From Chelativorans multitrophicus (GTDB lineage Bacteria; Pseudomonadota; Alphaproteobacteria; Rhizobiales; Rhizobiaceae): a DNA stretch of 64,000 nucleotides. A program made the position numbers and the translations under genes. Under the pieces are notes generated by a model, which worked only from the letters and a program-made list of their open reading frames with translations, ran no database searches and was not told where the DNA came from. Where the stretch lies: assembly GCF_011317445.1 (NCBI RefSeq), contig NZ_JAAAPL010000006.1, forward strand, positions 62,001 through 126,000, given 5' to 3'. Numbering within the stretch: the stretch's first letter is position 1; each line of letters starts with the position of its first letter. Below, in pieces: positions 1-64,000 of the stretch.

Positions 1-838
1 TCTCGGCCCACATGATCACCGTGCGCGGGCTCATTACGGTCGACAGATCGCCGTTCATAAAGGCCGAACGTGTCATGTCGGCCACGCGCACCATGCGGCC
101 CACGATCTCCCTGCCCTTCTCGTTCTGATAATGCTTGGCCTTCGCCTGAACGATGGCGACTTCCTCGTCATGCGGCAGGTAGTTGAGCGTGGTGACGATC
201 GACCAGCGGTCCATCTGCGCCTGGTTGATCTGCTGGGTGCCGTGGTAAAGGCCCGTCGTGTCGCCCAAGCCCACCGTGTTGGCGGTGGCGAAGAGACGGA
301 AGGCAGGGTGCGGCCTGATGACGCGGCTCTGGTCGAGTAGCGTCAGCCGGCCGGAAGACTCCAGCACGCGCTGGATTACGAACATTACATCCGGGCGGCC
401 GGCGTCGTATTCGTCGAAGACGAGCGCAACGTTGTGCTGATAGGCCCAGGGAAGAATCCCGTCGCGGAATTCGGTGATCTGCTTGCCTTCCTTGACCACG
501 ATCGCGTCCTTGCCGACGAGGTCGATACGGCTCACATGGCTGTCGAGATTGATGCGCACACAGGGCCAGTTGAGGCGCGCCGCCACCTGCTCGATATGGG
601 TGGATTTGCCCGTGCCGTGATAGCCCGAAATCATCACGCGGCGGTTGTAGGCGAAACCGGCCAGGATCGCGAGCGTCGTCTGCTTGTCAAACAGGTAGTC
701 CGGATCGATATCGGGGACATGCGGGTCCGACTCGGCATAGGCAGGCACGACCATATCGGCTTCGAAGCCGAAGGTCTCCTGCACGGAAACCGTGGTGTCG
801 GGCAGATTGGCGATATCGCGATCGATCTTGTTCATCAT
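1..838 (-). CDS. cobS: Cobaltochelatase subunit CobS (3' end outside window)
   Basis: AAA+ ATPase subunit of the aerobic cobaltochelatase CobN-CobS-CobT, which inserts cobalt into hydrogenobyrinic acid a,c-diamide in the cytoplasm during B12 synthesis. About 279 residues are visible and the C-terminus runs off the left edge; the family is about 330 residues. The reverse strand reads from a double ATG at 838/835 (MMNKIDRD). A Walker A motif GYHGTGKST and a Walker B-like segment [10 protein letters not shown] are present, followed by the sensor region LFATANTVG typical of MoxR/CobS AAA+ proteins. The gene follows the J-domain gene after 73 bp on the same strand, an order common in rhizobia, where cobT usually follows beyond this edge. 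The family assignment is firm. Confidence 0.95.
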
Positions 839-911
839 ACCTCCAGCGCGCGCGAGGGGAGGGCCCGCGCCGCTTGTCATCGTTACGCTGGCCTCTTAGC
901 AGAGACCCGGG

Positions 912-1532
912 CTAACAGAAACCCGCCTGCTTGAGGAGCCGATAGGCCTGAAGGACATCGCGCAGGCGCGCTTCGGACCCACGGTCGCCGCCATTCGCAT
1001 CCGGATGGTGGCGCTTTACCAGCGTTTTATAGCGCGCCTTTATATCAGCGCCAGTCGCATTTGCCGCGAGGCCCAGTGTTTCCAGCGCCTTGGCCTCAAG
1101 TGGCTTCAATCGCCGCTCTACGGGAGCACGGGAGCGGCCCTCGGCTCCGCCAAACAGATTAAACGGGTCGCCCACGCGGCGATAGTAGGCGGCATGGCCG
1201 GAGCGGAAGGGGGCGAAATCTGCCGCTGCCTGGCCCGTGCCGTTCGAGCCCACTTTCCATGTAGGACGGTGGCCCGTCAGCGCCTCCTTTTGGAAACGCG
1301 CGATCTCGCTGTCCTTCAGGCCGGAGAAGTAGTTGTAATTCTTGTTGTATTCGCGCACGTGCTCGAAACAGAAGCGGAAATATTCCCCTTCCCGGTGCCG
1401 GCCCACGGGCGCACGGTGCAGGCCGGGCTCCTCGCAGCCATCCCACTGGCAGCGCGGCGCGGCGGTGTCCGCCTCCGGCTGGCGCCCGGGGCGGATGCGG
1501 ATTTTCTCGAAATATTTCGAGTTCAGTTTCAT
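912..1532 (-). CDS. J-domain (DnaJ-like) molecular chaperone
   Basis: A 206-residue protein whose last 60 or so residues form a J domain: a helix II/III region with the diagnostic HPD inside KRHHPDANGG, preceded by the start of the domain (LETLGL). J domains stimulate the ATPase of an Hsp70 partner such as DnaK. The first 130 residues carry three cysteines near the N-terminus (CQWDGCEEPG and later FCFEH), which may be a small metal site, and lack the G/F and zinc-finger regions of canonical DnaJ, so this is a specialised cochaperone. It sits between cobS and the divergent bolA, a typical rhizobial order. The substrate cannot be deduced. Confidence 0.9.
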   Translation of the reverse strand: MKLNSKYFEKIRIRPGRQPEADTAAPRCQWDGCEEPGLHRAPVGRHREGEYFRFCFEHVREYNKNYNYFSGLKDSEIARFQKEALTGHRPTWKVGSNGTGQAAADFAPFRSGHAAYYRRVGDPFNLFGGAEGRSRAPVERRLKPLEAKALETLGLAANATGADIKARYKTLVKRHHPDANGGDRGSEARLRDVLQAYRLLKQAGFC

Positions 1533-1744
1533 GCCCGTCCTGGAAACAGCAAATCAGAAGAGATTATGGCCTTTCGCGGCGGCGAAACAAGAATTGACAT
1601 TTCGCCGGCGTTGGGCCTAGCCCGCCTTCAGGCCATTGCCGCGCATTTTGAGGGACCAAGTGATTCCACTTGGGCCGAAAATGCTTTAGGCCACGATGGC
1701 GATCATGACGGGGAGCTTCCCCTATATGGTGTCAGGAGGCATTC

Positions 1745-2047
1745 TTGTCCATTCAAACTGCAATCGAAAACAAGCTTATGCAGGCGTTTTCGCCGGAACG
1801 CCTTGCCGTCATCAACGAAAGTCATCTTCACGCGGGCCATCACCACACCGAGCACGGCCATGAAGAGGTTTTCGACGGGACGGGTGAGACGCATTTCCGT
1901 GTGCGCATCGTTTCCGCCGCTTTTGCCGGCAAGACCCGGATCGAACGGCACCGCGCCGTGAACGAGGTGCTGGCGGAAGAACTCAAACGTGGCCTGCACG
2001 CGCTGGCCATCGAGCCGGCAGCGCCCGGCGAGAAGACGCGGTGGTGA
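1745..2047 (+). CDS. bolA: BolA family protein
   Basis: A 100-residue protein of the BolA/YrbA fold, which pairs with monothiol glutaredoxins in iron-sulfur cluster trafficking or acts as a regulator. Visible signatures are the SHLHAGHHH segment, the conserved ETHFRVRIVSAAFAGK core and the RHRAVNEVLAEEL helix. Translation starts at TTG: no in-frame ATG precedes the conserved start of the domain, and a strong AGGAGG ribosome site at 1734-1739 is five bases upstream. It is divergent from the J-domain gene. The 212-bp gap between them contains a short GC hairpin (GGGGA/TCCCC, about 1710-1722) and presumably both promoters. Confidence 0.93.
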   Translation: MSIQTAIENKLMQAFSPERLAVINESHLHAGHHHTEHGHEEVFDGTGETHFRVRIVSAAFAGKTRIERHRAVNEVLAEELKRGLHALAIEPAAPGEKTRW

Positions 2048-2056
2048 GAGCGCTGC

Positions 2057-3346
2057 CTATTTCTTGATCGCAGGCTTCTCTTCCACCGCAGGGCGGATGC
2101 GCAGCAGGGTGATGCGGTTCTTCTCCCGCTTCATTACGATGAAACGCTTGCCGAAGAAGGTGAAGGCCTGCTTCTCCTCCGGTATCGTCTGCGTCTCGTG
2201 AATAACGAGCCCGGCGATGGTGGTGGCCTCGTCGTCCGGCAGGTTCCAGTCGAGCGCGCGGTTCAGATCACGGATGGGAACGGAGCCGTCCACCACGATG
2301 GAACCGTCCGCTTCCTGTTTCACACCCTGCATTTCCACGTCGTGCTCGTCGGAAATATCGCCGACAATCTCCTCGATGATGTCCTCAAGCGTGACGAGTC
2401 CCTCCACCTCGCCATACTCATCCACCACGATGGCGATGTGCGCCTTGCGCCGGAGAAAGGCGTTCAACTGGTCCTGCAGCGAGGTTGTGTCGGGCACGAA
2501 CCAGGGCTTGCTAGCCACCTTCATGATATCGATGCGGGCCGGGTCGTTTCCGACCTCGTGCAACGCGCGCAGGAGGTCCTTGGTGTGGACCACGCCGACA
2601 ATGTTCTCCGTTTTCGTCTTCCAGACCGGAATGCGCGTATAGGGGCTGCCCAGGATTTCGCTCACTACAGCCTCGGGCGGCTCGTCGGCATTGACCGAGC
2701 GCATATTCGTGCGGTGGATCATCACGTCTGAGACTTCAAGCTCGTGCAGGTCGAGCAGGCCGCCCACGCGGTCGCGATCCTGTTTCACGACGCCTCCCTC
2801 GCGATGCAGGACTTCGACGGTGCCGCGCAGTTCCTCATGGGCGGAGAGAAGCGGTTTGTCGCGCGAGAGATTGATGCCGAAGATCGCCAAAAGCAGACGC
2901 ACGATCATGTTCGCCGCCGATGAAAGCGGGCCGAAGATGAGGACGATAAGCCGCGCGAAGGGAGATACAGACAACGCAAACTGCTCCGGCCGCGCGAGAG
3001 CCCAGGACTTCGGCAGGATTTCCGAAAAGATCACGAGCATCACGGTCATGCCAATCGTCGCGTAGATCACGCCGGCATCGCCGAACAGGGCGAGGAGAAC
3101 GCTGGTGGCAAGCGACGATGCCAGGATGTTGACCAGGTTGTTGCCAATGAGCAGCGCGCCCACAAGGCGGTCCCGCCGTGCAATCAGCTTCTGGACCACC
3201 GCTGCACGGCTATCTCCCCCGCGTTCCAGCGTATGAAGCCGCGCACGGGACACGGCAGTCATCCCGGTTTCCGTTCCGGAAAAGAGAAAGGAAAGGATGA
3301 TCAGGCACAAGATGATTACGCCCGTGACGAGGAGCCCGGTGGTCAT
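2057..3346 (-). CDS. CorC/HlyC-type CNNM transmembrane protein
   Basis: A 429-residue membrane protein with an N-terminal DUF21/CNNM domain (about residues 1-190; four hydrophobic stretches beginning [16 protein letters not shown]), a tandem CBS pair (about 205-335, with SPYTRIPVW and [25 protein letters not shown]) and a C-terminal CorC_HlyC domain. The family is linked to magnesium/cobalt efflux; the older name hemolysin is misleading. Its start overlaps the aroB stop by four bases (ATGA at 3343-3346), so it is the third gene of an aroK-aroB-corC operon, an arrangement conserved in rhizobia without an obvious functional link. The specific ion is not determinable here. Confidence 0.92.
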
Positions 3347-4488
3347 TTCGGTACAACGTCCTTGAGAAAGGCAAGCACTTCTGAAGCGGGCACATCCTTG
3401 GCGATGAAGGATTGCCCGATGCCATGCGTGAGGATGAAGGTGAGCGCGCCACGCGACACCTTCTTGTCCTGCGCGATGAATGAAAGCAGCGTTTCAGCAT
3501 CCGGCAGTCCGCCGGGGATCTGGTCGGTCCGGGTCGGCAGCCCTACCGCGCTCAGATGCGCCTCCACACGGGCGGAATCATCCGCGCTCGCGAGATTCAT
3601 GCGCGTGGAAAATTTGTGCGCCAGCACCATTCCGATCGCGACGGCTTCACCGTGAACAAGACGCCCGCCGTCATACCCGGTGGCCGCTTCAAGCGCGTGG
3701 CCGAAAGTGTGGCCAAGATTGAGCAGGGCGCGGTCGCCCGTCTCGCGCTCATCCCTCTCCACGATCTCGGCCTTGGCGCGGCAGCATTCTGCGATTGCTT
3801 CGATGCGTGCGCTGCCGCCGGAAAAGATCTCCCGCCAGTTCGCTTCCAGCCAGGCAAAGAAAGCGGGTCGGTCGATGAGCCCGTATTTGGCAACTTCCGC
3901 GTAGCCGGCGCGGAACTCGCGCACAGGCAGCGTGTCGAGCACGCTCGTGTCTGCCAGCACCAGTTTCGGCTGGTAGAACACGCCCACGAGGTTTTTGCCG
4001 CGCGGGGTGTTGATGCCGGTCTTGCCGCCCACCGAGGAATCGACTTGCGCCAGGAGCGACGTCGGCACCTGGACGAAATTCATTCCGCGGCGGACAATTC
4101 CCGCGGCAAAGCCCGCAAGGTCGCCCACGACGCCGCCGCCCAAGGCGATGACCGCATCTCGCCGCTCCAGCTTTGCGGCGAGAATAGCGTCGACCGTCTC
4201 TTCCAGTGATTCGAAGCTTTTGCTGCGTTCGCCAGGCCTCAGGCGCACCGCGACGCATTCGATGCCGGCAGCCGCAAGACTGGCTTCAAACGCTTCCAAA
4301 TGCGCGGCGGCGACATTGTCATCCGTGACAATCGCGGCCCGGCTGCCGGGCAAGCGCGCGGAAAGCTCTTCTCCAGCAGATGCGGTGAGGCCTGGACCGA
4401 TGAGAATATCGTAGGCGCGCTCTCCGAGCCCCACGGTGACGGTAACGGCGTCGCCGGTGGTGCGGCTCATTTCGCGGTTTTCCTTCAT
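3343..4488 (-). CDS. aroB: 3-dehydroquinate synthase
   Basis: Second step of the shikimate pathway: 3-deoxy-D-arabino-heptulosonate 7-phosphate to 3-dehydroquinate, using NAD and a divalent metal, in the cytoplasm. 381 residues, normal for the family. The NAD-binding signature [15 protein letters not shown] and the stretch [19 protein letters not shown] are intact; metal ligands are expected at the E of [12 protein letters not shown], the histidine of [11 protein letters not shown] and that of [11 protein letters not shown], all present. It overlaps aroK by four bases upstream and the CorC-like gene by four bases downstream, implying translational coupling. A second possible start (MSRTTG) lies six codons in. 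Confidence 0.97.
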
Positions 4489-5108
4489 CTGGCGCCTTTC
4501 TTCAGAAATGCGGCAATTCCCTCAAGGACTTCAGAGGCGATCACTTCCTTCGGGTCGTCCCGCGTACGCACGGTTATGTCGGCAAGTTCATAGATCGGAT
4601 AGCGGATTTCGATCAGCCGCTGCATTACCGCGCGCGGATCATCGGTCTTGAGCAGGGGCCGGTCCTGCCGCTTTGCGACACGTTGCATGAGCGTGTCGAG
4701 ATCGGCTTTCAGCCAGACCGATACTCCCTGGCGCAGGATGGCACGGCGTGAGGATTCGCTCATGAATGCGCCGCCGCCGGTGGAAAGAACTTTCGGACCG
4801 TCCCTGAGCAGCCGGGCAATGACCCGGCGTTCAAGCGCCCGGAACTCGTCTTCCCCGTAGCCGGCGAAGAGCTCCGGTATCGACATGCGGGACACGGATT
4901 CTATCTCGTGATCGCTATCGATGAAGGGCAGCCCCAGCATCCCGGCCACCTTGCGCCCGACGACGGTCTTGCCGGCGCCCATCAGCCCGACAAAAACGAT
5001 GCTGCGCCGCCCCAGCTGCTTCAGCACGGCGTTTGTATCGAGTTCCGGGGTGGATTTGGCCGACGACATCATTCCACAGCTTTCGACACGAAAACTGGGA
5101 CACGTCAA
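4485..5108 (-). CDS. aroK: Shikimate kinase
   Basis: Phosphorylates shikimate at O3 using ATP. 207 residues from the first ATG; the start could instead be one of the MM pair at residues 13-14, since the first 30 residues lie outside the conserved domain. The P-loop GLMGAGKT is at residues 41-48, the shikimate-binding DSDHEIE follows, then [11 protein letters not shown], the STGGGAF motif and the lid-region arginine in RQDRPLL. The aroB start overlaps its stop by four bases. The 78 bp upstream, towards the divergent small membrane protein gene, should hold the operon promoter. Confidence 0.96.
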
Positions 5109-5186
5109 GCATTTGGGATAACGACCCGCCCGCTTGCATTGGCCGACTCGGCGGTAGATAAGCGTCTGGGACTACAAAGGGTGGAT

Positions 5187-5333
5187 ATGCCTACGCTTTT
5201 TCGGCTTCTGACGAAGCTCGCTATTCTCGTTGTGCTTGCATACGCTGTTATGTACGCCTTGGCGACCTTTGTGACGCCGAGGCAGACGGAAATCGTGGTG
5301 CCTATTCCACCGGAACGGCTCGACCGGCGGTGA
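5187..5333 (+). CDS. Small single-pass membrane protein (48 residues)
   Basis: Begins [10 protein letters not shown], then one hydrophobic segment (about residues 11-29, [19 protein letters not shown]) and ends with a short charged tail (IPPERLDRR). The ATG at 5187 is preceded by AAAGGGTGG. A longer in-frame reading from 4908 would run antisense through aroK and is not credible. The gene lies between divergent aroK and downstream xerD; short proteins of this type occur at this position in other rhizobia, but this is from memory and no function is known. The N-in orientation and membrane location are predictions from hydrophobicity. Confidence 0.72.
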
Positions 5334-5409
5334 ATGCCTGCCGCCAGCGCTGTTTGGAAATTGTTTGCGTTCTTCGCTTAGTAATTTCGACTTGCAAGGC
5401 AGGATGAAA

Positions 5410-6336
5410 ATGGCGAGCGGCGCGAAGATTGAAGCGTTTCTGGAGATGATGGCGGCCGAGCGGGGCGCGAGCGACAACACACTCGCCTCATATCGCCGGG
5501 ATCTGGGAGACGCGGACGCTTACCTCGAAGCGCCTTGCGGCGGGGTTTTCAAGGCGAGCGCCGCTGATATCCGCAAATACCTCGCGGACATGACTGCGCG
5601 CGGCTTCGCCTCGACAACCCAGGCGCGCAAGCTTTCTTCGCTGCGTCAGTTCTTCAAGTTCCTTTATTCCGAAGGCATGCGCGACGATGATCCCACCGGC
5701 GTGCTCGACAGCCCGAAGAAGGGCCGCCCCCTGCCCAAGACGCTAAGCGAATCGGAAATGAACGCGCTTCTCGAAAGGGCAGCGGACGAGGCACGAGAGG
5801 CGCCAGCGGGCACGCCCGCGCGCGTCGCTGCCCAACGGCTCTCAACGCTCCTGGAAATGCTTTATGCCTCGGGTCTGCGCGTTTCGGAATTGGTCAGCCT
5901 GCCGCTCAGAGTGGCTCTAAGGGACGAGCGCTTCTTCACCGTGCGGGGAAAGGGAGGCAAGGAGCGCATGGTTCCGCTTTCCGCCAAGGCGCGTGAAGCG
6001 GTGGCCTTGTGGCTCAAGGAGCGGGCGCGGCATCCCTCTTTCGCGAACAGCCCCTGGCTGTTCCCGGCGGTATCGGCAAGCGGATACCTCTCTCGTCAGG
6101 TCTTCGCGCGCGAGCTTAAGGGCCTGGCCGGACGCGCGGGAATTTCAACGGCCAAAATCTCCCCACATGTGCTGCGCCATGCCTTTGCCAGCCACCTGCT
6201 GCAGAACGGCGCGGATCTGCGCGCCGTGCAGCAATTGCTTGGCCACGCCGACATCTCGACCACGCAGATCTATACCCACGTGCTGGAAAAACGGCTGCAG
6301 GAACTGGTGCAGAAGCACCACCCGCTTGCCGATTAG
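5410..6336 (+). CDS. xerD: Tyrosine recombinase XerD
   Basis: Site-specific recombinase that with XerC resolves chromosome dimers at dif near the terminus. Taking the ATG at 5410 (AGGA five bases upstream) gives 308 residues; an in-frame ATG at 5404 and a 5365 start are weaker. The N-terminal SAM-like core-binding domain spans about residues 5-95. The catalytic set is complete: R157 (SGLRVSEL), K181 (RGKGGKER), H253 and R256 ([10 protein letters not shown]), H279 (LGHADIST) and nucleophile Y288 (IYTHV). No neighbouring attachment site or integrase cargo is present, so this is the housekeeping enzyme and not an island integrase. Confidence 0.95.
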
Positions 6337-6431
6337 CGTCATGACCGCTATGTGAAACCACGTTTTTTAGCGGCGTGGCGCCCTGAAAATGCCTAACCGC
6401 GGTGTCTCGTGTCCGATTTTTTGGCGGGTGA

Positions 6432-7382
6432 ATGTACAACTATCTCGATTTCGAAAAGCCGGTCGCCGACCTCGAAGGCAAGATCCTGGAACTGAAGAAG
6501 CTCAGCGAAAGCGGGGAGGCGGTCGACGTTGCCGAGGAGATATCCCGGCTTGAGCGGCGCTCCAAGGACGCCTTGCGGGATGTCTACCGCGCGCTGACCC
6601 CGTGGCAGAAGGCTCAGGTCGCCCGCCATCCCGACCGGCCCCACTGCATGGACTATGTGCGGGCGCTTTTCACGGATTTCACCCCGCTTGCGGGCGACCG
6701 CGCCTATGGCGAGGACGAGGCAGTGGTGGCTGGCTTTGCACGCTTCAAGGGGCAATCCATCGCCATTGTCGGCCAGGAAAAGGGTAATGACACCCACAGC
6801 CGGCTCAAGCACAATTTCGGCATGGCGCGCCCCGAAGGATATCGTAAGGCGGTGCGGATCATGGATCTGGCCGACCGTTTCGGCATTCCGGTCGTAAGCC
6901 TGGTGGATACCGCGGGCGCATATCCGGGGATCGGTGCTGAGGAGCGGGGCCAGGCGGAGGCTATCGCGCGATCCACGTCGAAATGCCTAAGCCTCAAGGT
7001 CCCCAATATTTCCGTCATCATCGGCGAGGGCGGCTCGGGCGGCGCCATCGCGATCGCCACGGCCAATCTCGTCTATATGCTGGAGCATTCGATTTATTCG
7101 GTGATTTCGCCGGAGGGCGCCGCATCGATCTTGTGGCACGATTCCACCCGTGCCAAAGACGCGGCGACCAATATGAAGATCACCGCGCAGGATCTTCTTC
7201 AGCTCAAGGTGATCGATGGCATCATTCCCGAGCCGGTCGGCGGCGCGCACCGGGCTTCGGACGTCGTTATCAGGACCACCGGCGAGACGATCGAGAACGG
7301 CTTTCGCGAGCTTGCCGAGAAGGTGGGAGATTTTCGCGAGCAGCGGCGGGAGAAGTTCCTGGCGATTGGCCGCAGCCTGTAG
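6432..7382 (+). CDS. accA: Acetyl-CoA carboxylase carboxyltransferase subunit alpha
   Basis: Alpha subunit of the AccA2D2 carboxyltransferase, which moves the carboxyl group from biotin on AccB to acetyl-CoA to make malonyl-CoA for fatty-acid synthesis. 316 residues, close to the usual 319. Start MYNYLDFEKPV, then the crotonase-fold signatures KGNDTHSRLKHNFGMARPEGYRK, shown here as KGNDTHSRLKHNFGM, and the oxyanion-hole region IGEGGSGGAIAI, and SPEGAASILW. It follows xerD after 95 bp; independent transcription is plausible. Nothing unusual. Confidence 0.97.
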   Translation: MYNYLDFEKPVADLEGKILELKKLSESGEAVDVAEEISRLERRSKDALRDVYRALTPWQKAQVARHPDRPHCMDYVRALFTDFTPLAGDRAYGEDEAVVAGFARFKGQSIAIVGQEKGNDTHSRLKHNFGMARPEGYRKAVRIMDLADRFGIPVVSLVDTAGAYPGIGAEERGQAEAIARSTSKCLSLKVPNISVIIGEGGSGGAIAIATANLVYMLEHSIYSVISPEGAASILWHDSTRAKDAATNMKITAQDLLQLKVIDGIIPEPVGGAHRASDVVIRTTGETIENGFRELAEKVGDFREQRREKFLAIGRSL

Positions 7383-7565
7383 GAAGCCGATTCCAAGCGG
7401 CACTTCTCAGGACTGTTCGGGGCGGAAGATATTCGTGACTTGTTATAATCTTGCCTTGTTCTGTGCTTCAGGATAAGCGGTAATAGCCTGTTGCTGGTAA
7501 TGATTTGTAAAGCCTAACGGGTATTTAGTAGTGGGGACACCCGCCTCCTGCGCCGGGAGAGGGGA

Positions 7566-8885
7566 ATGGCGACCAGGACCCGAGACTTTTGCATGAAAAG
7601 CCGTTTTGCTTGTGCTGTGCTTTTGCCGGCCTTCATTCTCGTCGGATGCAGCGGATCCCTTGAGGACCTCGCGCCCAAGGCAGCGGAGCGGAAGCTCCCG
7701 CCGGAAGTCACGGAAATCATCAAGGCGAAGGGCATGAGCACGAATGCCCCCATCATGATGCGTGTCTTCAAGGAAGAGGGCGTGCTCGAGGTCTGGAAGC
7801 AGAAAAAGGACGGACGCTACGACCTCGTAAAGAGCTACGAGATCTGCAAATGGTCCGGCAAGCTCGGGCCGAAATATACGGAAGGCGACCGTCAGGCGCC
7901 GGAAGGTTTCTATACCATCCGGCCGCAGCAGATGAATCCGAATTCCAGCTATCATCTGTCCTTCAATATCGGTTTCCCCAACGCTTACGACCGCGCGAAC
8001 GGCCGCACCGGCCAGCACCTGATGGTGCATGGCGCCTGCTCTTCAGCGGGCTGCTACTCCATGACCGACGAGCAGGTGGAGGAAATCTACGCCTTCGCGC
8101 GTGATGCATTTCGCGGCGGGCAGGAAGCCTTTCAATTCCAGGCCTTTCCGTTCCGCATGACGGCACAGAACATGGCGCGCTACCGGAACGATCCGAACTA
8201 TCCTTTCTGGCAGATGCTGAAGGAAGGCTATGATCATTTCGAGATGACCAAGGCGCCGCCCAAGGTCGATGTTTGCGAAGCGCGATATGTCTTCAACCGT
8301 GTGGCAGCGGAAGGCTATACTTTCGAGCCGACGGCGGCCTGCCCGCCCTCGACGCAGCCTGAAGGGCTGTTGATGGCCTATCAGGCCTATAAGAAGAAGC
8401 AGGATCTTGCCATCTCAAAAGCGGCGTGGAGCTGGTCGAAGAAGGAACCGAAGCCGACCATAGCCGGCGTTGAGGAAGCGATGCTGGTGGCCGATTGGAG
8501 CCGCCGCCGCAGCCGCGGTGAGAGGGTTAGCCGTGAGCCGCCTTCGCTGAATCCGGTGACGGTTGCGAAATCCAAACCCCTGATCTCCACGCCTGTCTCG
8601 GCCTATGCGGCAGTGTCTCAGGGATCTCCACAAACCCAGGCCGCTGCCGCCGCCGCCCCCGCGCAGGAGCAACAGCGTGCTCAGGTCGGGATTGCGAACA
8701 ACGAAGCGAATGCAACGGTGGCGGAATCACAGGTCGAGGTGGGTGCCACGCCGCTCATCACGGGAACCACGCCTGTTCCGACGCCCAATCCCAACAGCGA
8801 GGCCTCCGCTCCCACCGTTCAGGTGCAGCCGGCTCCCGAGCAGGGCGGCCGCATGAGCAGGCTCTGGAATGCGCTACGCAGGTGA
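7566..8885 (+). CDS. L,D-transpeptidase (YkuD-fold) lipoprotein
   Basis: Peptidoglycan-modifying L,D-transpeptidase of the YafK-like group, expected to act in the periplasm. 439 residues. The N-terminus is a lipoprotein signal: a hydrophobic run followed by the lipobox LVGC, so Cys28 should be lipidated. The catalytic YkuD motif is seen as HGACSSAGCYSM, with the histidine and nucleophilic cysteine in place. After the catalytic domain (about residues 60-260) is a low-complexity Ala/Pro/Gln-rich tail of about 170 residues ending MSRLWNALRR. The ATG at 7566 has AGAGGGGA upstream; an ATG at 7593 is an alternative. The 183-bp leader contains a TATAAT hexamer at 7444-7449 but no clear -35. Confidence 0.85.
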   Translation: MATRTRDFCMKSRFACAVLLPAFILVGCSGSLEDLAPKAAERKLPPEVTEIIKAKGMSTNAPIMMRVFKEEGVLEVWKQKKDGRYDLVKSYEICKWSGKLGPKYTEGDRQAPEGFYTIRPQQMNPNSSYHLSFNIGFPNAYDRANGRTGQHLMVHGACSSAGCYSMTDEQVEEIYAFARDAFRGGQEAFQFQAFPFRMTAQNMARYRNDPNYPFWQMLKEGYDHFEMTKAPPKVDVCEARYVFNRVAAEGYTFEPTAACPPSTQPEGLLMAYQAYKKKQDLAISKAAWSWSKKEPKPTIAGVEEAMLVADWSRRRSRGERVSREPPSLNPVTVAKSKPLISTPVSAYAAVSQGSPQTQAAAAAAPAQEQQRAQVGIANNEANATVAESQVEVGATPLITGTTPVPTPNPNSEASAPTVQVQPAPEQGGRMSRLWNALRR

Positions 8886-9126
8886 AGCGAATATAGTGGA
8901 AGTTTATGATCTTAAGGGGCTTAACTGCCCTTTGCCCGTGCTGAAGGCGAAGAAGCGCCTTGCCGGCATGCCGGCTGGTCAGCGCATATGGGTCGAAACG
9001 ACCGACCCTCTTGCCGTGATCGATATTCCCGCCTTCTGCAACCAGGATAATCATCGTCTTCTTGAGACAGAAAACATGCCGGGCGGGCACCGCTTTCTCA
9101 TCGAGCGCGGCGAGGGAAAAGATTAG
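8869..9126 (+). CDS. tusA: TusA/SirA family sulfur-carrier protein
   Basis: A small protein of the TusA fold that accepts persulfide sulfur on a cysteine for tRNA thiolation, molybdenum cofactor or related pathways. The diagnostic CPxP motif is in GLNCPLPVLKAKK near the N-terminus. The first ATG (8869) gives 85 residues and overlaps the end of the L,D-transpeptidase gene by 17 bases; an in-frame GTG at 8896 (start of MEVYDLKG) fits the family's N-terminus better and is equally possible. The overlap suggests one transcript with the upstream gene. Which relay partner is used cannot be read from this region. Confidence 0.88.
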   Translation: MRYAGEANIVEVYDLKGLNCPLPVLKAKKRLAGMPAGQRIWVETTDPLAVIDIPAFCNQDNHRLLETENMPGGHRFLIERGEGKD

Positions 9127-9172
9127 GCGAGGGTTGACCTCAACCAGCGGCATGGCAGCACAGGGTGGGCAG

Positions 9173-10225
9173 TTAACCCCTGAAGCCCGGTATGGATAAC
9201 GGGTTCTGTTCGACGGCGGTGCGGTCGGGCGTGTCGATCGCCACCTGGCCTGTAAAGGCTGCAAACAATCTACGAGTATAATCCGTATCGAGGCCGCGTC
9301 CGATAATGACGAGGCGCGTGCCGCGCTCATTGTCCGGCCAGCGAGACAGCAATTCCGGCGCATGGAAGAATTGTTGCGCACCCTGAATGAGGAGGGGCCT
9401 ATCGGGATGCTCCACCGTTTCCACCAAACCTTTTATGCGCAGGATCTTGTCTCCCTGTTGGGAGGCGACGAGGTCGAGGAAGTTTTCGATCACCAATCTT
9501 GGCAAGGCAGCGGCATGCCTGAGCGCAATACCCTGGAAATCCTCATGATGATGGTGGTGTTCATGATCGTGGTCATGGTCATGGGCGTGGCCGCACTGCT
9601 CGCCTGCGAGCGTTCTCTGTCCGCCGAATGCGGGACGGAGCAGCATCTCGACAACTGATGTGTCGCGGCCATCCAGCAGTTCTGCGTTGCCGTTGAGGAT
9701 CGAAAGCTTTCGGAAAAGCGCATCCGGGTCGTCTTCCGGTGCAAGTTCAGCCTTGGTCACGACGATCCGGTCTGCGACGGCTGCCTGCCGGCGCGCTTCC
9801 TCGTGCCGATCGAGTGTTGCAGAGCCGGTGATAGCATCGATGACTGTAATGACGCATTCGGTGCGGTAAAGTTGAGACAGCAGCGGATGTGCCATGACCG
9901 ACTGCAGTAGCGGAACGGGATCTGCCAACCCGGTGGTTTCGACAATAACGCGGTCGAGTGCCGGGCGGCGGTCCGGCAATGAAACAAGCAGGTCCACAAA
10001 GTCGCCGCGGACGGTGCAGCAAAGGCATCCGCCGCCCAGTTCTACGATTTCCTCACCAGACTGCTCAATTAGAAGGTGATCAAGCGAGACATCGCCGAAC
10101 TCGTTGATCACGACTGCGGTATTTGCCAGATTGGGCGCCTTCAGGATGCGGTTGAGCAATGTGGTCTTGCCGGCGCCAAGAAAGCCGGTGACGACAACCA
10201 GTGCTATGGGCCTCGCAGTCTCCAC
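9173..10225 (-). CDS. CobW/ZNG1-type P-loop GTPase metallochaperone
   Basis: A 350-residue G3E GTPase of COG0523. Walker A GFLGAGKTTLLN is at residues 14-25, the metal-binding CxCC motif at 67-70 (GGGCLCCTVRG), the G3 region ETTGLADP follows, and the base-recognition motif is TKAE. A histidine/aspartate-rich linker (HAHDHDHDHEHHHHHED, about residues 225-241) precedes the C-terminal CobW_C domain. Family members deliver Zn or Co to client enzymes; the His-rich linker suggests Zn, Ni or Co binding. It starts six bases after the stop of the D,D-carboxypeptidase gene, so the two are probably co-transcribed. Cobalamin work is possible, as cobS is 8 kb away, but not shown. Confidence 0.9.
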   Translation of the reverse strand: METARPIALVVVTGFLGAGKTTLLNRILKAPNLANTAVVINEFGDVSLDHLLIEQSGEEIVELGGGCLCCTVRGDFVDLLVSLPDRRPALDRVIVETTGLADPVPLLQSVMAHPLLSQLYRTECVITVIDAITGSATLDRHEEARRQAAVADRIVVTKAELAPEDDPDALFRKLSILNGNAELLDGRDTSVVEMLLRPAFGGQRTLAGEQCGHAHDHDHDHEHHHHHEDFQGIALRHAAALPRLVIENFLDLVASQQGDKILRIKGLVETVEHPDRPLLIQGAQQFFHAPELLSRWPDNERGTRLVIIGRGLDTDYTRRLFAAFTGQVAIDTPDRTAVEQNPLSIPGFRG

Positions 10226-10231
10226 GGCAGC

Positions 10232-11338
10232 TCAGCCGCCCTGCTGCACGGCAACAGGCCGGGGCGGATATGCGGGCCGGGGCGTGGGGATCGGAATGTT
10301 GGCGTAGCGCGGCGTCGCCGGATCTTCGCCTATCGCGCCGCCAAGCCCGACGGCCACCACCCGCAGCTCGCGTTCCAGCGGATGCACATAAGGGGAGGTC
10401 AAGATGAGGCGCCCTTCGTCGTCACGCTCCTTCATGCGTTTGGCCACGGCTTCCTCGGAGCAGATTTCCGGCCTGATATCGGCGACGTCTTCAGTGACCT
10501 GTTCGGAGGGGCGAAGGTCGACAATGCTTGGTGCTCCCAGACCCTGGGTCTCAAAACCGCGCGTCAGGAGATCGGCGGCTATCTCGGCGCGCTGCACCTG
10601 CGACTGGGCACCGAGCACGACAGCTGCAAGCGTGCGCTCTCCACGGGTCGCCGTCGCCACGAGATTGAAGCCCGATGAGCATATATATCCCGTCTTCATT
10701 CCGTCCGCGCCGTCGAAGCGGCCGATCAGGAAATTCGTGTTTTCCTTGACGGATTTTCCGTTGCGGATGCCTTCAATGGAAAAATAGCTGGCATATTGAG
10801 GGAACTGGGCCCTCAGCGCGCGCGCGAGGATCGCAAGATCTCGCGCCGTGGTGAATTGCGAAGGGCCAGGCAGCCCGTGTGCGTTGATGAAATGGCTGTC
10901 CGTCATGCCCAAGCGCTGTGCCTCTGCATTCATGCGGGCCACAAATGCCTCTTCGGAGCCGGCGACACTCTCTGCCAGGGCGGTGGCAATGTCGTTGGCG
11001 GACAGCACCATCAAGATCTTCAGCGCGTTATCCAGCGTCAGCACCGATCCCACCGAATAGCCCATCTTGCTGGGGGGCTCCTTCGCCGCGTTTTGCGAAA
11101 TGCGAACGGGCGAATTGATCTGCAGCCGGCCCGATTCAAGCTCCCGGAAAACCACATAGGCGGTCATGAGCTTTGTGAGCGAGGCAGGATACCAGCGCTG
11201 GAAGGCGTTTTCCTGGGCCAGCACCCGGCCGGTGCCAACATCTACAAGCACGTAGGGTCCCGCAAGAGCAGGCAGGTGCAGCATCGAATAGCAGAACACT
11301 GCCAGCAGGATGACCTGTCTCTTTCGCCAAAGCCTCAT
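10232..11338 (-). CDS. D-alanyl-D-alanine carboxypeptidase (PBP5/6-like)
   Basis: Low-molecular-mass penicillin-binding protein that trims the terminal D-Ala of peptidoglycan stem peptides in the periplasm. The start at 11338 (MRLWRKRQVILL) gives 368 residues with a clean signal peptide ending near HLPALAG; an upstream ATG at 11392 would add 18 unlikely residues. Active-site motifs are complete: SLTK (nucleophile S53, K56), SAN in MVLSANDIA, and KTG in DGMKTGYICSSG. A proline-rich C-terminal tail (IPIPTPRPAYPPRP) replaces the usual membrane-anchor helix. It is the first gene of a two-gene unit with the CobW GTPase. Confidence 0.92.
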   Translation of the reverse strand: MRLWRKRQVILLAVFCYSMLHLPALAGPYVLVDVGTGRVLAQENAFQRWYPASLTKLMTAYVVFRELESGRLQINSPVRISQNAAKEPPSKMGYSVGSVLTLDNALKILMVLSANDIATALAESVAGSEEAFVARMNAEAQRLGMTDSHFINAHGLPGPSQFTTARDLAILARALRAQFPQYASYFSIEGIRNGKSVKENTNFLIGRFDGADGMKTGYICSSGFNLVATATRGERTLAAVVLGAQSQVQRAEIAADLLTRGFETQGLGAPSIVDLRPSEQVTEDVADIRPEICSEEAVAKRMKERDDEGRLILTSPYVHPLERELRVVAVGLGGAIGEDPATPRYANIPIPTPRPAYPPRPVAVQQGG

Positions 11339-11523
11339 GACGTTCCAATTCCGTGTTGCGCGCCCGCCAACATTGTCCATACAATGCGCCAAGGAAACTT
11401 CCGCTTAATTCGAATCTTCGAATGCGCCGTTGCGGTAGCCAATGCAATTTGTCGTTATCATGACGGGCCGCCTTTTCATTGTTTCTAAATTCCTTCGGAC
11501 CGCAAGCACAGGAAAGAGTTTTC

Positions 11524-12687
11524 ATGCCGATTGTGAACCGAGCTGCTGAACTTCAAGGTGAGGTCACCGAGTGGCGCCGGCAATTGCATCGCAACCCGGA
11601 ACTCCTCTTCGACGTGAACGAAACCGCCGCTTTCGTGAGCGACAAGCTTCGTGAGTTCGGTTGCGATGAGGTGGTGACGGGACTCGGACGCACGGGGGTG
11701 GTCGGCATCATTCGCGGCAGCCGCGGCGCAGGCCCGTGCATCGGTCTGCGCGCCGATATGGATGCATTGCCGCTTCAGGAGGCGGTCGATCGGCCTTATG
11801 CTTCTGCAGTTCCGGGCCGCATGCACGCCTGCGGGCATGATGGCCACACCGCGATGTTGCTGGGCGCCGCCAAATATCTCGCCGAGACGCGCAATTTCGT
11901 GGGAACCGCTGCCGTTATTTTTCAGCCCGCCGAGGAAGGCGGTGGCGGCGGGAACGAGATGGTGAAAGACGGCATGATGGAGCGCTTCGGGATCACGCGC
12001 GTCTTCGGCATGCACAATTTGCCTGGCATGCCGGTCGGGCATTTCGGCATCAGGCCTGGGCCCATCATGGCCTCGACCGCGGAGTTCAACATCGTCGTTG
12101 AGGGTAAGGGCGGTCACGCAGCCATGCCGCATAAGACAATCGATCCCGTTGTGACCGCCGCGCAGATCGTCATGGGCCTTCAGACCATCGCCGCAAGATC
12201 GGCGGATCCGCTCGAATCCGTCGTCGTTTCGGTCACCAAGTTCCATGGTGGCGATGCGCACAACATCATTCCCGACAGAGTCGAGATGGCAGGGACGATT
12301 CGGACGCTTAAAGGAGAGGTAAGCTTGCTTGCCGAAGGGCGCCTGCGCACGATCGCGGAAGGTATTGCCCATGCCCATGGGGCGAAGGTGGCGATCGATT
12401 ATGATCCGAACTATCCCGTGACCGTAAATAATCAGGCGGAAGCCGAATTTGCCGCACAGGTGGCTGTCGCCGTGGCGGGAGCGGCCAATGTGGCCACCGA
12501 TGTCCCACCCCTGATGGGTGGCGAGGATTTCTCCTACATGCTGCTGGCCCGGCCCGGCTGTCTCATCTTCATCGGAAACGGCGATAGCGCCGGCCTGCAC
12601 AATCCCTCCTACGACTTCAACGACGAAGCCATTCCATATGGGATCAGCTATTGGGTTCGGTTGGTGGAAAGTGCGCTTCCAGCGTGA
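11524..12687 (+). CDS. M20D family amidohydrolase (hippurate hydrolase/aminoacylase-like)
   Basis: A dinuclear metal-dependent amidohydrolase that releases an amino acid from an N-acyl or indole-acyl conjugate. 387 residues from ATG 11524 (AGGAAAGAG upstream). Metal ligands are visible in order: the Cys/His pair in MHACGHDGHTAMLL, the glutamates of FQPAEEGGGG, a histidine in GMHNLPGMPVG and the C-terminal histidine in GDSAGLHNPSYDF. The bacterial dimerisation domain occupies roughly residues 180-290. It stands alone, divergent from the carboxypeptidase gene, with tRNA-Arg downstream. The natural substrate is not determinable; hippurate hydrolase or N-acetyl-amino-acid deacetylase are the common annotations. 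Confidence 0.9.
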   Translation: MPIVNRAAELQGEVTEWRRQLHRNPELLFDVNETAAFVSDKLREFGCDEVVTGLGRTGVVGIIRGSRGAGPCIGLRADMDALPLQEAVDRPYASAVPGRMHACGHDGHTAMLLGAAKYLAETRNFVGTAAVIFQPAEEGGGGGNEMVKDGMMERFGITRVFGMHNLPGMPVGHFGIRPGPIMASTAEFNIVVEGKGGHAAMPHKTIDPVVTAAQIVMGLQTIAARSADPLESVVVSVTKFHGGDAHNIIPDRVEMAGTIRTLKGEVSLLAEGRLRTIAEGIAHAHGAKVAIDYDPNYPVTVNNQAEAEFAAQVAVAVAGAANVATDVPPLMGGEDFSYMLLARPGCLIFIGNGDSAGLHNPSYDFNDEAIPYGISYWVRLVESALPA

Positions 12688-12794
12688 AAAACTCGGGGCG
12701 GCAAAATGTCTCGGGCGGGGCGGCGAGCGGTTGCATGAAGTCCATTTCGGCTTGGCTATACCGCCGCTACAGGGTATGAGTGCGTCACTGGATG

Positions 12795-12871
12795 GGTCCC
12801 GTAGCTCAGTAGGATAGAGCATCAGATTCCTAATCTGAGGGTCGCAGGTTCGAATCCTGCCGGGATCACCA
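12795..12871 (+). tRNA. tRNA-Arg (anticodon CCT)
   Basis: A 77-nt cloverleaf with encoded CCA (12869-12871). The acceptor stem GGTCCCG (12795-12801) pairs with CGGGATC (12861-12867) with one G-T wobble; the D stem is GCTC/GAGC; the anticodon stem TCAGA/TCTGA encloses the loop TTCCTAA, giving anticodon CCT at 12829-12831 and decoding AGG; the T arm contains GGTTCGAATCC. AGG is rare in high-GC alphaproteobacteria. No duplicated 3' end that would suggest an integration site was found in the window. Confidence 0.97.
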
Positions 12872-13186
12872 ACATTCAACGGTTTAGCACCACAAATCCC
12901 ATTTTCACCTCGCGTGGAGGCGTTCCGCGCTTTACCGCGTCCGTCCGAGCCGGCCGGTCCGTTCATGCGCGGCGGTAATCCCTGAGATGATGACTAAGGT
13001 CGAAGCCGCTTTTTTGACCCGCTCGGAGGGACAATCGAGACTGTAGGCGAGCAGCCGGCTCCGTCAGCACGACAACGGATCGCCTCTTTAAGGCCGCTTA
13101 ACCCAATCGGGGGATGCAAGGCTCCGTGGCCGCCCTTAGTTTGACCTCTGGTGTTCTCACCACCTTGAGAATGCAAAGGGGGGCAA
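12872..13186. other. Intergenic, no gene recognised
   Basis: 315 bp between tRNA-Arg and the secreted orphan gene. No open frame here looks coding, and no terminator with a T-run follows the tRNA. The right end must contain the ribosome site (AAAGGGGGGC) and probably the promoter of the next gene. Confidence 0.5.
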
Positions 13187-13573
13187 ATGCGCGCTGGTTG
13201 CGAATTGAAACGCTTTGCGTCGGGACTGACGCTGGCGATGGCCGTGGCAATTACGTCAATCCATGTTTCCCATGCGGGATCCGGGAAGACTCTCGAACTC
13301 GGCAGGGAAACGCCGGTCCTTACGCTGTTTTGCGTCCATGCTGATGCGGCGATCACCCTCATGGGACGCCTTGTGAAAGGAGAAAGCCTGCTCCCTTCCG
13401 ATTTCGGAAGCTCGTGTACTGTCTTTGCCGAAAGAGTTCTGGTCGAGAAGGTGCATAGCAGACAGGAGGACCCAACGGGACGCATCTGGACTCTCGCCTC
13501 TGTGCAGCTTCCAGGCGAAAGAGTCGGATACATACTCACGACATTGGAGGTTTCGATAGGCGTCGAGGTATGA
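13187..13573 (+). CDS. Secreted orphan protein, function unknown
   Basis: 128 residues, not recognised. The first 30 form a clear Sec signal (MRAGCELKRF, hydrophobic GLTLAMAVAITSI, cleavage probably after SHA). The mature part of about 98 residues has two cysteines (LFCVHAD and SSCTVF) that could form a disulfide, and an evidently beta-rich C-terminus. The ATG is preceded by a purine-rich AAAGGGGGG. It precedes a LuxR-type regulator by 132 bp on the same strand, so a shared control is possible but unproven. Coding status rests on the start context and signal peptide. Confidence 0.6.
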   Translation: MRAGCELKRFASGLTLAMAVAITSIHVSHAGSGKTLELGRETPVLTLFCVHADAAITLMGRLVKGESLLPSDFGSSCTVFAERVLVEKVHSRQEDPTGRIWTLASVQLPGERVGYILTTLEVSIGVEV

Positions 13574-13705
13574 GCCCGTCTTCCGGAGAGCCTCGCACGT
13601 TTGGGTTTATGCGAGCGGTCCGCAGCACTCGGAAGTAGAATTGACACCGAATTCAGCTCTGGCAGAGTGCTGACGGATGCGGCTCGACGACTTCGGGGGT
13701 GGCTG

Positions 13706-14812
13706 ATGGAGGAACGCATCGAGAAGGCGGTGAACGGCTGCTACGAGGCGGTTATCGCGCCCGAAACATGGCCGGATGCCCTTCATAAGTTGTCCCGCGC
13801 GGTCGACGCGGCCTGCACCATGTTCTATCCGAAGGACGCTGACAAGGCGGCCCTGGAGAAGGTTCCTGCCTCCCACGACTACACCGATTTCCTTGACCAC
13901 TACATCAAGCATCGCTGGTACGAAGGCCATTACCGTGGCGAGCGCGGCTGGCCGCTGCTTTCCCGCGGCTGCGTTGTGATCGAGCACGATCTTGCGACCG
14001 ACGAGGAGCGGCGGCGGCTGCGGCATTATAACGAGCTCTACCTCCCTTTCGACTTTTACGGCTTCGCGGCTGTCGGATACCGGGTTGAGGGCAGGATTTG
14101 GGCAGTATCGATGTTGAGGTACGGAAGCCAGGGGCACTTCACTCGCGATGACGCCGTTCGGCTTTCCGGGCTCAAGCCTCACTTCGCACGCATGACTGCC
14201 CTTTCGGAAAAGCTGGCAATGAGGCAGGCCTCGACCGGTCTAGATGTGCTCGATCGGATCGGCTGCCCTGCTCTGCTGCTGGACTGGCGCGGCGCTGTCG
14301 CGCGCGCCAACACCCGCGCCGAGGCACTGCTTGGCCCCGATCTTGCAATCCGCGGCGGCAAGCTCGCCGCTGCTGACCGGTCCAGCAACAACGATCTCCA
14401 GGCCTTGATACGAAGCCTATTGGCGCGCGACGTTTCGTTGTCCACGTGTCTTCCGGGTTCCGCGCTCGTTCGCCGCCTGGGAAAGAGGCCTCTGCTGTTC
14501 GAGGCGCTCCCTGTAGCCGGCCTGTTCGCCGACGTGTTCCATCGGTCGAGGGCGCTCCTCCTCGTGACCGATCTCGACAGGCAGCCTCTCCCTGACGAGG
14601 TGCGGCTTCGCCTGGCCTTTGGACTCACACCGGCCGAGTCAAGGCTAGCGGTTGCACTGGCTGCCGGGGAAGGCCTCAAACGCGCCGCGGACTCGCTGGG
14701 CGTGTCGTACGAAACCGCGCGTGCACAGCTGAAGTCAGTCTTCGATAAGACAGATACGCGGCGGCAGGCGGAACTGGCGGCGCTGTTGGGACGTGCCGGA
14801 AGCCGTGTCTGA
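13706..14812 (+). CDS. LuxR-family HTH transcriptional regulator
   Basis: 368 residues from ATG 13706; an in-frame start at 13601 would add 35 residues with no conserved look. The C-terminal 65 residues are a LuxR/GerE-type helix-turn-helix (LTPAESRLAVALAAGEGLK and AADSLGVSYETARAQLKSVF). The N-terminal 300 residues do not show the acyl-homoserine-lactone binding signature; a PAS-like segment is suggested around residues 190-260 (LDVLDRIGCPALLLDWRGAV). No luxI synthase is nearby, so it is a solo regulator. Architecture matches a common alphaproteobacterial group of long LuxR-HTH proteins of unknown signal. Confidence 0.85.
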   Translation: MEERIEKAVNGCYEAVIAPETWPDALHKLSRAVDAACTMFYPKDADKAALEKVPASHDYTDFLDHYIKHRWYEGHYRGERGWPLLSRGCVVIEHDLATDEERRRLRHYNELYLPFDFYGFAAVGYRVEGRIWAVSMLRYGSQGHFTRDDAVRLSGLKPHFARMTALSEKLAMRQASTGLDVLDRIGCPALLLDWRGAVARANTRAEALLGPDLAIRGGKLAAADRSSNNDLQALIRSLLARDVSLSTCLPGSALVRRLGKRPLLFEALPVAGLFADVFHRSRALLLVTDLDRQPLPDEVRLRLAFGLTPAESRLAVALAAGEGLKRAADSLGVSYETARAQLKSVFDKTDTRRQAELAALLGRAGSRV

Positions 14813-14873
14813 GGCGGACCGCTCCCGTTCCTCGACGAGGAACGGCTATTTAACGGCATTGCTTTGCAAAGCG

Positions 14874-15809
14874 TTATTCCAGGTCATATGCAATCTTCGC
14901 CGGGCGCGTGTCGCCGAGGAACTGCTGCAGTCGCGGCACGACGAAGTCGAGGAAGACACGCACGCGCTGTGGCATTCGCAGCCCTCCCAGAAAAACGGCA
15001 TGAACCTCTTCTTCATCGGATTCGACCGCATCGGTGAGCACTTCCACCAGCCGGCCTGCGGCAAGATCCGCCCGCACATGATAGTCGCCCATGCGGGCAA
15101 GCCCCACACCGGCAAGTGCCATTCGCCGCACCGTCTCGCCATTATTGGCGAGCAGTGAGCCATTCACCACGCGGTCGACGGTTCGCCCGCTTTCCTTGAG
15201 CGGCCAGACGGGTGCAGCACGGCGGAAGTTGAAGCCCAGGCAGTTGTGCCGCGAAAGGTCCTCGACCTTGCGCGGCGTCCCGCAGCGACCAAGGTAGGAA
15301 GGTGACGCGACGATCTTGCGGCGAGCCACGCCGATGCGGCGCGCCATCATGCCGGAATCGGGAAGTGGTCCCACGCGGAAAGCGATGTCGGTACGATCAA
15401 GGTAGAGATCGACGATCTCGTCCGACAGCGATAGATCGACGACGATGTTGGGATAAGCGCGCCAGAACTCGGGCAAAAGCGGTTCCAGACCCAGCACTCC
15501 GAATGCGACCGAGGCATTGACCCGGACCGTACCGTCGGTCGCCGCGGCACCATAGGAAAGTTCCCGCTCGAGCAGGTCGAGCTCCTGAAGCAGTGCCCGG
15601 CTGCGCTCATGGTAGATTTGCCCCTCCGTGGTCAGCGACAGACGCCGGGTCGAGCGCTCGACAAGACGCACTCCGAGCCGTGCCTCCACCCGCGAGATCA
15701 GCTTGCTGACCGTAGACGGCGTCATGCGCAGCAGCCGCGCGGCTTCCGAAAAACTGCCCGTCTCCACAACGCGCAGGAACACCTGCATTTCCCAGGTCCG
15801 GTTGTCCAT
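14874..15809 (-). CDS. LysR-type transcriptional regulator
   Basis: 311 residues with the LysR winged helix-turn-helix at the N-terminus (FLRVVETGSFSEAARLLRM then TPSTVSKLISRVEARLG) and a periplasmic-binding-protein-like effector domain from about residue 90. It belongs to the CrgA-like group usually placed next to short redox or efflux genes. It is divergent from the aldo-keto reductase/MFS pair across a 190-bp region, the classic arrangement in which a LysR protein controls its own and the neighbouring promoter. The effector is unknown. Confidence 0.92.
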   Translation of the reverse strand: MDNRTWEMQVFLRVVETGSFSEAARLLRMTPSTVSKLISRVEARLGVRLVERSTRRLSLTTEGQIYHERSRALLQELDLLERELSYGAAATDGTVRVNASVAFGVLGLEPLLPEFWRAYPNIVVDLSLSDEIVDLYLDRTDIAFRVGPLPDSGMMARRIGVARRKIVASPSYLGRCGTPRKVEDLSRHNCLGFNFRRAAPVWPLKESGRTVDRVVNGSLLANNGETVRRMALAGVGLARMGDYHVRADLAAGRLVEVLTDAVESDEEEVHAVFLGGLRMPQRVRVFLDFVVPRLQQFLGDTRPAKIAYDLE

Positions 15810-15999
15810 CGGCGCCTCATTTATGATTTTGTTTCACAGATGATGTGGGAATCGAGCGGATTATCAAGCCCCCGAATACGCCTTATTTGACCGCGCATGA
15901 CAAACGCGTCCGCGCTCGATTCCACCCCGCATTCCCGGCGAATGGCGCTCGGGATCCGACACGGCAAGGCCGTTTGACCAATCCAGAAGGACTTTCGCA

Positions 16000-16824
16000 A
16001 TGCAAACCGTCACCGCTCACGGCGCGACCATCCCTGCTCTCGGCTTCGGCGTCTTCCGAATGTCCGACGCAGAGGTGGAGCGCATTATCCCGGCCGCGCT
16101 CGAGGCCGGCTTCCGCCACTTCGACACTGCTCAAATCTACCAGAACGAAGCCGCGCTCGGCCGGGCGCTGGAGCGTGCCGGTGCCCGCCGCGAGGATTTG
16201 TTTCTGACCACCAAGGTATGGGTCGATAACTATAGCGCCGACAAGTTCGCCGCTTCTGTCGACGAAAGCCTCGAAAAGCTGAAGGTCGATCAGGTTGATC
16301 TCCTTCTCCTGCATTGGCCGGCCCATGAGGTTCCGGTGGCGGCGCAGATCGAGAGGTTGAATGCCGTGAAGGACGCCGGAAAGACCCGGTTTATCGGCGT
16401 ATCCAACCAGAACATCGCGCAGATGCGGGAGTCGATCGCCCGCTCGGCCGCGCCGATCGTCACCAACCAGGTGGAATTGCATCCCTATCTGCCCCAGCAC
16501 TCGCTTGTCGCGGCCGCAAGGGACAGCGCTGTCGCAGTCACCGCCTATTACGGCATGGCCGACGGCGCTGTGCCGAAGGACCCGGTACTGCAGCAGATCG
16601 GCGCCAGATACGGCAAGAGCGCCGCACAGGTTGGGCTACGCTGGCTTGTCCAGCAGGGCTATGTCGCCCTTTCCAAAACGGCTAACCCTGCACGCGTCGC
16701 GGAAAACATCGCGATCTTCGATTTCGCCCTTGATGAAACCGATATGGCCGCCATCGCCAAGCTTGCCCGCCCCGACGGGCGGCTCGTCAGCCCTCCCGGC
16801 CTTGCTCCTGATTGGGACGCCTAA
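16000..16824 (+). CDS. Aldo-keto reductase (2,5-diketo-gluconate reductase-like)
   Basis: A 274-residue NADPH-dependent (beta/alpha)8 oxidoreductase. AKR signatures are intact: GFRHFDTAQIYQNEAALGRAL with catalytic Asp and Tyr, the Lys in LFLTTKVWV, His in LLLLHWPAH, and the cofactor-loop segment KTANPARVAENIAIFDF. The length is normal for the AKR5-type DkgB-like group. The downstream exporter starts 12 bp after the stop with AAGGAG directly between them, so the two form an operon; the LysR gene diverges upstream. The substrate is an aldehyde or ketone of unknown identity. Confidence 0.92.
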   Translation: MQTVTAHGATIPALGFGVFRMSDAEVERIIPAALEAGFRHFDTAQIYQNEAALGRALERAGARREDLFLTTKVWVDNYSADKFAASVDESLEKLKVDQVDLLLLHWPAHEVPVAAQIERLNAVKDAGKTRFIGVSNQNIAQMRESIARSAAPIVTNQVELHPYLPQHSLVAAARDSAVAVTAYYGMADGAVPKDPVLQQIGARYGKSAAQVGLRWLVQQGYVALSKTANPARVAENIAIFDFALDETDMAAIAKLARPDGRLVSPPGLAPDWDA

Positions 16825-16836
16825 GGAGCTTCAATC

Positions 16837-18051
16837 ATGAACGCCAATGTCTCGACGGCCGGAACGACGGCCGAAGCATCCTCGTCCCCCCGCTGGGCGC
16901 TTCTCGCTCTTGCGATCGGCGCTTTCGGTATCGGCACGACCGAGTTCTCGCCGATGGGGCTTCTGCCCGTCATCGCGCAGGGGGTCGATGTTTCGATCCC
17001 GACGGCGGGGCTCCTCATCAGCGCCTATGCGATCGGCGTGATGATTGGCGCGCCGATCATGACGCTCGCCTTCAGCCGTTTCGGCAAGCGTACGGCGTTG
17101 ATCCTTCTGATGGTTATCTTCACCATCGGCAATCTGATGTCGGCCATGGCTCCGGGCTACTTTACGCTGCTCGCTGCCCGTCTCGTCACCAGCCTCAATC
17201 ACGGCGCCTTCTTCGGCCTGGGCGCGGTGGTGGCGGCAAGCGTGGTGCCGAAAGAAAAACAGGCAAGCGCCGTGGCCGCCATGTTCATGGGCCTGACTAT
17301 CGCCAATATCGGCGGTGTGCCGGCAGCGACCTGGGTTGGCCAGCAGATCGGCTGGCGCATGGCCTTCGCCGGAACGGCACTTATCGGTATCGCAGCCATC
17401 GCGGCGCTTTGGACCGCTCTTCCAAAGGGCGTGCGCGGCTCGATGCCGGATCTGAAGCGCGAGATGGGCGTGCTTACTCGACCCACGGTGCTGCTTGCGA
17501 TGGCGACCACCGTCATGGGGGCGGGGGCGATGTTCACGCTTTACACTTATGTCGCGCCTACCCTTGAGACCCTCACCGGCGCGTCCGACCGTTTCGTCAC
17601 CATTGGGCTCGCGTTGATCGGCATCGGCTTTACCATCGGCAATTGGCTGGGCGGGCGGCTGGCCGACTGGTCGCTCGATGGCGCGACCAAAATATTCCTC
17701 GGTGCGCTCGCCGTGATCATGCTCGTCCTTCCGCTGGCCTTTGGCACTCATGCGGGGGCGGCCATCGGTCTCCTTGTCTGGGGCGCTGCGGCATTCGCCA
17801 TCGTCCCGCCGGTGCAGATGCGGGTGATGCAAGCCGCATCGGAAGCGCCGGGCCTGGCCTCCTCCATCAATGTCGGAGCCTTCAACCTTGGCAACGCGCT
17901 GGGAGCGGCCATCGGCGCTGGAGTTATCAGCCTCGATCTTGGCTATGCGGCGGTCTCCATCGCTGGCGGCCTGCTCGCCTCCGCGGGTCTTGGCATGGTG
18001 CTCATCGGCGGCCGCGAGAAATCCCCACGACTCAAGATGTGTGGAGCCTAA
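16837..18051 (+). CDS. MFS drug/sugar exporter (DHA1, AraJ/YdhP-like)
   Basis: 404 residues with about 12 hydrophobic segments, the first beginning ALLALAIGAFGIGTTEFSPMG, a DHA1 signature, and a loop 2-3 motif FSRFGKRTALI. A central cytoplasmic loop (KGVRGSMPDLKREMG) splits the two six-helix halves. Located in the inner membrane; homologues export sugars or drugs by proton antiport. Co-transcribed with the aldo-keto reductase and probably controlled by the divergent LysR protein, which suggests a detoxify-and-export pair. Confidence 0.92.
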   Translation: MNANVSTAGTTAEASSSPRWALLALAIGAFGIGTTEFSPMGLLPVIAQGVDVSIPTAGLLISAYAIGVMIGAPIMTLAFSRFGKRTALILLMVIFTIGNLMSAMAPGYFTLLAARLVTSLNHGAFFGLGAVVAASVVPKEKQASAVAAMFMGLTIANIGGVPAATWVGQQIGWRMAFAGTALIGIAAIAALWTALPKGVRGSMPDLKREMGVLTRPTVLLAMATTVMGAGAMFTLYTYVAPTLETLTGASDRFVTIGLALIGIGFTIGNWLGGRLADWSLDGATKIFLGALAVIMLVLPLAFGTHAGAAIGLLVWGAAAFAIVPPVQMRVMQAASEAPGLASSINVGAFNLGNALGAAIGAGVISLDLGYAAVSIAGGLLASAGLGMVLIGGREKSPRLKMCGA

Positions 18052-18114
18052 AGCGGGGTTGGGTGGGCTTGGTCTGGAAAGCCTGCGTCCATAGCGGCCG
18101 ATCCAAACGCAAAA

Positions 18115-18149
18115 CACGCCCCGCCCAGCCTTTCGGCAAGCGGGGCGTG
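18115..18149 (-). terminator. Intrinsic terminator of the tctCBA-decarboxylase operon
   Basis: A perfect 10-bp inverted repeat, CACGCCCCGC (18115-18124) and GCGGGGCGTG (18140-18149), with a small inner GCC/GGC pairing. Read on the minus strand the hairpin is followed by TTTTGCGTTT, as expected for Rho-independent termination of the transcript coming from the decarboxylase gene. On the plus strand no T-run follows, so it is less suited to the MFS gene. Confidence 0.7.
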
Positions 18150-18315
18150 CTGCTTGGTCCGGCGCAGCTTCAAGAGAAATGAATAGGCACGGCAAGAGGT
18201 GCTTGCGGCCTTCAATCAGCTGAGAACGATGCAAGCGTGAGCAGCCGATCGGAAAGCTATGTGCTCGATGAAGTCGTTCGGATTCATCGAAATGCCGAGG
18301 CTTCCAGGCGTTTGC

Positions 18316-19041
18316 TCACGCTCTGCCTGTCAAAAATTTCGACGTGGCGTGTTCCGCTGTCTCGGCCGATCGCTTCAACAGACCGACGGCGCCGCGCACG
18401 CCCGCTGTGGCGCTGGTGACGACAGGCAATCCGGTGCTGATCTCCACATCGACGATGACGTCCAGCGTATGAAGCCCCCCGCAGGAAATCAAGACGGCGT
18501 CGACCGGTCCGGCATCATGTACCGCCTCTTTGCAAAGCTGCAACAGGCGTTTTGCAGGTGTTCCCGCCACGTCGGCAACCGAGGTGATGCCGAGCGACTT
18601 CAAGCTTCGGGCCTCGATGCCGTGTTCATTCAGGAACGCGGCAAGCAGATTGTTCACGTCCTGCCTGTAGGCGGTCACGACCGCGATCCGACGCGCGCCG
18701 TGGGACTTCAGTTCATCGACCACGGCCTGGCTCATCGTGGTCGCGGGCAGGCCACTCCGGTTGCTCATATGCGTGATCAGTTCGGCGTTGAAGGCCGCGC
18801 CGCGGAAGAAGCTGAGCGATGTTCCCATCAACGCGACCGCCTGCGCCCCGGCTTGCGCGTGGCGTTCAGCGTGGTCTCCGACGAGGTCGATTACACCGGC
18901 ATAGCCACAGGGCGTCATTTCCTTGAGCCCGAGACCAGAGGCGTGGAAGGTCACTTCCGGATACATGGCGACCGCCTCGGGAGGCACCAGGCCGGCGGCC
19001 GGAGGGACAATGAGACCGATGACGGGGTCTTCCGCACTCAT
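18316..19041 (-). CDS. Arylmalonate decarboxylase-like enzyme (Asp/Glu racemase superfamily)
   Basis: 241 residues. The sequence follows, from memory and not by computed alignment, the arylmalonate decarboxylase (AMDase) of Bordetella: the opening IVPPAAGLVPPEA, the dioxyanion-hole motif MGTSLSFFRGAAFNAEL (G73, T74, S75), Y125 in TAYRQDVN and the single catalytic cysteine C187 in ISCGGLHTLD. AMDase residues are numbered one higher (T75, S76, Y126, C188), a constant offset. Glycine at 73 instead of a first cysteine argues against a two-cysteine racemase or maleate isomerase. AMDase removes one carboxylate from disubstituted malonates without cofactor, giving a chiral acid. The start overlaps the tctA stop by four bases, so it is coupled to a carboxylate transporter. 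Confidence 0.85.
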   Translation of the reverse strand: MSAEDPVIGLIVPPAAGLVPPEAVAMYPEVTFHASGLGLKEMTPCGYAGVIDLVGDHAERHAQAGAQAVALMGTSLSFFRGAAFNAELITHMSNRSGLPATTMSQAVVDELKSHGARRIAVVTAYRQDVNNLLAAFLNEHGIEARSLKSLGITSVADVAGTPAKRLLQLCKEAVHDAGPVDAVLISCGGLHTLDVIVDVEISTGLPVVTSATAGVRGAVGLLKRSAETAEHATSKFLTGRA

Positions 19042-20522
19042 GCGGCGGCTTTCCTGAAGCTGCGCAACTCACTCACCAGCGCCCAGACAATGAAAGCGAC
19101 CGCCACAGCCAGAAATATGGCGCAGACGGGCCGGGTCAGCAGTGGCAGGTAGCTGCCATCATAGATCACCAGACCGGAGCGTAGGTTTTCTTCGGCCATG
19201 GGCGTCAGAATGTAGGCGATGATGAAGGGCCCGGTCGGGATCTTCGCTTTGTGCATGAGATACCCGAGGGCGGCGAAGACCAGCATCACGCCCGCATCGA
19301 ACAGGCGACTGGAAACCGAATAGGCGCCGATGAAGCAAAAGACCACAATCGGCGGCAGGAGATAGGCCTTGTTAACATACATCAGCCGCGCCAGCAGAGG
19401 CGTCGCCAACCACATGATTGCCAGCATCGCCACATTCGCCACGAGGACGCCGCCGATGATCGTATAGGCGATGGCTGGATTCTCGGCGAAGAGCAGCGGA
19501 CCTGGATTGAGGTTGTGGATCACCATGGCGCCCAACAGGATGGCCGTGATCACGGAGCCTGGTATGCCGAGGGTGATCAGCGGCACCAGCGCGCCGACGG
19601 TCCCGCTGTTGTTGGCGGCCTCGGAAGCGATGATGCCTTCCGCCGCGCCCTTGCCGAAGCGCTCGGGCGTTCGGGAGACGGCCTTTTCAATGGAATAGGC
19701 CGCGATCGAGGCAGTGGTTCCGCCGACGCCGGGCAGGATGCCGATCCAGGTGCCCACGAGCGAGGAGCGCAGGAAAGTCCAAGCATAGCGTGCGAGATCG
19801 CTCATGCGCATGACAACACATGACCCGCCGCGCGTCGCGCTCATTGGCCTGATGGCATCGCCGCAGTCCACCAGAACTTGGCTCAGCACGAGCGCGCCCA
19901 AAAGGACCGGCAGCAGGGCAAAGCCGTTGTCGAGGCCATGAAAGCCGAAGGTCAGCCGCAGCGTGCCGGTGATGGGATCCACGCCTGGCAGGGAGACAAG
20001 GGCCCCCAGGACCGCGGCCAGGAGGCCGTTGACCAAGCTGCCGCGGGAAATTGTGGCGATAAGGCTCAGCGCCACCACGGTCATGGCAAAGATTTCGTAG
20101 GGTCCGAAGCGAACGGCGATGAGCGACAGCGGGGGCGACAACAATGCAAGGATCAACCAGGCGATCATGCTGCCCACGAAAGAGGCAAGGACGCCAAGGC
20201 CCAGAGCCCGAGCAGGCTCGCCGGCCGCGGCCATGGGATAGCCGTCGAGCGTCGTCATGATCGCCGCCTCGGTGCCGGGCATGCGCATCAGCGTTGCGCT
20301 GATGAGGCCGCCGGTCGTGGCGCCGATATACATGGAAACCAGCAGCAGAAGCGCGTCCTCGCCGCTCATGAAAAAGGTCATCGGCAAGGCCAGCGATATG
20401 ACCATCGCACCCGAGAGTCCCGGGATTGCGCCGACGAAGATGCCGACGGCTGTGCCGAGGACGATCCAGGGCAGACCGCCGGTAAGGATGTGAGCGAAAA
20501 CCTCAGACATGTGGCCCCCCAA
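19038..20522 (-). CDS. tctA: Tripartite tricarboxylate transporter, large membrane subunit TctA
   Basis: A 494-residue inner-membrane protein of the TctA family, about 12 hydrophobic segments. Conserved family motifs are GLSGAMVISLALPMTF, GAIPGLSGA near the N-terminus and the second repeat GILPGVGGTTASIAAYSIEK. It is the sodium- or proton-coupled pore of a tripartite transporter. A second start (MSEVFAHIL) lies four codons in and may be preferred. Gene order is tctC-tctB-tctA-decarboxylase, and the ATGA overlap with the decarboxylase implies coupled expression. Confidence 0.94.
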   Translation of the reverse strand: MGGHMSEVFAHILTGGLPWIVLGTAVGIFVGAIPGLSGAMVISLALPMTFFMSGEDALLLLVSMYIGATTGGLISATLMRMPGTEAAIMTTLDGYPMAAAGEPARALGLGVLASFVGSMIAWLILALLSPPLSLIAVRFGPYEIFAMTVVALSLIATISRGSLVNGLLAAVLGALVSLPGVDPITGTLRLTFGFHGLDNGFALLPVLLGALVLSQVLVDCGDAIRPMSATRGGSCVVMRMSDLARYAWTFLRSSLVGTWIGILPGVGGTTASIAAYSIEKAVSRTPERFGKGAAEGIIASEAANNSGTVGALVPLITLGIPGSVITAILLGAMVIHNLNPGPLLFAENPAIAYTIIGGVLVANVAMLAIMWLATPLLARLMYVNKAYLLPPIVVFCFIGAYSVSSRLFDAGVMLVFAALGYLMHKAKIPTGPFIIAYILTPMAEENLRSGLVIYDGSYLPLLTRPVCAIFLAVAVAFIVWALVSELRSFRKAAA

Positions 20523-20540
20523 AATATCCGGCGATCAGCA

Positions 20541-21038
20541 TCAGATATCCACGTAGAAAAAGCTGGTGAAGACGTAATGGACCAGGAATGCAAAGAGTAC
20601 CGACGATATGAGAGCGGCGGCCAAGACCGGAATGCGGCGCTCGCCGGTCAGGAAGACGAACATCAGGAAGGTGAAAGCCGAGGTGGCCAAAGTGAAAGGG
20701 ACGGCGGGCAGGGCGAAGGTCGCGAAATAGGCGGTGATGAGGGCAAGCGCCCCGAACGCCTTTGCCGCCGAGTGCGCGGTTGCCGGGCCGGCTTCGCTTT
20801 CGACCTCCTCCTGCGCGCCGCCAGCCATGAGAAAAGAGAGTGCCTTCAGGCCGACCAGACCCAGCGCAAGGACACCCAGCGCCATGGGAAATGCCCCGCT
20901 GCCGATCCGCTCGTAAACGGCGGGGGGAATGGCCATGCTGGCGTGGATCGCGGCAGCCGCGACGGCGCACACGACCAGCATGAACAAAAGTGCGGGCGTG
21001 CTCTCACGGAGAAGACGTCGTGTCATCTGACTCTCCAA
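20541..21038 (-). CDS. tctB: Tripartite tricarboxylate transporter, small membrane subunit TctB
   Basis: 165 residues with four hydrophobic segments (about 14-33, 45-67, 92-112 and 135-160), matching TctB family length and topology; the sequence itself is poorly conserved, as usual. A start at MTRRLLRES, four codons in, is possible. It lies 32 bp after tctC and 18 bp before tctA on the same strand, the canonical order. Confidence 0.88.
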   Translation of the reverse strand: MESQMTRRLLRESTPALLFMLVVCAVAAAAIHASMAIPPAVYERIGSGAFPMALGVLALGLVGLKALSFLMAGGAQEEVESEAGPATAHSAAKAFGALALITAYFATFALPAVPFTLATSAFTFLMFVFLTGERRIPVLAAALISSVLFAFLVHYVFTSFFYVDI

Positions 21039-21070
21039 TTCGATGCCGTAGCGGCTCCCGGACGGTTGCT

Positions 21071-22030
21071 TTACTGGCCTGAGGTGGCTTTCACCACATC
21101 CACGACCCCGACATAGTCCTGATAGTCTTTCGCGATCGCCGCGCGCAGCTCTTCGCCCCGGAGTACCGCGGCTTCCTCGCCGCTATTGGCGATATATTCC
21201 TGCACCTCGTCGGTTTCGATCGCGGCCTCGATCGCGTCTGCGATCACTTTGATCGCCTCCTCCGGCGTGTTTTTGGGCGCCCAGTAGCGGCGCATAAGGC
21301 AGGCGCTGATGTCGTAGCCCAGTTCCTGCGCGGTCGGCAGATCGGGTGCCTCGTCGAAACGCTCCATGCCGAGTGCCGCAAGCGGGCGAAGATCGTTCTT
21401 CCCGCGCTCCAGCCACGGCGTTGACATGAATGCCAGATCAGCGAACCCGCCCTTGAGCGAGGCAAACCGCTTGGATGTTCCGCCGGTCGGGACGATCGTC
21501 CACTCGGTTTCGGCTTGCGACATGAGCATGGCGGAGGGGAAGTGTGTTGCGCTGCCGATATCGTCGGCCTGCTTCAGCTTGCCCGGGTTCTGTTTGGCAT
21601 AAGCGATGAGCTCTTCCAGAGTCTTGAACTCCGAGCTTTCGGGAACGGCCACGAACATGCAGCCACGCGTGGCCTGGATGACAGGTTCGAAGTCGTCGGG
21701 CGTATACTCGACCCGCCCGAGCGCGGAAGCGGCGAACATCTCCTGGTGGATCTGCAAGATCGTATAGCCGTTGGGCTCGGCATCCAGAACCTGACGGGTG
21801 CCGACCGTGCCCGCCGCACCATCGGCGTTGACCACGACGAACGGCACCGGCAGGAGATCGTGCTTCTCGATCGCCGCCTGAATGGCTCGTGCCAGTCCGT
21901 CGCTGCCGCCGCCGGCGCTGAAGGGGACGATCAGTTTCACCGGCTTTTCCGGAAATTCTGCCTGCGCGGGCAAAATCGCCATGCTCGCCGCGGCGGCGGA
22001 CGCAAGCAATGCAATCAACAGATTACGCAT
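21071..22030 (-). CDS. tctC: Tripartite tricarboxylate transporter substrate-binding protein (TctC/Bug)
   Basis: 319 residues. A Sec signal peptide (hydrophobic LLIALLASAAAASMAILPAQA) is followed by the Bug-family opening FPEKPVKLIVPFSAGGGSD, the first carboxylate-binding loop, and the second binding region ATHFPSAMLMSQAETEW with GGTSKRFASLKGG. The periplasmic protein captures a carboxylate and hands it to TctA/B. Bug proteins bind many organic acids and the ligand cannot be read from sequence; the coupled AMDase-like gene suggests a substituted malonate. It is the first gene of the minus-strand operon, with its promoter in the 145-bp divergent region. Confidence 0.93.
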   Translation of the reverse strand: MRNLLIALLASAAAASMAILPAQAEFPEKPVKLIVPFSAGGGSDGLARAIQAAIEKHDLLPVPFVVVNADGAAGTVGTRQVLDAEPNGYTILQIHQEMFAASALGRVEYTPDDFEPVIQATRGCMFVAVPESSEFKTLEELIAYAKQNPGKLKQADDIGSATHFPSAMLMSQAETEWTIVPTGGTSKRFASLKGGFADLAFMSTPWLERGKNDLRPLAALGMERFDEAPDLPTAQELGYDISACLMRRYWAPKNTPEEAIKVIADAIEAAIETDEVQEYIANSGEEAAVLRGEELRAAIAKDYQDYVGVVDVVKATSGQ

Positions 22031-22101
22031 TCGGTTCCTCCCTTGAATTCCAGCTTCAGACCTCCGCCCCGATCCGGAGAGCTTGATCTGCGAAAATTAG
22101 A

Positions 22102-22111
22102 TTGATATCAA
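22102..22111. promoter_or_regulatory. Candidate MarR operator 1 (palindrome TTGATATCAA)
   Basis: A perfect 10-bp palindrome in the divergent region between tctC and the enolase-superfamily gene. It matches a second site 31 bp away. On the minus strand it falls 10-20 bp downstream of a consensus -35 box TTGACA (22127-22122), that is in the spacer/-10 region expected for the tctC promoter, a position suited to repression. Binding by the MarR protein encoded at 24529 is inferred, not shown. Confidence 0.45.
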
Positions 22112-22121
22112 ACTTTCTGCA

Positions 22122-22127
22122 TGTCAA
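22122..22127 (-). promoter_or_regulatory. Candidate -35 box of the tctC promoter
   Basis: The minus strand reads the consensus hexamer TTGACA here. The best -10-like hexamers downstream (AATCTA, TCTAAT) are 18-20 bp away and imperfect, so the promoter is weak or regulated. The box lies between the two palindromes at 22102 and 22133. Confidence 0.35.
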
Positions 22128-22132
22128 CCATC

Positions 22133-22142
22133 TTGAAATCAA
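22133..22142. promoter_or_regulatory. Candidate MarR operator 2 (TTGAAATCAA)
   Basis: Same TTGA-N2-TCAA half-sites as the palindrome at 22102, 31 bp centre to centre, close to three helical turns, so two dimers would sit on one face of the DNA. It lies 20 bp upstream of the ribosome site of the plus-strand enolase-superfamily gene. Regulatory role is an inference from symmetry, repetition and location. Confidence 0.45.
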
Positions 22143-22175
22143 CTTATTCGGCGTGCTGCCCAAGGAGGGAAAGCT

Positions 22176-23336
22176 TTGAATCTTGCGATCCAGACCGTCA
22201 CGGCCTATCCAGCCTATATCCCGGTGACGCTTTCGATCGGGCCGGTGGAGGTCGCGACCTCCTTGTCCTGCGCAGTGGTCGAGGTGACGACCGCTGACGG
22301 CGTGGTGGGCTACGGCTTCACAGCCATTACGGACGAAGAGGTGATCGTCGCGATCGTGAAGGAACTGGTCGCACCCGAAATCGTCTCGCTCAATGCGCTC
22401 GAGCGCGAGAAAATCGCCGAACGGCTCTATTGGCTGCTCACGCCGCGCGGCCAGACGGGTTACGCCAGCCACGTGGCTTCGGCGGTTGATCTGGCACTTT
22501 GGGATATCCTCGGCAAGGTCACCGGCCAACCCTGTTGGAAGCTCCTCGGCGGTGCTCGCGAAGAGGTCCCGCTGTACGTGACCTTCGGCTTTGGTTCATT
22601 CGACCGTGACCAGCTGGTCGACGCGGCCCGGCATCTGAAGGCTGACGGTGTAACGCATTTCAAGATGGTTGTCGGCCATCACGCCCTGAAGCGCCGCAAT
22701 GCAGGCGAGGATCTGCGCGCTATTGTCGCCGAGGACGCGGAGCGGGTGCGGCTGGTTCGTGAGGCGGTTGGCGAGGGTTGCGAGATCTTCGTCGATGCGA
22801 ACTGCAGTCTCGACCCCGGGTCTGCGGCGTGGCTCGCCAGCCGCCTGCGCGACCTTAACGTCGCGTTTTTCGAAGAACCGGTGCGTGACAACGATCCAGC
22901 CCGGCTCGCCGAGCTCCGCCGCACCTCCAATCTGCGTGTCGCTGCGGGCCAGAATGAAGGGCAGTTGTGGCGCTTCCAATCGCTTCTGGACGCCGATGCC
23001 GTGGACGTGCTTCAACCCAACGTGGTCATCTGCGGCGGGCTGACCGCAGGCGCCAAGATTGCTGCCCTGGCTCAGGCCCGCAACATCCAGATCGCCAATG
23101 GCGGCGCCTTTCCCTTCCACAACATGCATCTTCACGCTGGTCTCGCCCATGGCGGAATGGTCGAGTGGCACCTGATCTCGGTGGAGATGTGCAAGGCGCT
23201 GTACAGCGGCCTTCCCCGGCGCCAGGGGTCCGTACTGAAATTACCGGACACACCGGGGCTGGGTTTCGCAGCGGATCCGGCTGCATTGCGCGAGTTTGCG
23301 GCACGGCCGACATCGCGCGGAAAAGGAAAGGGCTGA
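22176..23336 (+). CDS. Enolase-superfamily enzyme (mandelate racemase/muconate lactonizing type)
   Basis: 386 residues. TTG start: AAGGAGGGA at 22162-22170 is well placed and no in-frame ATG precedes the conserved domain. N-terminal capping domain about 1-125, then the (beta/alpha)7 barrel. Metal ligands are likely D207 (FVDANCS), E233 or E234 (FFEEPV) and E261 (AGQNEGQ). The mandelate-racemase His-Asp dyad appears as D277 and H315 (FPFHNMHLH). The KxK base motif reads K163-M-V165, so the second lysine is missing. Such enzymes abstract a proton alpha to a carboxylate for racemisation, dehydration or lactonisation. The substrate is unknown; the neighbouring decarboxylase and hydroxyacid dehydrogenase suggest a 2-substituted acid. 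The next gene begins directly after the stop. Confidence 0.88.
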   Translation: MNLAIQTVTAYPAYIPVTLSIGPVEVATSLSCAVVEVTTADGVVGYGFTAITDEEVIVAIVKELVAPEIVSLNALEREKIAERLYWLLTPRGQTGYASHVASAVDLALWDILGKVTGQPCWKLLGGAREEVPLYVTFGFGSFDRDQLVDAARHLKADGVTHFKMVVGHHALKRRNAGEDLRAIVAEDAERVRLVREAVGEGCEIFVDANCSLDPGSAAWLASRLRDLNVAFFEEPVRDNDPARLAELRRTSNLRVAAGQNEGQLWRFQSLLDADAVDVLQPNVVICGGLTAGAKIAALAQARNIQIANGGAFPFHNMHLHAGLAHGGMVEWHLISVEMCKALYSGLPRRQGSVLKLPDTPGLGFAADPAALREFAARPTSRGKGKG

Positions 23337-24461
23337 ATGCGCTACCGGTCGAAAGCGCCTCTGGTCTGTGCGGATGATCTGCGGGAAGCAGCCCGCCGGC
23401 GCATGCCGCGCTTCGCGTTCGATTTCATCGACGGGGCGGCGGGAAGCGAGGCGGGACTGGCACGCAACCGAGCAGCCTTCGAGGCGGAGCTGCTCAGGCC
23501 ACGCGCGCTGGTCAATACCGATGGCGACCTGAAGACCGGGAGGCGTTTCCTGGGGCAGGAATGGTCGGTTCCGTTCGGCATCTCGCCCATTGGGCTGGCT
23601 GGCATCGCCTGGCCGGGAATCGATCTGGTCCTGGCTGGTGCGGCGGAGCGCAACGGTGCGCCTTATATTGCCTCCACGCCGGCCACCGCCAGCCTTGAGG
23701 ATCTCAAACGCACGGCAGCCGTTTCCGCCTGGTTCCAGCTTTATGTCGGCCGTTCACAGGAGATCGTGGATGACCTGATCGACCGGGCCGCGGCCGCGGG
23801 TTACGAGGTTCTGGTTGTCACAGTCGACGTGCCGCGTCCGGGCAAGCGCCGGCGGGACCTGCGCAACGGCTTTGCCCTGCCGTTGAAGATCGGCCCGCGT
23901 ATGATCGCGGATCTCATGACGCATCCGAAGTGGTCGCTTGAAGTTCTGCGTAAGGGCGCGCCCCGCTTCGCCAACCTGGAACGTTATGCCCCTCCCGGTG
24001 CCGGCGCGCGGTCCCTTGCGGAGTTGATGGCCGGGCAGAGCTCCGGGCGGCTTGATTGGACGCTTTTGGCGCAGCTACGCGAGCGCTGGCAAGGACGGCT
24101 GGTCGTCAAGGGCATCATGGCACCCGAGGACGCTATGCGTGCTCGCGAAGAGGGGGTGGATGCGGTAATCGTGTCCAATCATGGAGGGCGCCAGCTTGAT
24201 AGCGCGCCGGCCACCCTGCATGCGCTGAAGCAAATCCGCGAAGCCGTCGGGCCGGATTATTCGCTGGCGGTTGATGGCGGGATCCGCACCGGCGAGGACA
24301 TCCTGAAAAGCCTATTCGCCGGCGCGGATTTCACTTTTCTCGGGCGTCCGTTCCTCTATGCCGTTGCAGCGCGGGGGACGAATGGGGCGAACGATCTCTT
24401 TGACATGCTCCGCGCAGAACTCGTAAACGCCATGGCACAGGTCGGGCGTTGTGAACTGTGA
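23337..24461 (+). CDS. FMN-dependent 2-hydroxyacid dehydrogenase/oxidase (mandelate/lactate type)
   Basis: 374 residues of the LldD/MdlB/glycolate-oxidase family, a TIM barrel that oxidises an L-2-hydroxyacid to the 2-oxoacid with FMN. Catalytic and FMN residues are present: Q134 and Y136 (FQLYVGR), K258 (VVKGIM), H282 and R285 in SNHGGRQLD, and the phosphate loop DGGIRTGEDILKSLFAGA. The substrate-binding tyrosine of glycolate oxidase (Y24) aligns with F30 here. The ATG abuts the stop of the enolase-superfamily gene with no gap, so they are co-translated. Electron acceptor (quinone or oxygen) is not determinable. Confidence 0.93.
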   Translation: MRYRSKAPLVCADDLREAARRRMPRFAFDFIDGAAGSEAGLARNRAAFEAELLRPRALVNTDGDLKTGRRFLGQEWSVPFGISPIGLAGIAWPGIDLVLAGAAERNGAPYIASTPATASLEDLKRTAAVSAWFQLYVGRSQEIVDDLIDRAAAAGYEVLVVTVDVPRPGKRRRDLRNGFALPLKIGPRMIADLMTHPKWSLEVLRKGAPRFANLERYAPPGAGARSLAELMAGQSSGRLDWTLLAQLRERWQGRLVVKGIMAPEDAMRAREEGVDAVIVSNHGGRQLDSAPATLHALKQIREAVGPDYSLAVDGGIRTGEDILKSLFAGADFTFLGRPFLYAVAARGTNGANDLFDMLRAELVNAMAQVGRCEL

Positions 24462-24528
24462 CTGTTTTCGCTGTTTTGAGAGGCGTTTTGCGGGCACGTT
24501 GTTTGAGACTGACTGAGAGGTTTGCCGG

Positions 24529-25026
24529 ATGACCCGTCCAGATGATGTCGTGGAGCAAGCGTTGGAAGCTCCTTCGGAAAGGCCATCCATGATAGATCTC
24601 GGGATTCTGGAGGAGCTGACCGGCTTTTACCTGCGGGCGGCCTATGAGGCCTGCTACAACGACTTTGCCACGGTGCTCGGCCCGGATAAGCTAAAGCCTG
24701 GCAGCTTCGCGCTGATGTCGTTGATATTCGAGAACCCGGGAATCACCCAGGTTGAGCTCGCACGGGGCAGTGGCCGCGACAAGTCCAGCGTGGCCATCGC
24801 GCTACGGCAACTGGAGGATTCAGGGCTGATCCGGCGCGTCCGCCTCGAGGGCGACCGGCGCTCCTATGCCAGTTATCTCACGAGCGCGGGAGAGACGCTT
24901 TATCAGCGGATGATAGCCAAGGCGCGCACGCATATCGAGCGTGTGGACGCGATTGTTGGGCCAGAACGCAAGGCGATCCTGCTGACGATTCTGAAAGACA
25001 TCGTCGACGGGCTTCAGGCGGATTAA
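24529..25026 (+). CDS. MarR-family transcriptional regulator
   Basis: 165 residues; winged helix-turn-helix with recognition helix region NPGITQVELARGSGRDKSSV followed by the wing IRRVRLEGDRRSYASYLT, shown in part, and flanking dimerisation helices. MarR proteins are homodimeric repressors released by small, often aromatic or carboxylic, ligands. It follows the hydroxyacid dehydrogenase by 67 bp on the same strand and is the only regulator in the locus, so it probably controls both divergent operons through the paired palindromes at 22102-22142. That link is an inference. Confidence 0.92.
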   Translation: MTRPDDVVEQALEAPSERPSMIDLGILEELTGFYLRAAYEACYNDFATVLGPDKLKPGSFALMSLIFENPGITQVELARGSGRDKSSVAIALRQLEDSGLIRRVRLEGDRRSYASYLTSAGETLYQRMIAKARTHIERVDAIVGPERKAILLTILKDIVDGLQAD

Positions 25027-25551
25027 GGCACCGCCGCCCATCGCTTCGCCTCTCAAACGCGATCTCAACGCCGTGTGGCTGACTGGAAGGACGTTGTCCT
25101 TCATCTCGCCTGAGAACAGCCTCGCTTCCGTGCGTCTGACGCTCAAGGGATGTGACAGTACACCTCACGTCGCCAAGGCGTTGAAACCCTTGCTTTTTAT
25201 CTAGCCTGCCGCTATGAGCGAACAGATCTTGGCTGTTGCCAGATTGCTCTGCGCCGGGAAGCCGTTCCCCGGGCGGGGGAACTCAGTCGGCTTTCCGCGC
25301 TTTCATGGTTTCGCGCTGCGCTTTTATCGGGTCGGCAATGTTTTGCGGTCTGTTCGCGACCATTTGTTATCCACCATAGTTCGTGCATGTGCGTCTGCCT
25401 TTGAATGAGCAGCCAGCATCATCATATTCTATGACAGCGCGTCGCTGAATTTTACGCAGCGTAAGCCTGACTTTCCAACTTCGTAGGTCGATCGCCGCAA
25501 TTCTGACGAAGACATCCCGGCATTCGCAAACTTCACATCGAGAAGGATTTC
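25027..25551. other. Intergenic, 525 bp, no gene recognised
   Basis: Between marR and the glucan operon. The frames open here have poor start context and no recognisable protein. The composition becomes more AT-rich toward 25380-25520, consistent with promoter and leader of opgG, but no convincing -35/-10 pair or hairpin was identified. Confidence 0.45.
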
Positions 25552-27156
25552 ATGGACAGGCGTTCATTCATCATCGGAGGAGGCGGGGCACTAGCGGGCA
25601 TGACCGCTTTTCTGAACAATGCCGTCGCCCTTGCACAGGATCAGGCCGAAACGGCGCAGCTTCAGCAGTCTCTCCCCGGGGAAACGCAACCCTTCTCGTT
25701 CGACCTCCTGACGGCCACGATGAAGCAGAAGGCCGAAAAAGAATATCAACCGGTAGAGGAAGCTCTGCCGGAATCGGTGACGGAGTTGAGCTATGATCAG
25801 CATCGCGCGATCCGCTTCCGGCCCGATGCTGCCTTTTTCGCCGGCGAGGCTCCTTTCGAACTCCAGGCCTTCCATCCCGGCTGGCTCTTCAAGCAGCCGG
25901 TGCATCTTCATGTGATCGAGAACGGCGCCGCCACGAGGATGCACATCACATCGCAGATGTTCGAGTACCGCCAGCCCTTGTTGGACCCGCAGAAATTTCA
26001 AGGCATGGAGTTTCCGGGCGTTGCGGGCTTCCGGCTGCACTATCCGCTCAACAATCCGGATATCATGGACGAGCTCGTGTCGTTTCTCGGCGCCAGCTAC
26101 TTTCGGGGGTTGGGGCGGGGAAGCATCTATGGGATCTCCGCGCGCGGCCTTGCGGTGAATACGGCGACGCCCGTTGGCGAAGAATTTCCGATGTTCACCG
26201 ATTTCTGGATCGAGAAGCCGGAGCGCAGAAGCAAGTCCATCATGGTCTATGCCGCGCTCGATAGCGCCAGCGTCACGGGAGCATATTCGTTCCAGATCAC
26301 GCCCGGCCAGAATACGACCATGGAGGTGATCGCGCGGCTCTTCATCCGCAACGACATCCAGAGACTGGGCATCGCGCCGATGACCTCGATGTTTCTTTTC
26401 AGCCAGAACAATCATCATGCCTTCGACGATTACCGGGGTGAGGTGCATGATAGCGAAGGCCTCAAGATCGTGCGGGGCAATGGCGAGGAGCTGTGGCGCC
26501 ATCTGAACAACCCGAAGGAGCTCGCCACGTCCTTTTTCGGCGAAACGGGCGTCAAGGCCTTCGGTCTGTTCCAGCGCGATCGGGACTTCGACCACTACCA
26601 GGATGCGGAGGCGCATTACGAGCGCCGTCCGTCGCTCCTTGTCGAGCCGCTCGGCGACTGGGGCAAGGGGTATCTCAACCTGGTGGAGATCCCGACAGAG
26701 CTCGAGGTGAACGACAATATTGTCGCGTTCTGGATGCCGGAAGGGGAGGTGAAAGCCGGCCAACAGTTCGAATACCGGTATCGCCTCACTTGGGGCGCGA
26801 TCGAGGAGCCGACGAATCAGCTCGCGCGAGTGACCGCTTTGCGCGCCGGCATCGGCGGCACTTCCGGCGTGGAAAATGCAGAGGGCCTGAGGAAGTTCGT
26901 GGTGGATTTCGAGGGAGATGTGCTCGGGAACCTAGCCGCGGATTCGAACGTTGAGGCCAGTATTTCTGTGACAAGGGCGGAAATAGTGCACAGCGCGGTA
27001 TCTCGTGTCGAAGCCAATGGCGCATGGCGATTGGTCATCGACCTCATGCCCGAGGGAGACGCGCCGGTGGAGATGACCGGTTATTTGAGTTTGAACGGCC
27101 AGAGGCTATCTGAAACGTGGGCGTATCAGTGGAGAAGAACCGATGAGCAGCGCTGA
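25552..27156 (+). CDS. opgG: Periplasmic glucan biosynthesis protein OpgG/OpgD
   Basis: 534 residues of the MdoG/OpgG-OpgD family, needed in the periplasm to form or branch the linear beta-1,2-glucan backbone of osmoregulated periplasmic glucans. The signal MDRRSFIIGGGG carries adjacent arginines in a Tat-like SRRxFL context, a feature of OpgD more than of Sec-exported E. coli OpgG. Family hallmarks follow: RFRPDAAFFAGEAPFELQAF, LGASYFRGLGRG and SHDF-type charged loops such as FSQNNHHAFDDYRGEVHD. The ATG is preceded by GAAGGA. First gene of an opgG-(small ORF)-opgH-opgC unit; the small ORF overlaps its stop. Confidence 0.93.
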   Translation: MDRRSFIIGGGGALAGMTAFLNNAVALAQDQAETAQLQQSLPGETQPFSFDLLTATMKQKAEKEYQPVEEALPESVTELSYDQHRAIRFRPDAAFFAGEAPFELQAFHPGWLFKQPVHLHVIENGAATRMHITSQMFEYRQPLLDPQKFQGMEFPGVAGFRLHYPLNNPDIMDELVSFLGASYFRGLGRGSIYGISARGLAVNTATPVGEEFPMFTDFWIEKPERRSKSIMVYAALDSASVTGAYSFQITPGQNTTMEVIARLFIRNDIQRLGIAPMTSMFLFSQNNHHAFDDYRGEVHDSEGLKIVRGNGEELWRHLNNPKELATSFFGETGVKAFGLFQRDRDFDHYQDAEAHYERRPSLLVEPLGDWGKGYLNLVEIPTELEVNDNIVAFWMPEGEVKAGQQFEYRYRLTWGAIEEPTNQLARVTALRAGIGGTSGVENAEGLRKFVVDFEGDVLGNLAADSNVEASISVTRAEIVHSAVSRVEANGAWRLVIDLMPEGDAPVEMTGYLSLNGQRLSETWAYQWRRTDEQR

Positions 27157-27295
27157 GGAAAACTTGCGCGCGCATCATATCGTTCAGCAGAGCGCGTTGC
27201 CTGCGGCTCCCATGGCGATGCCGGAGCAAGTGTTGTCGCGGCGCTGGCGCGGCTTTTTGCTGCGGCCGTTCCTTCAGTGGCTGGCGCTGAGATAG
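27143..27295 (+). CDS. 50-codon ORF resembling the detached N-terminus of OpgH
   Basis: Starts at ATG 27143 inside the end of opgG (14-base overlap) and stops at TAG 27293-27295. It contains SALPAAPMAMPEQVL, which resembles the LPPEAPLAMPEQSL stretch that I recall from the cytoplasmic N-terminus of full-length OpgH proteins such as that of Xanthomonas. It is in the same frame as opgH, separated by TAG and a TGA at 27320-27322. So either OpgH's N-terminal region is a separate peptide here or the gene has decayed at its 5' end. Nothing else is recognised in it. Confidence 0.6.
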   Translation: MSSAEENLRAHHIVQQSALPAAPMAMPEQVLSRRWRGFLLRPFLQWLALR

Positions 27296-27334
27296 ATATC
27301 TTGCCGGCAGACCGGCTTTTGAACGGGATTTGTG

Positions 27335-29131
27335 ATGGTTACGTTGCGGCGCGCCGCCTCTGCTCTCTTTGCATTGGCGATGGCACTTACGGCCAGCTAT
27401 CTGGCGATAGGCTATTTCGATTCAGATGGGTTGCAGTGGCTGGATCTCGCGCGCGTGGTCCTGCTGGCGCTCAGCACGGCCTGGCTCGCCTGGGGCGCGG
27501 TCCTGGCACTCAACGGGCTGTTCTCGCTTCGGCGTGGACGCGTGCCTCGCCTGCGCGGTCCGATCACGGTCAGAACTGCCGTGGTGGTGCCGGTTTATAA
27601 CGAGGACCCCGTCAAATCCTTCTCGCATGTGGCTGCGATGGTGAAGAGCATCGGCCGGACATCCTTCGCCAGCCAATTCGATTTCGTCATTCTTTCGGAC
27701 ACCACCGATCAACGGATTGCCGCGAAAGAGGAGTTCTGGCTTGTGCGGCTCAAAACCGAGGTGAGCCATATCTGCAAGATCTTTTACCGGCGTCGTCCCT
27801 CAAATCCGGGAAAGAAGGCGGGCAATATCGCTGATTTCATCAAAACCTCCGGTGCGCTGTACGACTACCTCATCATCCTTGACGCCGACAGCCTGATGGA
27901 GGGCTCGACGATGGTGGAGATGGTGCGGCGCATGGAGGCCGATCCTCAGCTTGGTTTGTTGCAGACCTTGCCAAAGGTCATTCGCGCACGCTCGTTCTTC
28001 GGACGGGCCATTCAGTTTTCCGCCTCTTACTACTCTCCTATCTACGCTCAGGGCCTCGCACTGCTGCAAGGCACGGAGGGTCCTTTTTGGGGCCACAACG
28101 CGATTACCCGTACACGCGCTTTCGCGCAGAGCTGCGGCCTCCCGCAATTGCCGGGTAAGCCCCCCTTCGGCGGCCATATCCTCAGCCACGATTTTGTCGA
28201 AGCGGCTCTCCTGGCGCGGAATGGATGGAAGGTGAGAATAGATCCCGATCTGCGCGGTTCTTTCGAGGAGGGACCGGATAACGTCATTGATTACGCCAAG
28301 CGCGACCGCCGCTGGTGCCAGGGTAATCTGCAGCACAGCCGGATCTTGCCCGCCCCGGGATTGAAGAGATGGAGCCGTTTCGTCTTCGTACAAGGTATTA
28401 TGGCGTATGTTTCGGCGCCTCTTTGGGCGCTCTTCCTTGCTGCCAGTATTATCGCTCCGGCCATGACCGTGATCCCGGATTATTTCCCGGCGCCTGGATT
28501 GCCCGTTTTTCCCAAAGTTGAAACGGCGAATGCCCTGGCGCTGCTTACCGGCGTGGTCGGGCTTCTTCTCGGGCCGAAGCTCCTTATTCTGATCGACGGC
28601 ATGATAACCGGGCGGAATCGCCGCTTTGGCGGAAGCATCCGGGCTTTCTGCAGCGTCGTGATCGAGATTGTCTGCACGAGCGTCCTCGCGCCGATCATGA
28701 TGCTGTTCCAGACGCGGGCGGTGCTTGAGATTCTGGCCGGGGCGGATGCAGGATGGCCTGCTGCCAACCGGGAAGCCGGCCGCGTCAGCCTCAGCGAGGC
28801 CTGGGCGGCCAGTTGGTGGGTCATGGTGGTCGGGCTTATAACGATTGGAGCGGCCTACCGGCTTGCGCCGGATTACCTGATTTTCGTGCTTCTGGTGGCG
28901 GGTCCTCAGGTCGTGGCGCCGTTTGTGATCAGCGGCACGTCTTATGCCGGCCAGGCGCTCCGCCGCGCGCCGGTCAGCCTGTTCGTCACACCCGAGGAAC
29001 TGACGCCCTCGCAGGTAATGCGCGAGCAGCAGAATGTCCTGGTGCGTTGGCGAGCGGACACGGTGGAACTTTCGGACTCAATAATGGCCGAGCAGTCGGA
29101 GGATCCGGCGGAGGCCAGGACCAGCCGATGA
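27335..29131 (+). CDS. opgH: Glucan biosynthesis glucosyltransferase OpgH
   Basis: 598 residues from ATG 27335 (a GTG precedes it directly). An inner-membrane family 2 glycosyltransferase that polymerises UDP-glucose into the periplasmic glucan backbone. The core has VVVPVYNEDPVKSF, the DxD-type ILDADSLMEGS, SHDFVEAALL and the (Q/R)xxRW motif RDRRWCQGNLQH. Hydrophobic segments lie at about 8-50 and in the C-terminal third (several between 355 and 550). It is shorter at the N-terminus than enterobacterial OpgH (over 800 residues), and the missing conserved MPEQ segment is on the preceding 50-codon ORF. OpgC overlaps its stop by four bases. Confidence 0.93.
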   Translation: MVTLRRAASALFALAMALTASYLAIGYFDSDGLQWLDLARVVLLALSTAWLAWGAVLALNGLFSLRRGRVPRLRGPITVRTAVVVPVYNEDPVKSFSHVAAMVKSIGRTSFASQFDFVILSDTTDQRIAAKEEFWLVRLKTEVSHICKIFYRRRPSNPGKKAGNIADFIKTSGALYDYLIILDADSLMEGSTMVEMVRRMEADPQLGLLQTLPKVIRARSFFGRAIQFSASYYSPIYAQGLALLQGTEGPFWGHNAITRTRAFAQSCGLPQLPGKPPFGGHILSHDFVEAALLARNGWKVRIDPDLRGSFEEGPDNVIDYAKRDRRWCQGNLQHSRILPAPGLKRWSRFVFVQGIMAYVSAPLWALFLAASIIAPAMTVIPDYFPAPGLPVFPKVETANALALLTGVVGLLLGPKLLILIDGMITGRNRRFGGSIRAFCSVVIEIVCTSVLAPIMMLFQTRAVLEILAGADAGWPAANREAGRVSLSEAWAASWWVMVVGLITIGAAYRLAPDYLIFVLLVAGPQVVAPFVISGTSYAGQALRRAPVSLFVTPEELTPSQVMREQQNVLVRWRADTVELSDSIMAEQSEDPAEARTSR

Positions 29132-30294
29132 CCACCACGCTTCCGCAGTTGGGCGGGCGCGATCACAGGATAGATGCCTTCCGCGGCATTGCTCTCCTGA
29201 TGATCTTCGTCAATCACGTCCCGGGCAACGCCTTCGAGAATCTTACTTCGCGCAATTTCGGATTTTCCGACGCGGCGGAAGCTTTCGTGCTTATGTCCGG
29301 CATCGCCGTTGGGCTCGCCTATGCGCGTCCGTTCCGTGCAGGAGAGTATCTCAAAGGCTGCCTGAGTGTCTGGCGCCGCGCCGGCACGTTGTATGTCGCG
29401 CATATGGTCTGCACCGCTATCGCCATCGGAATTCTGGCGGCGGGCGTTGTCTTTCTCGATACTATCGATGTGCTTGCGCGCGTGAACTTCACGCCGCTCC
29501 TCGAACAGCCGCTCAGGACGATGGTGGGTCTGCCGCTGCTTACGCATCAGCTTGGCTATCTGAACATCCTGCCCATGTATGCGGCGCTGCTTGTCATTTC
29601 ACCGGTCTATATCCTGATAGGATTGTGGAACCGCCTTGGCCTCATAGCCGTGGCCATCGTGGTCTGGGTGCTGGCTGGCGCCTTCCGCATCAACCTGCCT
29701 AATTTCCCGCTGCCAGGCGGCTGGTTCTTCAATCCGGTGAGCTGGCAGCTGATTTACGCCATCGGCATTGCCGGCGGCCTTGCCATGATCCACAAGCGCA
29801 GACTGCTTGGCTATCACGGATGGCTGTTTTCCGCCTGCCTTGCCTATCTGGGCTTCTCCCTCCTCTGGGTGCAGATGGAGATGGGCAGTTTGCCGTTCCA
29901 GCCATATCTCCCGTTCTACATCGGCGGAATGGACAAGACATTTCTCGCGCTTCCCCGGCTGCTGCATGTGCTGGCGCTCACTTATGTGCTCACGAATCTC
30001 CCCGCCGCTTCACGCCTGCTGGCGGGACCCGCCTTTCACGCCATCCGGCTTATCGGGCAGCACGGGCTCGCGGTGTTCACGGTCGGAACCGTGCTGTCGA
30101 TCGCGCTGCAGGTCCTGCGCGCGCGCTTCGATACAAGCATGGTCGAGGATGCGGCGCTCCTGACAGGGGGCATTCTCGTCCAATACGGCATCGCGCGCTT
30201 TATCGCGGCGAGTTCCGAGCGGAAGCGGACTGTGCGAGACGGCGCCAATATAGGCGAACCGGCGGTAGCCGGTTCCATCGCACGGCGGGCGTAG
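29128..30294 (+). CDS. opgC: OpgC-type glucan succinyltransferase
   Basis: 388 residues from ATG 29128, which overlaps the opgH stop (ATGA). A polytopic membrane acyltransferase of the OpgC family with about 10 hydrophobic segments; characteristic are the opening RDHRIDAFRGIALLMIFVNHVPGN, DAAEAFVLMSGIAVGLAY and GGMDKTFLALPRLLHVLAL. OpgC adds succinyl groups to periplasmic glucans, making them anionic. Position at the end of the opgG-opgH unit agrees. Upstream in-frame extension would overlap opgH by hundreds of bases and is not supported. Confidence 0.9.
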   Translation: MTTTLPQLGGRDHRIDAFRGIALLMIFVNHVPGNAFENLTSRNFGFSDAAEAFVLMSGIAVGLAYARPFRAGEYLKGCLSVWRRAGTLYVAHMVCTAIAIGILAAGVVFLDTIDVLARVNFTPLLEQPLRTMVGLPLLTHQLGYLNILPMYAALLVISPVYILIGLWNRLGLIAVAIVVWVLAGAFRINLPNFPLPGGWFFNPVSWQLIYAIGIAGGLAMIHKRRLLGYHGWLFSACLAYLGFSLLWVQMEMGSLPFQPYLPFYIGGMDKTFLALPRLLHVLALTYVLTNLPAASRLLAGPAFHAIRLIGQHGLAVFTVGTVLSIALQVLRARFDTSMVEDAALLTGGILVQYGIARFIAASSERKRTVRDGANIGEPAVAGSIARRA

Positions 30295-30295
30295 G

Positions 30296-31561
30296 CTAAA
30301 GCCAGTCTGGAAGGGAATCGAGGGCGATCAGCTGCTCATAGGTGGGGCGCGGCCTCACGATATGGAAGCGATCCCCATTCACCAGAACTTCCGGCACCAG
30401 CAGGCGGGAATTGTAGGTGCTCGACAGCACCGCGCCATAGGCGCCGGCAGTGCCGACTGCAATCAGGTCGCCCGGTTCCATCCTGGGCAGATCGCGGTCG
30501 AGCGCCAGGAAGTCGCCCGTCTCGCAGACCGGCCCCACCACATCCGCTTTGAGGTGCGGCGCATCCGCTGCCGGTTCGGCAACGGGGCGGATCGTGTGAT
30601 ACGCATCGTAGAGTGTCGGGCGAATGAGGTCGTTCATCGCCGCATCGATAATGAGGAAGTTCTTCCCTTCGCCTTCCTTCAGGTAAAGCACCCGCGAGAT
30701 CAGAACCCCGGCATTGCCCACGATGAGGCGCCCGGGCTCGAAGATCACTTTCAGGCCCAAACGCGTCACATGCCTGCGCACCACCTCGGCATAGGCATCC
30801 GGTAGAGGCGGCGGCTCGTTGTCTTCCCGGTAGGGTACACCCAGTCCGCCTCCAAGGTCCACATGCTTGATGGCGTGACCATCCGCGCGAAGCGTCTCCG
30901 TCAGCTCGGTCAGAAGGGCAAAAGCCTGGTCAAACGGCTGCAGCTCGGTGATCTGGCTACCGATATGCATGTCGATGCCAGTGACTTCGAGGCCTGGAAG
31001 GCTCGCCGCGCGGGCATAGGCCGCGCGAGCATCCTTCCAGGGGATGCCGAACTTGTTCTCGGATTTGCCGGTTGAGATCTTCTTGTGCGTTTTCGCGTCC
31101 ACATCCGGATTGATGCGCAGCGACACCGGCGCCTTAACGCCTATTGCGCGGGCGCGGGCGGAGAGCAGTTCAAGCTCTGGCAAGGATTCCACATTGAAAC
31201 ACAAAATGCCCGCGGAAAGCGCGAAATCCATCTCCTCACCGGTCTTGCCAACGCCGGAAAAGAGGATCTTGTTCGCCGGAATTCCGGCTGCCAGCGCGCG
31301 GCGCAACTCGCCTTGGGAGACGACGTCCGCCCCCGCTCCCAGATTTCCGAGCGTCTTTAGCACCGCCTGGTTTGAATTCGCTTTCATCGCGTAGCAGACG
31401 AGCGCGTCGAGGCCGGAAAGCGCTTCGGAAAACACCCGGTAATGGCGTTCCAGCGTGGCTGTCGAGTAACAGTAAAAAGGTGTGCCGACTGCCGCCGTTA
31501 TCCGCGGTATCGGCACATTCTCGGCATGCAGCACGCCGTCGCGATATTGGAAGTGGTTCAT
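30296..31561 (-). CDS. lysA: Diaminopimelate decarboxylase
   Basis: Last step of lysine synthesis: meso-diaminopimelate to L-lysine, PLP-dependent, cytoplasmic. 421 residues with fold-type III alanine-racemase barrel. K60 in CYAMKANSN should carry PLP; HIGSQ, the glycine-rich DLGGGLGV phosphate loop, FEPGR and CETGDFLA (catalytic cysteine and substrate-binding Asp) are present. It ends one base from the convergent opgC stop. Upstream on the same strand lie the small lipoprotein and argH, a conserved argH-lipoprotein-lysA order. Confidence 0.97.
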   Translation of the reverse strand: MNHFQYRDGVLHAENVPIPRITAAVGTPFYCYSTATLERHYRVFSEALSGLDALVCYAMKANSNQAVLKTLGNLGAGADVVSQGELRRALAAGIPANKILFSGVGKTGEEMDFALSAGILCFNVESLPELELLSARARAIGVKAPVSLRINPDVDAKTHKKISTGKSENKFGIPWKDARAAYARAASLPGLEVTGIDMHIGSQITELQPFDQAFALLTELTETLRADGHAIKHVDLGGGLGVPYREDNEPPPLPDAYAEVVRRHVTRLGLKVIFEPGRLIVGNAGVLISRVLYLKEGEGKNFLIIDAAMNDLIRPTLYDAYHTIRPVAEPAADAPHLKADVVGPVCETGDFLALDRDLPRMEPGDLIAVGTAGAYGAVLSSTYNSRLLVPEVLVNGDRFHIVRPRPTYEQLIALDSLPDWL

Positions 31562-31646
31562 TGGACGGGTTCTTTTCTTACGCCGTGGTGACGGTGCCGG
31601 AGGACCAGAGAAGGGTACCAGCCGGTACGCGACATCGACAGAGCGC

Positions 31647-31853
31647 CTATTGAATCAGCCGGTCGAGGATAAAAGGCCGGTTCGTGGCAGGCCTCTGCGG
31701 CTCGGGCGGCACAGGCTGGTCATTCCGCTCCGCCTCCCGCCGCGCTTCGACAGCCGCTTCATAGGGCGTATCGAGCGGGCCCTTGCGGCCGCAGGCGGAG
31801 AGCCCGACCGCCAGGCCGAGGACAAGAAGAGTGAGCGTTGCCTTTACTTTCAT
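31647..31853 (-). CDS. Small LptM-like lipoprotein
   Basis: 68 residues. A lipoprotein signal with LSAC lipobox (Cys21) is followed directly by GRKGPLDTP, the conserved CGxKGPL opening of the LptM/YifL family, then a short charged, proline-rich tail. In E. coli LptM assists maturation of the LptD outer-membrane translocon; whether that holds here is inferred from the motif. The ATG at 31853 was chosen because it gives an immediate signal peptide. It sits between argH and lysA on the same strand, as in many proteobacteria. Confidence 0.85.
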   Translation of the reverse strand: MKVKATLTLLVLGLAVGLSACGRKGPLDTPYEAAVEARREAERNDQPVPPEPQRPATNRPFILDRLIQ

Positions 31854-31885
31854 GTGCCGTCCAATCCGTTGGATCCCGGAACCTT

Positions 31886-33310
<1,425 letters not shown>

Positions 33311-33335
33311 GGTAACCGGGCGCTGGAGTAAAGAA

Positions 33336-34001
33336 ATGCCGATGAATAGGAAGTTTCCAGCGGTTGGTCTGGTCGCGCTTTCCGCGGTCGCAGGCATCAT
33401 CGCCGGGGTTACCGCCCTATACGTGATGGGTGGGCCGAATGGCAACCTCAGCGCGGGTAATGTCGAGACAGCCGCCTGTGAGGCGACGAGCCAAAAAGCT
33501 CAGGCGCTGGATAGCGCCATTAGCGGTGAAGTAGCCGCCATGCTGCCTGCCGATCCTCCTCAATCCCTCAGCAATCTCGGCTTCAACGGGCCGGAGGGCG
33601 AGCCGATAACGGTAGCCGGCCTGGCCGGGAAAACACTTCTCATCAACCTCTGGGCCACCTGGTGCGTGCCGTGCCGCACGGAAATGCCCGCGCTGGACAT
33701 GCTGGAGCGCGAGATGGGCTCCGACCGTTTCGAGGTGGTGGCCATCAATGTGGACCGTGGCGGCGACGAGAAGCCGAAGGCGTTTCTGGAGGAGACCGGA
33801 ATCAAGTCGCTCGCCTATTATCGGGACAGTTCCCTTGGAGTTTTCAACGAGCTGAAGACGCGGGGACTGGCGCTTGGCCTTCCGGTCACTCTTCTGGTGG
33901 ACGAAGATGGCTGCCTGCTGGCGCATATGAACGGGCCTGCCGAGTGGGCTAGCGAGGACGCCAAGAGGCTGATCCGGGCCGCCGTGGGCGAGGAAGGCTG
34001 A
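33336..34001 (+). CDS. tlpA: TlpA family thiol:disulfide interchange protein
   Basis: 221 residues from ATG 33336 (GGAGTAAAG upstream). An N-terminal uncleaved signal or anchor ([21 protein letters not shown]) places a thioredoxin fold in the periplasm. The redox motif is WCVPC in [18 protein letters not shown], and the cis-proline loop is [13 protein letters not shown]. Additional cysteines at ETAACEA and DGCLL recall Bradyrhizobium TlpA, which keeps the copper site of cytochrome oxidase and CcoG/ScoI-type partners reduced. It is divergent from argH, a standard rhizobial arrangement. Confidence 0.93.
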
Positions 34002-34119
34002 AGGAGCGCTTTTATGTGCATCCGCCATAGCGGATGCCATTCCTTCCTGGAACCTGCCCAAGGGTGAGCCTATTCTCAAGGCAGCTGATGCCAGCCGAGA
34101 GGCCAAGGAGAGCTGCGCC

Positions 34120-36393
34120 ATGGGTTTTCGCCGCGATCGTCTCACCGCGCCCATTTTCAAGTGGGCTTCCGGCATCATGCCTCCCATCTCCCAGACGGAG
34201 CGGGAGGCGATCGATGCCGGCACTGTCTGGTGGGACGGGGCTCTCTTTACCGGAAATCCGGATTGGAACGAGCTTCTCTCCATGCCGGAGGCCGAGCTTT
34301 CGGCAGAGGAGCAGGCCTTCATGGACGGGCCGGTGCGCCAGCTTTGCGCCATGGTCGACGATTGGACGCTCAACTGGCGCGACCGCGACCTCGCGAACTC
34401 GGTTTGGGATTTCATGCGCCGCGAGAAGTTCTTCGGCATGATCATTCCGAAGGCGTATGGCGGGCTTGGCTTCTCCAATTTCGCCCATTCGGAGGTCGTT
34501 CGCACCGTCTCCTCCGCAAGCGTGGTCGCGGGTGTGACCGTGATGGTGCCGAACTCTCTCGGACCCGGCGAACTCCTCATGCATTTCGGTACCGACGAGC
34601 AGCGGGATTATTGGCTGCCGCGGCTGGCGGACGGCCGGGAAATCCCCTGCTTCGGGCTTACATCGCCGCATGCGGGTTCGGATGCCGCGTCCATGACGGA
34701 TACAGGCGTGGTGGAATACGGCACGTGGAAGGGGAGGAAGGTCCTTGGCATCAGGCTCAATTTCCACAAGCGCTATATCACGCTAGGACCGATCGCGACC
34801 GTCATGGGCCTCGCCTTCAAGATGCGCGATCCGCAAAAACTCCTCGGCCGCGGGGAAGAGCTTGGCATCACGGTGGCGTTGCTCCCCACCGACACGCCCG
34901 GCGTTTCCCATGGCGAGCGGCACATTCCGCTCTTCACCTTTTTCCAGAACGGCCCCCTCTACGGCAAGGATGTTTTCGTGCCGCTCGACCACATTCTCGG
35001 CGGAGAAAAACAGATCGGCCAGGGATGGACCATGCTGATGACCGCGCTTGCCGCCGGGCGCAGCATTTCGCTGCCCTCCCAATCGGCGGCATCCGCGGCG
35101 ATGGCCGCGCGAACGAGCGGGGCTTATGCGCGGATTCGCACCCAGTTCAATGTCCCCATTGGTTTTTTCGAGGGCGTGCAAGTGCCGCTGGCCGAAATGG
35201 CGGCCAATGCCTATCTGATCGATGCCGGAAGGAGGCTGACCCTCGCCGCCCTGGACAAGGGCCATCGGCCGTCAGTGCTTTCGGCCATCATGAAATATCA
35301 TGCCACAGAACGCATGCGCCGTTCCATGACGCACGCGATGGATGTCCACGGCGGCAAAGCCATCATCGAGGGGCCGCGTAACTATCTGGCCTCAGGCTAT
35401 CGCTCGGTCCCCATCGGCATTACGGTGGAGGGCGCCAATATCCTCACGCGCAATCTGATGATTTTCGGCCAGGGCGCGATCCGTTCGCATCCATTCATGC
35501 TGAAGGAGCTGTTGGCGCTTTCAAATGAGGACAAAGGCCGCGGGCTGACCGCATTTGATGATGTTTTTTGGAAGCATCTCGCGCATGCCGCAAAGAATGC
35601 AGGCCGCGCCTTTTTCCGCGGCTGGTCGGGATCAATGATTGGTCCCGCTCCGCGCAGTGCCGCGAACCCGCGCTACTGGAAGAAGCTTTCCCGCCATACG
35701 GCGGCATTTGCGCTTACCGCCGATCTTGCGCTCCTGACGCTGGGCGGGTCTTTGAAACGCAAGGAGATGCTTTCGGCCCGGCTGGGCGATATCCTTGCGG
35801 AACTTTATCTCCTGGGCGCGGTGCTGAAGCGCTTCGAAGACGAAGGCCGCCAAGCCGAAGATCTGCCGATCGTGGAGTATTTGATGCGGCAGGGAGAAAG
35901 CCGCATCGCCGCCGCCTTTCGCGGCGTGCTCGACAATCTGCCCGCGCGTTGGGCGGCGTGGCTGGTGCGGCTGCTCGCCTTTCCATTCGGCGTGCCCGAT
36001 CCCACTCCCTCCGACCGGCTGACGGCGCGCATCGCGGAAATTCTTTTGAAACCCTCATCTCAAAGGGACCGTCTGACACCCGGCCTCTATCTTGGCGACG
36101 GCCATGCCGAGCATCCCCTCAAGGATTTGGAGGAAGCTTTCCGGCTTGTGATTGAAGCCGCGCCTATCGAGAAGAAGATGCGGGAAGCACGCATTCACGA
36201 CACTCAAGCGGCGCTGGATGAGAAGGTCATTACGCCAGCGGAACGGGAGTTGCTTGGCCGCGCTGCGGCGGCGGTGGAAAAGGTTGTTGCGGTCGATGCG
36301 TTCCCGATGGAGGCGCTTTCTCCCACGGCCGGCCAGCACAAGCGGCAGAAGCCCACACCGCGGCGCCCACGTCAGAAGCAAACAGCGGAATAG
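34120..36393 (+). CDS. fadE: FadE-type acyl-CoA dehydrogenase
   Basis: 757 residues, close to E. coli FadE (814). First step of fatty-acid beta-oxidation, oxidising acyl-CoA to 2-enoyl-CoA with FAD and passing electrons to ETF. The N-terminal part shows the FadE-specific AIDAGTVWWDGALFTGNPDW and EEQAFMDGPV; the core has GLTSPHAGSDAASMTDTG and VHGGKAIIEGPRNY; the last 270 residues are a DUF1974-like domain specific to FadE. The upstream 118 bp may hold its promoter. The etf genes and a hydroxyacyl-CoA dehydrogenase nearby on the opposite strand fit the same pathway. Confidence 0.94.
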   Translation: MGFRRDRLTAPIFKWASGIMPPISQTEREAIDAGTVWWDGALFTGNPDWNELLSMPEAELSAEEQAFMDGPVRQLCAMVDDWTLNWRDRDLANSVWDFMRREKFFGMIIPKAYGGLGFSNFAHSEVVRTVSSASVVAGVTVMVPNSLGPGELLMHFGTDEQRDYWLPRLADGREIPCFGLTSPHAGSDAASMTDTGVVEYGTWKGRKVLGIRLNFHKRYITLGPIATVMGLAFKMRDPQKLLGRGEELGITVALLPTDTPGVSHGERHIPLFTFFQNGPLYGKDVFVPLDHILGGEKQIGQGWTMLMTALAAGRSISLPSQSAASAAMAARTSGAYARIRTQFNVPIGFFEGVQVPLAEMAANAYLIDAGRRLTLAALDKGHRPSVLSAIMKYHATERMRRSMTHAMDVHGGKAIIEGPRNYLASGYRSVPIGITVEGANILTRNLMIFGQGAIRSHPFMLKELLALSNEDKGRGLTAFDDVFWKHLAHAAKNAGRAFFRGWSGSMIGPAPRSAANPRYWKKLSRHTAAFALTADLALLTLGGSLKRKEMLSARLGDILAELYLLGAVLKRFEDEGRQAEDLPIVEYLMRQGESRIAAAFRGVLDNLPARWAAWLVRLLAFPFGVPDPTPSDRLTARIAEILLKPSSQRDRLTPGLYLGDGHAEHPLKDLEEAFRLVIEAAPIEKKMREARIHDTQAALDEKVITPAERELLGRAAAAVEKVVAVDAFPMEALSPTAGQHKRQKPTPRRPRQKQTAE

Positions 36394-36416
36394 GCTTTGC
36401 GGAAATCCATTCCAAG

Positions 36417-37298
36417 CTAGCGTGTCGGAACCGGCGGATCTTCGCGGTAATCGTAGAAGCCGCGGCCCGTCTTGCGGCCGAGCCAGCCTGCCTCGACATA
36501 TTTCACCAGCAGAGGGCAGGGGCGATATTTCGAATCTGCAAGCCCTTCATAAAGCACCTGCATGATCGAAAGGCACGTGTCGAGCCCGATGAAGTCGGCA
36601 AGCTGCAATGGACCCATCGGATGGTTTGCGCCGAGCCGCATGGCCGTGTCGATCGCCTCGACGGATCCCACACCCTCATAGAGCGTGTAGATTGCCTCGT
36701 TGATCATGGGCAAAAGTATGCGGTTGACGATGAAAGCAGGGAAATCCTCAGCGACGGTAACTGTCTTGTCGAGGCTTTCCACGAAGGCTTTCGCCGTCTC
36801 GAAGGTGTGATCTTCCGTGGCGATGCCACGAATAATCTCGACAAGCTTCATCACCGGCACGGGGTTCATGAAGTGAATGCCGATGAAACGTTCCGCGCGA
36901 TCCGTCTGCGAGGCGAGGCGCGTGACCGAGATGGAGGAGGTGTTGGTGGCGAGCAGCGCCTCGGGATTCAGAATCGGGCAGAGCTGCGCGAAAATCTTGC
37001 GCTTGATCGTTTCGTCTTCCGTCGCCGCCTCAATTACCAAGTCGGCGTCCGAAAGCTCGTCCACGGTCTTTGCGGGCATGATGCGGGCGAGCGCTTCCTG
37101 CCGGGTCCGTTCCTCGAGCTTTGCAGAATGGACCTGGCGGGCCATGTTGCCGCTCACCGTTGCGATGCCCGCTTCGATGCGCTCGGGAGAGATATCATAT
37201 AGCTTCACGCGATAGCCGGCGATCGCAGCTACATGGGCAATGCCGCTTCCCATCTGCCCAGCGCCGACGACCCCCACCGTTTTGATGCTGCCCGTCAT
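36417..37298 (-). CDS. 3-hydroxybutyryl-CoA dehydrogenase
   Basis: 293 residues; oxidises or reduces 3-hydroxyacyl-CoA with NAD(P)H in beta-oxidation or polyhydroxybutyrate turnover. Rossmann motif VGAGQMGSGIAHVAA at residues 10-24; catalytic His in GIHFMNPVPVMKLVEI; C-terminal 3HCDH domain with GANHPMGPLQLADFIGLD. It lies downstream of etfA on the same strand but behind a strong hairpin terminator (37355-37384), so it probably has its own promoter or depends on readthrough. Convergent with fadE, 23 bp apart. Symbols hbdA, paaH and fadB2 are all used for such proteins. Confidence 0.94.
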   Translation of the reverse strand: MTGSIKTVGVVGAGQMGSGIAHVAAIAGYRVKLYDISPERIEAGIATVSGNMARQVHSAKLEERTRQEALARIMPAKTVDELSDADLVIEAATEDETIKRKIFAQLCPILNPEALLATNTSSISVTRLASQTDRAERFIGIHFMNPVPVMKLVEIIRGIATEDHTFETAKAFVESLDKTVTVAEDFPAFIVNRILLPMINEAIYTLYEGVGSVEAIDTAMRLGANHPMGPLQLADFIGLDTCLSIMQVLYEGLADSKYRPCPLLVKYVEAGWLGRKTGRGFYDYREDPPVPTR

Positions 37299-37354
37299 AT
37301 CCTCATCCGCGGCTTTTGCCGCCGCGTTCCCGTGTTGCTGCGATGCAAGCTAAA

Positions 37355-37384
37355 AGGGCAGGGTCATTTCGTCCACCCTGCCCT
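37355..37384 (-). terminator. Intrinsic terminator after etfA
   Basis: Perfect 10-bp stem AGGGCAGGGT (37355-37364) / ACCCTGCCCT (37375-37384) with a 10-nt loop. On the minus strand the stem is followed by TTTTAGCTT, a Rho-independent signal 30 bases past the etfA stop. It separates the etf operon from the hydroxybutyryl-CoA dehydrogenase gene. Confidence 0.8.
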
Positions 37385-37413
37385 CAACGATTCTGCATGC
37401 GCTCAAGAAATTG

Positions 37414-38343
37414 TCAAAGCGCCTTTTCAAGCTCCGGCAGGATCTGGAAGAGATCGCCGACGATGCCATAGTCGGCCACTTGGAAGATGGGCGCTTCCTC
37501 GTCCTTGTTGATGGCCACGATGACCTTCGAATCCTTCATTCCCGCCAAATGCTGGATGGCGCCGGAGATACCGCAGGCAATATAGAGATCGGGCGCCACA
37601 ACCTTGCCCGTCTGGCCCACTTGCCAGTCGTTCGGCGCGTAGCCGGCGTCCACCGCCGCGCGCGAAGCGCCGATGGCGGCTCCGAGCTTGTCTGCAAGGG
37701 GCAGGAGCACCTCCTCGAACTTTTCCGCCGAGCCCAAGGCGCGGCCGCCGGAGATGATGATCCGGGTCGAGGTCAGTTCCGGCCGGTCGCTTGCCGCGAT
37801 CTTGTTTTCCACGAAGCGCGACAGACCCTTGTCTGCTGCTGCACCGACGTTCTCCACCGGAGCGGATCCCCCCTCGCCGGCAGCCTGGAAGGAGGATGTG
37901 CGGACCGTGATCACGCGCTTCGCATCGGTGGCTTCCACCGTCTGAATGGCGTTGCCGGCATAAGTCGGCCTTTTGAACGTCGTGGCATTTACCACCTCGA
38001 TGACGTCGGACACCTGCATGACGTCGAGAAGTGCGGCCACGCGCGGCAGGACGTTTTTGCCCATGCTGGTGGCTGGGGCCACGAAAGCATCATAGCCGGT
38101 CGCCAGCGCCACGATCGTATCGGCCAAAGGCTCCGCAAGCTGCTCTTTGAGAGCCTCGCTTTCCGCCAGCAGCACCTTGCGCACTCCGGCAAGCCGGGCA
38201 GCGGCGTCCGCCGCTGCCTTCGCGCCTTGGCCAGCCACGAGAATATCGATCTCGCCGCCGATCTTTTGAGCCGCCGAGAGCGCCTTCGCGGTCTGCTCCG
38301 AAAGCGTGTTGTTGTCGTGCTCCGCGATGAGGAGAATTGCCAT
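37414..38343 (-). CDS. etfA: Electron transfer flavoprotein alpha subunit
   Basis: 309 residues. With EtfB it forms the soluble FAD/AMP heterodimer that carries electrons from acyl-CoA dehydrogenases to ETF:quinone oxidoreductase. The C-terminal FAD-binding domain shows [36 protein letters not shown], given here as [12 protein letters not shown], and [12 protein letters not shown]. It begins 28 bp after the etfB stop on the same strand and ends at a clear hairpin terminator. Nothing irregular. Confidence 0.96.
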
Positions 38344-38371
38344 CGTACCTGTCCTTTCCTAACCGCCAGGC

Positions 38372-39121
38372 CTAGAGCACGCCGGCTTCGTTCTTCAGTC
38401 GGTCGACCAATTCAGCGGCCGAGGAGACCTTGATGCCCGCCTTGCGTTTCGCCGGCTCCTCGGTTGTCAACACCTTGAGCCGGGATCTTACTTCGACGCC
38501 GTAGTCGGAAGGGGCCTTCTCGTCGAGCGGCTTCTTCTTCGCCTTCATGATGTTGGGAAGCGAGGCATAGCGCGGCTCATTCAGGCGCAGGTCGGTCGTG
38601 ACGATTGCCGGCAGCTTCAGCTCCACCACCTGCAGGCCGGCATCCACCTCGCGCGTGATCTTCGCCGTGCCCTCGCTGATCTCCAGCTTGGAAGCGAAGG
38701 TGCCTTGGGCCCAGCCAAGAAGCGCCGCCAGCATCTGCCCGGTCTGATTGGCGTCGTCATCGATCGCCTGCTTGCCGAGAATGATCATGCCCGGCTTTTC
38801 CGCCTCGGCGATGCCCTTCAGGATCTTGGCGACATCAAGCGGCTCGACCGCCTGATCGCATTTCACCAGAATGGCGCGGTCGGCACCCATGGCAAGCGCG
38901 GTTCTGAGCGTCTCCTGCGCCTGGGCGGGGCCGATCGAGACCGCCACGATCTCCTCAACCTTGCCGGCCTCTTTCTGCCGGATCGCCTCTTCCACCGCGA
39001 TCTCGTCGAACGGGTTCATCGCCATTTTGACATTGGCAAGCTCGACACCGCTGCCGTCCGCCTTCACGCGAGGCTTTACGTTGGCGTCAATCACCCGCTT
39101 CACAGGTACAAGAACTTTCAT
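38372..39121 (-). CDS. etfB: Electron transfer flavoprotein beta subunit
   Basis: 249 residues from ATG 39121 ([16 protein letters not shown], the standard family start); an upstream ATG at 39268 would add 49 residues of no conservation. AMP-binding domain with [16 protein letters not shown] and the [15 protein letters not shown] signature, and a C-terminal arm that embraces EtfA. Forms an operon with etfA. The 195-bp gap to the rhomboid gene stop should contain the promoter. Confidence 0.96.
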
Positions 39122-39316
39122 GCACTTACACCTCTCAATCCACAAGGCGGCCCGGATCATCCAAGCAGCATGGGCCGTCTGCCGCTTTCCGCCAAGCCTA
39201 GGGGAAAAAACGATCGCAAAGGAGATATCTTCGCGCGAGCGGCCGGACCGTAGTAAGGGCTGCCGCATACGTCAAGTCCGTGCAGGCGTAATCTTTGCGG
39301 GCTGAGGATCGGTTTT

Positions 39317-40030
39317 TTATTCGAGCTTTGCCGCTTGGGGGAGCACGATCCGACGGTCGAAAAGCGGTACGCCTTGCCGGCGCATGATCACGACAAGAAC
39401 CGCTCCAGCGAGAATGCCGCCGATATGGGCCGACCAGGAGATCTGGTTTTCGCGATCAACCGCGAACATGAGGAATTGTGAGCCGATCCAAAGCAGGAGC
39501 ACGATATAGGCCGGCAGGCGTACCGGAATGCGCGCGAAGGCAAGGACCCATAGCTTCACGCGCGGATGCAGGATGAGATAGGCGGCTATAACTCCCGCCA
39601 CCGCGCCTGAGGCTCCGATGAGCGGCGCCTGGGAATCCGGCGCGACAAGGCCGTGAAGGAAAGCTCCCGCGACAGTGCAGGCGAGATAAAATGCGAGATA
39701 GCGCAGGTGCCCCAACGCGTCTTCGACATTGTCGCCGAAGACCCAGAGGAAAAGCATATTGCCGCCGAGATGAAAGATATCTCCATGCAGGAAGGAATAG
39801 GTCACATAGGTCAATGGCGCCGGCACGAGCTCGAGTTCGGGCGGCAGCACCGCGAGGTCATGCACCACGCTGGGTATGTAACCAAGGCCGAGGGCGGCCG
39901 CCTGAAGGGCTTCCCCGCCACTTAACGATGTCATGGCCCATACGAGGACGTTCAGGCCGATAATGGCGAGCGTTACGTATTGCCGTTTGATGTAGCGCAG
40001 GTGGTTCGCGTCATGGATCGGAATGAACAT
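39317..40030 (-). CDS. Rhomboid family intramembrane serine protease
   Basis: 237 residues from ATG 40030 (MFIPIHDANH), with six or seven hydrophobic segments. The catalytic dyad is visible: S141 in LIGASGAVAG and H202 in WSAHIGGILAG; the oxyanion-stabilising H87 and N91 are in FHLGGNMLFLWVFGDN. Rhomboids cleave transmembrane segments of client proteins. It lies 34 bp downstream of the cobalamin adenosyltransferase gene on the same strand. The client is unknown. Confidence 0.92.
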   Translation of the reverse strand: MFIPIHDANHLRYIKRQYVTLAIIGLNVLVWAMTSLSGGEALQAAALGLGYIPSVVHDLAVLPPELELVPAPLTYVTYSFLHGDIFHLGGNMLFLWVFGDNVEDALGHLRYLAFYLACTVAGAFLHGLVAPDSQAPLIGASGAVAGVIAAYLILHPRVKLWVLAFARIPVRLPAYIVLLLWIGSQFLMFAVDRENQISWSAHIGGILAGAVLVVIMRRQGVPLFDRRIVLPQAAKLE

Positions 40031-40064
40031 CAGCCTGCACTCTCCCGAGGCAACATGCCGCGAT

Positions 40065-40643
40065 TCAGCGGTTTTGTCCGGGAACCCATAACACGTCGCG
40101 CGCGCCATTGTCATTGACGGCCCGCGCGGCCACGAAGAGAAAATCCGAGAGGCGGTTGACGTAGCGGAGCGCCTCATCGCCTACCTCTTCCTCAGGCGCG
40201 CGGCTGAGCTCCACCATCAGCCGTTCGGCCCGCCGTGTAACGGTACGGGCAAGGTGAAGCGCTGCCGCCGCGGGCGAGCCGCCTGGAAGAACAAATGATC
40301 TTAAAGGTGCAAGCCCTTCATTGAGCGCGTCGATCTCCCGTTCCAGCCGCTCGGTCTGGGAAGCCACAATCCGCAGCGCCCCTCCGGATTGCTCGGCGCC
40401 CTCCGGGGTCGCGAGATCCGCGCCAAGGTCGAAGAGGTCGTTCTGGATGCGAGCGAGCATCGCGTCGATCTGCGGATGACTCGCGGCTGTATGAACGCGC
40501 GCCATGCCGATGCAGGCGCTTGCCTCGTCCACCGTGCCAAAGGCGGCGATGCGCAGGTCGAATTTGAGCCGTCGTCCGCCAGCAGCAAGCCCGGTCGTGC
40601 CGTCGTCCCCCGTTTTCGTGTAGATCTTGTTGAGCTTTACCAT
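40065..40643 (-). CDS. pduO: ATP:cob(I)alamin adenosyltransferase, PduO type
   Basis: 192 residues from ATG 40643. Makes adenosylcobalamin from cob(I)alamin and ATP. The ATP-binding N-terminal motif KIYTKTGDDGTTGL is followed by the conserved RIQNDLFDLGADLATP and by LVRRAERLMVEL-type helix seen as RTVTRRAERLMVELSR. An alternative symbol is cobO-II/btuR-like, but the fold is PduO and not CobA. The twin-transmembrane gene is 20 bp upstream on the same strand. It complements the cobaltochelatase at the window's left end. Confidence 0.94.
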   Translation of the reverse strand: MVKLNKIYTKTGDDGTTGLAAGGRRLKFDLRIAAFGTVDEASACIGMARVHTAASHPQIDAMLARIQNDLFDLGADLATPEGAEQSGGALRIVASQTERLEREIDALNEGLAPLRSFVLPGGSPAAAALHLARTVTRRAERLMVELSRAPEEEVGDEALRYVNRLSDFLFVAARAVNDNGARDVLWVPGQNR

Positions 40644-40663
40644 GGGCGCTGCCTGCCGGATCG

Positions 40664-40864
40664 TCAGTTTCCCGCCTGGCTGTACCACATCGCCAGCACA
40701 ATCAGCACGATGGCCACGAATTGCAGCGCCACGCGCGCCTGCATGAGCTTGTTGGACGTATTTCCCGAGCCGCCGCGCATCATGTTCATGAGTCCTCGGA
40801 CGAGCACGAAGACGACGGCGACCATGACGATGACGGCCAGGATGTTGAAAATGGTGGATGCCAT
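40664..40864 (-). CDS. Small twin-transmembrane protein (HIG1-like)
   Basis: 66 residues with two hydrophobic segments (about 6-24 and 45-61) joined by a polar loop NMMRGGSGNTSNKLMQARV, which resembles the HIG1/twin-transmembrane family (RxxR-like loop with Q-A-R-V). Mitochondrial relatives associate with respiratory complexes; the bacterial role is not known. Conserved position directly upstream of the cobalamin adenosyltransferase in alphaproteobacteria is recalled and not checked. Confidence 0.82.
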   Translation of the reverse strand: MASTIFNILAVIVMVAVVFVLVRGLMNMMRGGSGNTSNKLMQARVALQFVAIVLIVLAMWYSQAGN

Positions 40865-40885
40865 GCTTTCTGCTTTCTTTACGGG

Positions 40886-41719
40886 TCATCCCTGGCCGGC
40901 AATCAGCCGGTAGAAGACCCCCGCGGGAAGGAATCGCTTCATGGTGACGCCGATCTTTGCCGGCAGGGTTATAACGTAATGCGGTCGCGGTCGCGGGTGA
41001 AGCAGCGCGTGACGCAGGTCCTTATATACCGCCTCCGGCCCGAGTTTTAAGCGCGACTTGCTGCCACCGGCCCTTAGCCTGGCAAGCTGCGCCTGATAAG
41101 CTTCGCGGTGGACTGAGCTCTCCACGTCGATATAGCGCTCGAACCAGGCAAGACCATTTGCGGCGATGTTTGAGCGGATAGGCCCTGGCTCGATAAGCGA
41201 GACCTGGATGCCCGAGCCCTGAAGTTCAGCGCGCAGGCAAAGCATCAGCCCCTCGACGGCATGCTTGGATGCGGCATAGGCGCCGCGATATTTAATGGGG
41301 AGCAATCCGAGGATCGAGGAGCAATGGACGATCCGGCCGCTGCCTTGCACGCGCATGGCCGGCACAATGCGCCGTGTCAGATCGTGCCAGCCGAAAAAAT
41401 TGGCCTCGAACTGCTCGCGCAGCGCCTCCACGGGCAGGTCCTCCACGGCTCCCGCCTGGGCATGGGCGCCGTTGTTGAAGAGAGCGTCGAGCCGGCCTCC
41501 GGTTCGCGCCAATACGCTTTCCGCGAGGGCGGCGATTGAGGCCGGCTCGCGATAATCGAGATAGAAGGCTTCGATCCCGTCATTCTCCAAAGCGGAGATG
41601 TCTTCCGGCTTGCGGGCGGTGGCGAAGACACGCCAGCCGTCCTGCTTCAGTGCCCGGGCGCAATAGGCGCCGATGCCTGAAGATGCTCCGGTGACAAGGA
41701 TTGTTCGGTTCGTTTTCAT
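40886..41719 (-). CDS. Short-chain dehydrogenase/reductase
   Basis: 277 residues of the classical SDR family. Cofactor motif TGASSGIGAYCARAL at residues 10-24, the NNGAHAQAG segment, the catalytic serine in IVHCSSILGLLPIKYRG and the YxxxK motif in YAASKHAVEG. The ARK/ATARKPEDI segment after beta-2 suggests NADP preference. It ends 21 bp before the twin-transmembrane gene starts and is divergent from yihY. Substrate unknown. Confidence 0.92.
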   Translation of the reverse strand: MKTNRTILVTGASSGIGAYCARALKQDGWRVFATARKPEDISALENDGIEAFYLDYREPASIAALAESVLARTGGRLDALFNNGAHAQAGAVEDLPVEALREQFEANFFGWHDLTRRIVPAMRVQGSGRIVHCSSILGLLPIKYRGAYAASKHAVEGLMLCLRAELQGSGIQVSLIEPGPIRSNIAANGLAWFERYIDVESSVHREAYQAQLARLRAGGSKSRLKLGPEAVYKDLRHALLHPRPRPHYVITLPAKIGVTMKRFLPAGVFYRLIAGQG

Positions 41720-41813
41720 AAGCGGCCGATTCGTGGAGGCTTGTTGTTTATCAGCTACACGGCTTCACATATTTGAGATACCCGAGAACCGGACCGGTCG
41801 GAAGGATTCGTGT

Positions 41814-42665
41814 GTGCGGAAGCTGGTGGCGCTAAGAAGGATAGTCAGAGACGCGTTCGGCCATTTCAACGCAGACGATGGCTGGGCTATGGCCAGTCAT
41901 CTGGCGGTAAGCGCCATCATGGCGCTTTTTCCGTTCCTCATCTTCGCTGCGGCGCTTGCGAGCTTTCTCGGGGCAGATGCGTTTGCCGATACCGCAGTTC
42001 ACATCGTCTTCGACACCTGGCCCAAGGAGGTGGCGGAGCCGCTCGCCCGAGAGGTCCGCAACGTGCTCGGGGTCAGGCGCGGCGACGTGCTTACCTTCGG
42101 TGTTGTGCTTGCGGCATTCTTCGCCTCGAATGGTGTGGAGGCATTGAGGCTTTCCCTCAATCGCGCCTATCGGGTGGAGGAACGGCGCTCAATGATATTT
42201 CTGCGCCTGCAAAGCCTTGGCTTCGTGCTGATCGCCACCTTGGGGTTTACGGCCATCAGCGTGCTCCTCGTCATCGCGCCCGTGGCCGCCAATATAGCCG
42301 TCTCCCGCATCGAGTGGATCGAGCCCTACATGGGAACGATCACGCTCTGGCGATATATCGTCGCGGTGGTGGTTCTGGTTTTTGCGCTGGTTGTGGTGCA
42401 TATCTGGCTGCCGGCCGGCAGCCGCAAGCTGACCGACATCATCCCCGGCATCATTTTCACGCTATTGGGCTGGATCGCCGGATCCAGCATATTTGCCGCG
42501 TATCTCGGGCGCTTCAGCAGCTATACGACGACCTATGCGGGCCTGGCCTCAATCATGGTGGCCGTCGTCTTCCTCTATATCATCTCAGCGATTTTCATTC
42601 TCGGCGGTGAAATCAATGCCGCCATTATGCGTTATCGCGAGGCGAGGCGGGCGGTGGCGGGATGA
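41814..42665 (+). CDS. YihY/BrkB family inner-membrane protein
   Basis: 283 residues from GTG 41814 (GAAGGA upstream, MRKLVALRRI); an in-frame ATG at 41673 would overlap the divergent dehydrogenase and is unlikely. Six hydrophobic segments; family features include the opening ADDGWAMASHLAVSAIMALFPFL and YGTYTxTYG-type motif seen as SSYTTTYAGLASIMVAVVFLY, quoted in part. Often mis-named ribonuclease BN; biochemical role is unsettled. Its end overlaps the convergent EamA gene by 34 bases. Confidence 0.88.
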   Translation: MRKLVALRRIVRDAFGHFNADDGWAMASHLAVSAIMALFPFLIFAAALASFLGADAFADTAVHIVFDTWPKEVAEPLAREVRNVLGVRRGDVLTFGVVLAAFFASNGVEALRLSLNRAYRVEERRSMIFLRLQSLGFVLIATLGFTAISVLLVIAPVAANIAVSRIEWIEPYMGTITLWRYIVAVVVLVFALVVVHIWLPAGSRKLTDIIPGIIFTLLGWIAGSSIFAAYLGRFSSYTTTYAGLASIMVAVVFLYIISAIFILGGEINAAIMRYREARRAVAG

Positions 42666-43522
42666 GCGGTGGCGAGCGCCACCCCGAGCGTGGTGATCGC
42701 CATTCCTCCGATTTGGATCAGCGTCAGCGTTTCTCCAAACAGCGCCCATGCCATGACGGCCGTTACTGCGGGCACGAGATAGAAGAGTGAGGCCACGCGG
42801 CCCACAGCCCCTTTCCGGATCAGCAGCATGAGCAGGAGAACGGCGCCCAGGGAAAGCACGATCACGAGCCACAGCATAGCGAAGACGATTTCGCCGTTGA
42901 GCACAAAATGCCGGGTCTCGAACAGAAGCGAAATCGGGAACGCAAAGAGGAAGCCGCCCAGATATTGGCAAAGCGTGCCGCTGATGAGATCAGCATTGCC
43001 GACGAAACGTTTCTGCCACACCGTTCCAGCGCTCATGGCGATCACGGCGGCAAGACCCACCCAGATCGTGGCGGGCGTAACACCGCCAGCGACTTGGCCG
43101 AGCTTGGGCGAAAGCACAATTGCAACCCCGACAAGGCCCACCACGAGGCCAAGCCAGTGACGCCTGCCAACTTCCTCACCGGTGAAAGTGCCTGCCATCA
43201 ATGCGGTAAGCAGCGGCTGCAGCCCGACAATCAACCCTGCCAGCCCAGCGGGAAGCCCCTTGTGAACGGCCCAGAACACACCTCCAAGATAAATACCGTG
43301 CATCAGCACGCCTGCCACGCCGGAATGGAAAGCCGTGCGTGCCGGCAGCGGGCGGGCTCCCATGATCGGCATCAGCAGCAGGAGAAGGGCAACGCTCAGC
43401 GCGAAACGCACCCAGAGGAACGTGAAGGGCTCCGCCCATGGCATCGCGTAGCGCGCGCCGATGAAGCCTGTCGACCACAGGATCACAAAAAGCGCTGGCG
43501 CGACTTTGACGAGTTGGGGCAT
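42632..43522 (-). CDS. EamA/DMT-family transporter
   Basis: 296 residues from ATG 43522 (MPQLVKVAPALFVILWSTGF). Ten hydrophobic segments forming two EamA repeats: the first with RFALSVALLLLLMPIMGARP and GLQPLLTALMAG, the second with YLVPAVTAVMAWALFGETLT, quoted in part. The family exports amino acids, purines or other metabolites from the cytoplasm. The substrate cannot be assigned. Overlaps the yihY 3' end (convergent). Confidence 0.9.
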   Translation of the reverse strand: MPQLVKVAPALFVILWSTGFIGARYAMPWAEPFTFLWVRFALSVALLLLLMPIMGARPLPARTAFHSGVAGVLMHGIYLGGVFWAVHKGLPAGLAGLIVGLQPLLTALMAGTFTGEEVGRRHWLGLVVGLVGVAIVLSPKLGQVAGGVTPATIWVGLAAVIAMSAGTVWQKRFVGNADLISGTLCQYLGGFLFAFPISLLFETRHFVLNGEIVFAMLWLVIVLSLGAVLLLMLLIRKGAVGRVASLFYLVPAVTAVMAWALFGETLTLIQIGGMAITTLGVALATAHPATARLASR

Positions 43523-43667
43523 AGGTTTCGGATTTTCCCTTGGTCTTCGGCGCGATCCTCTGCATCGTCTCAAGCGACAAGGAAAGCAAAAATTTCAAAC
43601 AGCATGGTCAGGGATATTGAAGGCAGGCACGCGCCGGCATTCGGAAATGTTTCATCGACTGGCTTTG

Positions 43668-44555
43668 CTAGGCAGATGTATCCAGGCCTATCATCCTCAC
43701 AATATCGCCCGGTGTGGCGCCTGCCTCCCGCAATGCGGTGATGCCCGTATCTCCCCTGCTTTTGGAAAGCTTGCGGCCGGCTTCGTCGACAATGAGCGCA
43801 TGATGGTGGTAGCGCGGGACAGGAAGGCCCAACAGTTCCTGCAGCAGCCGGTGAACCGCCGTTGCGTGGAAGAGGTCGCGTCCGCGCACCACGTGGGTGA
43901 TGCCCTGCAGCGCGTCGTCCACGACGACGCTCAGATGATAGCTTGTCGGCACTTCCTTGCGGGCGATCACCACGTCACCCCAAAGATCCGGCTCCGCCGC
44001 AATGCGTCCGGTCTGGCCATCCGGGCCGCCGCCGCTCTCATCCCAGAAGAATGGCTTCGTCACATGCGCAAGAGCGGCTTTCATATCCAGCCGCCATGCA
44101 AATGGCTCTCCGTCCTCCATGCGCCGGCGGCGCTCTGATTCCGGGCGCTTCCTGTCGATGGGTGGAAAAAGCGGCGCCCCGTCGGGGTCGCGTGGCCACT
44201 TTTTGCCGTCAGCTTCCTTATCCGCGATAAAGGCGCGCATTTCGCCGCGGCTCATGAAGGAAGGGTAGACCATGTCCGCGTCGATAAGACGCTCGAGCGC
44301 TTCGGTATAATCATCGAAGTGCTCGGACTGGCGGCGCACCGGCTCTTCCCAATCGATGCCGAGCCAGCGAAGGTCGCGGTAGATCCCCAGTTCCAGCTCC
44401 GGCGTGCAGCGCGCGGTGTCGATATCCTCTATGCGAAGCAGAAAGCGCCCGCCGGCTGCGTGCGCCATGGAATAGTTGAGCAGCGCCGAGTAGGCGTGAC
44501 CGAGATGGAGCATCCCGTTCGGGCTCGGCGCGAAGCGGAAGACAGGAACCGTCAT
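43668..44555 (-). CDS. gluQ: Glutamyl-Q tRNA(Asp) synthetase (GluQ-RS), zinc-site-less variant
   Basis: 295 residues, a truncated glutamyl-tRNA synthetase lacking the anticodon-binding domain. It glutamylates queuosine at position 34 of tRNA-Asp. The class I HIGH-like motif is FAPSPNGMLHLGHAYSAL and the KMSKS equivalent is KLSKSRGD. The E. coli enzyme has a CxC...C zinc cluster; the aligned region here reads YPSFMSRGEM and the protein has only one cysteine, so the zinc site is absent. Divergent from the glycosylase gene across 86 bp. Confidence 0.9.
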   Translation of the reverse strand: MTVPVFRFAPSPNGMLHLGHAYSALLNYSMAHAAGGRFLLRIEDIDTARCTPELELGIYRDLRWLGIDWEEPVRRQSEHFDDYTEALERLIDADMVYPSFMSRGEMRAFIADKEADGKKWPRDPDGAPLFPPIDRKRPESERRRRMEDGEPFAWRLDMKAALAHVTKPFFWDESGGGPDGQTGRIAAEPDLWGDVVIARKEVPTSYHLSVVVDDALQGITHVVRGRDLFHATAVHRLLQELLGLPVPRYHHHALIVDEAGRKLSKSRGDTGITALREAGATPGDIVRMIGLDTSA

Positions 44556-44641
44556 TGCAGCGGTGAGCCTTGCAGGAAATGGATTGTAGGGGCCATCCCT
44601 GCATTGCTAGGCTTGCCCGAAGCTAAGCGCAAGGATTCCCC

Positions 44642-45286
44642 ATGGAGCGAATCGAAACGGCAGCCGATATCAGGCGCGGACTGGACGCCTTGGTTCTGCT
44701 CGACCGAAGGCTTGGGCCTGTGCGAGCTGTCGCGGGCGCCGTGCCGCTGCGGCGCGGCCCCCCAGGCTTCCATAGCCTTGCCTCGGTCATTGTCTCCCAG
44801 CAGGTCTCGCGAGCAAGCGCCGACGCGATTTTCGCGAGGCTTTCCCAATTGGTAAAGCCGTTGACGCCCGACGGATTTCTCGCCGCCGGCGAGAGCGTGA
44901 TGGTGAAAGCGGGACTATCGCGGGCGAAGCAACGCACCTTGACTGCGCTCTCTGCGGCGCTGCGGGACAAGGCGCTCGACCTTGACGATCTCGGTAACCT
45001 TCCGCCGGCAGATGCCATGGAGGCGTTGACAGTCATTCCAGGCATCGGTCCGTGGACCGCACAGGTTTACCTGCTGGTTGCTGCCGGCCATCCGGACATC
45101 TTCCCCGCGGGCGACATTGCCTTGCAGGCGGCGGTTGGCCATGCGCTGGCGCTCGATGCGCGCCCAAAGGCGAATCAGCTCGCCCTCATAGCCGAACCGT
45201 GGAGCCCGTGGCGCTCTGTCGCAGCCCGTCTTTTTTGGGCGTATTATCGTGAGATCCGTGGCGCGGAAGCCGCTCCGGCGGCCTGA
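44642..45286 (+). CDS. DNA-3-methyladenine glycosylase II (AlkA-like)
   Basis: 214 residues; HhH-GPD base-excision glycosylase that removes alkylated purines. The helix-hairpin-helix is LTVIPGIGPWTAQVYLL (about residues 129-145) and the catalytic aspartate is D158 in FPAGDIALQAAVG. It lacks the N-terminal AlkA domain of E. coli, as is usual for the short alphaproteobacterial form. The ATG overlaps CCCC ATGG context without a strong ribosome site. It is divergent from gluQ. Confidence 0.9.
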   Translation: MERIETAADIRRGLDALVLLDRRLGPVRAVAGAVPLRRGPPGFHSLASVIVSQQVSRASADAIFARLSQLVKPLTPDGFLAAGESVMVKAGLSRAKQRTLTALSAALRDKALDLDDLGNLPPADAMEALTVIPGIGPWTAQVYLLVAAGHPDIFPAGDIALQAAVGHALALDARPKANQLALIAEPWSPWRSVAARLFWAYYREIRGAEAAPAA

Positions 45287-45412
45287 AATACCGAAAATTC
45301 AGCGAAATGGGCGGTTTGGCCTATCGGAACTACAATACCGGCTTCACATTCCTGTCACTGCGGGATTACATTATCCGCGCCGATCGATCTGCCTAGCAGG
45401 AGCCATGAGGAC

Positions 45413-45970
45413 GTGACGATCGCTATATCGCCGGACGGCATGCCCGCGCTGGTGCTCAATGCGGACTATCGCCCGCTAAGCTATTATCCCCTGTCGCTGT
45501 GGTCGTGGCAGGACGCCGTCAAGGCCGTGTTTCTCGACCGGGTCAATATCGTTGCCGAGTACGAGCAGGCTATCTCGTCTCCGTCCTTTACGATGCGGCT
45601 TCCGAGTGTCGTCAGCCTCAAGACCTATGTGAAGCCGTCGCGCTATCCGGCCTTTACGCGATTCAACGTGTTCTTGCGTGACCGCTTCCAGTGCCAATAT
45701 TGCGGCACGCGGGAGGAGCTTACCTTCGACCATGTGGTCCCACGCCGGCATGGCGGCGTCACCTCGTGGGAAAATGTGGTCGCCGCCTGCTCTCCCTGCA
45801 ATCTGAGGAAGGGCGGGCTCATGCCCGATCAGGCCAAGATGTGGCCACAACAAAAACCCTACCGGCCGACGGTCCACGATCTGCATAATAATGGGCGGCT
45901 TTTCCCGCCCAATTATTTGCATGAGAGCTGGATGGATTATCTATACTGGGACGTCGAGCTGGAGCCGTAA
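45413..45970 (+). CDS. HNH endonuclease family protein
   Basis: 185 residues; GTG start at 45413 (AGGAG and ATGAGG upstream, no in-frame ATG before the conserved region). An HNH zinc-finger domain spans about residues 85-135: CQYCGTREELTFDHVVPRRHGG with paired cysteines CSPCN closing the finger (quoted in parts). This long-form HNH protein (opening PALVLNADYRPLSYYPLSLW) is widespread and solitary in alphaproteobacteria; its physiological role is unknown. It is not next to a restriction or phage gene, so it is not obviously a mobile element. Confidence 0.88.
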   Translation: MTIAISPDGMPALVLNADYRPLSYYPLSLWSWQDAVKAVFLDRVNIVAEYEQAISSPSFTMRLPSVVSLKTYVKPSRYPAFTRFNVFLRDRFQCQYCGTREELTFDHVVPRRHGGVTSWENVVAACSPCNLRKGGLMPDQAKMWPQQKPYRPTVHDLHNNGRLFPPNYLHESWMDYLYWDVELEP

Positions 45971-45978
45971 GCCCGGCG

Positions 45979-45989
45979 CCCCCCCCCCC
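45979..45989. repeat. Homopolymer tract of 11 C
   Basis: An uninterrupted run of eleven cytosines nine bases after the HNH gene stop and 23 bases before the DsbB-like stop, in the convergent gap. It lies outside both reading frames, so length change would not alter a protein. It is the longest homopolymer noticed in the window. Confidence 0.9.
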
Positions 45990-46012
45990 GCATCAGGACA
46001 ATACAGTCCCTG

Positions 46013-46516
46013 TCAGCGCTTCAGCGCGCCGCGCAGTGCAATTACGGCAAGAATGGCGCTGGCGATGACATTCCAGCCCGCGAAGGAGAGTCCCAGAAAG
46101 CGTCCTGCCGCTACATTGCAGGAAGGCGGAATGACAGCATTGAGCTGATCGAGCAGGTTTCCGGAGGAAACGCTGGGCGGGAGTGCTCCACAGTCGGTGG
46201 GCCCCTCCCACCAACCCCATTCGACACCGGCGTGAAACGCACCCATGCCGAGGCTCCACAGCATCAGAAGACCGCCCACGAGAAGGAGACCGCGCGTGAC
46301 GATCGCGGGCGCCTTGACCGCAGAGGAGATAAGGGCAAGGACCATCACCGGCACGCCGATATAATAGGGAACCCGTTGCTCCAGGCAGAGCTTACAGGGA
46401 AGGTACCCGCCAATGTATTGGAACCCCAGGGCGGTCCCGACGGTGGCTGCCATGGCGAGGGCCAGAAAACCAGCAGTAAGGGTCTGAAGCCTGGTGGCTG
46501 GAGCTGTAATCGTCAT
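46013..46516 (-). CDS. DsbB-like disulfide bond formation protein
   Basis: 167 residues from ATG 46516 (MTITAPATRL); a start 12 codons upstream is possible. Four hydrophobic segments with the two DsbB cysteine pairs: CKLC in GYLPCKLCLEQR after the first helix and C/C in TDCGALPP and IPPSCNVAAG in the second periplasmic loop. DsbB re-oxidises DsbA using quinone in the inner membrane. The alphaproteobacterial short DsbB group fits. Convergent with the HNH gene. Confidence 0.9.
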   Translation of the reverse strand: MTITAPATRLQTLTAGFLALAMAATVGTALGFQYIGGYLPCKLCLEQRVPYYIGVPVMVLALISSAVKAPAIVTRGLLLVGGLLMLWSLGMGAFHAGVEWGWWEGPTDCGALPPSVSSGNLLDQLNAVIPPSCNVAAGRFLGLSFAGWNVIASAILAVIALRGALKR

Positions 46517-46680
46517 TGAACAACGTGCCTTTTTGCTTGCGTAAAATACCATAAAATATCGAGTTCGGCTCTATAACGGGCGCGGCGATAGAGCGCAATC
46601 TCGGGACAGGCTTCCGCGAAGAGTTGACGCGGACGCGCTTCCCCGTATAGTCCGCGCCTGCCTGGCCTTACCCGGCGCGG

Positions 46681-46765
46681 GCCCCTGTGGCGGAATTGGT
46701 AGACGCGACCGACTCAAAATCGGTTTCCGCAAGGAGTGCTGGTTCGAGTCCGGCCAGGGGCACCA
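46681..46765 (+). tRNA. tRNA-Leu (anticodon CAA)
   Basis: An 85-nt class II tRNA with encoded CCA (46763-46765). The acceptor GCCCCTG (46681-46687) pairs with CAGGGGC (46755-46761); the anticodon loop CTCAAAA flanked by CCGA/TCGG gives CAA, decoding TTG. A variable arm (TTTCCGCAAGGAGT region) and T loop GGTTCGAGTCC follow. It forms the left border of a region of different composition, but no repeated 3' tRNA segment was seen downstream. Confidence 0.97.
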
Positions 46766-47095
46766 TTGCATTCCAATAATGTTTGCGGAACGAGCAGTTG
46801 GAGCGGAGCGCTGATTCGGGATCCACCGTCGGGTCTGCCTTTCAATGAAGGGTGAGCCGTTCGACTGACTCCGATTCGCCCGTGCCGGCGCACGCGACGG
46901 CTTTCTGCCACGGTGTTGCGCGAGAATAGCACGGTCCGATTGGCGGAAATCCTAACTGCGCCGTCGACGAGATGTTTGGCTTTTGGCATCCACCGGCCAG
47001 TCATTGGCGATGCTCTGTCCGCCGTTATTGGTCACCCTGCGTGCAGGTCACTGTGTTTCAGTGTCTCACGACCGAAAGGCCTTTGATGTGCCGCT
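46766..47095. other. Intergenic, 330 bp, no gene recognised
   Basis: Between tRNA-Leu and the end of the solitary flavoprotein gene. No convincing coding frame, terminator or repeat was identified. It is the junction between core sequence and a region of lower GC content, judged by eye. Confidence 0.45.
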
Positions 47096-48619
47096 CTAGT
47101 CGTCCTCTAACACGGCTGCCAGCGCCCGGTGTCTTGATCGGCAATTACGGCTCGCCTCGCCGTGCTTGAGTATGGCGTCGGCGATATGGCCGGTGCGCAG
47201 CCTGAGTACGGAGTACCCGTTCAACACCTGAAACGCTCCGCTCGTCATTGTGCCAACGGCATAGAGGCGAGGCTGCGGACGGCTGTAGGTATCCAGGAGC
47301 CGGCTGGTCCTACGTTCAACATCGATACCTCCGAAGGGGTGGGCACGTCCCTGTCCGGACCGCAGCAGGCTGTCGACGAGCGGGATAGCCACCGGATCGG
47401 GCGCATTCCCGCTGGAACCGGCAGAGAAAACCCTGTCGAAGTGGAGCGGTGGATGGTCCGCCGCGACGGCGACGAATTGACCATGCGCCGCCTTGGCCAC
47501 CGACTTCACTCCACGGACAACGTCAAGCCGGTTCGCCTCGGCGAGGTCGAGTATCTGCACCGCGCGGTGCCGCGGCATAGGACAGCACAGACTGGAGTAA
47601 ATGTGATGTAGGCCGGTCGCGCGCGTTTTATCCTCCGGATTAAGGAAATACCATGCGTCCTGGAGGACCAGGAGCGTCTTAATTAAAATAGAATAGGCCT
47701 TTTTGCCACCATCGATATGCTTTAGCTGATGCCGCAGCCGGTCAATCCCGTAGCGCGACGGAAAAATCTCTTCCATGAGAGGTTCCGGAGACGTGCCAGC
47801 GTGGTGGAGTTCGTCGTGGACGAGGTGTACGAGGTCTTCCAACGAGACCCCGCCATTCGCGGCAGCACTCTCCTCAATTGCCTTTACCGTGAAACGCTGT
47901 AGTTCGTATTCGAGCGACGGCGGGCGCACCGCGGGCAGAAGGCCGTTTCTGGACATTAGTGTAATTCGGCCGCGATGCCTGTCCGCCTTCAAAGCGATGA
48001 CCAGATCCACCGCGGTCAATCCGGTGCCGATTATCCCAATCTGTTCGTCGGGATCCACACCGGCTAGCGCATCCTTCAAGGGGTAGGGTCGGATGCAGAA
48101 GTTCTCCTGACCTTCCATTCGATAAGGATCGAACTTGTCTGAACGGCCTACCGTCAAGATCGCGTAATCGAAAGTATTGTCTCCGTTCTGGGTGTACAGG
48201 CGAACGTGGTCGTCCACGACCGACAAACCCGTGACTTGCTCGCGAATGAACACGAAGCCTTCCAGTCTCGAAGCTGCTAGTTGAGCAGAGTCCTGGAAAT
48301 ACTGGCCGATAATCGAACGCGGCGCGAAATTGTTGCCTGCGAGCTCGGCGTAGCCGTTTGCTTTGAGCCAAATCTCCACATGTTCCGGCTGCCAATGACG
48401 CACGGACATTGTGTTTGTGTAGGTATTCGTCAGCGCCTCGGGTCGATCAGGGGCAAAGCTGTGGCCGCTCCAGGGGTGCGGCGTTGGGTCGAACACGGTC
48501 ACGTCCAGCGAGACGTCAGGGCTAATAGTGTCACGCGAGCGGATGAGGCTTTCGAGCAAGGCGACGGCCGTCGGCCCGCCCCCGATAATTGCAATCGACA
48601 GCGCAGCAGCATCGTTCAT
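47096..48619 (-). CDS. FAD/NAD(P)-binding protein of the NAD_binding_9 type, substrate unknown
   Basis: 507 residues from ATG 48619 (MNDAAALSIAII); a start at 48688 would add 23 unconserved residues. N-terminal dinucleotide fold IIGGGPTAVALLESL, a second Rossmann motif GIIGTGLTAVDLVIALK near residue 190, and a C-terminal GTMTSGAFQVLNGYSVLRL that probably completes FAD binding. Proteins of this family appear as flavin oxidoreductases in diverse metabolic clusters and no reaction can be named here. It stands alone; composition is visibly more AT-rich in places (around 47680) than its neighbours, suggesting acquisition. Confidence 0.78.
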   Translation of the reverse strand: MNDAAALSIAIIGGGPTAVALLESLIRSRDTISPDVSLDVTVFDPTPHPWSGHSFAPDRPEALTNTYTNTMSVRHWQPEHVEIWLKANGYAELAGNNFAPRSIIGQYFQDSAQLAASRLEGFVFIREQVTGLSVVDDHVRLYTQNGDNTFDYAILTVGRSDKFDPYRMEGQENFCIRPYPLKDALAGVDPDEQIGIIGTGLTAVDLVIALKADRHRGRITLMSRNGLLPAVRPPSLEYELQRFTVKAIEESAAANGGVSLEDLVHLVHDELHHAGTSPEPLMEEIFPSRYGIDRLRHQLKHIDGGKKAYSILIKTLLVLQDAWYFLNPEDKTRATGLHHIYSSLCCPMPRHRAVQILDLAEANRLDVVRGVKSVAKAAHGQFVAVAADHPPLHFDRVFSAGSSGNAPDPVAIPLVDSLLRSGQGRAHPFGGIDVERRTSRLLDTYSRPQPRLYAVGTMTSGAFQVLNGYSVLRLRTGHIADAILKHGEASRNCRSRHRALAAVLEDD

Positions 48620-49046
48620 CGATGACCCCTCGGTTGGACAACCTCTTGATGGCCAAGCCGCACGTGCGCCATGTCCCCCGATTCCCAACAGCCGGTTTCA
48701 CCAGACCGGCTGAGCCACCAACGTTCAAAGCGACAGCCGCTCGTGCACCGGTTCGTTCGATTGTTTCAGGTTAGTGCAGTGCTGCGATGAAATATTTCAG
48801 GATGCTGCTGTCCGCGTCAGGAATCTGCGAAAAGCAGCAGCTAATCCAAAGGCGTTTAGGTTGCTGTCAGCCGCTCGAGACGGATAGCCGCCGGCGGCCG
48901 CTTCCGCTCCGGAGGGCGCGCCGAACAATAGGCGACGGGCGGTCGCCCTTGCGAACCCTGCGGGTTCGCGCTTCCGGCAGCAGTTGCCCCTCGCCGCTTC
49001 CTTCGGTACTTCTCCGTTCGACAACCGCTTTTCACGGAGTTTCGCG
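48620..49046. other. Intergenic with two adjacent hairpins
   Basis: 427 bp between the flavoprotein start and the aminopeptidase gene, with no convincing coding frame. It contains GGCGAC/GTCGCC (48931-48936 with 48942-48947) and a perfect 8-bp stem GCGAACCC/GGGTTCGC with a 3-nt loop (48951-48969). Neither has a T-run, so they are not standard terminators. The AT-rich part near 48740-48840 may hold the flavoprotein promoter. Confidence 0.5.
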
Positions 49047-50303
49047 ATGGATGCTCAGATCAGGACCGATACGCTGCCGCACGAGACGCGTCTTGATCGT
49101 CTCGCTGAAGTTGCCGTCCGCGTCGGACTGGGTCTCACCCCGGGACAAGAACTTGTGATGACGGCTCCAGTTGAAGCGCTGCCGCTCGCTCGCCGAATCA
49201 CCGAGCATGCCTACAAGGCTGGCGCTGCGCTGGTCACAACGGTCTTCTCCGACGAAGAATCGACGCTGCTTCGCTTCCGCCACGCTTCGGATGAGAGCTT
49301 CGACAAGGCACCCTCCTGGCTGTTCGAGGGGATGGCGACCGCCTTCCGCGAAGGCGCGGCACGGCTCGCCATCGTCGGTGAAGATCCTTCTCTTCTGGCG
49401 GGGGAAGATTCCGATAAGGTGTCGCGCGCCAACCGGGCGCGGTCGAAAGCCTATATGCCGGCGCTGGAGCTGATCGCCGGCTTCCAGATTAACTGGACGA
49501 TCGTATCCTTCGCCGCGCCGGCCTGGGCCAAAACCGTCTTTCCTGACCTCCCCGAGCACGAGGCGGTGGCCAGCCTGTGGGATGCGATCTTTTCCGCCTC
49601 GCGCATTGATGGGCCGGACCCCGTGGCGGCCTGGTCCGCGCATAACCGGGAACTCGCTGCCCGGCGCGAACATCTGGACGCCCGGCGCTATGCGGCTCTG
49701 CGCTTCCGTGGTCCGGGGACCGATCTTACGGTGGGGCTCGCCGATGATCATGTCTGGCAGGGCGGCGCATCCATGGCGGCCAACGGCATAACCTGCAATC
49801 CGAACATTCCCACGGAGGAAGTGTTCACCACGCCCCATAAGGACCGCGTAGAAGGCGTCGTGAAAAGCACCAAGCCTCTTTCCTATCAGGGGACGCTTAT
49901 TCAGGATATCGCCGTGCGTTTCGAGGGCGGGCGCATCGTTGAGGCATCGGCGCGCACGGGTCAGGAAGTTCTGCAAAAGGTGCTGGAAACCGACGAGGGG
50001 GCAAGACGCCTCGGCGAGGTGGCGCTTGTGCCCAATTCCTCACCCATATCCCGAAGCGGGGTTCTCTTCTACAACACGCTCTTCGATGAGAATGCCGCCT
50101 GCCATATCGCGCTTGGCCAGTCCTATGCCAAATGCATCCGGAACGGCGTCGGGATGGATGAAGCGGCACTTGCCGGCAAGGGGGCGAACAAGAGCCTCAT
50201 CCATATCGACTGGATGATCGGATCGGGCGAGATCGATATTGATGGCATTGCCGCTGACGGGACGCAGGAGGCAGTGATGCGACGTGGAGAATGGGCCTTC
50301 TGA
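49047..50303 (+). CDS. M29 family aminopeptidase (AmpS/PepS type)
   Basis: 418 residues from ATG 49047 (MDAQIRTDT); an earlier in-frame start at 48984 has no conserved extension. Metallo-aminopeptidases of this family remove N-terminal residues from peptides in the cytoplasm using two metal ions. The C-terminal catalytic half has the expected ligands in NIPTEEVFTTPHKDRVEG, VLFYNTLFDENAACHIALG and SLIHIDWMIGSGEIDIDG (Glu, Glu, His, Tyr, His, Asp pattern). Solitary gene. Confidence 0.92.
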   Translation: MDAQIRTDTLPHETRLDRLAEVAVRVGLGLTPGQELVMTAPVEALPLARRITEHAYKAGAALVTTVFSDEESTLLRFRHASDESFDKAPSWLFEGMATAFREGAARLAIVGEDPSLLAGEDSDKVSRANRARSKAYMPALELIAGFQINWTIVSFAAPAWAKTVFPDLPEHEAVASLWDAIFSASRIDGPDPVAAWSAHNRELAARREHLDARRYAALRFRGPGTDLTVGLADDHVWQGGASMAANGITCNPNIPTEEVFTTPHKDRVEGVVKSTKPLSYQGTLIQDIAVRFEGGRIVEASARTGQEVLQKVLETDEGARRLGEVALVPNSSPISRSGVLFYNTLFDENAACHIALGQSYAKCIRNGVGMDEAALAGKGANKSLIHIDWMIGSGEIDIDGIAADGTQEAVMRRGEWAF

Positions 50304-50592
50304 GGGGCGTAGGGCGCTCCGCGGTATCGCAATCACTGCCTGCCCTGGGTCACGTTTACTTGCGGTCGTGCTTGGCTCTTTGCCACTCTCTCGGATGGGA
50401 CGGGTATCTGAAGAGTTCGGGAGTGTTGAATCCAGCGATGCTTGAGCCGAGCGATGGCGACCGGCGCGGATCTGGTGCGGGGGTGGGCTTGGGAGCCTCG
50501 GTCAGGGCCGGCCGCCATCGATTATTATGGTAAGTTTCCCGGTCGCGGGCGTGTAGCTGGACTTTAGGTCATCCGCCGTTTCATCAATAAGG
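50304..50592. other. Intergenic before the large surface protein
   Basis: 289 bp (394 bp if the large protein begins at 50698). No second gene, tRNA or clear promoter was recognised. Confidence 0.4.
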
Positions 50593-53500
50593 ATGCGTGA
50601 CGGCCATGGGATGACGCCCCTCAGCGCCGGCTTATTCCACCTTCAGCAGGCAGAAAGCTACTGTTCCGCGGTGCGCCCTTCCGTCGGGATTCTATTCATG
50701 GCCGTCGCAGTCCACATCTGCCTTTTGTGTTTCAATTTTTCCGTCTCGCGATTTGATCCGAACCCTTTACCCTCCCATTCCCATGCGCGCCCAGATTGGC
50801 AGCGGACGTTCAGGCGGTTTCGTTTTTCGATCTGCCAATCTCTTTACGCCCTTGCGGCATTGCTGGCCTGCTTCTGCGCCGGCGCGTGGGCACAGAGTCC
50901 CGTTCTTTACACCACCCCAGGTACCCACACCCCTTACGTCGTCCCGTCCAATGTCTACCGGATTCAGGTGGAGGTCGCAGGCGCTGGTGGTGGAGGTGGT
51001 GGTCAGGACGGTGGCAGCACGAGAGGAGGCGCAGGCGGCAGGGGAGCTCTCATCACGGCAACCATGGCGGTCACTCCGGGGCAATCGCTAACCGCCATTG
51101 TGGGCGGCGGCGGCGGCGGTGGCGGCAATAATATCGCATGTTCGGGAGGAGGTGCCGGAGGATCGGGAGAGGGCGCAGGCGGTTCTGGCGGCGGGGCGGG
51201 CTGTACGGGAGTGTCTGGCGGCGGCGGTGGCGGCGGCGGCGGTTCGGCGCTTGTCTTCGCCGGCACAAGAATCCTCAAGGCCGGCGGCGGCGGTGGCGGA
51301 CAAGGCAATGCCCGCCGGACGGGCGCCAGTTTCAATCTTCCTGGCGGGAGCGGATCGACAAGCCTCAGCCAGGCAGCCAATTGCATTGCTTCTTCTAACG
51401 GTGCTTCAGGAGCAAACTACGGCAGCGGCGACGGCAGCGGCGGCGGCGGAGGAGGCGGAGGCTACTCCTCGGGCGGAGGCGGCCAGGGTTATACCGATGT
51501 CGAACACCCTTTCACTGTGGCCGGCTTTGCATCCGGGGGCGGCGGCTCGTGCCGTTCCAATTCCAGTTCTCTGTGGATCGTCACCCCCAGCGCCACTGCC
51601 GCCGGTGGCGCCAGCGGTTCCGGCGCCGGGGGAGCTGGGGGCAATGGCTGGGTCAGGATAACGCCGATCGCGGCAAGATCGAATCTCTTCATCACCAAGA
51701 CCAATTCAACCACCTCGGTGCAGGCCGGCCAGCAAACCACTTATACCGTCCGGGTGATGAATAACGGGCCGGATCCGGTTGCGCCACTCCTGGCGGATCC
51801 GGCCGTCACAGCGCTGCCGAAAACTTCCGTCACCTGTTCGCCCACGCCGGGCCTCTGCACGACCCCTCCCACCATCACACAGCTTCAGTCGGGCTCGTTT
51901 CAGCTTCCGACACTAAACTCGGGCCAGTTCTACGAGATCAGGATTGCCGCGACTGTGAATGCCACAGGTGCCACGGTCGCCAATTCTGCGTGGACACAGG
52001 TCCCCACGGGCTGGACCAACTCCGGCACGAACTGCATCAATTCCGGGCTCCCTGCTGGTGTGACGCGTTCATTCACCTCCTCAAACGGCCGCTGCACGGT
52101 AACGGATACGGATGCGGTGGCCGCCCAGGTGACGGTCGAAAAGACGCTCGTCGGCGAAAGCATCACGCGGAATGATGTTGCCGAGCCGAGCGAGGTGCTG
52201 ACCTATGACGTGAGGATCGCTCATGCGGGCGGCGGCGCTTTTTCCAATTTCGACTTTGTGGAAGATATTCCCGATGGCGCCACTCTCACCTCGGTAACCG
52301 GTGCTACCGGCTTCAGCCAGCCGATCAAGGGTCCTGCCGCGGTCAATCTGCAAGTAGCCCAGGTGCCAGTCGGCGGAACGGCAACGGTTAAGATTGGGCT
52401 CACAATGGCCCCGAGCTTTCCGCTTGGTGTCAACGAGATAACCAACCGGGTCGGCGGCGGAGACGTGCCAGCCAATTGCTCGCAGTGCGAAGTCACGATA
52501 CCGACCACGCCTTACGTGCCGACATTCCCGCCGACGCTGTCCTGCTCGACACCCGGGGATTTCTTCAACACGGCTTATGATGGCGCGGGCGGCAGGCTCA
52601 GTTCAGGCTCCGATCCTTATTGGGGGGTGGCCGCCACGACCGAGGATGTGACCGGCAATCCGCCGGCCGGTTTGAACTACACCGCCGCAACGGTCAGCAG
52701 CTTGCAATCGGGGTGGGTGAGCCCGCCCACCAATGCGAACTGGATCGCGCACAACAGCGACGGCTCGCATACCGGCAATCTCGACATCTTCTACAAATAC
52801 GACTTCAACCTGGATCCCTCGGTGGATCCGGGCAGCCTCGATCTTAGGATGAGCTTCTACGCGGACAATTCGCTTGTCCAGGTCTGGGTGAACGGCGTGG
52901 CGCAGAACATCCGCTCGAACTACGGTACCAATGATCCGTACCAATATCAGTCCTTCATCGCTGGCCGGCAGGTCACCGCGACGCTGAACCGCAACTGGCA
53001 GGCCGGCCTCAACAGCATCGTCTTTCATGTGAAGTCGGGTTCGCCCTATCAGGGCTTCCTGGCGCAATTCCAGTCGACTGCGATCTGCCTTCCGAAGCTG
53101 ACGTTGCGCAAGGATGTGGTGAACAATCACGGGGGCACGGCGGCGGAAAGCGCATTCACGCTGCGCGCGGCAGGACCGGCCACCGTCCAGGGCGCGATGG
53201 GGGATCCTGCCATCACCAATGCATCGGTGCCGGCGGGAACCTATACGCTGAGCGAGACGGGCATATCCGGCTATGAGGGCTCGCAATATATCTGCTCGCT
53301 GGACGGCGGACCGGATGTTGTGAGCAACAGCCTGACTCTCGTCAACGGCCAGGACGCGGTCTGCACCATCACCAATGACGATATCGCTCCGCAGCTGACG
53401 CTGATCGCCACGGTGGTGAACGACAATGGCGGCACGGCGCAGCCGGGCGACGTGGTGCTGAGCGCAACCGGCCCGGTCTCCATTTCCGGCCCAAGCGGGA

Positions 53501-55146
53501 GCGCTGCCGTGACGGATGCACTCGTTAGCGCCGGCAGCTATGCGCTCGGGGTCGCGCCTCCCGCCAATTACCGTGCAGAAGATTATATCTGCTCGATCAA
53601 TGGCGGCACGCCAGCGATGGGCAACAGCATCACCCTTGCACTCTCGGATGTGGCCGTTTGTGTGGTTAGGGTGGAAGACATGAATCCGATGCTCACCCTT
53701 GCAAAGGTGAGCGTGGGCGGGACGGGCAGCTTCATCTTCAACGGCTCGGCCGCCAATGCCAACGGCTTTCCGACCGACGACACCTATTCGCTCGCCACGA
53801 CGGCGCAGGACGTGGCCGTGGAAGGGGCGCCGGTGCCGCTTTCCGCCGCCGATGTCGCCACCGAGATCATCGAAGCGGTGCCGCCGGGCTGGGTGCTGGA
53901 GACCGCCCGCTGCGAGGACCGCCGGGCCGCCACGACCGGCAATCCGGTGGGCCCGGTGATCGGCTCGGTCAGCGACGGCAGGACGCTTGTCATCCCCGCC
54001 GCAAACGCCAGGGCGGGGGCGGACCTTTTGTGCACCTTCAGCAACCGCTTTGCCGGCTTTGCCGTCACCGGGCGGGTGATCGAGGACAATGGCGCCGGCG
54101 GCGGCACCGCCCATGACGGCCATCAGAACGGGACGGAAAAGGGTCTCGGCGCCGTCCTCCTGCGGCTGACCGATTGCGCCAGCCATGACTATGCCAGGGC
54201 GGAAAGCGATGCGGCGGGCAATTTCTCGCTCAGCCTTGCCGGCGTGCCGGCAAACACCGACATTTGCCTGGTGCGCGACCCGGTGGCCGGGCATCTGGGC
54301 GTCAGCGGCCAGCCCGGCACGACCGGCGGCACGATGACCGGCTACAACCTGCTGCGCTTCAGGCCGGCGGCCGACACCAGCTATCACGACGTCGTTTTCG
54401 GTCTGATCGCCGTGCCGCAGCTCGTGTCGGGCACGGCGGCGGCGGTGCCGCCGGGCGGCGCGACGATGATCGCCCACCGCTACACCGCCACCACCACGGC
54501 GGCGGTTTCCTTCACGCTCACGGATGTGACGGGAACGCCGGACGCGGCGCTTTTTTCCACAACCCTCTTTCACGATGCGGACTGCTCGGGCGAGCTGGCG
54601 GCCGGCGAGGGGCCGCCGCCGGCGCCGGCCGCGGTCCAGGCCGGCGACGTGATCTGCCTGTTCGTGCGGACAGAGGCGCTGGATTCGGTTCCCCCCGGCG
54701 GCGAGCTCGCCTACACGCTTGCCGCCGCCACCGCCCTTTCCGGCACGCAGGCCGTGCTGGAGCCGGCCGCCAACCAGGACAAGGTCACGGTGGCGACCGG
54801 CAGCGTCACCGTCACCAAGAGGGTGCGCAATGTGACGCGCAACGGCAGCTTCGCCGCCTCCGGCACCGGCGCGCCGGGGGATGTGCTGGAATATTCCATC
54901 ATCTTCAGCAATCCCTCGCCCGGCGCCGTCAGCCATGTCCAGGTGCATGACAAGACGCCCAGCTACACCACCCTTTCCGCGCCGATGACGGTGGTGCAGG
55001 ACCCGGCGAGCCTCGACTGCGCCCCCGCCGTGCCGCCGGCCGGCGGTTCCGCCGGCTATCGGGGCGTCCTGCGCTGGGACTGCACCGGCACCATGCTCCC
55101 CGGCGACCAGGGCGAGGTCTCCTTCAAGGTCACCATCGATCAGTGA
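50593..55146 (+). CDS. Large exported glycine-rich/DUF11 repeat surface protein
   Basis: 1,517 codons from 50593; the true start may be ATG 50698, since a signal-like segment (SLYALAALLACFCAGAWA) ends at residue 100. Order: a Gly-rich domain (about 125-365, many runs of G, framed by YRIQVEVAGAG and GNGWVRITP), a DUF11 module (LFITKTNSTTSVQAG), a second DUF11-like module (VTVEKTLVGES), a jelly-roll-like domain (about 650-835, FYKYDFNLDP), two tandem prealbumin-like repeats of about 97 residues (VVNNHGGTA and VVNDNGGTA) plus a diverged third, an SdrD/carboxypeptidase-regulatory-like domain (GRVIEDNGAGG), and a final DUF11 module. No C-terminal anchor or transporter signal is visible. Likely an adhesin or outer-surface protein; partners unknown. 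Confidence 0.82.
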   Translation: MRDGHGMTPLSAGLFHLQQAESYCSAVRPSVGILFMAVAVHICLLCFNFSVSRFDPNPLPSHSHARPDWQRTFRRFRFSICQSLYALAALLACFCAGAWAQSPVLYTTPGTHTPYVVPSNVYRIQVEVAGAGGGGGGQDGGSTRGGAGGRGALITATMAVTPGQSLTAIVGGGGGGGGNNIACSGGGAGGSGEGAGGSGGGAGCTGVSGGGGGGGGGSALVFAGTRILKAGGGGGGQGNARRTGASFNLPGGSGSTSLSQAANCIASSNGASGANYGSGDGSGGGGGGGGYSSGGGGQGYTDVEHPFTVAGFASGGGGSCRSNSSSLWIVTPSATAAGGASGSGAGGAGGNGWVRITPIAARSNLFITKTNSTTSVQAGQQTTYTVRVMNNGPDPVAPLLADPAVTALPKTSVTCSPTPGLCTTPPTITQLQSGSFQLPTLNSGQFYEIRIAATVNATGATVANSAWTQVPTGWTNSGTNCINSGLPAGVTRSFTSSNGRCTVTDTDAVAAQVTVEKTLVGESITRNDVAEPSEVLTYDVRIAHAGGGAFSNFDFVEDIPDGATLTSVTGATGFSQPIKGPAAVNLQVAQVPVGGTATVKIGLTMAPSFPLGVNEITNRVGGGDVPANCSQCEVTIPTTPYVPTFPPTLSCSTPGDFFNTAYDGAGGRLSSGSDPYWGVAATTEDVTGNPPAGLNYTAATVSSLQSGWVSPPTNANWIAHNSDGSHTGNLDIFYKYDFNLDPSVDPGSLDLRMSFYADNSLVQVWVNGVAQNIRSNYGTNDPYQYQSFIAGRQVTATLNRNWQAGLNSIVFHVKSGSPYQGFLAQFQSTAICLPKLTLRKDVVNNHGGTAAESAFTLRAAGPATVQGAMGDPAITNASVPAGTYTLSETGISGYEGSQYICSLDGGPDVVSNSLTLVNGQDAVCTITNDDIAPQLTLIATVVNDNGGTAQPGDVVLSATGPVSISGPSGSAAVTDALVSAGSYALGVAPPANYRAEDYICSINGGTPAMGNSITLALSDVAVCVVRVEDMNPMLTLAKVSVGGTGSFIFNGSAANANGFPTDDTYSLATTAQDVAVEGAPVPLSAADVATEIIEAVPPGWVLETARCEDRRAATTGNPVGPVIGSVSDGRTLVIPAANARAGADLLCTFSNRFAGFAVTGRVIEDNGAGGGTAHDGHQNGTEKGLGAVLLRLTDCASHDYARAESDAAGNFSLSLAGVPANTDICLVRDPVAGHLGVSGQPGTTGGTMTGYNLLRFRPAADTSYHDVVFGLIAVPQLVSGTAAAVPPGGATMIAHRYTATTTAAVSFTLTDVTGTPDAALFSTTLFHDADCSGELAAGEGPPPAPAAVQAGDVICLFVRTEALDSVPPGGELAYTLAAATALSGTQAVLEPAANQDKVTVATGSVTVTKRVRNVTRNGSFAASGTGAPGDVLEYSIIFSNPSPGAVSHVQVHDKTPSYTTLSAPMTVVQDPASLDCAPAVPPAGGSAGYRGVLRWDCTGTMLPGDQGEVSFKVTIDQ

Positions 55147-55299
55147 CGGGGGCTTGGCAATCGCGAACGGAAAACGGTTTCACCTTCCTGGAAATGCGCA
55201 AGAGCGGTTCCGGTTCAATCGACCCGGTCAACCGCTCTACCTGCTTGTTTTTGCTGCCCTTGTGCGACGGTAGGTGAGTCCAAATACCTGCAAAATGCT

Positions 55300-56580
55300 C
55301 TAGGCGCGCCCGATCAGCCGGCGTATGCGGTTGCGCAGGATGCGCAGCGCGTTGCGCGTCTCGCGATAGAAATGGATCTGGCCTGCCGCCTGGTGGGCGA
55401 GCCGTTCCGTACCGGGGGCGAGGCCGACGACGAAGGTGCCGATGGGGCGGCGCTCGCTCCACAGCCGGCTCATAACCGGATGGTCCGGCACGGCGCAGGA
55501 ATCGGTGGCGGTGATGTTCGGATCCTTCAAATGCGCCTTCGTCACCTCGATCATCAGCAGCGTTCCGGGCGAGAAGCCGGCATAATTCTCGTCATAAGCC
55601 GTCTTCCAGGTGTAGGCGATGCCCGATTCCACGAAGACCACCAGGCTTGCCAGCGCATGATTGTTGAGCACCAGCGTGTGAATGCGGCAGAGATCGCGCT
55701 CGGCCAGGAGGTGGACGGCCTCGCGGGCAAAGGCCGCGCGGTAGCGGTCCGCCACCATCGCCGTCCGCTCGCGCCCTTTCCAGCCGGAAGCTTCCAATGT
55801 CAGGAACGTCTCGATCGCCTGGCGGATCTCGTCGGGCTGGCGGGCAATGCGGTGTTCCAGCCGGCCAAGATCGGCGAGGCGGCGCGTCAGGCGGCGGAAC
55901 TCGCGATAGTGATGGGAGCGCAGGCTTTGCCTCAGATAGTCGTCTCCGTCGAGATCGCTCTTCAGGAACGGACGATCCATCCAACTCGCCGTGATCAACG
56001 GCAGGTTGCGTGTTTCGGCGACCGAACGCAGCGCCGCGGCGAAGGGGCCGTCCAAGCGGCAGTCCGGAAAAACGAAGATCTTCGGCAATTTCAGATGTGG
56101 GCGCGCCAGCATACCGAAAAAGTCCTCGATCACTCCGATTGGATCGTCACCGTCCACGAGCGGTGTCCCGAGCGGTCCGAAGGGATGCGCCCATGCCCTC
56201 ATGACTGTGGCGCCGAGCGGGACGGGCGGCTTCTCGATCGAAAAAGGCACGAGCAGCCGCAGCCTGTTCTTATCATCGGTTCCGTCACGAATGACGGCCA
56301 GACGAACTTCCCGGTCTTCCAGGCGCGGCATGGCGGGAGCAAGGAAGCGCGGATTGAAAAAAACGTTCGGCTCTATGGCCCGAGCCGCCAAATAATCTAG
56401 CTCCTCCACCAGATCGAAGCCGGCGGCGGCGGCATAGATAGCCATGCGCCGCAGCGGGCGATGAGACGAGAAGAGCTCCATGTCGGCGCGTTCCGGCCCG
56501 TCCACCACACCAGCCAGATCGCTGATCAAAGCTCCAGCGGCGCTACCGCCCGTTTCTTCGAGCAGGGGAGTGGATATCAT
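55300..56580 (-). CDS. GNAT/FemAB-like (BioF2-type) acyltransferase
   Basis: 426 residues of the Acetyltransf_6 group, often called cellulose-biosynthesis CelD/BcsL-like acyltransferase. Visible family features are SLRSHHYREFRRLTRRLA, LEASGWKGRERTAM (the acyl-CoA region), and AYTWKTAYDENYAGFSPGTL. Such enzymes decorate polysaccharides or lipids. The start directly follows the flippase stop, so the two are co-transcribed, which supports a role in a surface glycan. The exact donor and acceptor are not known. Confidence 0.85.
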   Translation of the reverse strand: MISTPLLEETGGSAAGALISDLAGVVDGPERADMELFSSHRPLRRMAIYAAAAGFDLVEELDYLAARAIEPNVFFNPRFLAPAMPRLEDREVRLAVIRDGTDDKNRLRLLVPFSIEKPPVPLGATVMRAWAHPFGPLGTPLVDGDDPIGVIEDFFGMLARPHLKLPKIFVFPDCRLDGPFAAALRSVAETRNLPLITASWMDRPFLKSDLDGDDYLRQSLRSHHYREFRRLTRRLADLGRLEHRIARQPDEIRQAIETFLTLEASGWKGRERTAMVADRYRAAFAREAVHLLAERDLCRIHTLVLNNHALASLVVFVESGIAYTWKTAYDENYAGFSPGTLLMIEVTKAHLKDPNITATDSCAVPDHPVMSRLWSERRPIGTFVVGLAPGTERLAHQAAGQIHFYRETRNALRILRNRIRRLIGRA

Positions 56581-57987
56581 TCAGACCGCCTCCTTGGGCG
56601 CGGGCAGAAGCGCCACCATAACGATACCGAGCCTGCGCCATACCGCGATTGCGAGCAACGCCGCCTCCAAAACCAGGGAGACTGAAGTGGCGATCGCCAC
56701 CCCCCAGAGTCCCAGCACAGGGATAAGCAAGACACTGAGCGCAATGTTAACACCCAGCGTGACGGCATAAACCACGACGCTTATGTTCTCATGGCCGCTC
56801 ATGGTGAGCAGGCTTTCCGCGGGTCCGACCAGAGCGCGCAGGATCACCGCCGCCACCAACGGGAAGAGAAGGGGGTAGCCGGCTTCAAAGCCGGGCCCGA
56901 ACAACATCAGAATAGGCCTGCCGAGAACGAGCACCGCAACGCCCATGACCGTTGCCGGGATGAAGGTCCAATACGTGGTTTCGCGGGCAAAGCGCGCCAG
57001 CCCGACCATGTCACCGCTGTGGAGGAACGCCGAGTAGCGCTGGATGGCGCCGGTCCGCACCGCGTAATAGACGAAGTGAACGAGCGCCAGCACCTTCGTC
57101 GTGGCGAAGTAGACCGCAACATCCGTCGGCTGCATGAAATGGCCGACCAGCAGCACGTCGGCGTTTGTAAGCAGGTAGTAAAAGCCGTTGGAGAGGAAGA
57201 TCGGCAGCGAAACCGTCACCCATTCGCGCAGGCGGAAGACCGGTTGCACTGATTTCAAGGGCTTCTCGGTCTTCACCGCCACATAGACGATCTGCAGGAC
57301 CGTGGTGAGATATGTGGCGAGGATTGCAGCCATCACGGCGGCCGTCGCGTCCGGGAAGCTTCCGGCCACATGCAGCGCCCAAAGAAAGATCAGAATGAGT
57401 AATGGCCGGATGAAGAAACTCGGCGTCATCGACCAGAGAGGCCAAGCGTAAGCGCGCGCCGTGCCCTGGAGGAGGTCGCCGAGCGCGATCATCGGCAGGC
57501 ACACAAGCCCCAGATAGAAGGGAAGCACGTAATAACTCTGGATCTGCTCCTCGAAGAGCCAGATGCCCACGGCGCCTGCAAGGGCGAGGAATGTGGAAGC
57601 CGCAAGCACCATACGCCGGCTGGCCACAAGCACGCCCCGCATCTGCGCAGGCCGGTTCTTGGCCTCATATTCGGGCACGAAGCGAATAATGCTGGTCTGA
57701 AACCCCAGGCAGGCCATGTTGCCCAGGATGATCATCGTGACCCAGACCAGCACGAAGACGCCGTATTCGAAGCTGCCCATGTAACGGGCGAGCAGGACCT
57801 GGCTTACAAAGGCGATGACTGCGTTGACGATGCGCAAGCCGAAGGCGATCAGTGACATGCGGCCCGCGGCCCCGCGTGCGTCCTGCGCCAGGATGATGGC
57901 GTCGAGCCGATCCGCCCAGGGGCGTGCGCGTGCCGCAAGCCGCCCCGGCAGGAGACGTTCAGCCGCAGACGCTGCTGAAAACCGCAA
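56581..57987 (-). CDS. Polysaccharide flippase (Wzx/MATE-like)
   Basis: 468 residues with about 12-14 hydrophobic segments. N-terminal cytoplasmic extension of about 42 residues, then FGLRIVNAVIAFVSQVLLARYMGSFEYGVF (quoted in parts as RIVNAVIAFVSQVLLA and RYMGSFEYG), the usual opening of polysaccharide exporters that translocate lipid-linked glycans across the inner membrane. The GNAT-like gene follows with no gap. No glycosyltransferase is adjacent, so the glycan cannot be named; the pair may serve an exopolysaccharide made elsewhere. Confidence 0.9.
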   Translation of the reverse strand: MRFSAASAAERLLPGRLAARARPWADRLDAIILAQDARGAAGRMSLIAFGLRIVNAVIAFVSQVLLARYMGSFEYGVFVLVWVTMIILGNMACLGFQTSIIRFVPEYEAKNRPAQMRGVLVASRRMVLAASTFLALAGAVGIWLFEEQIQSYYVLPFYLGLVCLPMIALGDLLQGTARAYAWPLWSMTPSFFIRPLLILIFLWALHVAGSFPDATAAVMAAILATYLTTVLQIVYVAVKTEKPLKSVQPVFRLREWVTVSLPIFLSNGFYYLLTNADVLLVGHFMQPTDVAVYFATTKVLALVHFVYYAVRTGAIQRYSAFLHSGDMVGLARFARETTYWTFIPATVMGVAVLVLGRPILMLFGPGFEAGYPLLFPLVAAVILRALVGPAESLLTMSGHENISVVVYAVTLGVNIALSVLLIPVLGLWGVAIATSVSLVLEAALLAIAVWRRLGIVMVALLPAPKEAV

Positions 57988-58553
57988 CCGATCTACTCCG
58001 CATCTTCAGATCCAACCATCTGCTAACCGGAAAGTCTTTAAAGCTTGTTGAAGCGGCGCTTCATTATTGCCACGCCCGGTTTTACCGTCTGGCCATTGCT
58101 GGTGAAACTGGGAAGCGGGGCGCGTTGTCCGAGCCTCTCAGTAAAGTGTAATCGTGGCGCGTCCAACGCGCCCCGCCGGAGGCTGTCCCGGCATCGGCCG
58201 GTCACTCGGGCTCTTCTTTCGTCCCGGCTGCACCCAATGAAGGGGGTGGTCTTAGCCGGACCGAAGGAGAACCCTGGCGGCTTCTCCGCGGTTCCGCGAT
58301 GCTGTCTGTCGCCCAGCATCCCGACACCGCCGGCCTGTCGCGGGCCCTCGGATCTCCATGGCCACCGTAGCCTGGAGGGGAGGTCTCCGCCGCTCTCCCG
58401 AACACCCGGTGCGCATCCGGTCCCCGCAAGAGCGGCCTTATGTAGCAAGAGCACCAAATCTGAAACAGCGCAGTTTCGCCCCTTGGGCGAATATAAGCCG
58501 ATGCGGAACACGCTTTGGCCTGTCCACGTTGTGCAACCAAAGGAGACCGCACG
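57988..58553. other. Intergenic, 566 bp, hairpins but no gene
   Basis: No credible coding sequence. Two short perfect hairpins occur: GGCGCGT/ACGCGCC (58156-58172) and TTCGCCC/GGGCGAA (58475-58491). A weaker stem CTTTGG (58513-58518)/CCAAAG (58537-58542) would cover the ribosome site of the next small gene. The left end should hold the flippase promoter. Confidence 0.45.
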
Positions 58554-58748
58554 ATGCAAATGAACCTTCAGAATGCCGAGAGGCACAGCGTTGATATTGA
58601 AGTTGTGGAACGCCACGATGCGCCAGGTATCTGGTCGGTCGAGATCATCAATTATGATGACGAGGGGAGCGTCTACGTCACTATGTTCTTTGGCCCGCGC
58701 TCCCAGGAACGGGCCGAAGAATACGCTGAATGGAAGCGTTCTCAGTAG
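58554..58748 (+). CDS. Small hypothetical protein, 64 residues
   Basis: Not recognised. Starts MQMNLQNAERHSVDIEV with AAAGGAG (58539-58545) eight bases upstream, and ends EYAEWKRSQ. The composition is acidic, with an alternating hydrophobic pattern in IWSVEIINYDDEGSVYVTMF that suggests beta strands followed by a short helix. No signal peptide or membrane segment. Its end overlaps the convergent WYL-like gene by seven bases. Coding status rests on the good ribosome site and regular protein-like sequence. Confidence 0.6.
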   Translation: MQMNLQNAERHSVDIEVVERHDAPGIWSVEIINYDDEGSVYVTMFFGPRSQERAEEYAEWKRSQ

Positions 58749-59047
58749 GCGACTTCTGCCGCCTTGTGGTCGACGCAGGTTTGTGGCTGAGAATGGTCGT
58801 TCCTTGTGTGCCAAGGGCCGTCACGCAGCGAGACGTTGGAAACCTCATCTAATACAAGACAACGCCACGATCCGCCGGGCTGCAATCCTGACGAGCTTTC
58901 TCCGGCAAATTGGAGAGCAAGCGCTTGCTCTCGCCCGTTCTTCCAGCCGACGACATGCACGCAGAGTTCTCGATGATAGCCTTGATACGTGCAAGTCACC
59001 TGCTTCTTCTGTTCTACTGCCTGCACAAGATCAAACGTACTGCTCAT
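58742..59047 (-). CDS. Small WYL-like hypothetical protein, 101 residues
   Basis: The pattern VTCTYQGYHRELCVHVVGW, then ALALQFAGESSSGLQPGG and WRCLVLDEVSNVSLRDGPWH resembles a single WYL-type ligand-binding domain without the DNA-binding part. Similar short solitary proteins are recalled from other rhizobia, but that is memory and not a search. It has several cysteines. Convergent with the 64-residue gene and divergent from the coiled-coil ORF at 59088. Function unknown. Confidence 0.68.
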   Translation of the reverse strand: MSSTFDLVQAVEQKKQVTCTYQGYHRELCVHVVGWKNGREQALALQFAGESSSGLQPGGSWRCLVLDEVSNVSLRDGPWHTRNDHSQPQTCVDHKAAEVAY

Positions 59048-59087
59048 GTTTGCCCCTCCCTGAGTTGCACAACCGGGAGTTTACAGC

Positions 59088-59366
59088 ATGAGCGCCCTGC
59101 GTGCATCCCACACAAATGAGCTCGACCCCGGAATACACGCATTGCTTCGTCGCTGCTCGGAAATCGCTGGCGAAATCCTTCATCTGGATAGCCAAGTCAA
59201 AAAACTCCGCGCCGACCTGAAGCATCTGGACGCGGCCTTGAAGGTAATGGGCTATGTTAATGAGGATGCACTGCCAGTGCGCAAAGCCTGCACGTCTGGC
59301 ATTTTCCACCGCAAAGAGCTTGGACGGCCTGCGCATTTGGTTGGTTCAGACATCCGGCTAACTTAA
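59088..59366 (+). CDS. Short helical protein resembling a truncated recombinase-companion ORF
   Basis: 92 residues. The central part EIAGEILHLDSQVKKLRADLKHLDAALKVMG is a heptad-like helix (quoted as separate segments HLDSQVKKLRADL and HLDAALKVMG), matching the style of short proteins encoded beside site-specific resolvases in rhizobia (LRADLVHLDATLRLF type), as I recall them. Those continue after a GxFxRxELxR motif; here GIFHRKELGR is followed by an unrelated short tail, so the C-terminus looks truncated. No recombinase gene remains nearby. Its stop overlaps the convergent membrane protein gene by four bases. Confidence 0.6.
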   Translation: MSALRASHTNELDPGIHALLRRCSEIAGEILHLDSQVKKLRADLKHLDAALKVMGYVNEDALPVRKACTSGIFHRKELGRPAHLVGSDIRLT

Positions 59367-60061
59367 TGCTGGATCTGCCAAATGAAATCACGGTCTTGGG
59401 ATATCTCGATTGCTTCTGAAACATTCCCCTCTTCTAACAACTGCCCCATTAATCCCAAGAATTGCGGGATGCCGTTCTGGCGGTGACTGGCGGTTGCAAT
59501 CATGTGTGGCGGAAGCTGTACTCCAATCCTTTGTAAAAGCGCTAGCGCACGCATTGTTTGTGGTCCGAAGCGTTCAAAAAATAAGCGACCAGATATCTGT
59601 TCAAAATCTCTATCTGCCTGCCAAGAATGGATGCTTACAGGATCTTGGTCAGTCATTCGGGCATGATGGTCCCGTTGTTCGCGCATACGGTCGGAAAGAA
59701 ATCGGAACATATCCTTGGAAAGATCAACAAGCTCTTGCCCGAATTCTTCATATTTCGACGGGTCGAACCTAGAGGCGGTTCGAATGAGCAGTATTCTATG
59801 AGCGGCTCCAAGGACAAAAAATATGGCGGCTAGCAACAATAAAATGGCTGCCCACCAAGGCACATAATCAAAGAACCACGCTGCCCACCCGTAGATGATT
59901 ACTGGCAACGAGGTCATGACAAACCCCTTGATGCCAAGTTGCTCCAGAAGTGACAATGAAACTTCGACGCCTCTGCCAACCATAGGCATTGTGCGCACCC
60001 ACTTAGTAAGCGGGCGCACATTCTTAGCTGCCGTTGATTTTGCCGTTTCCACCTTCCCCAT
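59363..60061 (-). CDS. Hypothetical protein with two membrane segments
   Basis: 232 residues from ATG 60061 (MGKVETAKST); a start 17 codons upstream is possible. Not recognised. A basic N-terminus is followed by two close hydrophobic segments (about residues 49-64 and 69-90, GFVMTSLPVIIYGWAAWFF and WWAAILLLLAAIFFVLG), then a 140-residue soluble, helical domain with DPSKYEEFGQELVDLSKDMF and HSWQADRDFEQISGRLF. The gene is markedly less GC-rich than its neighbours by eye, suggesting recent acquisition. Membrane location predicted; function unknown. Confidence 0.72.
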   Translation of the reverse strand: MGKVETAKSTAAKNVRPLTKWVRTMPMVGRGVEVSLSLLEQLGIKGFVMTSLPVIIYGWAAWFFDYVPWWAAILLLLAAIFFVLGAAHRILLIRTASRFDPSKYEEFGQELVDLSKDMFRFLSDRMREQRDHHARMTDQDPVSIHSWQADRDFEQISGRLFFERFGPQTMRALALLQRIGVQLPPHMIATASHRQNGIPQFLGLMGQLLEEGNVSEAIEISQDRDFIWQIQH

Positions 60062-60518
60062 AGTAGCAACTTGCACCAAAAGGAATGGCTTGTGGAGTCC
60101 TGATGACGCCACCTCGCGGCTTGTTGCGCGTCATGGAGATGGAGTAAAATTTATCCCCCTGGAGCAGATCTGTGGGATAATCCCGCACCCTTCGTTCTGA
60201 ATCGCCGGCGGTGTTTCGACGGTCAGGTATAGATCCAAGCTCGAGGATGAGCACGGGCGTTCCCGCTAACCGCCGACGCTGAAGAGTTGTTAGAGCCCTC
60301 TCCACTTCGTCATGCTCGGGCTTGACCTCGAGGATCCACGCCACAACATGGCGCGCAGGCGCTTCCGGCACTCGGAGAAAGCCTGAGAGAGGAACCCGCC
60401 TCTTTGGGCGGATGGGTTTGCGCCCCTTCGTGCCCCCCACAAGGGGGGATCGGCTATTGCAGGGGTGCCGCGAACCGTCAGCGTGCAGAACAGGTTATGC
60501 GCAGCGGCGAGGCGCGCC
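60062..60518. other. Intergenic, 457 bp, no supported gene
   Basis: Between the two-membrane-segment gene and the secA stop. One minus-strand frame (60024-60440) is open but overlaps the neighbour's start and matches nothing. An imperfect hairpin with CCGCC/GGCGG (about 60387-60405) lies roughly 115 bases past the secA stop but has no clear T-run on the minus strand. Confidence 0.4.
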
Positions 60519-63251
60519 CTATGCGAATGTCCCGTGGCAGTGCTTGTACTTCTTGCCGGAGCCGCAGGGGCAGGCCTCATTGCGGCCCACCTTGCCCCAG
60601 GTGGAGGGGTCATTGGGGTCCCGCTGCTCCGCCGGGACGATGCGGGCGTCGGCGCGCGCAAGCGTCATGGTATCGCCATTTGCAAACTCGTCCTCGCCGG
60701 TGGTTGCATCGAGGTGGTGCGCCTGCATGGCAGGAGGAGCGGGCGGGGGCGGGGCCTCGGCTGCTTCGCGCACCAGCTCGACGCGCATGAGCTGAGCCGT
60801 CACCGCCTGGCGCAAATTGCCGAGCATGGCCTGGAAAAGCTCGAAAGCCTCGGACTTGTACTCATTTAGCGGATCGCGCTGGGCATAACCGCGGAAGCCG
60901 ATCACCGAACGCAGGTGGTCGAGATTGACCAGATGCTCGCGCCACAGATGGTCGAGCGTCTGCAGCACGATCGATTTTTCCACATAGGTCATGATGTCCG
61001 GCCCGAAGCGCTCGGCACGCTCGGCGGCGGCCTTGTTGGCGGCCTCGGTGATGCGCTCGCGAATGTCGTCCTCCGCGATCCCCTCCTCCTTGACCCATTC
61101 ATCAATGGGCAGGTCCAGGTTGAGATATTGGAGCACGCCTTCCTTCAGGCCCTTCGCGTCCCACTGTTCCGCGTAAGCGTTTGCGGGAATGTGACGCTCC
61201 ACCAGATCGTCGATGACGTCCTGGCGCATCTCGGCAACGGTCTCGGACAGGTTTTCCCCGTCCATCAATTCAATGCGCTGCTCGAACACGACCTTGCGCT
61301 GGTCGTTCATCACGTCGTCGTATTTGAGCAGGTTCTTGCGGATATCGAAGTTCCGCGCCTCGACCTTCTTCTGCGCCTTTTCCAGCGCCTTGTTGATCCA
61401 GGGATGGACGATGGCCTCGTCTTCCTTCAGCCCCAGCTTCTGCAGCATGCCATCCATGCGGTCGGAACCGAAGATGCGCATCAGATCGTCCTGGAGCGAC
61501 AGGAAGAATTTCGAGCGGCCAGGATCGCCCTGGCGGCCGGAACGGCCGCGCAGCTGATTATCGATGCGGCGGCTCTCGTGGCGCTCGGTGGCGAGCACAT
61601 ATAGCCCGCCCGCGGCAAGAGCTTTTTCCTTCAGCCGCTGCACGTCCTCGCGAATTGCCTTTTCCTTGGCGTCCCGCTCTGGGCCGGCGGGCATGTCGCC
61701 AAGCTCCTGATGGATACGCATATCGGCATTGCCGCCGAGCTGGATGTCCGTGCCCCGGCCGGCCATGTTGGTGGCGATGGTGATGGCGCCGGGCTTGCCT
61801 GCCTGGGAAACGATGTAAGCCTCGCGCTCGTGATGGCGGGCATTTAGGATCTCGAAATCCTTGAGGCCGTCCTTGCGGAGGCGTTCGGCGAGATATTCCG
61901 ACTTCTCGATCGAAGTCGTACCGACCAGGATCGGCTGTCCCTTCTCGCGCGCTTCCTTGATCTCACGCACGATGGCCCGGTACTTCTCCTCAACGGTGCG
62001 GTAGACCTCGTCGTCCTCGTCGATGCGGCTGACCGGCAGGTTCGTCGGGATTTCGACCACATCTAGACCGTAGATGTTGCCGAATTCCTCCGCCTCGGTG
62101 GAAGCCGTTCCGGTCATGCCGGCAAGCTTGCCATACATGCGGAAATAGTTCTGGAAGGTGATGGAGGCGAGCGTCTGGTTCTCCGGCTGGATCTTGACGT
62201 GCTCCTTGGCCTCCAGCGCCTGGTGCAGCCCATCTGAATAGCGCCGGCCCGGCATCATGCGGCCGGTGAACTCGTCGATGATGATCACCTCGTCGTTGCG
62301 GACGATGTAGTCCTTGTCGCGCTGGAAGAGCCTGTGCGCCTTCAGCGCGTTGTTGAGGTGGTGGACGATGGCGACGTTCTCGACGTCATAGAGCGAATCG
62401 CCCTTGAAAAGGTTCGCCTCGCGCAGAAGGTTTTCCACCTTCTCCGTGCCTTCCTCCGTAAAGGTGGCGGTGCGTTGCTTCTCGTCCACCTCGTAGTCGG
62501 CCGGCTCGAGCTTCAGGATGAACGTGTCTATGGTGTTGTACAGTTCGGAACGGTCGTCCAGCGGCCCGGAAATGATGAGAGGCGTCCGCGCCTCGTCCAC
62601 CAGGATTGAGTCCACCTCGTCGACGATGGCATAGGCATGACCGCGCTGCACCATCTGCGCGCGCTCATATTTCATATTGTCGCGCAGGTAGTCGAAGCCG
62701 AGCTCGTTGTTCGTGGCGTAGGTGACGTCGCAGGCATAGGCCGCACGGCGCTCCTCATCGGAAAGCCCATGGACGATAACGCCGGTCGTCAGCCCGAGAA
62801 AGCCGTAGACCCGGCCCATCCATTCCGCATCGCGCCTGGCGAGGTAATCGTTCACGGTGACGACGTGGACGCCTTTGCCGGTAAGCGCGTTGAGATAGAC
62901 CGGGAGGGTGGCGACCAGCGTCTTGCCTTCGCCGGTCTTCATCTCGGCGATGGCGCCCTGGTGAAGCACCATGCCGCCGATCAGTTGCACGTCGAAGGGC
63001 CGCAGGCCGAGCACCCGGCGCGCCGCCTCGCGGACCACGGCAAAGGCGGGAACGAGAAGATCGTCCAGGTCGGCGCCATCGGCGAGCTTCTTGCGGAACT
63101 CGTCGGTCTTGCCGCGAAGCGCCTCATCCGAAAGAGCCTGCATCTCCTTCTCAAGGGCGCCGATCTGCTCCGCACGGGGCTGCAGCGCCCTCACGCGGCG
63201 CTCGTTAGACGATCCGAAAATCTTGCGGGCAAGGCCGCCGAGACTGACCAT
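60519..63251 (-). CDS. secA: Preprotein translocase ATPase SecA
   Basis: 910 residues. Motor of Sec-dependent export at the inner membrane. Walker [15 protein letters not shown] (about 105-118), Walker [20 protein letters not shown], the preprotein cross-linking domain about 230-370, NBD2 with [14 protein letters not shown] and [11 protein letters not shown], and the C-terminal zinc motif [13 protein letters not shown] for SecB and phospholipid contact. Length and all motifs are normal. The start is 275 bp from the divergent parvulin gene, an order common in rhizobia. Confidence 0.98.
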
Positions 63252-63526
63252 CCTCTGGTCCTTTCACTTTGCGCTATGCCGGCTACCGCCGGCCCTTCCG
63301 CCAGTCAACCGATGCGGCAGCCAGCAGTTCCGATGCATCCCAATGCTTCCGGCGAATGCTTCTGGACGCTGGATCGAAGGAGAGATAAGAGGGGGCAACT
63401 CTTATGTCAACTTTGCCGGGAAGGTCCTTTTCGACCGCACAAATCCGCCACATCCAGCACTTATTGGATTATCAGCGGCCCTCATTGTTGGCCATATCCC
63501 GATATCGTCCCCACGGAGAACGACTG
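63252..63526. promoter_or_regulatory. Divergent secA/parvulin intergenic region
   Basis: 275 bp between two divergent starts; it must hold both promoters. No confident -35/-10 pair was identified. A stretch of lower GC at about 63385-63500 is the likeliest location. Confidence 0.35.
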
Positions 63527-64000
63527 ATGCAAGAAACCCTACGCCGCAATCTGATCGCGCGGGCCGGCGCGGCCGCGATTCTCGCAGTCCTCAGCGCTGC
63601 CCCGGCCATTGCCCAGGAAAGCCCCGTGGTGGCCACGATCAACGGCCAGCAGATCACGGAAGCCGATCTTGCGCTTGCGCAGGAAGAGCTGGGACCGCAG
63701 TTCGGTCAGATGCCGGAGGACCAGCGCCGCGCGGCCGCTCTGTCCGCCGTCATCGATGTGCGGCTCTTTGCCTCCGAAGCGCAAAAGGAGGGGATCGACA
63801 AGACCGATGAGTTCCAGCGCCGGACGGAGTTCCTGCGCCAGCGCGCTCTGCACAGCGCCTATATCGATGCGAATGTCGTGAAGCCGATCACCGACGAGGA
63901 GCTTAACGCACGCTACGAGGAAGAGGTCGCGAAGATTCCTCAGCAGGAGGAAGTCCACGCCCGCCACATACTTGTGGATTCCGAAGAGGAAGCGAAGAAT
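63527..64000 (+). CDS. Periplasmic parvulin-type peptidyl-prolyl isomerase (3' end outside window)
   Basis: 158 codons visible, open at the right edge. GGAGAA precedes ATG 63527. A Sec signal peptide (IARAGAAAILAVLSAAPAIAQ) is followed by the SurA/PrsA-type N-terminal helical domain (VVATINGQQITEADLALA) and the beginning of a PpiC rotamase domain (EEVHARHILVDSEEEAKN, the conserved xxxRHILV opening). It would help fold exported proteins in the periplasm, in keeping with its position next to secA. The remaining rotamase domain lies beyond the window. Confidence 0.92.
   Translation, partial: MQETLRRNLIARAGAAAILAVLSAAPAIAQESPVVATINGQQITEADLALAQEELGPQFGQMPEDQRRAAALSAVIDVRLFASEAQKEGIDKTDEFQRRTEFLRQRALHSAYIDANVVKPITDEELNARYEEEVAKIPQQEEVHARHILVDSEEEAKN

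Follow-up and report, generated by a model that had tools for sequence, protein, structure and literature searches.

Since its first description in 1990, arylmalonate decarboxylase (AMDase) has been a continuing target of enzyme engineering. A locus of Chelativorans multitrophicus raised the question of what such an enzyme does in its host. In a passage of a 2026 paper, the natural substrate of AMDase was still given as unknown (PMC13096762). The locus lies within a 64,000-nucleotide stretch of contig NZ_JAAAPL010000006.1, here called the window. An earlier note had proposed that it imports a substituted malonate, decarboxylates it, may isomerise the product and oxidises it to a 2-oxo acid. 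As a recurring seven-gene unit with a transporter receptor, a regulator, and two further enzymes, the locus helps to narrow the natural role of AMDase, an enzyme in industrial use. A subgroup of the enolase superfamily also came to light here, and known active sites do not allow its chemistry to be predicted.

Gene content and the arylmalonate decarboxylase

Positions 18316–25026 were filled by seven genes according to the open reading frame list and Pfam profiles, and the two divergent halves described in the earlier note were confirmed. The main Pfam matches (PF17645, PF01970, PF07331, PF03401, PF13378 with PF02746, PF01070, and PF01047) were above the curated cut-offs. The features were as follows:

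18115–18149 (about), minus strand: probable terminator of the tctC-tctB-tctA-AMDase operon, a GC-rich hairpin with a T run after it (fold z −4.4)
18316–19041, minus strand: AMDase, 241 aa (NF052327, 370.9 bits; PF17645, 283.7 bits; solved AMDases were the best structural matches)
19038–20522, minus strand: TctA, large membrane subunit of the tripartite tricarboxylate transporter (TTT) (PF01970, 445 bits)
20541–21038, minus strand: TctB, small membrane subunit (PF07331, 41.5 bits)
21071–22030, minus strand: TctC, periplasmic substrate-binding protein (PF03401, 109.3 bits)
22102–22128, no strand assigned: putative divergent promoter/operator region (palindrome and GTCAAC box)
22176–23336, plus strand: MR/MLE enolase-superfamily protein, TTG start (PF13378 and PF02746)
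23337–24461, plus strand: FMN-dependent 2-hydroxyacid dehydrogenase of the (S)-mandelate/L-lactate dehydrogenase type (PF01070, 400.4 bits; match to 6bfg)
24529–25026, plus strand: MarR-family regulator (PF01047, 47.7 bits)

The AMDase start and the tctA stop overlapped by 4 nt, and the first base of the FMN gene directly followed the MR/MLE stop. TctA, TctB, and TctC were all present by Pfam, and the structural matches of TctC included Bug/TctC and terephthalate-binding proteins. The layout was not attributed to chance because other genomes carry the same gene set.

By its sequence, the decarboxylase, an AMDase homologue in the earlier note, is a genuine AMDase (EC 4.1.1.76) of the Bordetella prototype. 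It scored well above the curated cut-off of 225 bits of the AMDase equivalog model NF052327, and its key residues were a single catalytic Cys187, Gly73, Thr74-Ser75, and Tyr125. The 12 published AMDase criteria, for which similar residues count, are P14 P15, T75 S76, Y126, G189, L40, V43, Y48, V156, M159, G74/C188, LMGTSLSF, and ILLSCGGL. All had counterparts in the window: P13 P14, T74 S75, Y125, G188, L39, M42, Y47, V155, V158, G73/C187, LMGTSLSF, and VLISCGGL, with similar residues at the V43 and M159 positions. Nearly all of 81 aligned AMDases retained the large-pocket Pro-Pro and the hydrophobic pocket residues. Maleate isomerase, hydantoin racemase, and Asp/Glu racemase were rejected as identities, since the protein has Gly at the position of their second Cys (a published criterion); its scores against AMDases were also far better. 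A single-sequence AMDase scan of the genome contigs gave no match, and a defence-system scan of the AMDase found nothing.

Active sites of the MR/MLE protein and the FMN dehydrogenase

The MR/MLE protein has the MR-subgroup fold, as seen from PF13378 and PF02746, a model pLDDT of 91.7, and a Foldseek E value of 2.8e-30. It belongs to an uncharacterised enolase subgroup with the signature K163-M-[V/T], DANC, GQNE, QPN, and NGG, in which the motifs HN-x-H and E330-x-H332 and the Cys after DAN are also invariant. The alignment comprised 36 rows: the window protein plus 35 others drawn from 34 loci, with L084 represented twice. The row for L124 was left out because its reading frame was partly wrong, and about one third of the rows were close Variovorax relatives. 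The window protein was also aligned to solved MR-subgroup proteins.

In mandelate racemase, Asp270 is the partner of His297. At the D270 position, Asn282 was found in 36/36 sequences. The Mg2+ ligands of mandelate racemase are D195, E221, and E247; the first two were kept as D207 and E233, while the third was Q259, with E261 two residues on, in 36/36. Mandelate racemase and the MR-type acid-sugar dehydratases share with the MR/MLE protein the fold and the positions of K164, N197, E317, D195, and E221, but differ from it at K166, D270, H297, and E247 and in the invariant Cys after DAN. K166 and H297 are described as the two bases of mandelate racemase (PMC9835602), and both were replaced, K166 by V/T and H297 by N, in all 36 aligned sequences. 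Because of this replacement, the isomerisation suggested in the earlier note is unsupported as a reaction of the mandelate racemase mechanism, and a standard mandelate racemase was rejected as the identity of the protein. A solved structure that would explain it was likewise rejected: the best profile match (189 bits) was an unassigned protein, and Foldseek gave generic members (5xd9, 2ovl, and 3no1, TM about 0.8). The seven best of 15 matching NCBIfam models were sugar-acid dehydratases, all below cut-off.

The FMN enzyme matched (S)-mandelate dehydrogenase (6bfg) over its full length with 260 bits, including the extra segment, which has a membrane role. The substrate-binding and catalytic residues of the family were kept in the motifs FQLY, TVDV, GKRRRD, SNHGGR, and PIGL, which include the active-site Tyr, Asp, Arg, and His-x-x-Arg. 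Beside FMN, the enzyme has the Gly of (S)-mandelate dehydrogenase instead of Ala. PF01070, the active-site residues, this Gly, and the membrane segment place it in the MdlB/LldD type, and it was below the cut-off of the L-lactate dehydrogenase model PRK11197 (287 against 376 bits). Tyr26 of MdlB is Phe in the window enzyme. At the position that governs substrate size, lactate-type enzymes have V and mandelate-type enzymes A, but the window enzyme has Pro115. Pro in place of the Ala of mandelate dehydrogenase is found in the enzymes of this subgroup, and their substrate may therefore differ.

Recurrence and exchange of the gene set

The gene-neighbourhood search called for by the earlier note found AMDase, TTT, enolase-superfamily, FMN, and MarR genes together in other genomes. 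Amorphus coralli DSM 19760 and a Thalassospira strain are among the non-pathogenic carriers. Among the best 80 of 131 AMDase loci, 35 contained MR/MLE and nine the FMN subgroup gene, the latter always with MR/MLE. MarR relatives at ≥40% were present in 12 loci, each also with MR/MLE. An IlvD/EDD-type dehydratase was present in 10, none of which had MR/MLE too. Several loci end at contig ends; among the 58 of the 80 that are flanked on each side by over 6 kb, the counts were 31 MR/MLE, eight FMN, and seven IlvD.

When the best four candidates per genome were scored, the MR/MLE subgroup was found in 9/394 genomes of the family, and in eight of these nine a true AMDase lay in that region too. In another draw of the same family, AMDase was found in 15/365 genomes. 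With the window's genome excluded, 7/8 against 15/365 gave a binomial probability of 1.5e-9, the two draws overlapping without being identical. The search for the FMN subgroup covered the class draw and the window's own genome, with the best five candidates per genome scored. Of 385 genomes, only that of the window contained it, with 699 bits against 407 for the next-best match. Looser cut-offs gave AMDase in 34/61 genomes (over the Pfam cut-off) and 139/385 (at E 0.001), against 2/385 over the NCBIfam cut-off; the broad counts are too high because distant relatives are included. The surveys overlap, and G450 and L069, G675 and L084, G061 and L068, G053 and L086, G059 and L074, G016 and L092, and G025 and L105 were judged to be the same assemblies.

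The median identity among the FMN-type loci was 47% for AMDase, 69% for MR/MLE, 65% for FMN, and 73% for TctA. Their AMDases did not form one clade in the AMDase tree, whose change count is inflated because L084 was labelled FMN-type; its AMDase adjoins another MR/MLE gene, at a distance of about 5 kb from the module. The same MR/MLE-MarR side was accompanied in six loci by a different AMDase and a different TTT, a pattern that resembles the exchange of a needed function more than its loss. FMN dehydrogenase, MarR, and MR/MLE form a module that appears to be new and is kept while the transporter/AMDase side is swapped.

The exception among the nine family genomes was L193, whose genome gave no AMDase match. 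In it, the MR/MLE, TctC, TctA, and FMN genes are linked to genes for a ThDP enzyme and for an aldehyde dehydrogenase. The best solved relatives of the latter were vanillin and salicylaldehyde dehydrogenases, and it was below all listed NCBIfam cut-offs (best HpaE, 379 of 638 bits). The ThDP enzyme matched benzoylformate decarboxylase weakly, with 87 bits. Homologues of this pair (56% and 67% identity) are encoded in the window's genome outside the locus. This AMDase-free relative lends support to the route to a 2-oxo acid proposed in the earlier note.

The hairpin terminator that the earlier note had placed behind the decarboxylase was found at about 18115–18149, followed on the minus strand by TTTTGCGTTT. 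The 66-nt stretch 18095–18160 (minus) folded with −40.2 kcal/mol and a z of −4.4, equalled by 0/200 shuffles. This hairpin was missed by a simple terminator pattern scan, whose sites were no more frequent than expected by chance (6 against 6.1). The gap between tctC and MR/MLE contains the palindrome TTGATATCAA at 22102–22111 and a GTCAAC box at 22123–22128; a pattern scan near chance overall found no sigma-70-type promoter there. GTTGAC, the complement of the box, might serve tctC as a −35 element. GTCAAC, a motif picked after inspection, occurred in 14/14 MarR/MR-MLE-type gaps and 0/24 control stretches, which are approximate since they begin at the longest open frame; the shuffles preserved base composition only. 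In later checks, to which the control stretches also belong, L188 gave a match and the region upstream of the L193 ThDP gene gave none. MarR probably controls the divergent promoter.

Proposed pathway, alternatives, and known systems

The compact recurring gene set probably imports a substituted malonic acid, decarboxylates it, and oxidises the product. The sequence establishes the gene identities, the AMDase residues, the recurring linkage, and the altered MR/MLE active site; from these we infer the substrate, step order, stereochemistry, and regulation as follows. In the reading that we prefer, with a probability of roughly 0.45, the locus is catabolic and under MarR control. Its substrate would be a 2-substituted malonate that TctABC imports, and a 2-hydroxy-2-aryl (or alkenyl) malonate is the most likely one. 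AMDase would remove one carboxyl via Cys187, and the (R)-acid is expected, as in known wild-type AMDases. The MR/MLE protein may act on the 2-hydroxy acid between the AMDase and FMN steps; its position is that of an (R)-to-(S) converter, although its catalytic apparatus is unlike that of mandelate racemase. The FMN dehydrogenase, of an (S)-specific type, would convert the 2-hydroxy acid to the 2-oxo acid, which the ThDP enzyme and aryl-aldehyde dehydrogenase encoded elsewhere could carry to an aryl carboxylate.

To our knowledge, no arylhydroxymalonate is a common natural compound, which counts against this reading. The aryl argument depends on one relative (L193), and 71 of the best 80 of 131 AMDase loci, some cut by contig ends, had no FMN subgroup gene. 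The reading is favoured by the heteroaromatic alpha-hydroxy acids made by engineered AMDases (PMC4996985). That MR/MLE with its new apparatus (no K166, no H297-D270), AMDase, and FMN form an undescribed pathway from arylhydroxymalonate via mandelate to an aryl-2-oxo acid, as the natural role of AMDase in these Alphaproteobacteria, is a tentative and somewhat doubtful extension.

The main alternative is a polyhydroxylated 2-hydroxymalonate (2-carboxy-aldonate), from which AMDase would yield an aldonate for an MR/MLE acid-sugar dehydratase. It gains its place because IlvD stands in for MR/MLE in 10 of the best 80 AMDase loci; a dehydratase of this type, with no MR/MLE beside it, suggests 2,3-dihydroxy acids. 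With one representative per gene family scanned, 7/10 IlvD loci had a tartronate-semialdehyde-reductase-like gene and 7/10 a TRAP transporter, and the sugar-acid dehydratase models that best matched MR/MLE point the same way. Bacteria also make 2-carboxy-L-lyxonate from ascorbate and decarboxylate it with a PdxA-type enzyme, a compound named in none of the papers that a search on the ascorbate idea listed. The alternative is nevertheless rather unlikely. The tested AMDases require a pi system at the alpha carbon, the Pro-Pro and hydrophobic pocket residues are widely kept, and the L193 neighbour is an aryl-aldehyde dehydrogenase. The MR/MLE protein also lacks the Lys and His-Asp of MR-type dehydratases, and the IlvD loci may use another substrate.

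If the substrates are instead arylmalonates with an alpha-alkyl or alpha-alkenyl group, MR/MLE would process (R)-2-arylpropionate-like products, with FMN in a side or later step. This alternative matches the chemistry by which AMDases were characterised and suits the 26/35 MR/MLE loci (best 80 of 131) without the FMN subgroup gene. It leaves no role for the FMN dehydrogenase, although its gene abuts MR/MLE, occurs only with MR/MLE in those 80 loci, and belongs to a subgroup found in one class-draw genome, that of the window; such substrates are improbable. It is also improbable that MR/MLE, FMN, and TTT make up a hydroxyacid module of general use to which AMDase is loosely attached as a passenger in this genome. 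L193 carries the module without AMDase, and in FMN-type loci the AMDases resemble one another less than the MR/MLE, FMN, or TctA proteins do and fall into more than one clade. However, AMDase accompanies the MR/MLE subgroup in 8/9 family genomes, and the six exchange loci each have another AMDase and TTT.

The preferred hydroxymalonate reading resembles the mandelate pathway of Pseudomonas putida (mdlA-mdlB-mdlC-mdlD) in joining an enolase-superfamily gene to an FMN (S)-2-hydroxyacid dehydrogenase, and L193 also shares the ThDP enzyme and aryl-aldehyde dehydrogenase. In contrast, the window's locus adds AMDase and TTT, its MR/MLE lacks the racemase bases, and ThDP and aldehyde dehydrogenase genes, including benzoylformate decarboxylase and benzaldehyde dehydrogenase of the mandelate operon, are absent from 18316–25026.

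The proximity of AMDase genes to those of TTT transporters and MR/MLE proteins was already described in 2016, with uptake and degradation proposed as the role (PMC4996985). The natural context claimed in the earlier note is therefore known in outline; the recurring linkage stood, and its novelty did not. The AMDase clusters TTT-I to TTT-V of Maimanakos et al. 2016 (PMC4996985) likewise combine a Bordetella-prototype AMDase, TTT, and MR/MLE, and complete TctABC is reported there in Alphaproteobacteria, as in the window. The main text of that paper does not mention dehydrogenase, MarR, FMN, regulator, or dehydratase, and mentions oxidoreductase once, for the ABC cluster. The FMN-MarR module, the transporter/AMDase exchange, and the MR/MLE active-site change were not found in that text.

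By alignment, the AMDase of Bordetella bronchiseptica (3dtv, 2vlb) shares with the window enzyme one catalytic Cys, the dioxyanion hole, and the hydrophobic pocket, but V43 is M and M159 is V in the latter. Bordetella-group AMDases (L076, L109) adjoin a TctC gene without MR/MLE or FMN. Genes of the MmgE/PrpD, SDR, and acyl-CoA dehydrogenase families neighbour the Variovorax AMDases.

Gene layout and identity of the decarboxylase

Seven ORFs were found by ORF calling and family profiles at the positions, and in the families, that the earlier note had claimed for the locus (18316-25026). Both parts of that claim were borne out. AMDase is arylmalonate decarboxylase, TTT the TctA/TctB/TctC transporter, MR/MLE the enolase-superfamily gene, and FMN the FMN 2-hydroxyacid dehydrogenase gene.

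16837-18051: MFS gene, flank outside the locus, ordinary neighbour
18115-18149: hairpin and T run, downstream end of the leftward unit
within 18316-25026, leftward: tctC-tctB-tctA-AMDase, with tctA and AMDase overlapping by 4 nt
within 18316-25026, rightward: MR/MLE-FMN dehydrogenase-marR, with MR/MLE passing into FMN without a gap
25552-27156: mdoG, flank outside the locus, ordinary neighbour

The hairpin was absent from the list of a terminator pattern scan. The flank at 25552-30294, with an mdoG-type glucan gene (PF04349, a basis covering mdoG alone) followed by putative glucosyltransferase and acyltransferase genes, is probably an osmoregulated periplasmic glucan locus.

The window decarboxylase scored 370.9 bits against the curated AMDase model (cut-off 225), and its closest solved relatives were AMDase structures. 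The residues of all twelve AMDase criteria set out in the text of Maimanakos et al. 2016 (PMC4996985) were found in it, with Met at V43 and Val at M159, both frequent in an 81-row AMDase alignment. Gly73, Thr74, Ser75, Tyr125, Cys187, Gly188, and Gly189 were kept in all 81 rows. True AMDases are rare: in a draw from the class of the window's genome, 2 of 385 genomes had an enzyme above the cut-off, and in a draw from its family 15 of 365 did. Metagenome bins labelled Chloroflexi, Terriglobia, and Bryobacterales (L065, L082, and L110) also contained AMDases, with binning errors possible; these bins fall outside Proteobacteria, the limit of AMDases in the 2016 survey as its text describes it (PMC4996985).

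The locus had been proposed to give AMDase-type enzymes a natural context. The gene arrangement is as the note described, and the outline of that context has been known since 2016. The text of PMC4996985 reports that in 61% of sequences AMDase has an MR/MLE gene and a transporter of the TTT, TRAP, or ABC type as neighbours, describes complete TTT systems in Alphaproteobacteria, and proposes uptake and product degradation as the role of these neighbours; the review PMC5812351 restates this context in its text. The natural substrate is termed unknown in the text of PMC13096762 and described as uncovered in PMC4424294. The words dehydrogenase, dehydratase, MarR, regulator, and FMN have no occurrence in the main text of PMC4996985 (figures and supplements apart). 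In open-licence literature, nothing was found pairing "arylmalonate decarboxylase" with "mandelate dehydrogenase", and "arylmalonate" and "mandelate racemase" were found together in PMC4996985 alone. What this analysis adds is the link to a related cluster, L193, together with the FMN-MarR module, the pattern of exchange, and the changed active site of MR/MLE.

Recurrence, probable exchange, and a shared upstream box

The best 80 of 131 AMDase stretches in a species-genome collection were taken as loci. Among these 80, MR/MLE (at least 45% identity) was present in 35, FMN (at least 55%) in 9, and MarR (at least 40%) in 12; every locus with FMN or MarR also had MR/MLE. The earlier note had suggested a search for the same neighbourhood, and the arrangement MarR-FMN-MR/MLE opposite TctC-TctB-TctA-AMDase was found again in L070, L072, L073, L083, and L086. 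AMDase lay behind marR in Aurantimonas (L069). On the opposite side, L075 and L078 had a different TTT in which AMDase is flanked by tctC and tctA; L081, L101, L113, and L138 had the same side and no FMN gene. The L072 contig is titled Enemella evansiae (Actinomycetota) and carries a complete alphaproteobacterial-type locus (51-75% identity, TctB not scored), which may reflect horizontal transfer or a contaminated assembly. In L131 (Pseudacidovorax), AMDase and MR/MLE stood with another FMN dehydrogenase, at 36% identity; this pairing may have arisen independently.

In trees, the MR/MLE proteins of FMN and MarR loci formed a single group of 14 (support 98/99), whereas their AMDases split into separate groups. 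One AMDase group of six (support 100/100) coincided with the different TTT. Identities were compared within a set made up of the window plus eight FMN loci, leaving out L084 and the pair from Thalassospira. The median was 47% for AMDase, 69% for MR/MLE, 65% for FMN, and 55% for MarR, and with seven sequences each, 73% for TctA and 66% for TctC. Since the MR/MLE proteins form one group, the AMDases separate groups, and the medians differ, the MR/MLE-FMN-MarR side is read as stable and the importer/AMDase side as exchangeable, as far as sequence comparison indicates. The lower AMDase identity may also come from faster AMDase evolution.

The MR/MLE subgroup (>600 bits, next 528) occurred in 2 of 385 genomes of the class draw, the same two that had a true AMDase; for the FMN subgroup the only such genome was the window's own (1/385; 699 bits, next 407). 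In the family draw, the MR/MLE subgroup was found in 9 of 394 genomes, and in eight of these a true AMDase lay in that region too; an AMDase match was absent from the whole genome of the ninth, L193.

The tctC-MR/MLE gap of the window contains TTGATATCAA and GTCAAC. GTCAAC was present in 14 of 14 gaps of this type, those of the window and of 13 loci, against a mean of 0.6 and at most 4 of 14 in composition shuffles. It was also present, on a later check, in L188, and it occurred in none of 24 stretches upstream of MR/MLE genes without the MarR module. TTGATATCAA in that form was absent from the gaps of the other loci. Because the box was chosen by eye and a sigma-70 pattern scan gave no match in the gap, GTCAAC has moderate weight as a candidate regulatory site.

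Active sites and likely chemistry

Compared with solved MR-subgroup proteins, the MR/MLE proteins of this subgroup had Val or Thr for the second Lys of K-x-K, Asn for the Asp preceding the sixth-strand Gly-Gly, and Asn for the seventh-strand His. These replacements occurred in all 36 aligned rows (37 at first; L124 was removed), and DANC, GQNE, NGG, HN-x-H, and E-x-H were invariant. Lys166 and His297 are named as the two enantiospecific bases in the text of PMC9835602. The predicted structure was confident (pLDDT 91.7), and a Foldseek search assigned it to the enolase fold; TM was near 0.8 against cycloisomerases and against members without assigned function. Since QPN and NGG or close variants also occur in a wider protein circle from genomes without true AMDase, the enzyme is placed by these motifs in a larger uncharacterised subgroup. 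Enolase-superfamily proteins further removed from this one, with signatures of the QPN and NGG type, were found in L143-L152, also in genomes without true AMDase, and some adjoin other TTT genes.

The window FMN enzyme aligned over its full length to (S)-mandelate dehydrogenase, a membrane-bound enzyme, and the alignment takes in the extra segment of the latter, which has a membrane role. According to the text of PMC3526519, the V108A position of L-lactate dehydrogenase decides between lactate and mandelate use. At the equivalent position, the window enzyme and all nine other subgroup members had Pro, and L193 had Ala. Three FMN enzymes that are less closely related and also come from AMDase loci (L064, L115, and L131) had Ala, Gln, and Met there.

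A mandelate-like route fed by AMDase is the most likely chemistry. MR/MLE may act in it by racemisation through other residues, or may catalyze dehydration or another enolate reaction. The rival, in which MR/MLE is an acid-sugar dehydratase, is serious because loci with an IlvD-type (dihydroxy-acid) dehydratase replace MR/MLE: this gene was present in 10 of the same best 80 of 131 loci (L098, L099, L105, L114, L118, L121, L123, L074, L102, and L137), none of which had MR/MLE. These ten form a second AMDase context, with a tartronate-semialdehyde-reductase-like gene in seven and a TRAP transporter in seven.

The AMDase-free cluster L193 (genome G666, family of the window's genome) bears on the mandelate-like route. 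Its order was aldehyde dehydrogenase, IclR, then divergently ThDP enzyme-MR/MLE-TctC-ORF-TctA-FMN dehydrogenase, with the ORF in the TctB position; MR/MLE was 58% and FMN dehydrogenase 52% identical. Among solved relatives, its aldehyde dehydrogenase came closest to vanillin dehydrogenase at 621 bits, followed by salicylaldehyde dehydrogenase at 601 and NahF at 515; the remaining five of eight sequences within E 1e-100 were 4-hydroxybenzaldehyde dehydrogenases, and the protein was under every NCBIfam cut-off among the matches listed. The ThDP enzyme matched PRK08327, a model without assigned function (662 bits, cut-off 456), and its best solved match was benzoylformate decarboxylase, weakly (87 bits). 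This gene set resembles the mandelate pathway, and L193 looks like a variant of it. Because L193 is one genome, its argument for an aryl substrate is suggestive only. A paired homologue (ThDP 56%, aldehyde dehydrogenase 67% identity) was present in the window's genome, adjoining a LysR gene and another TctC/TctA (L206, C9:581000-595000), and two more relatives of the ThDP enzyme were found there at 45% and 39%.
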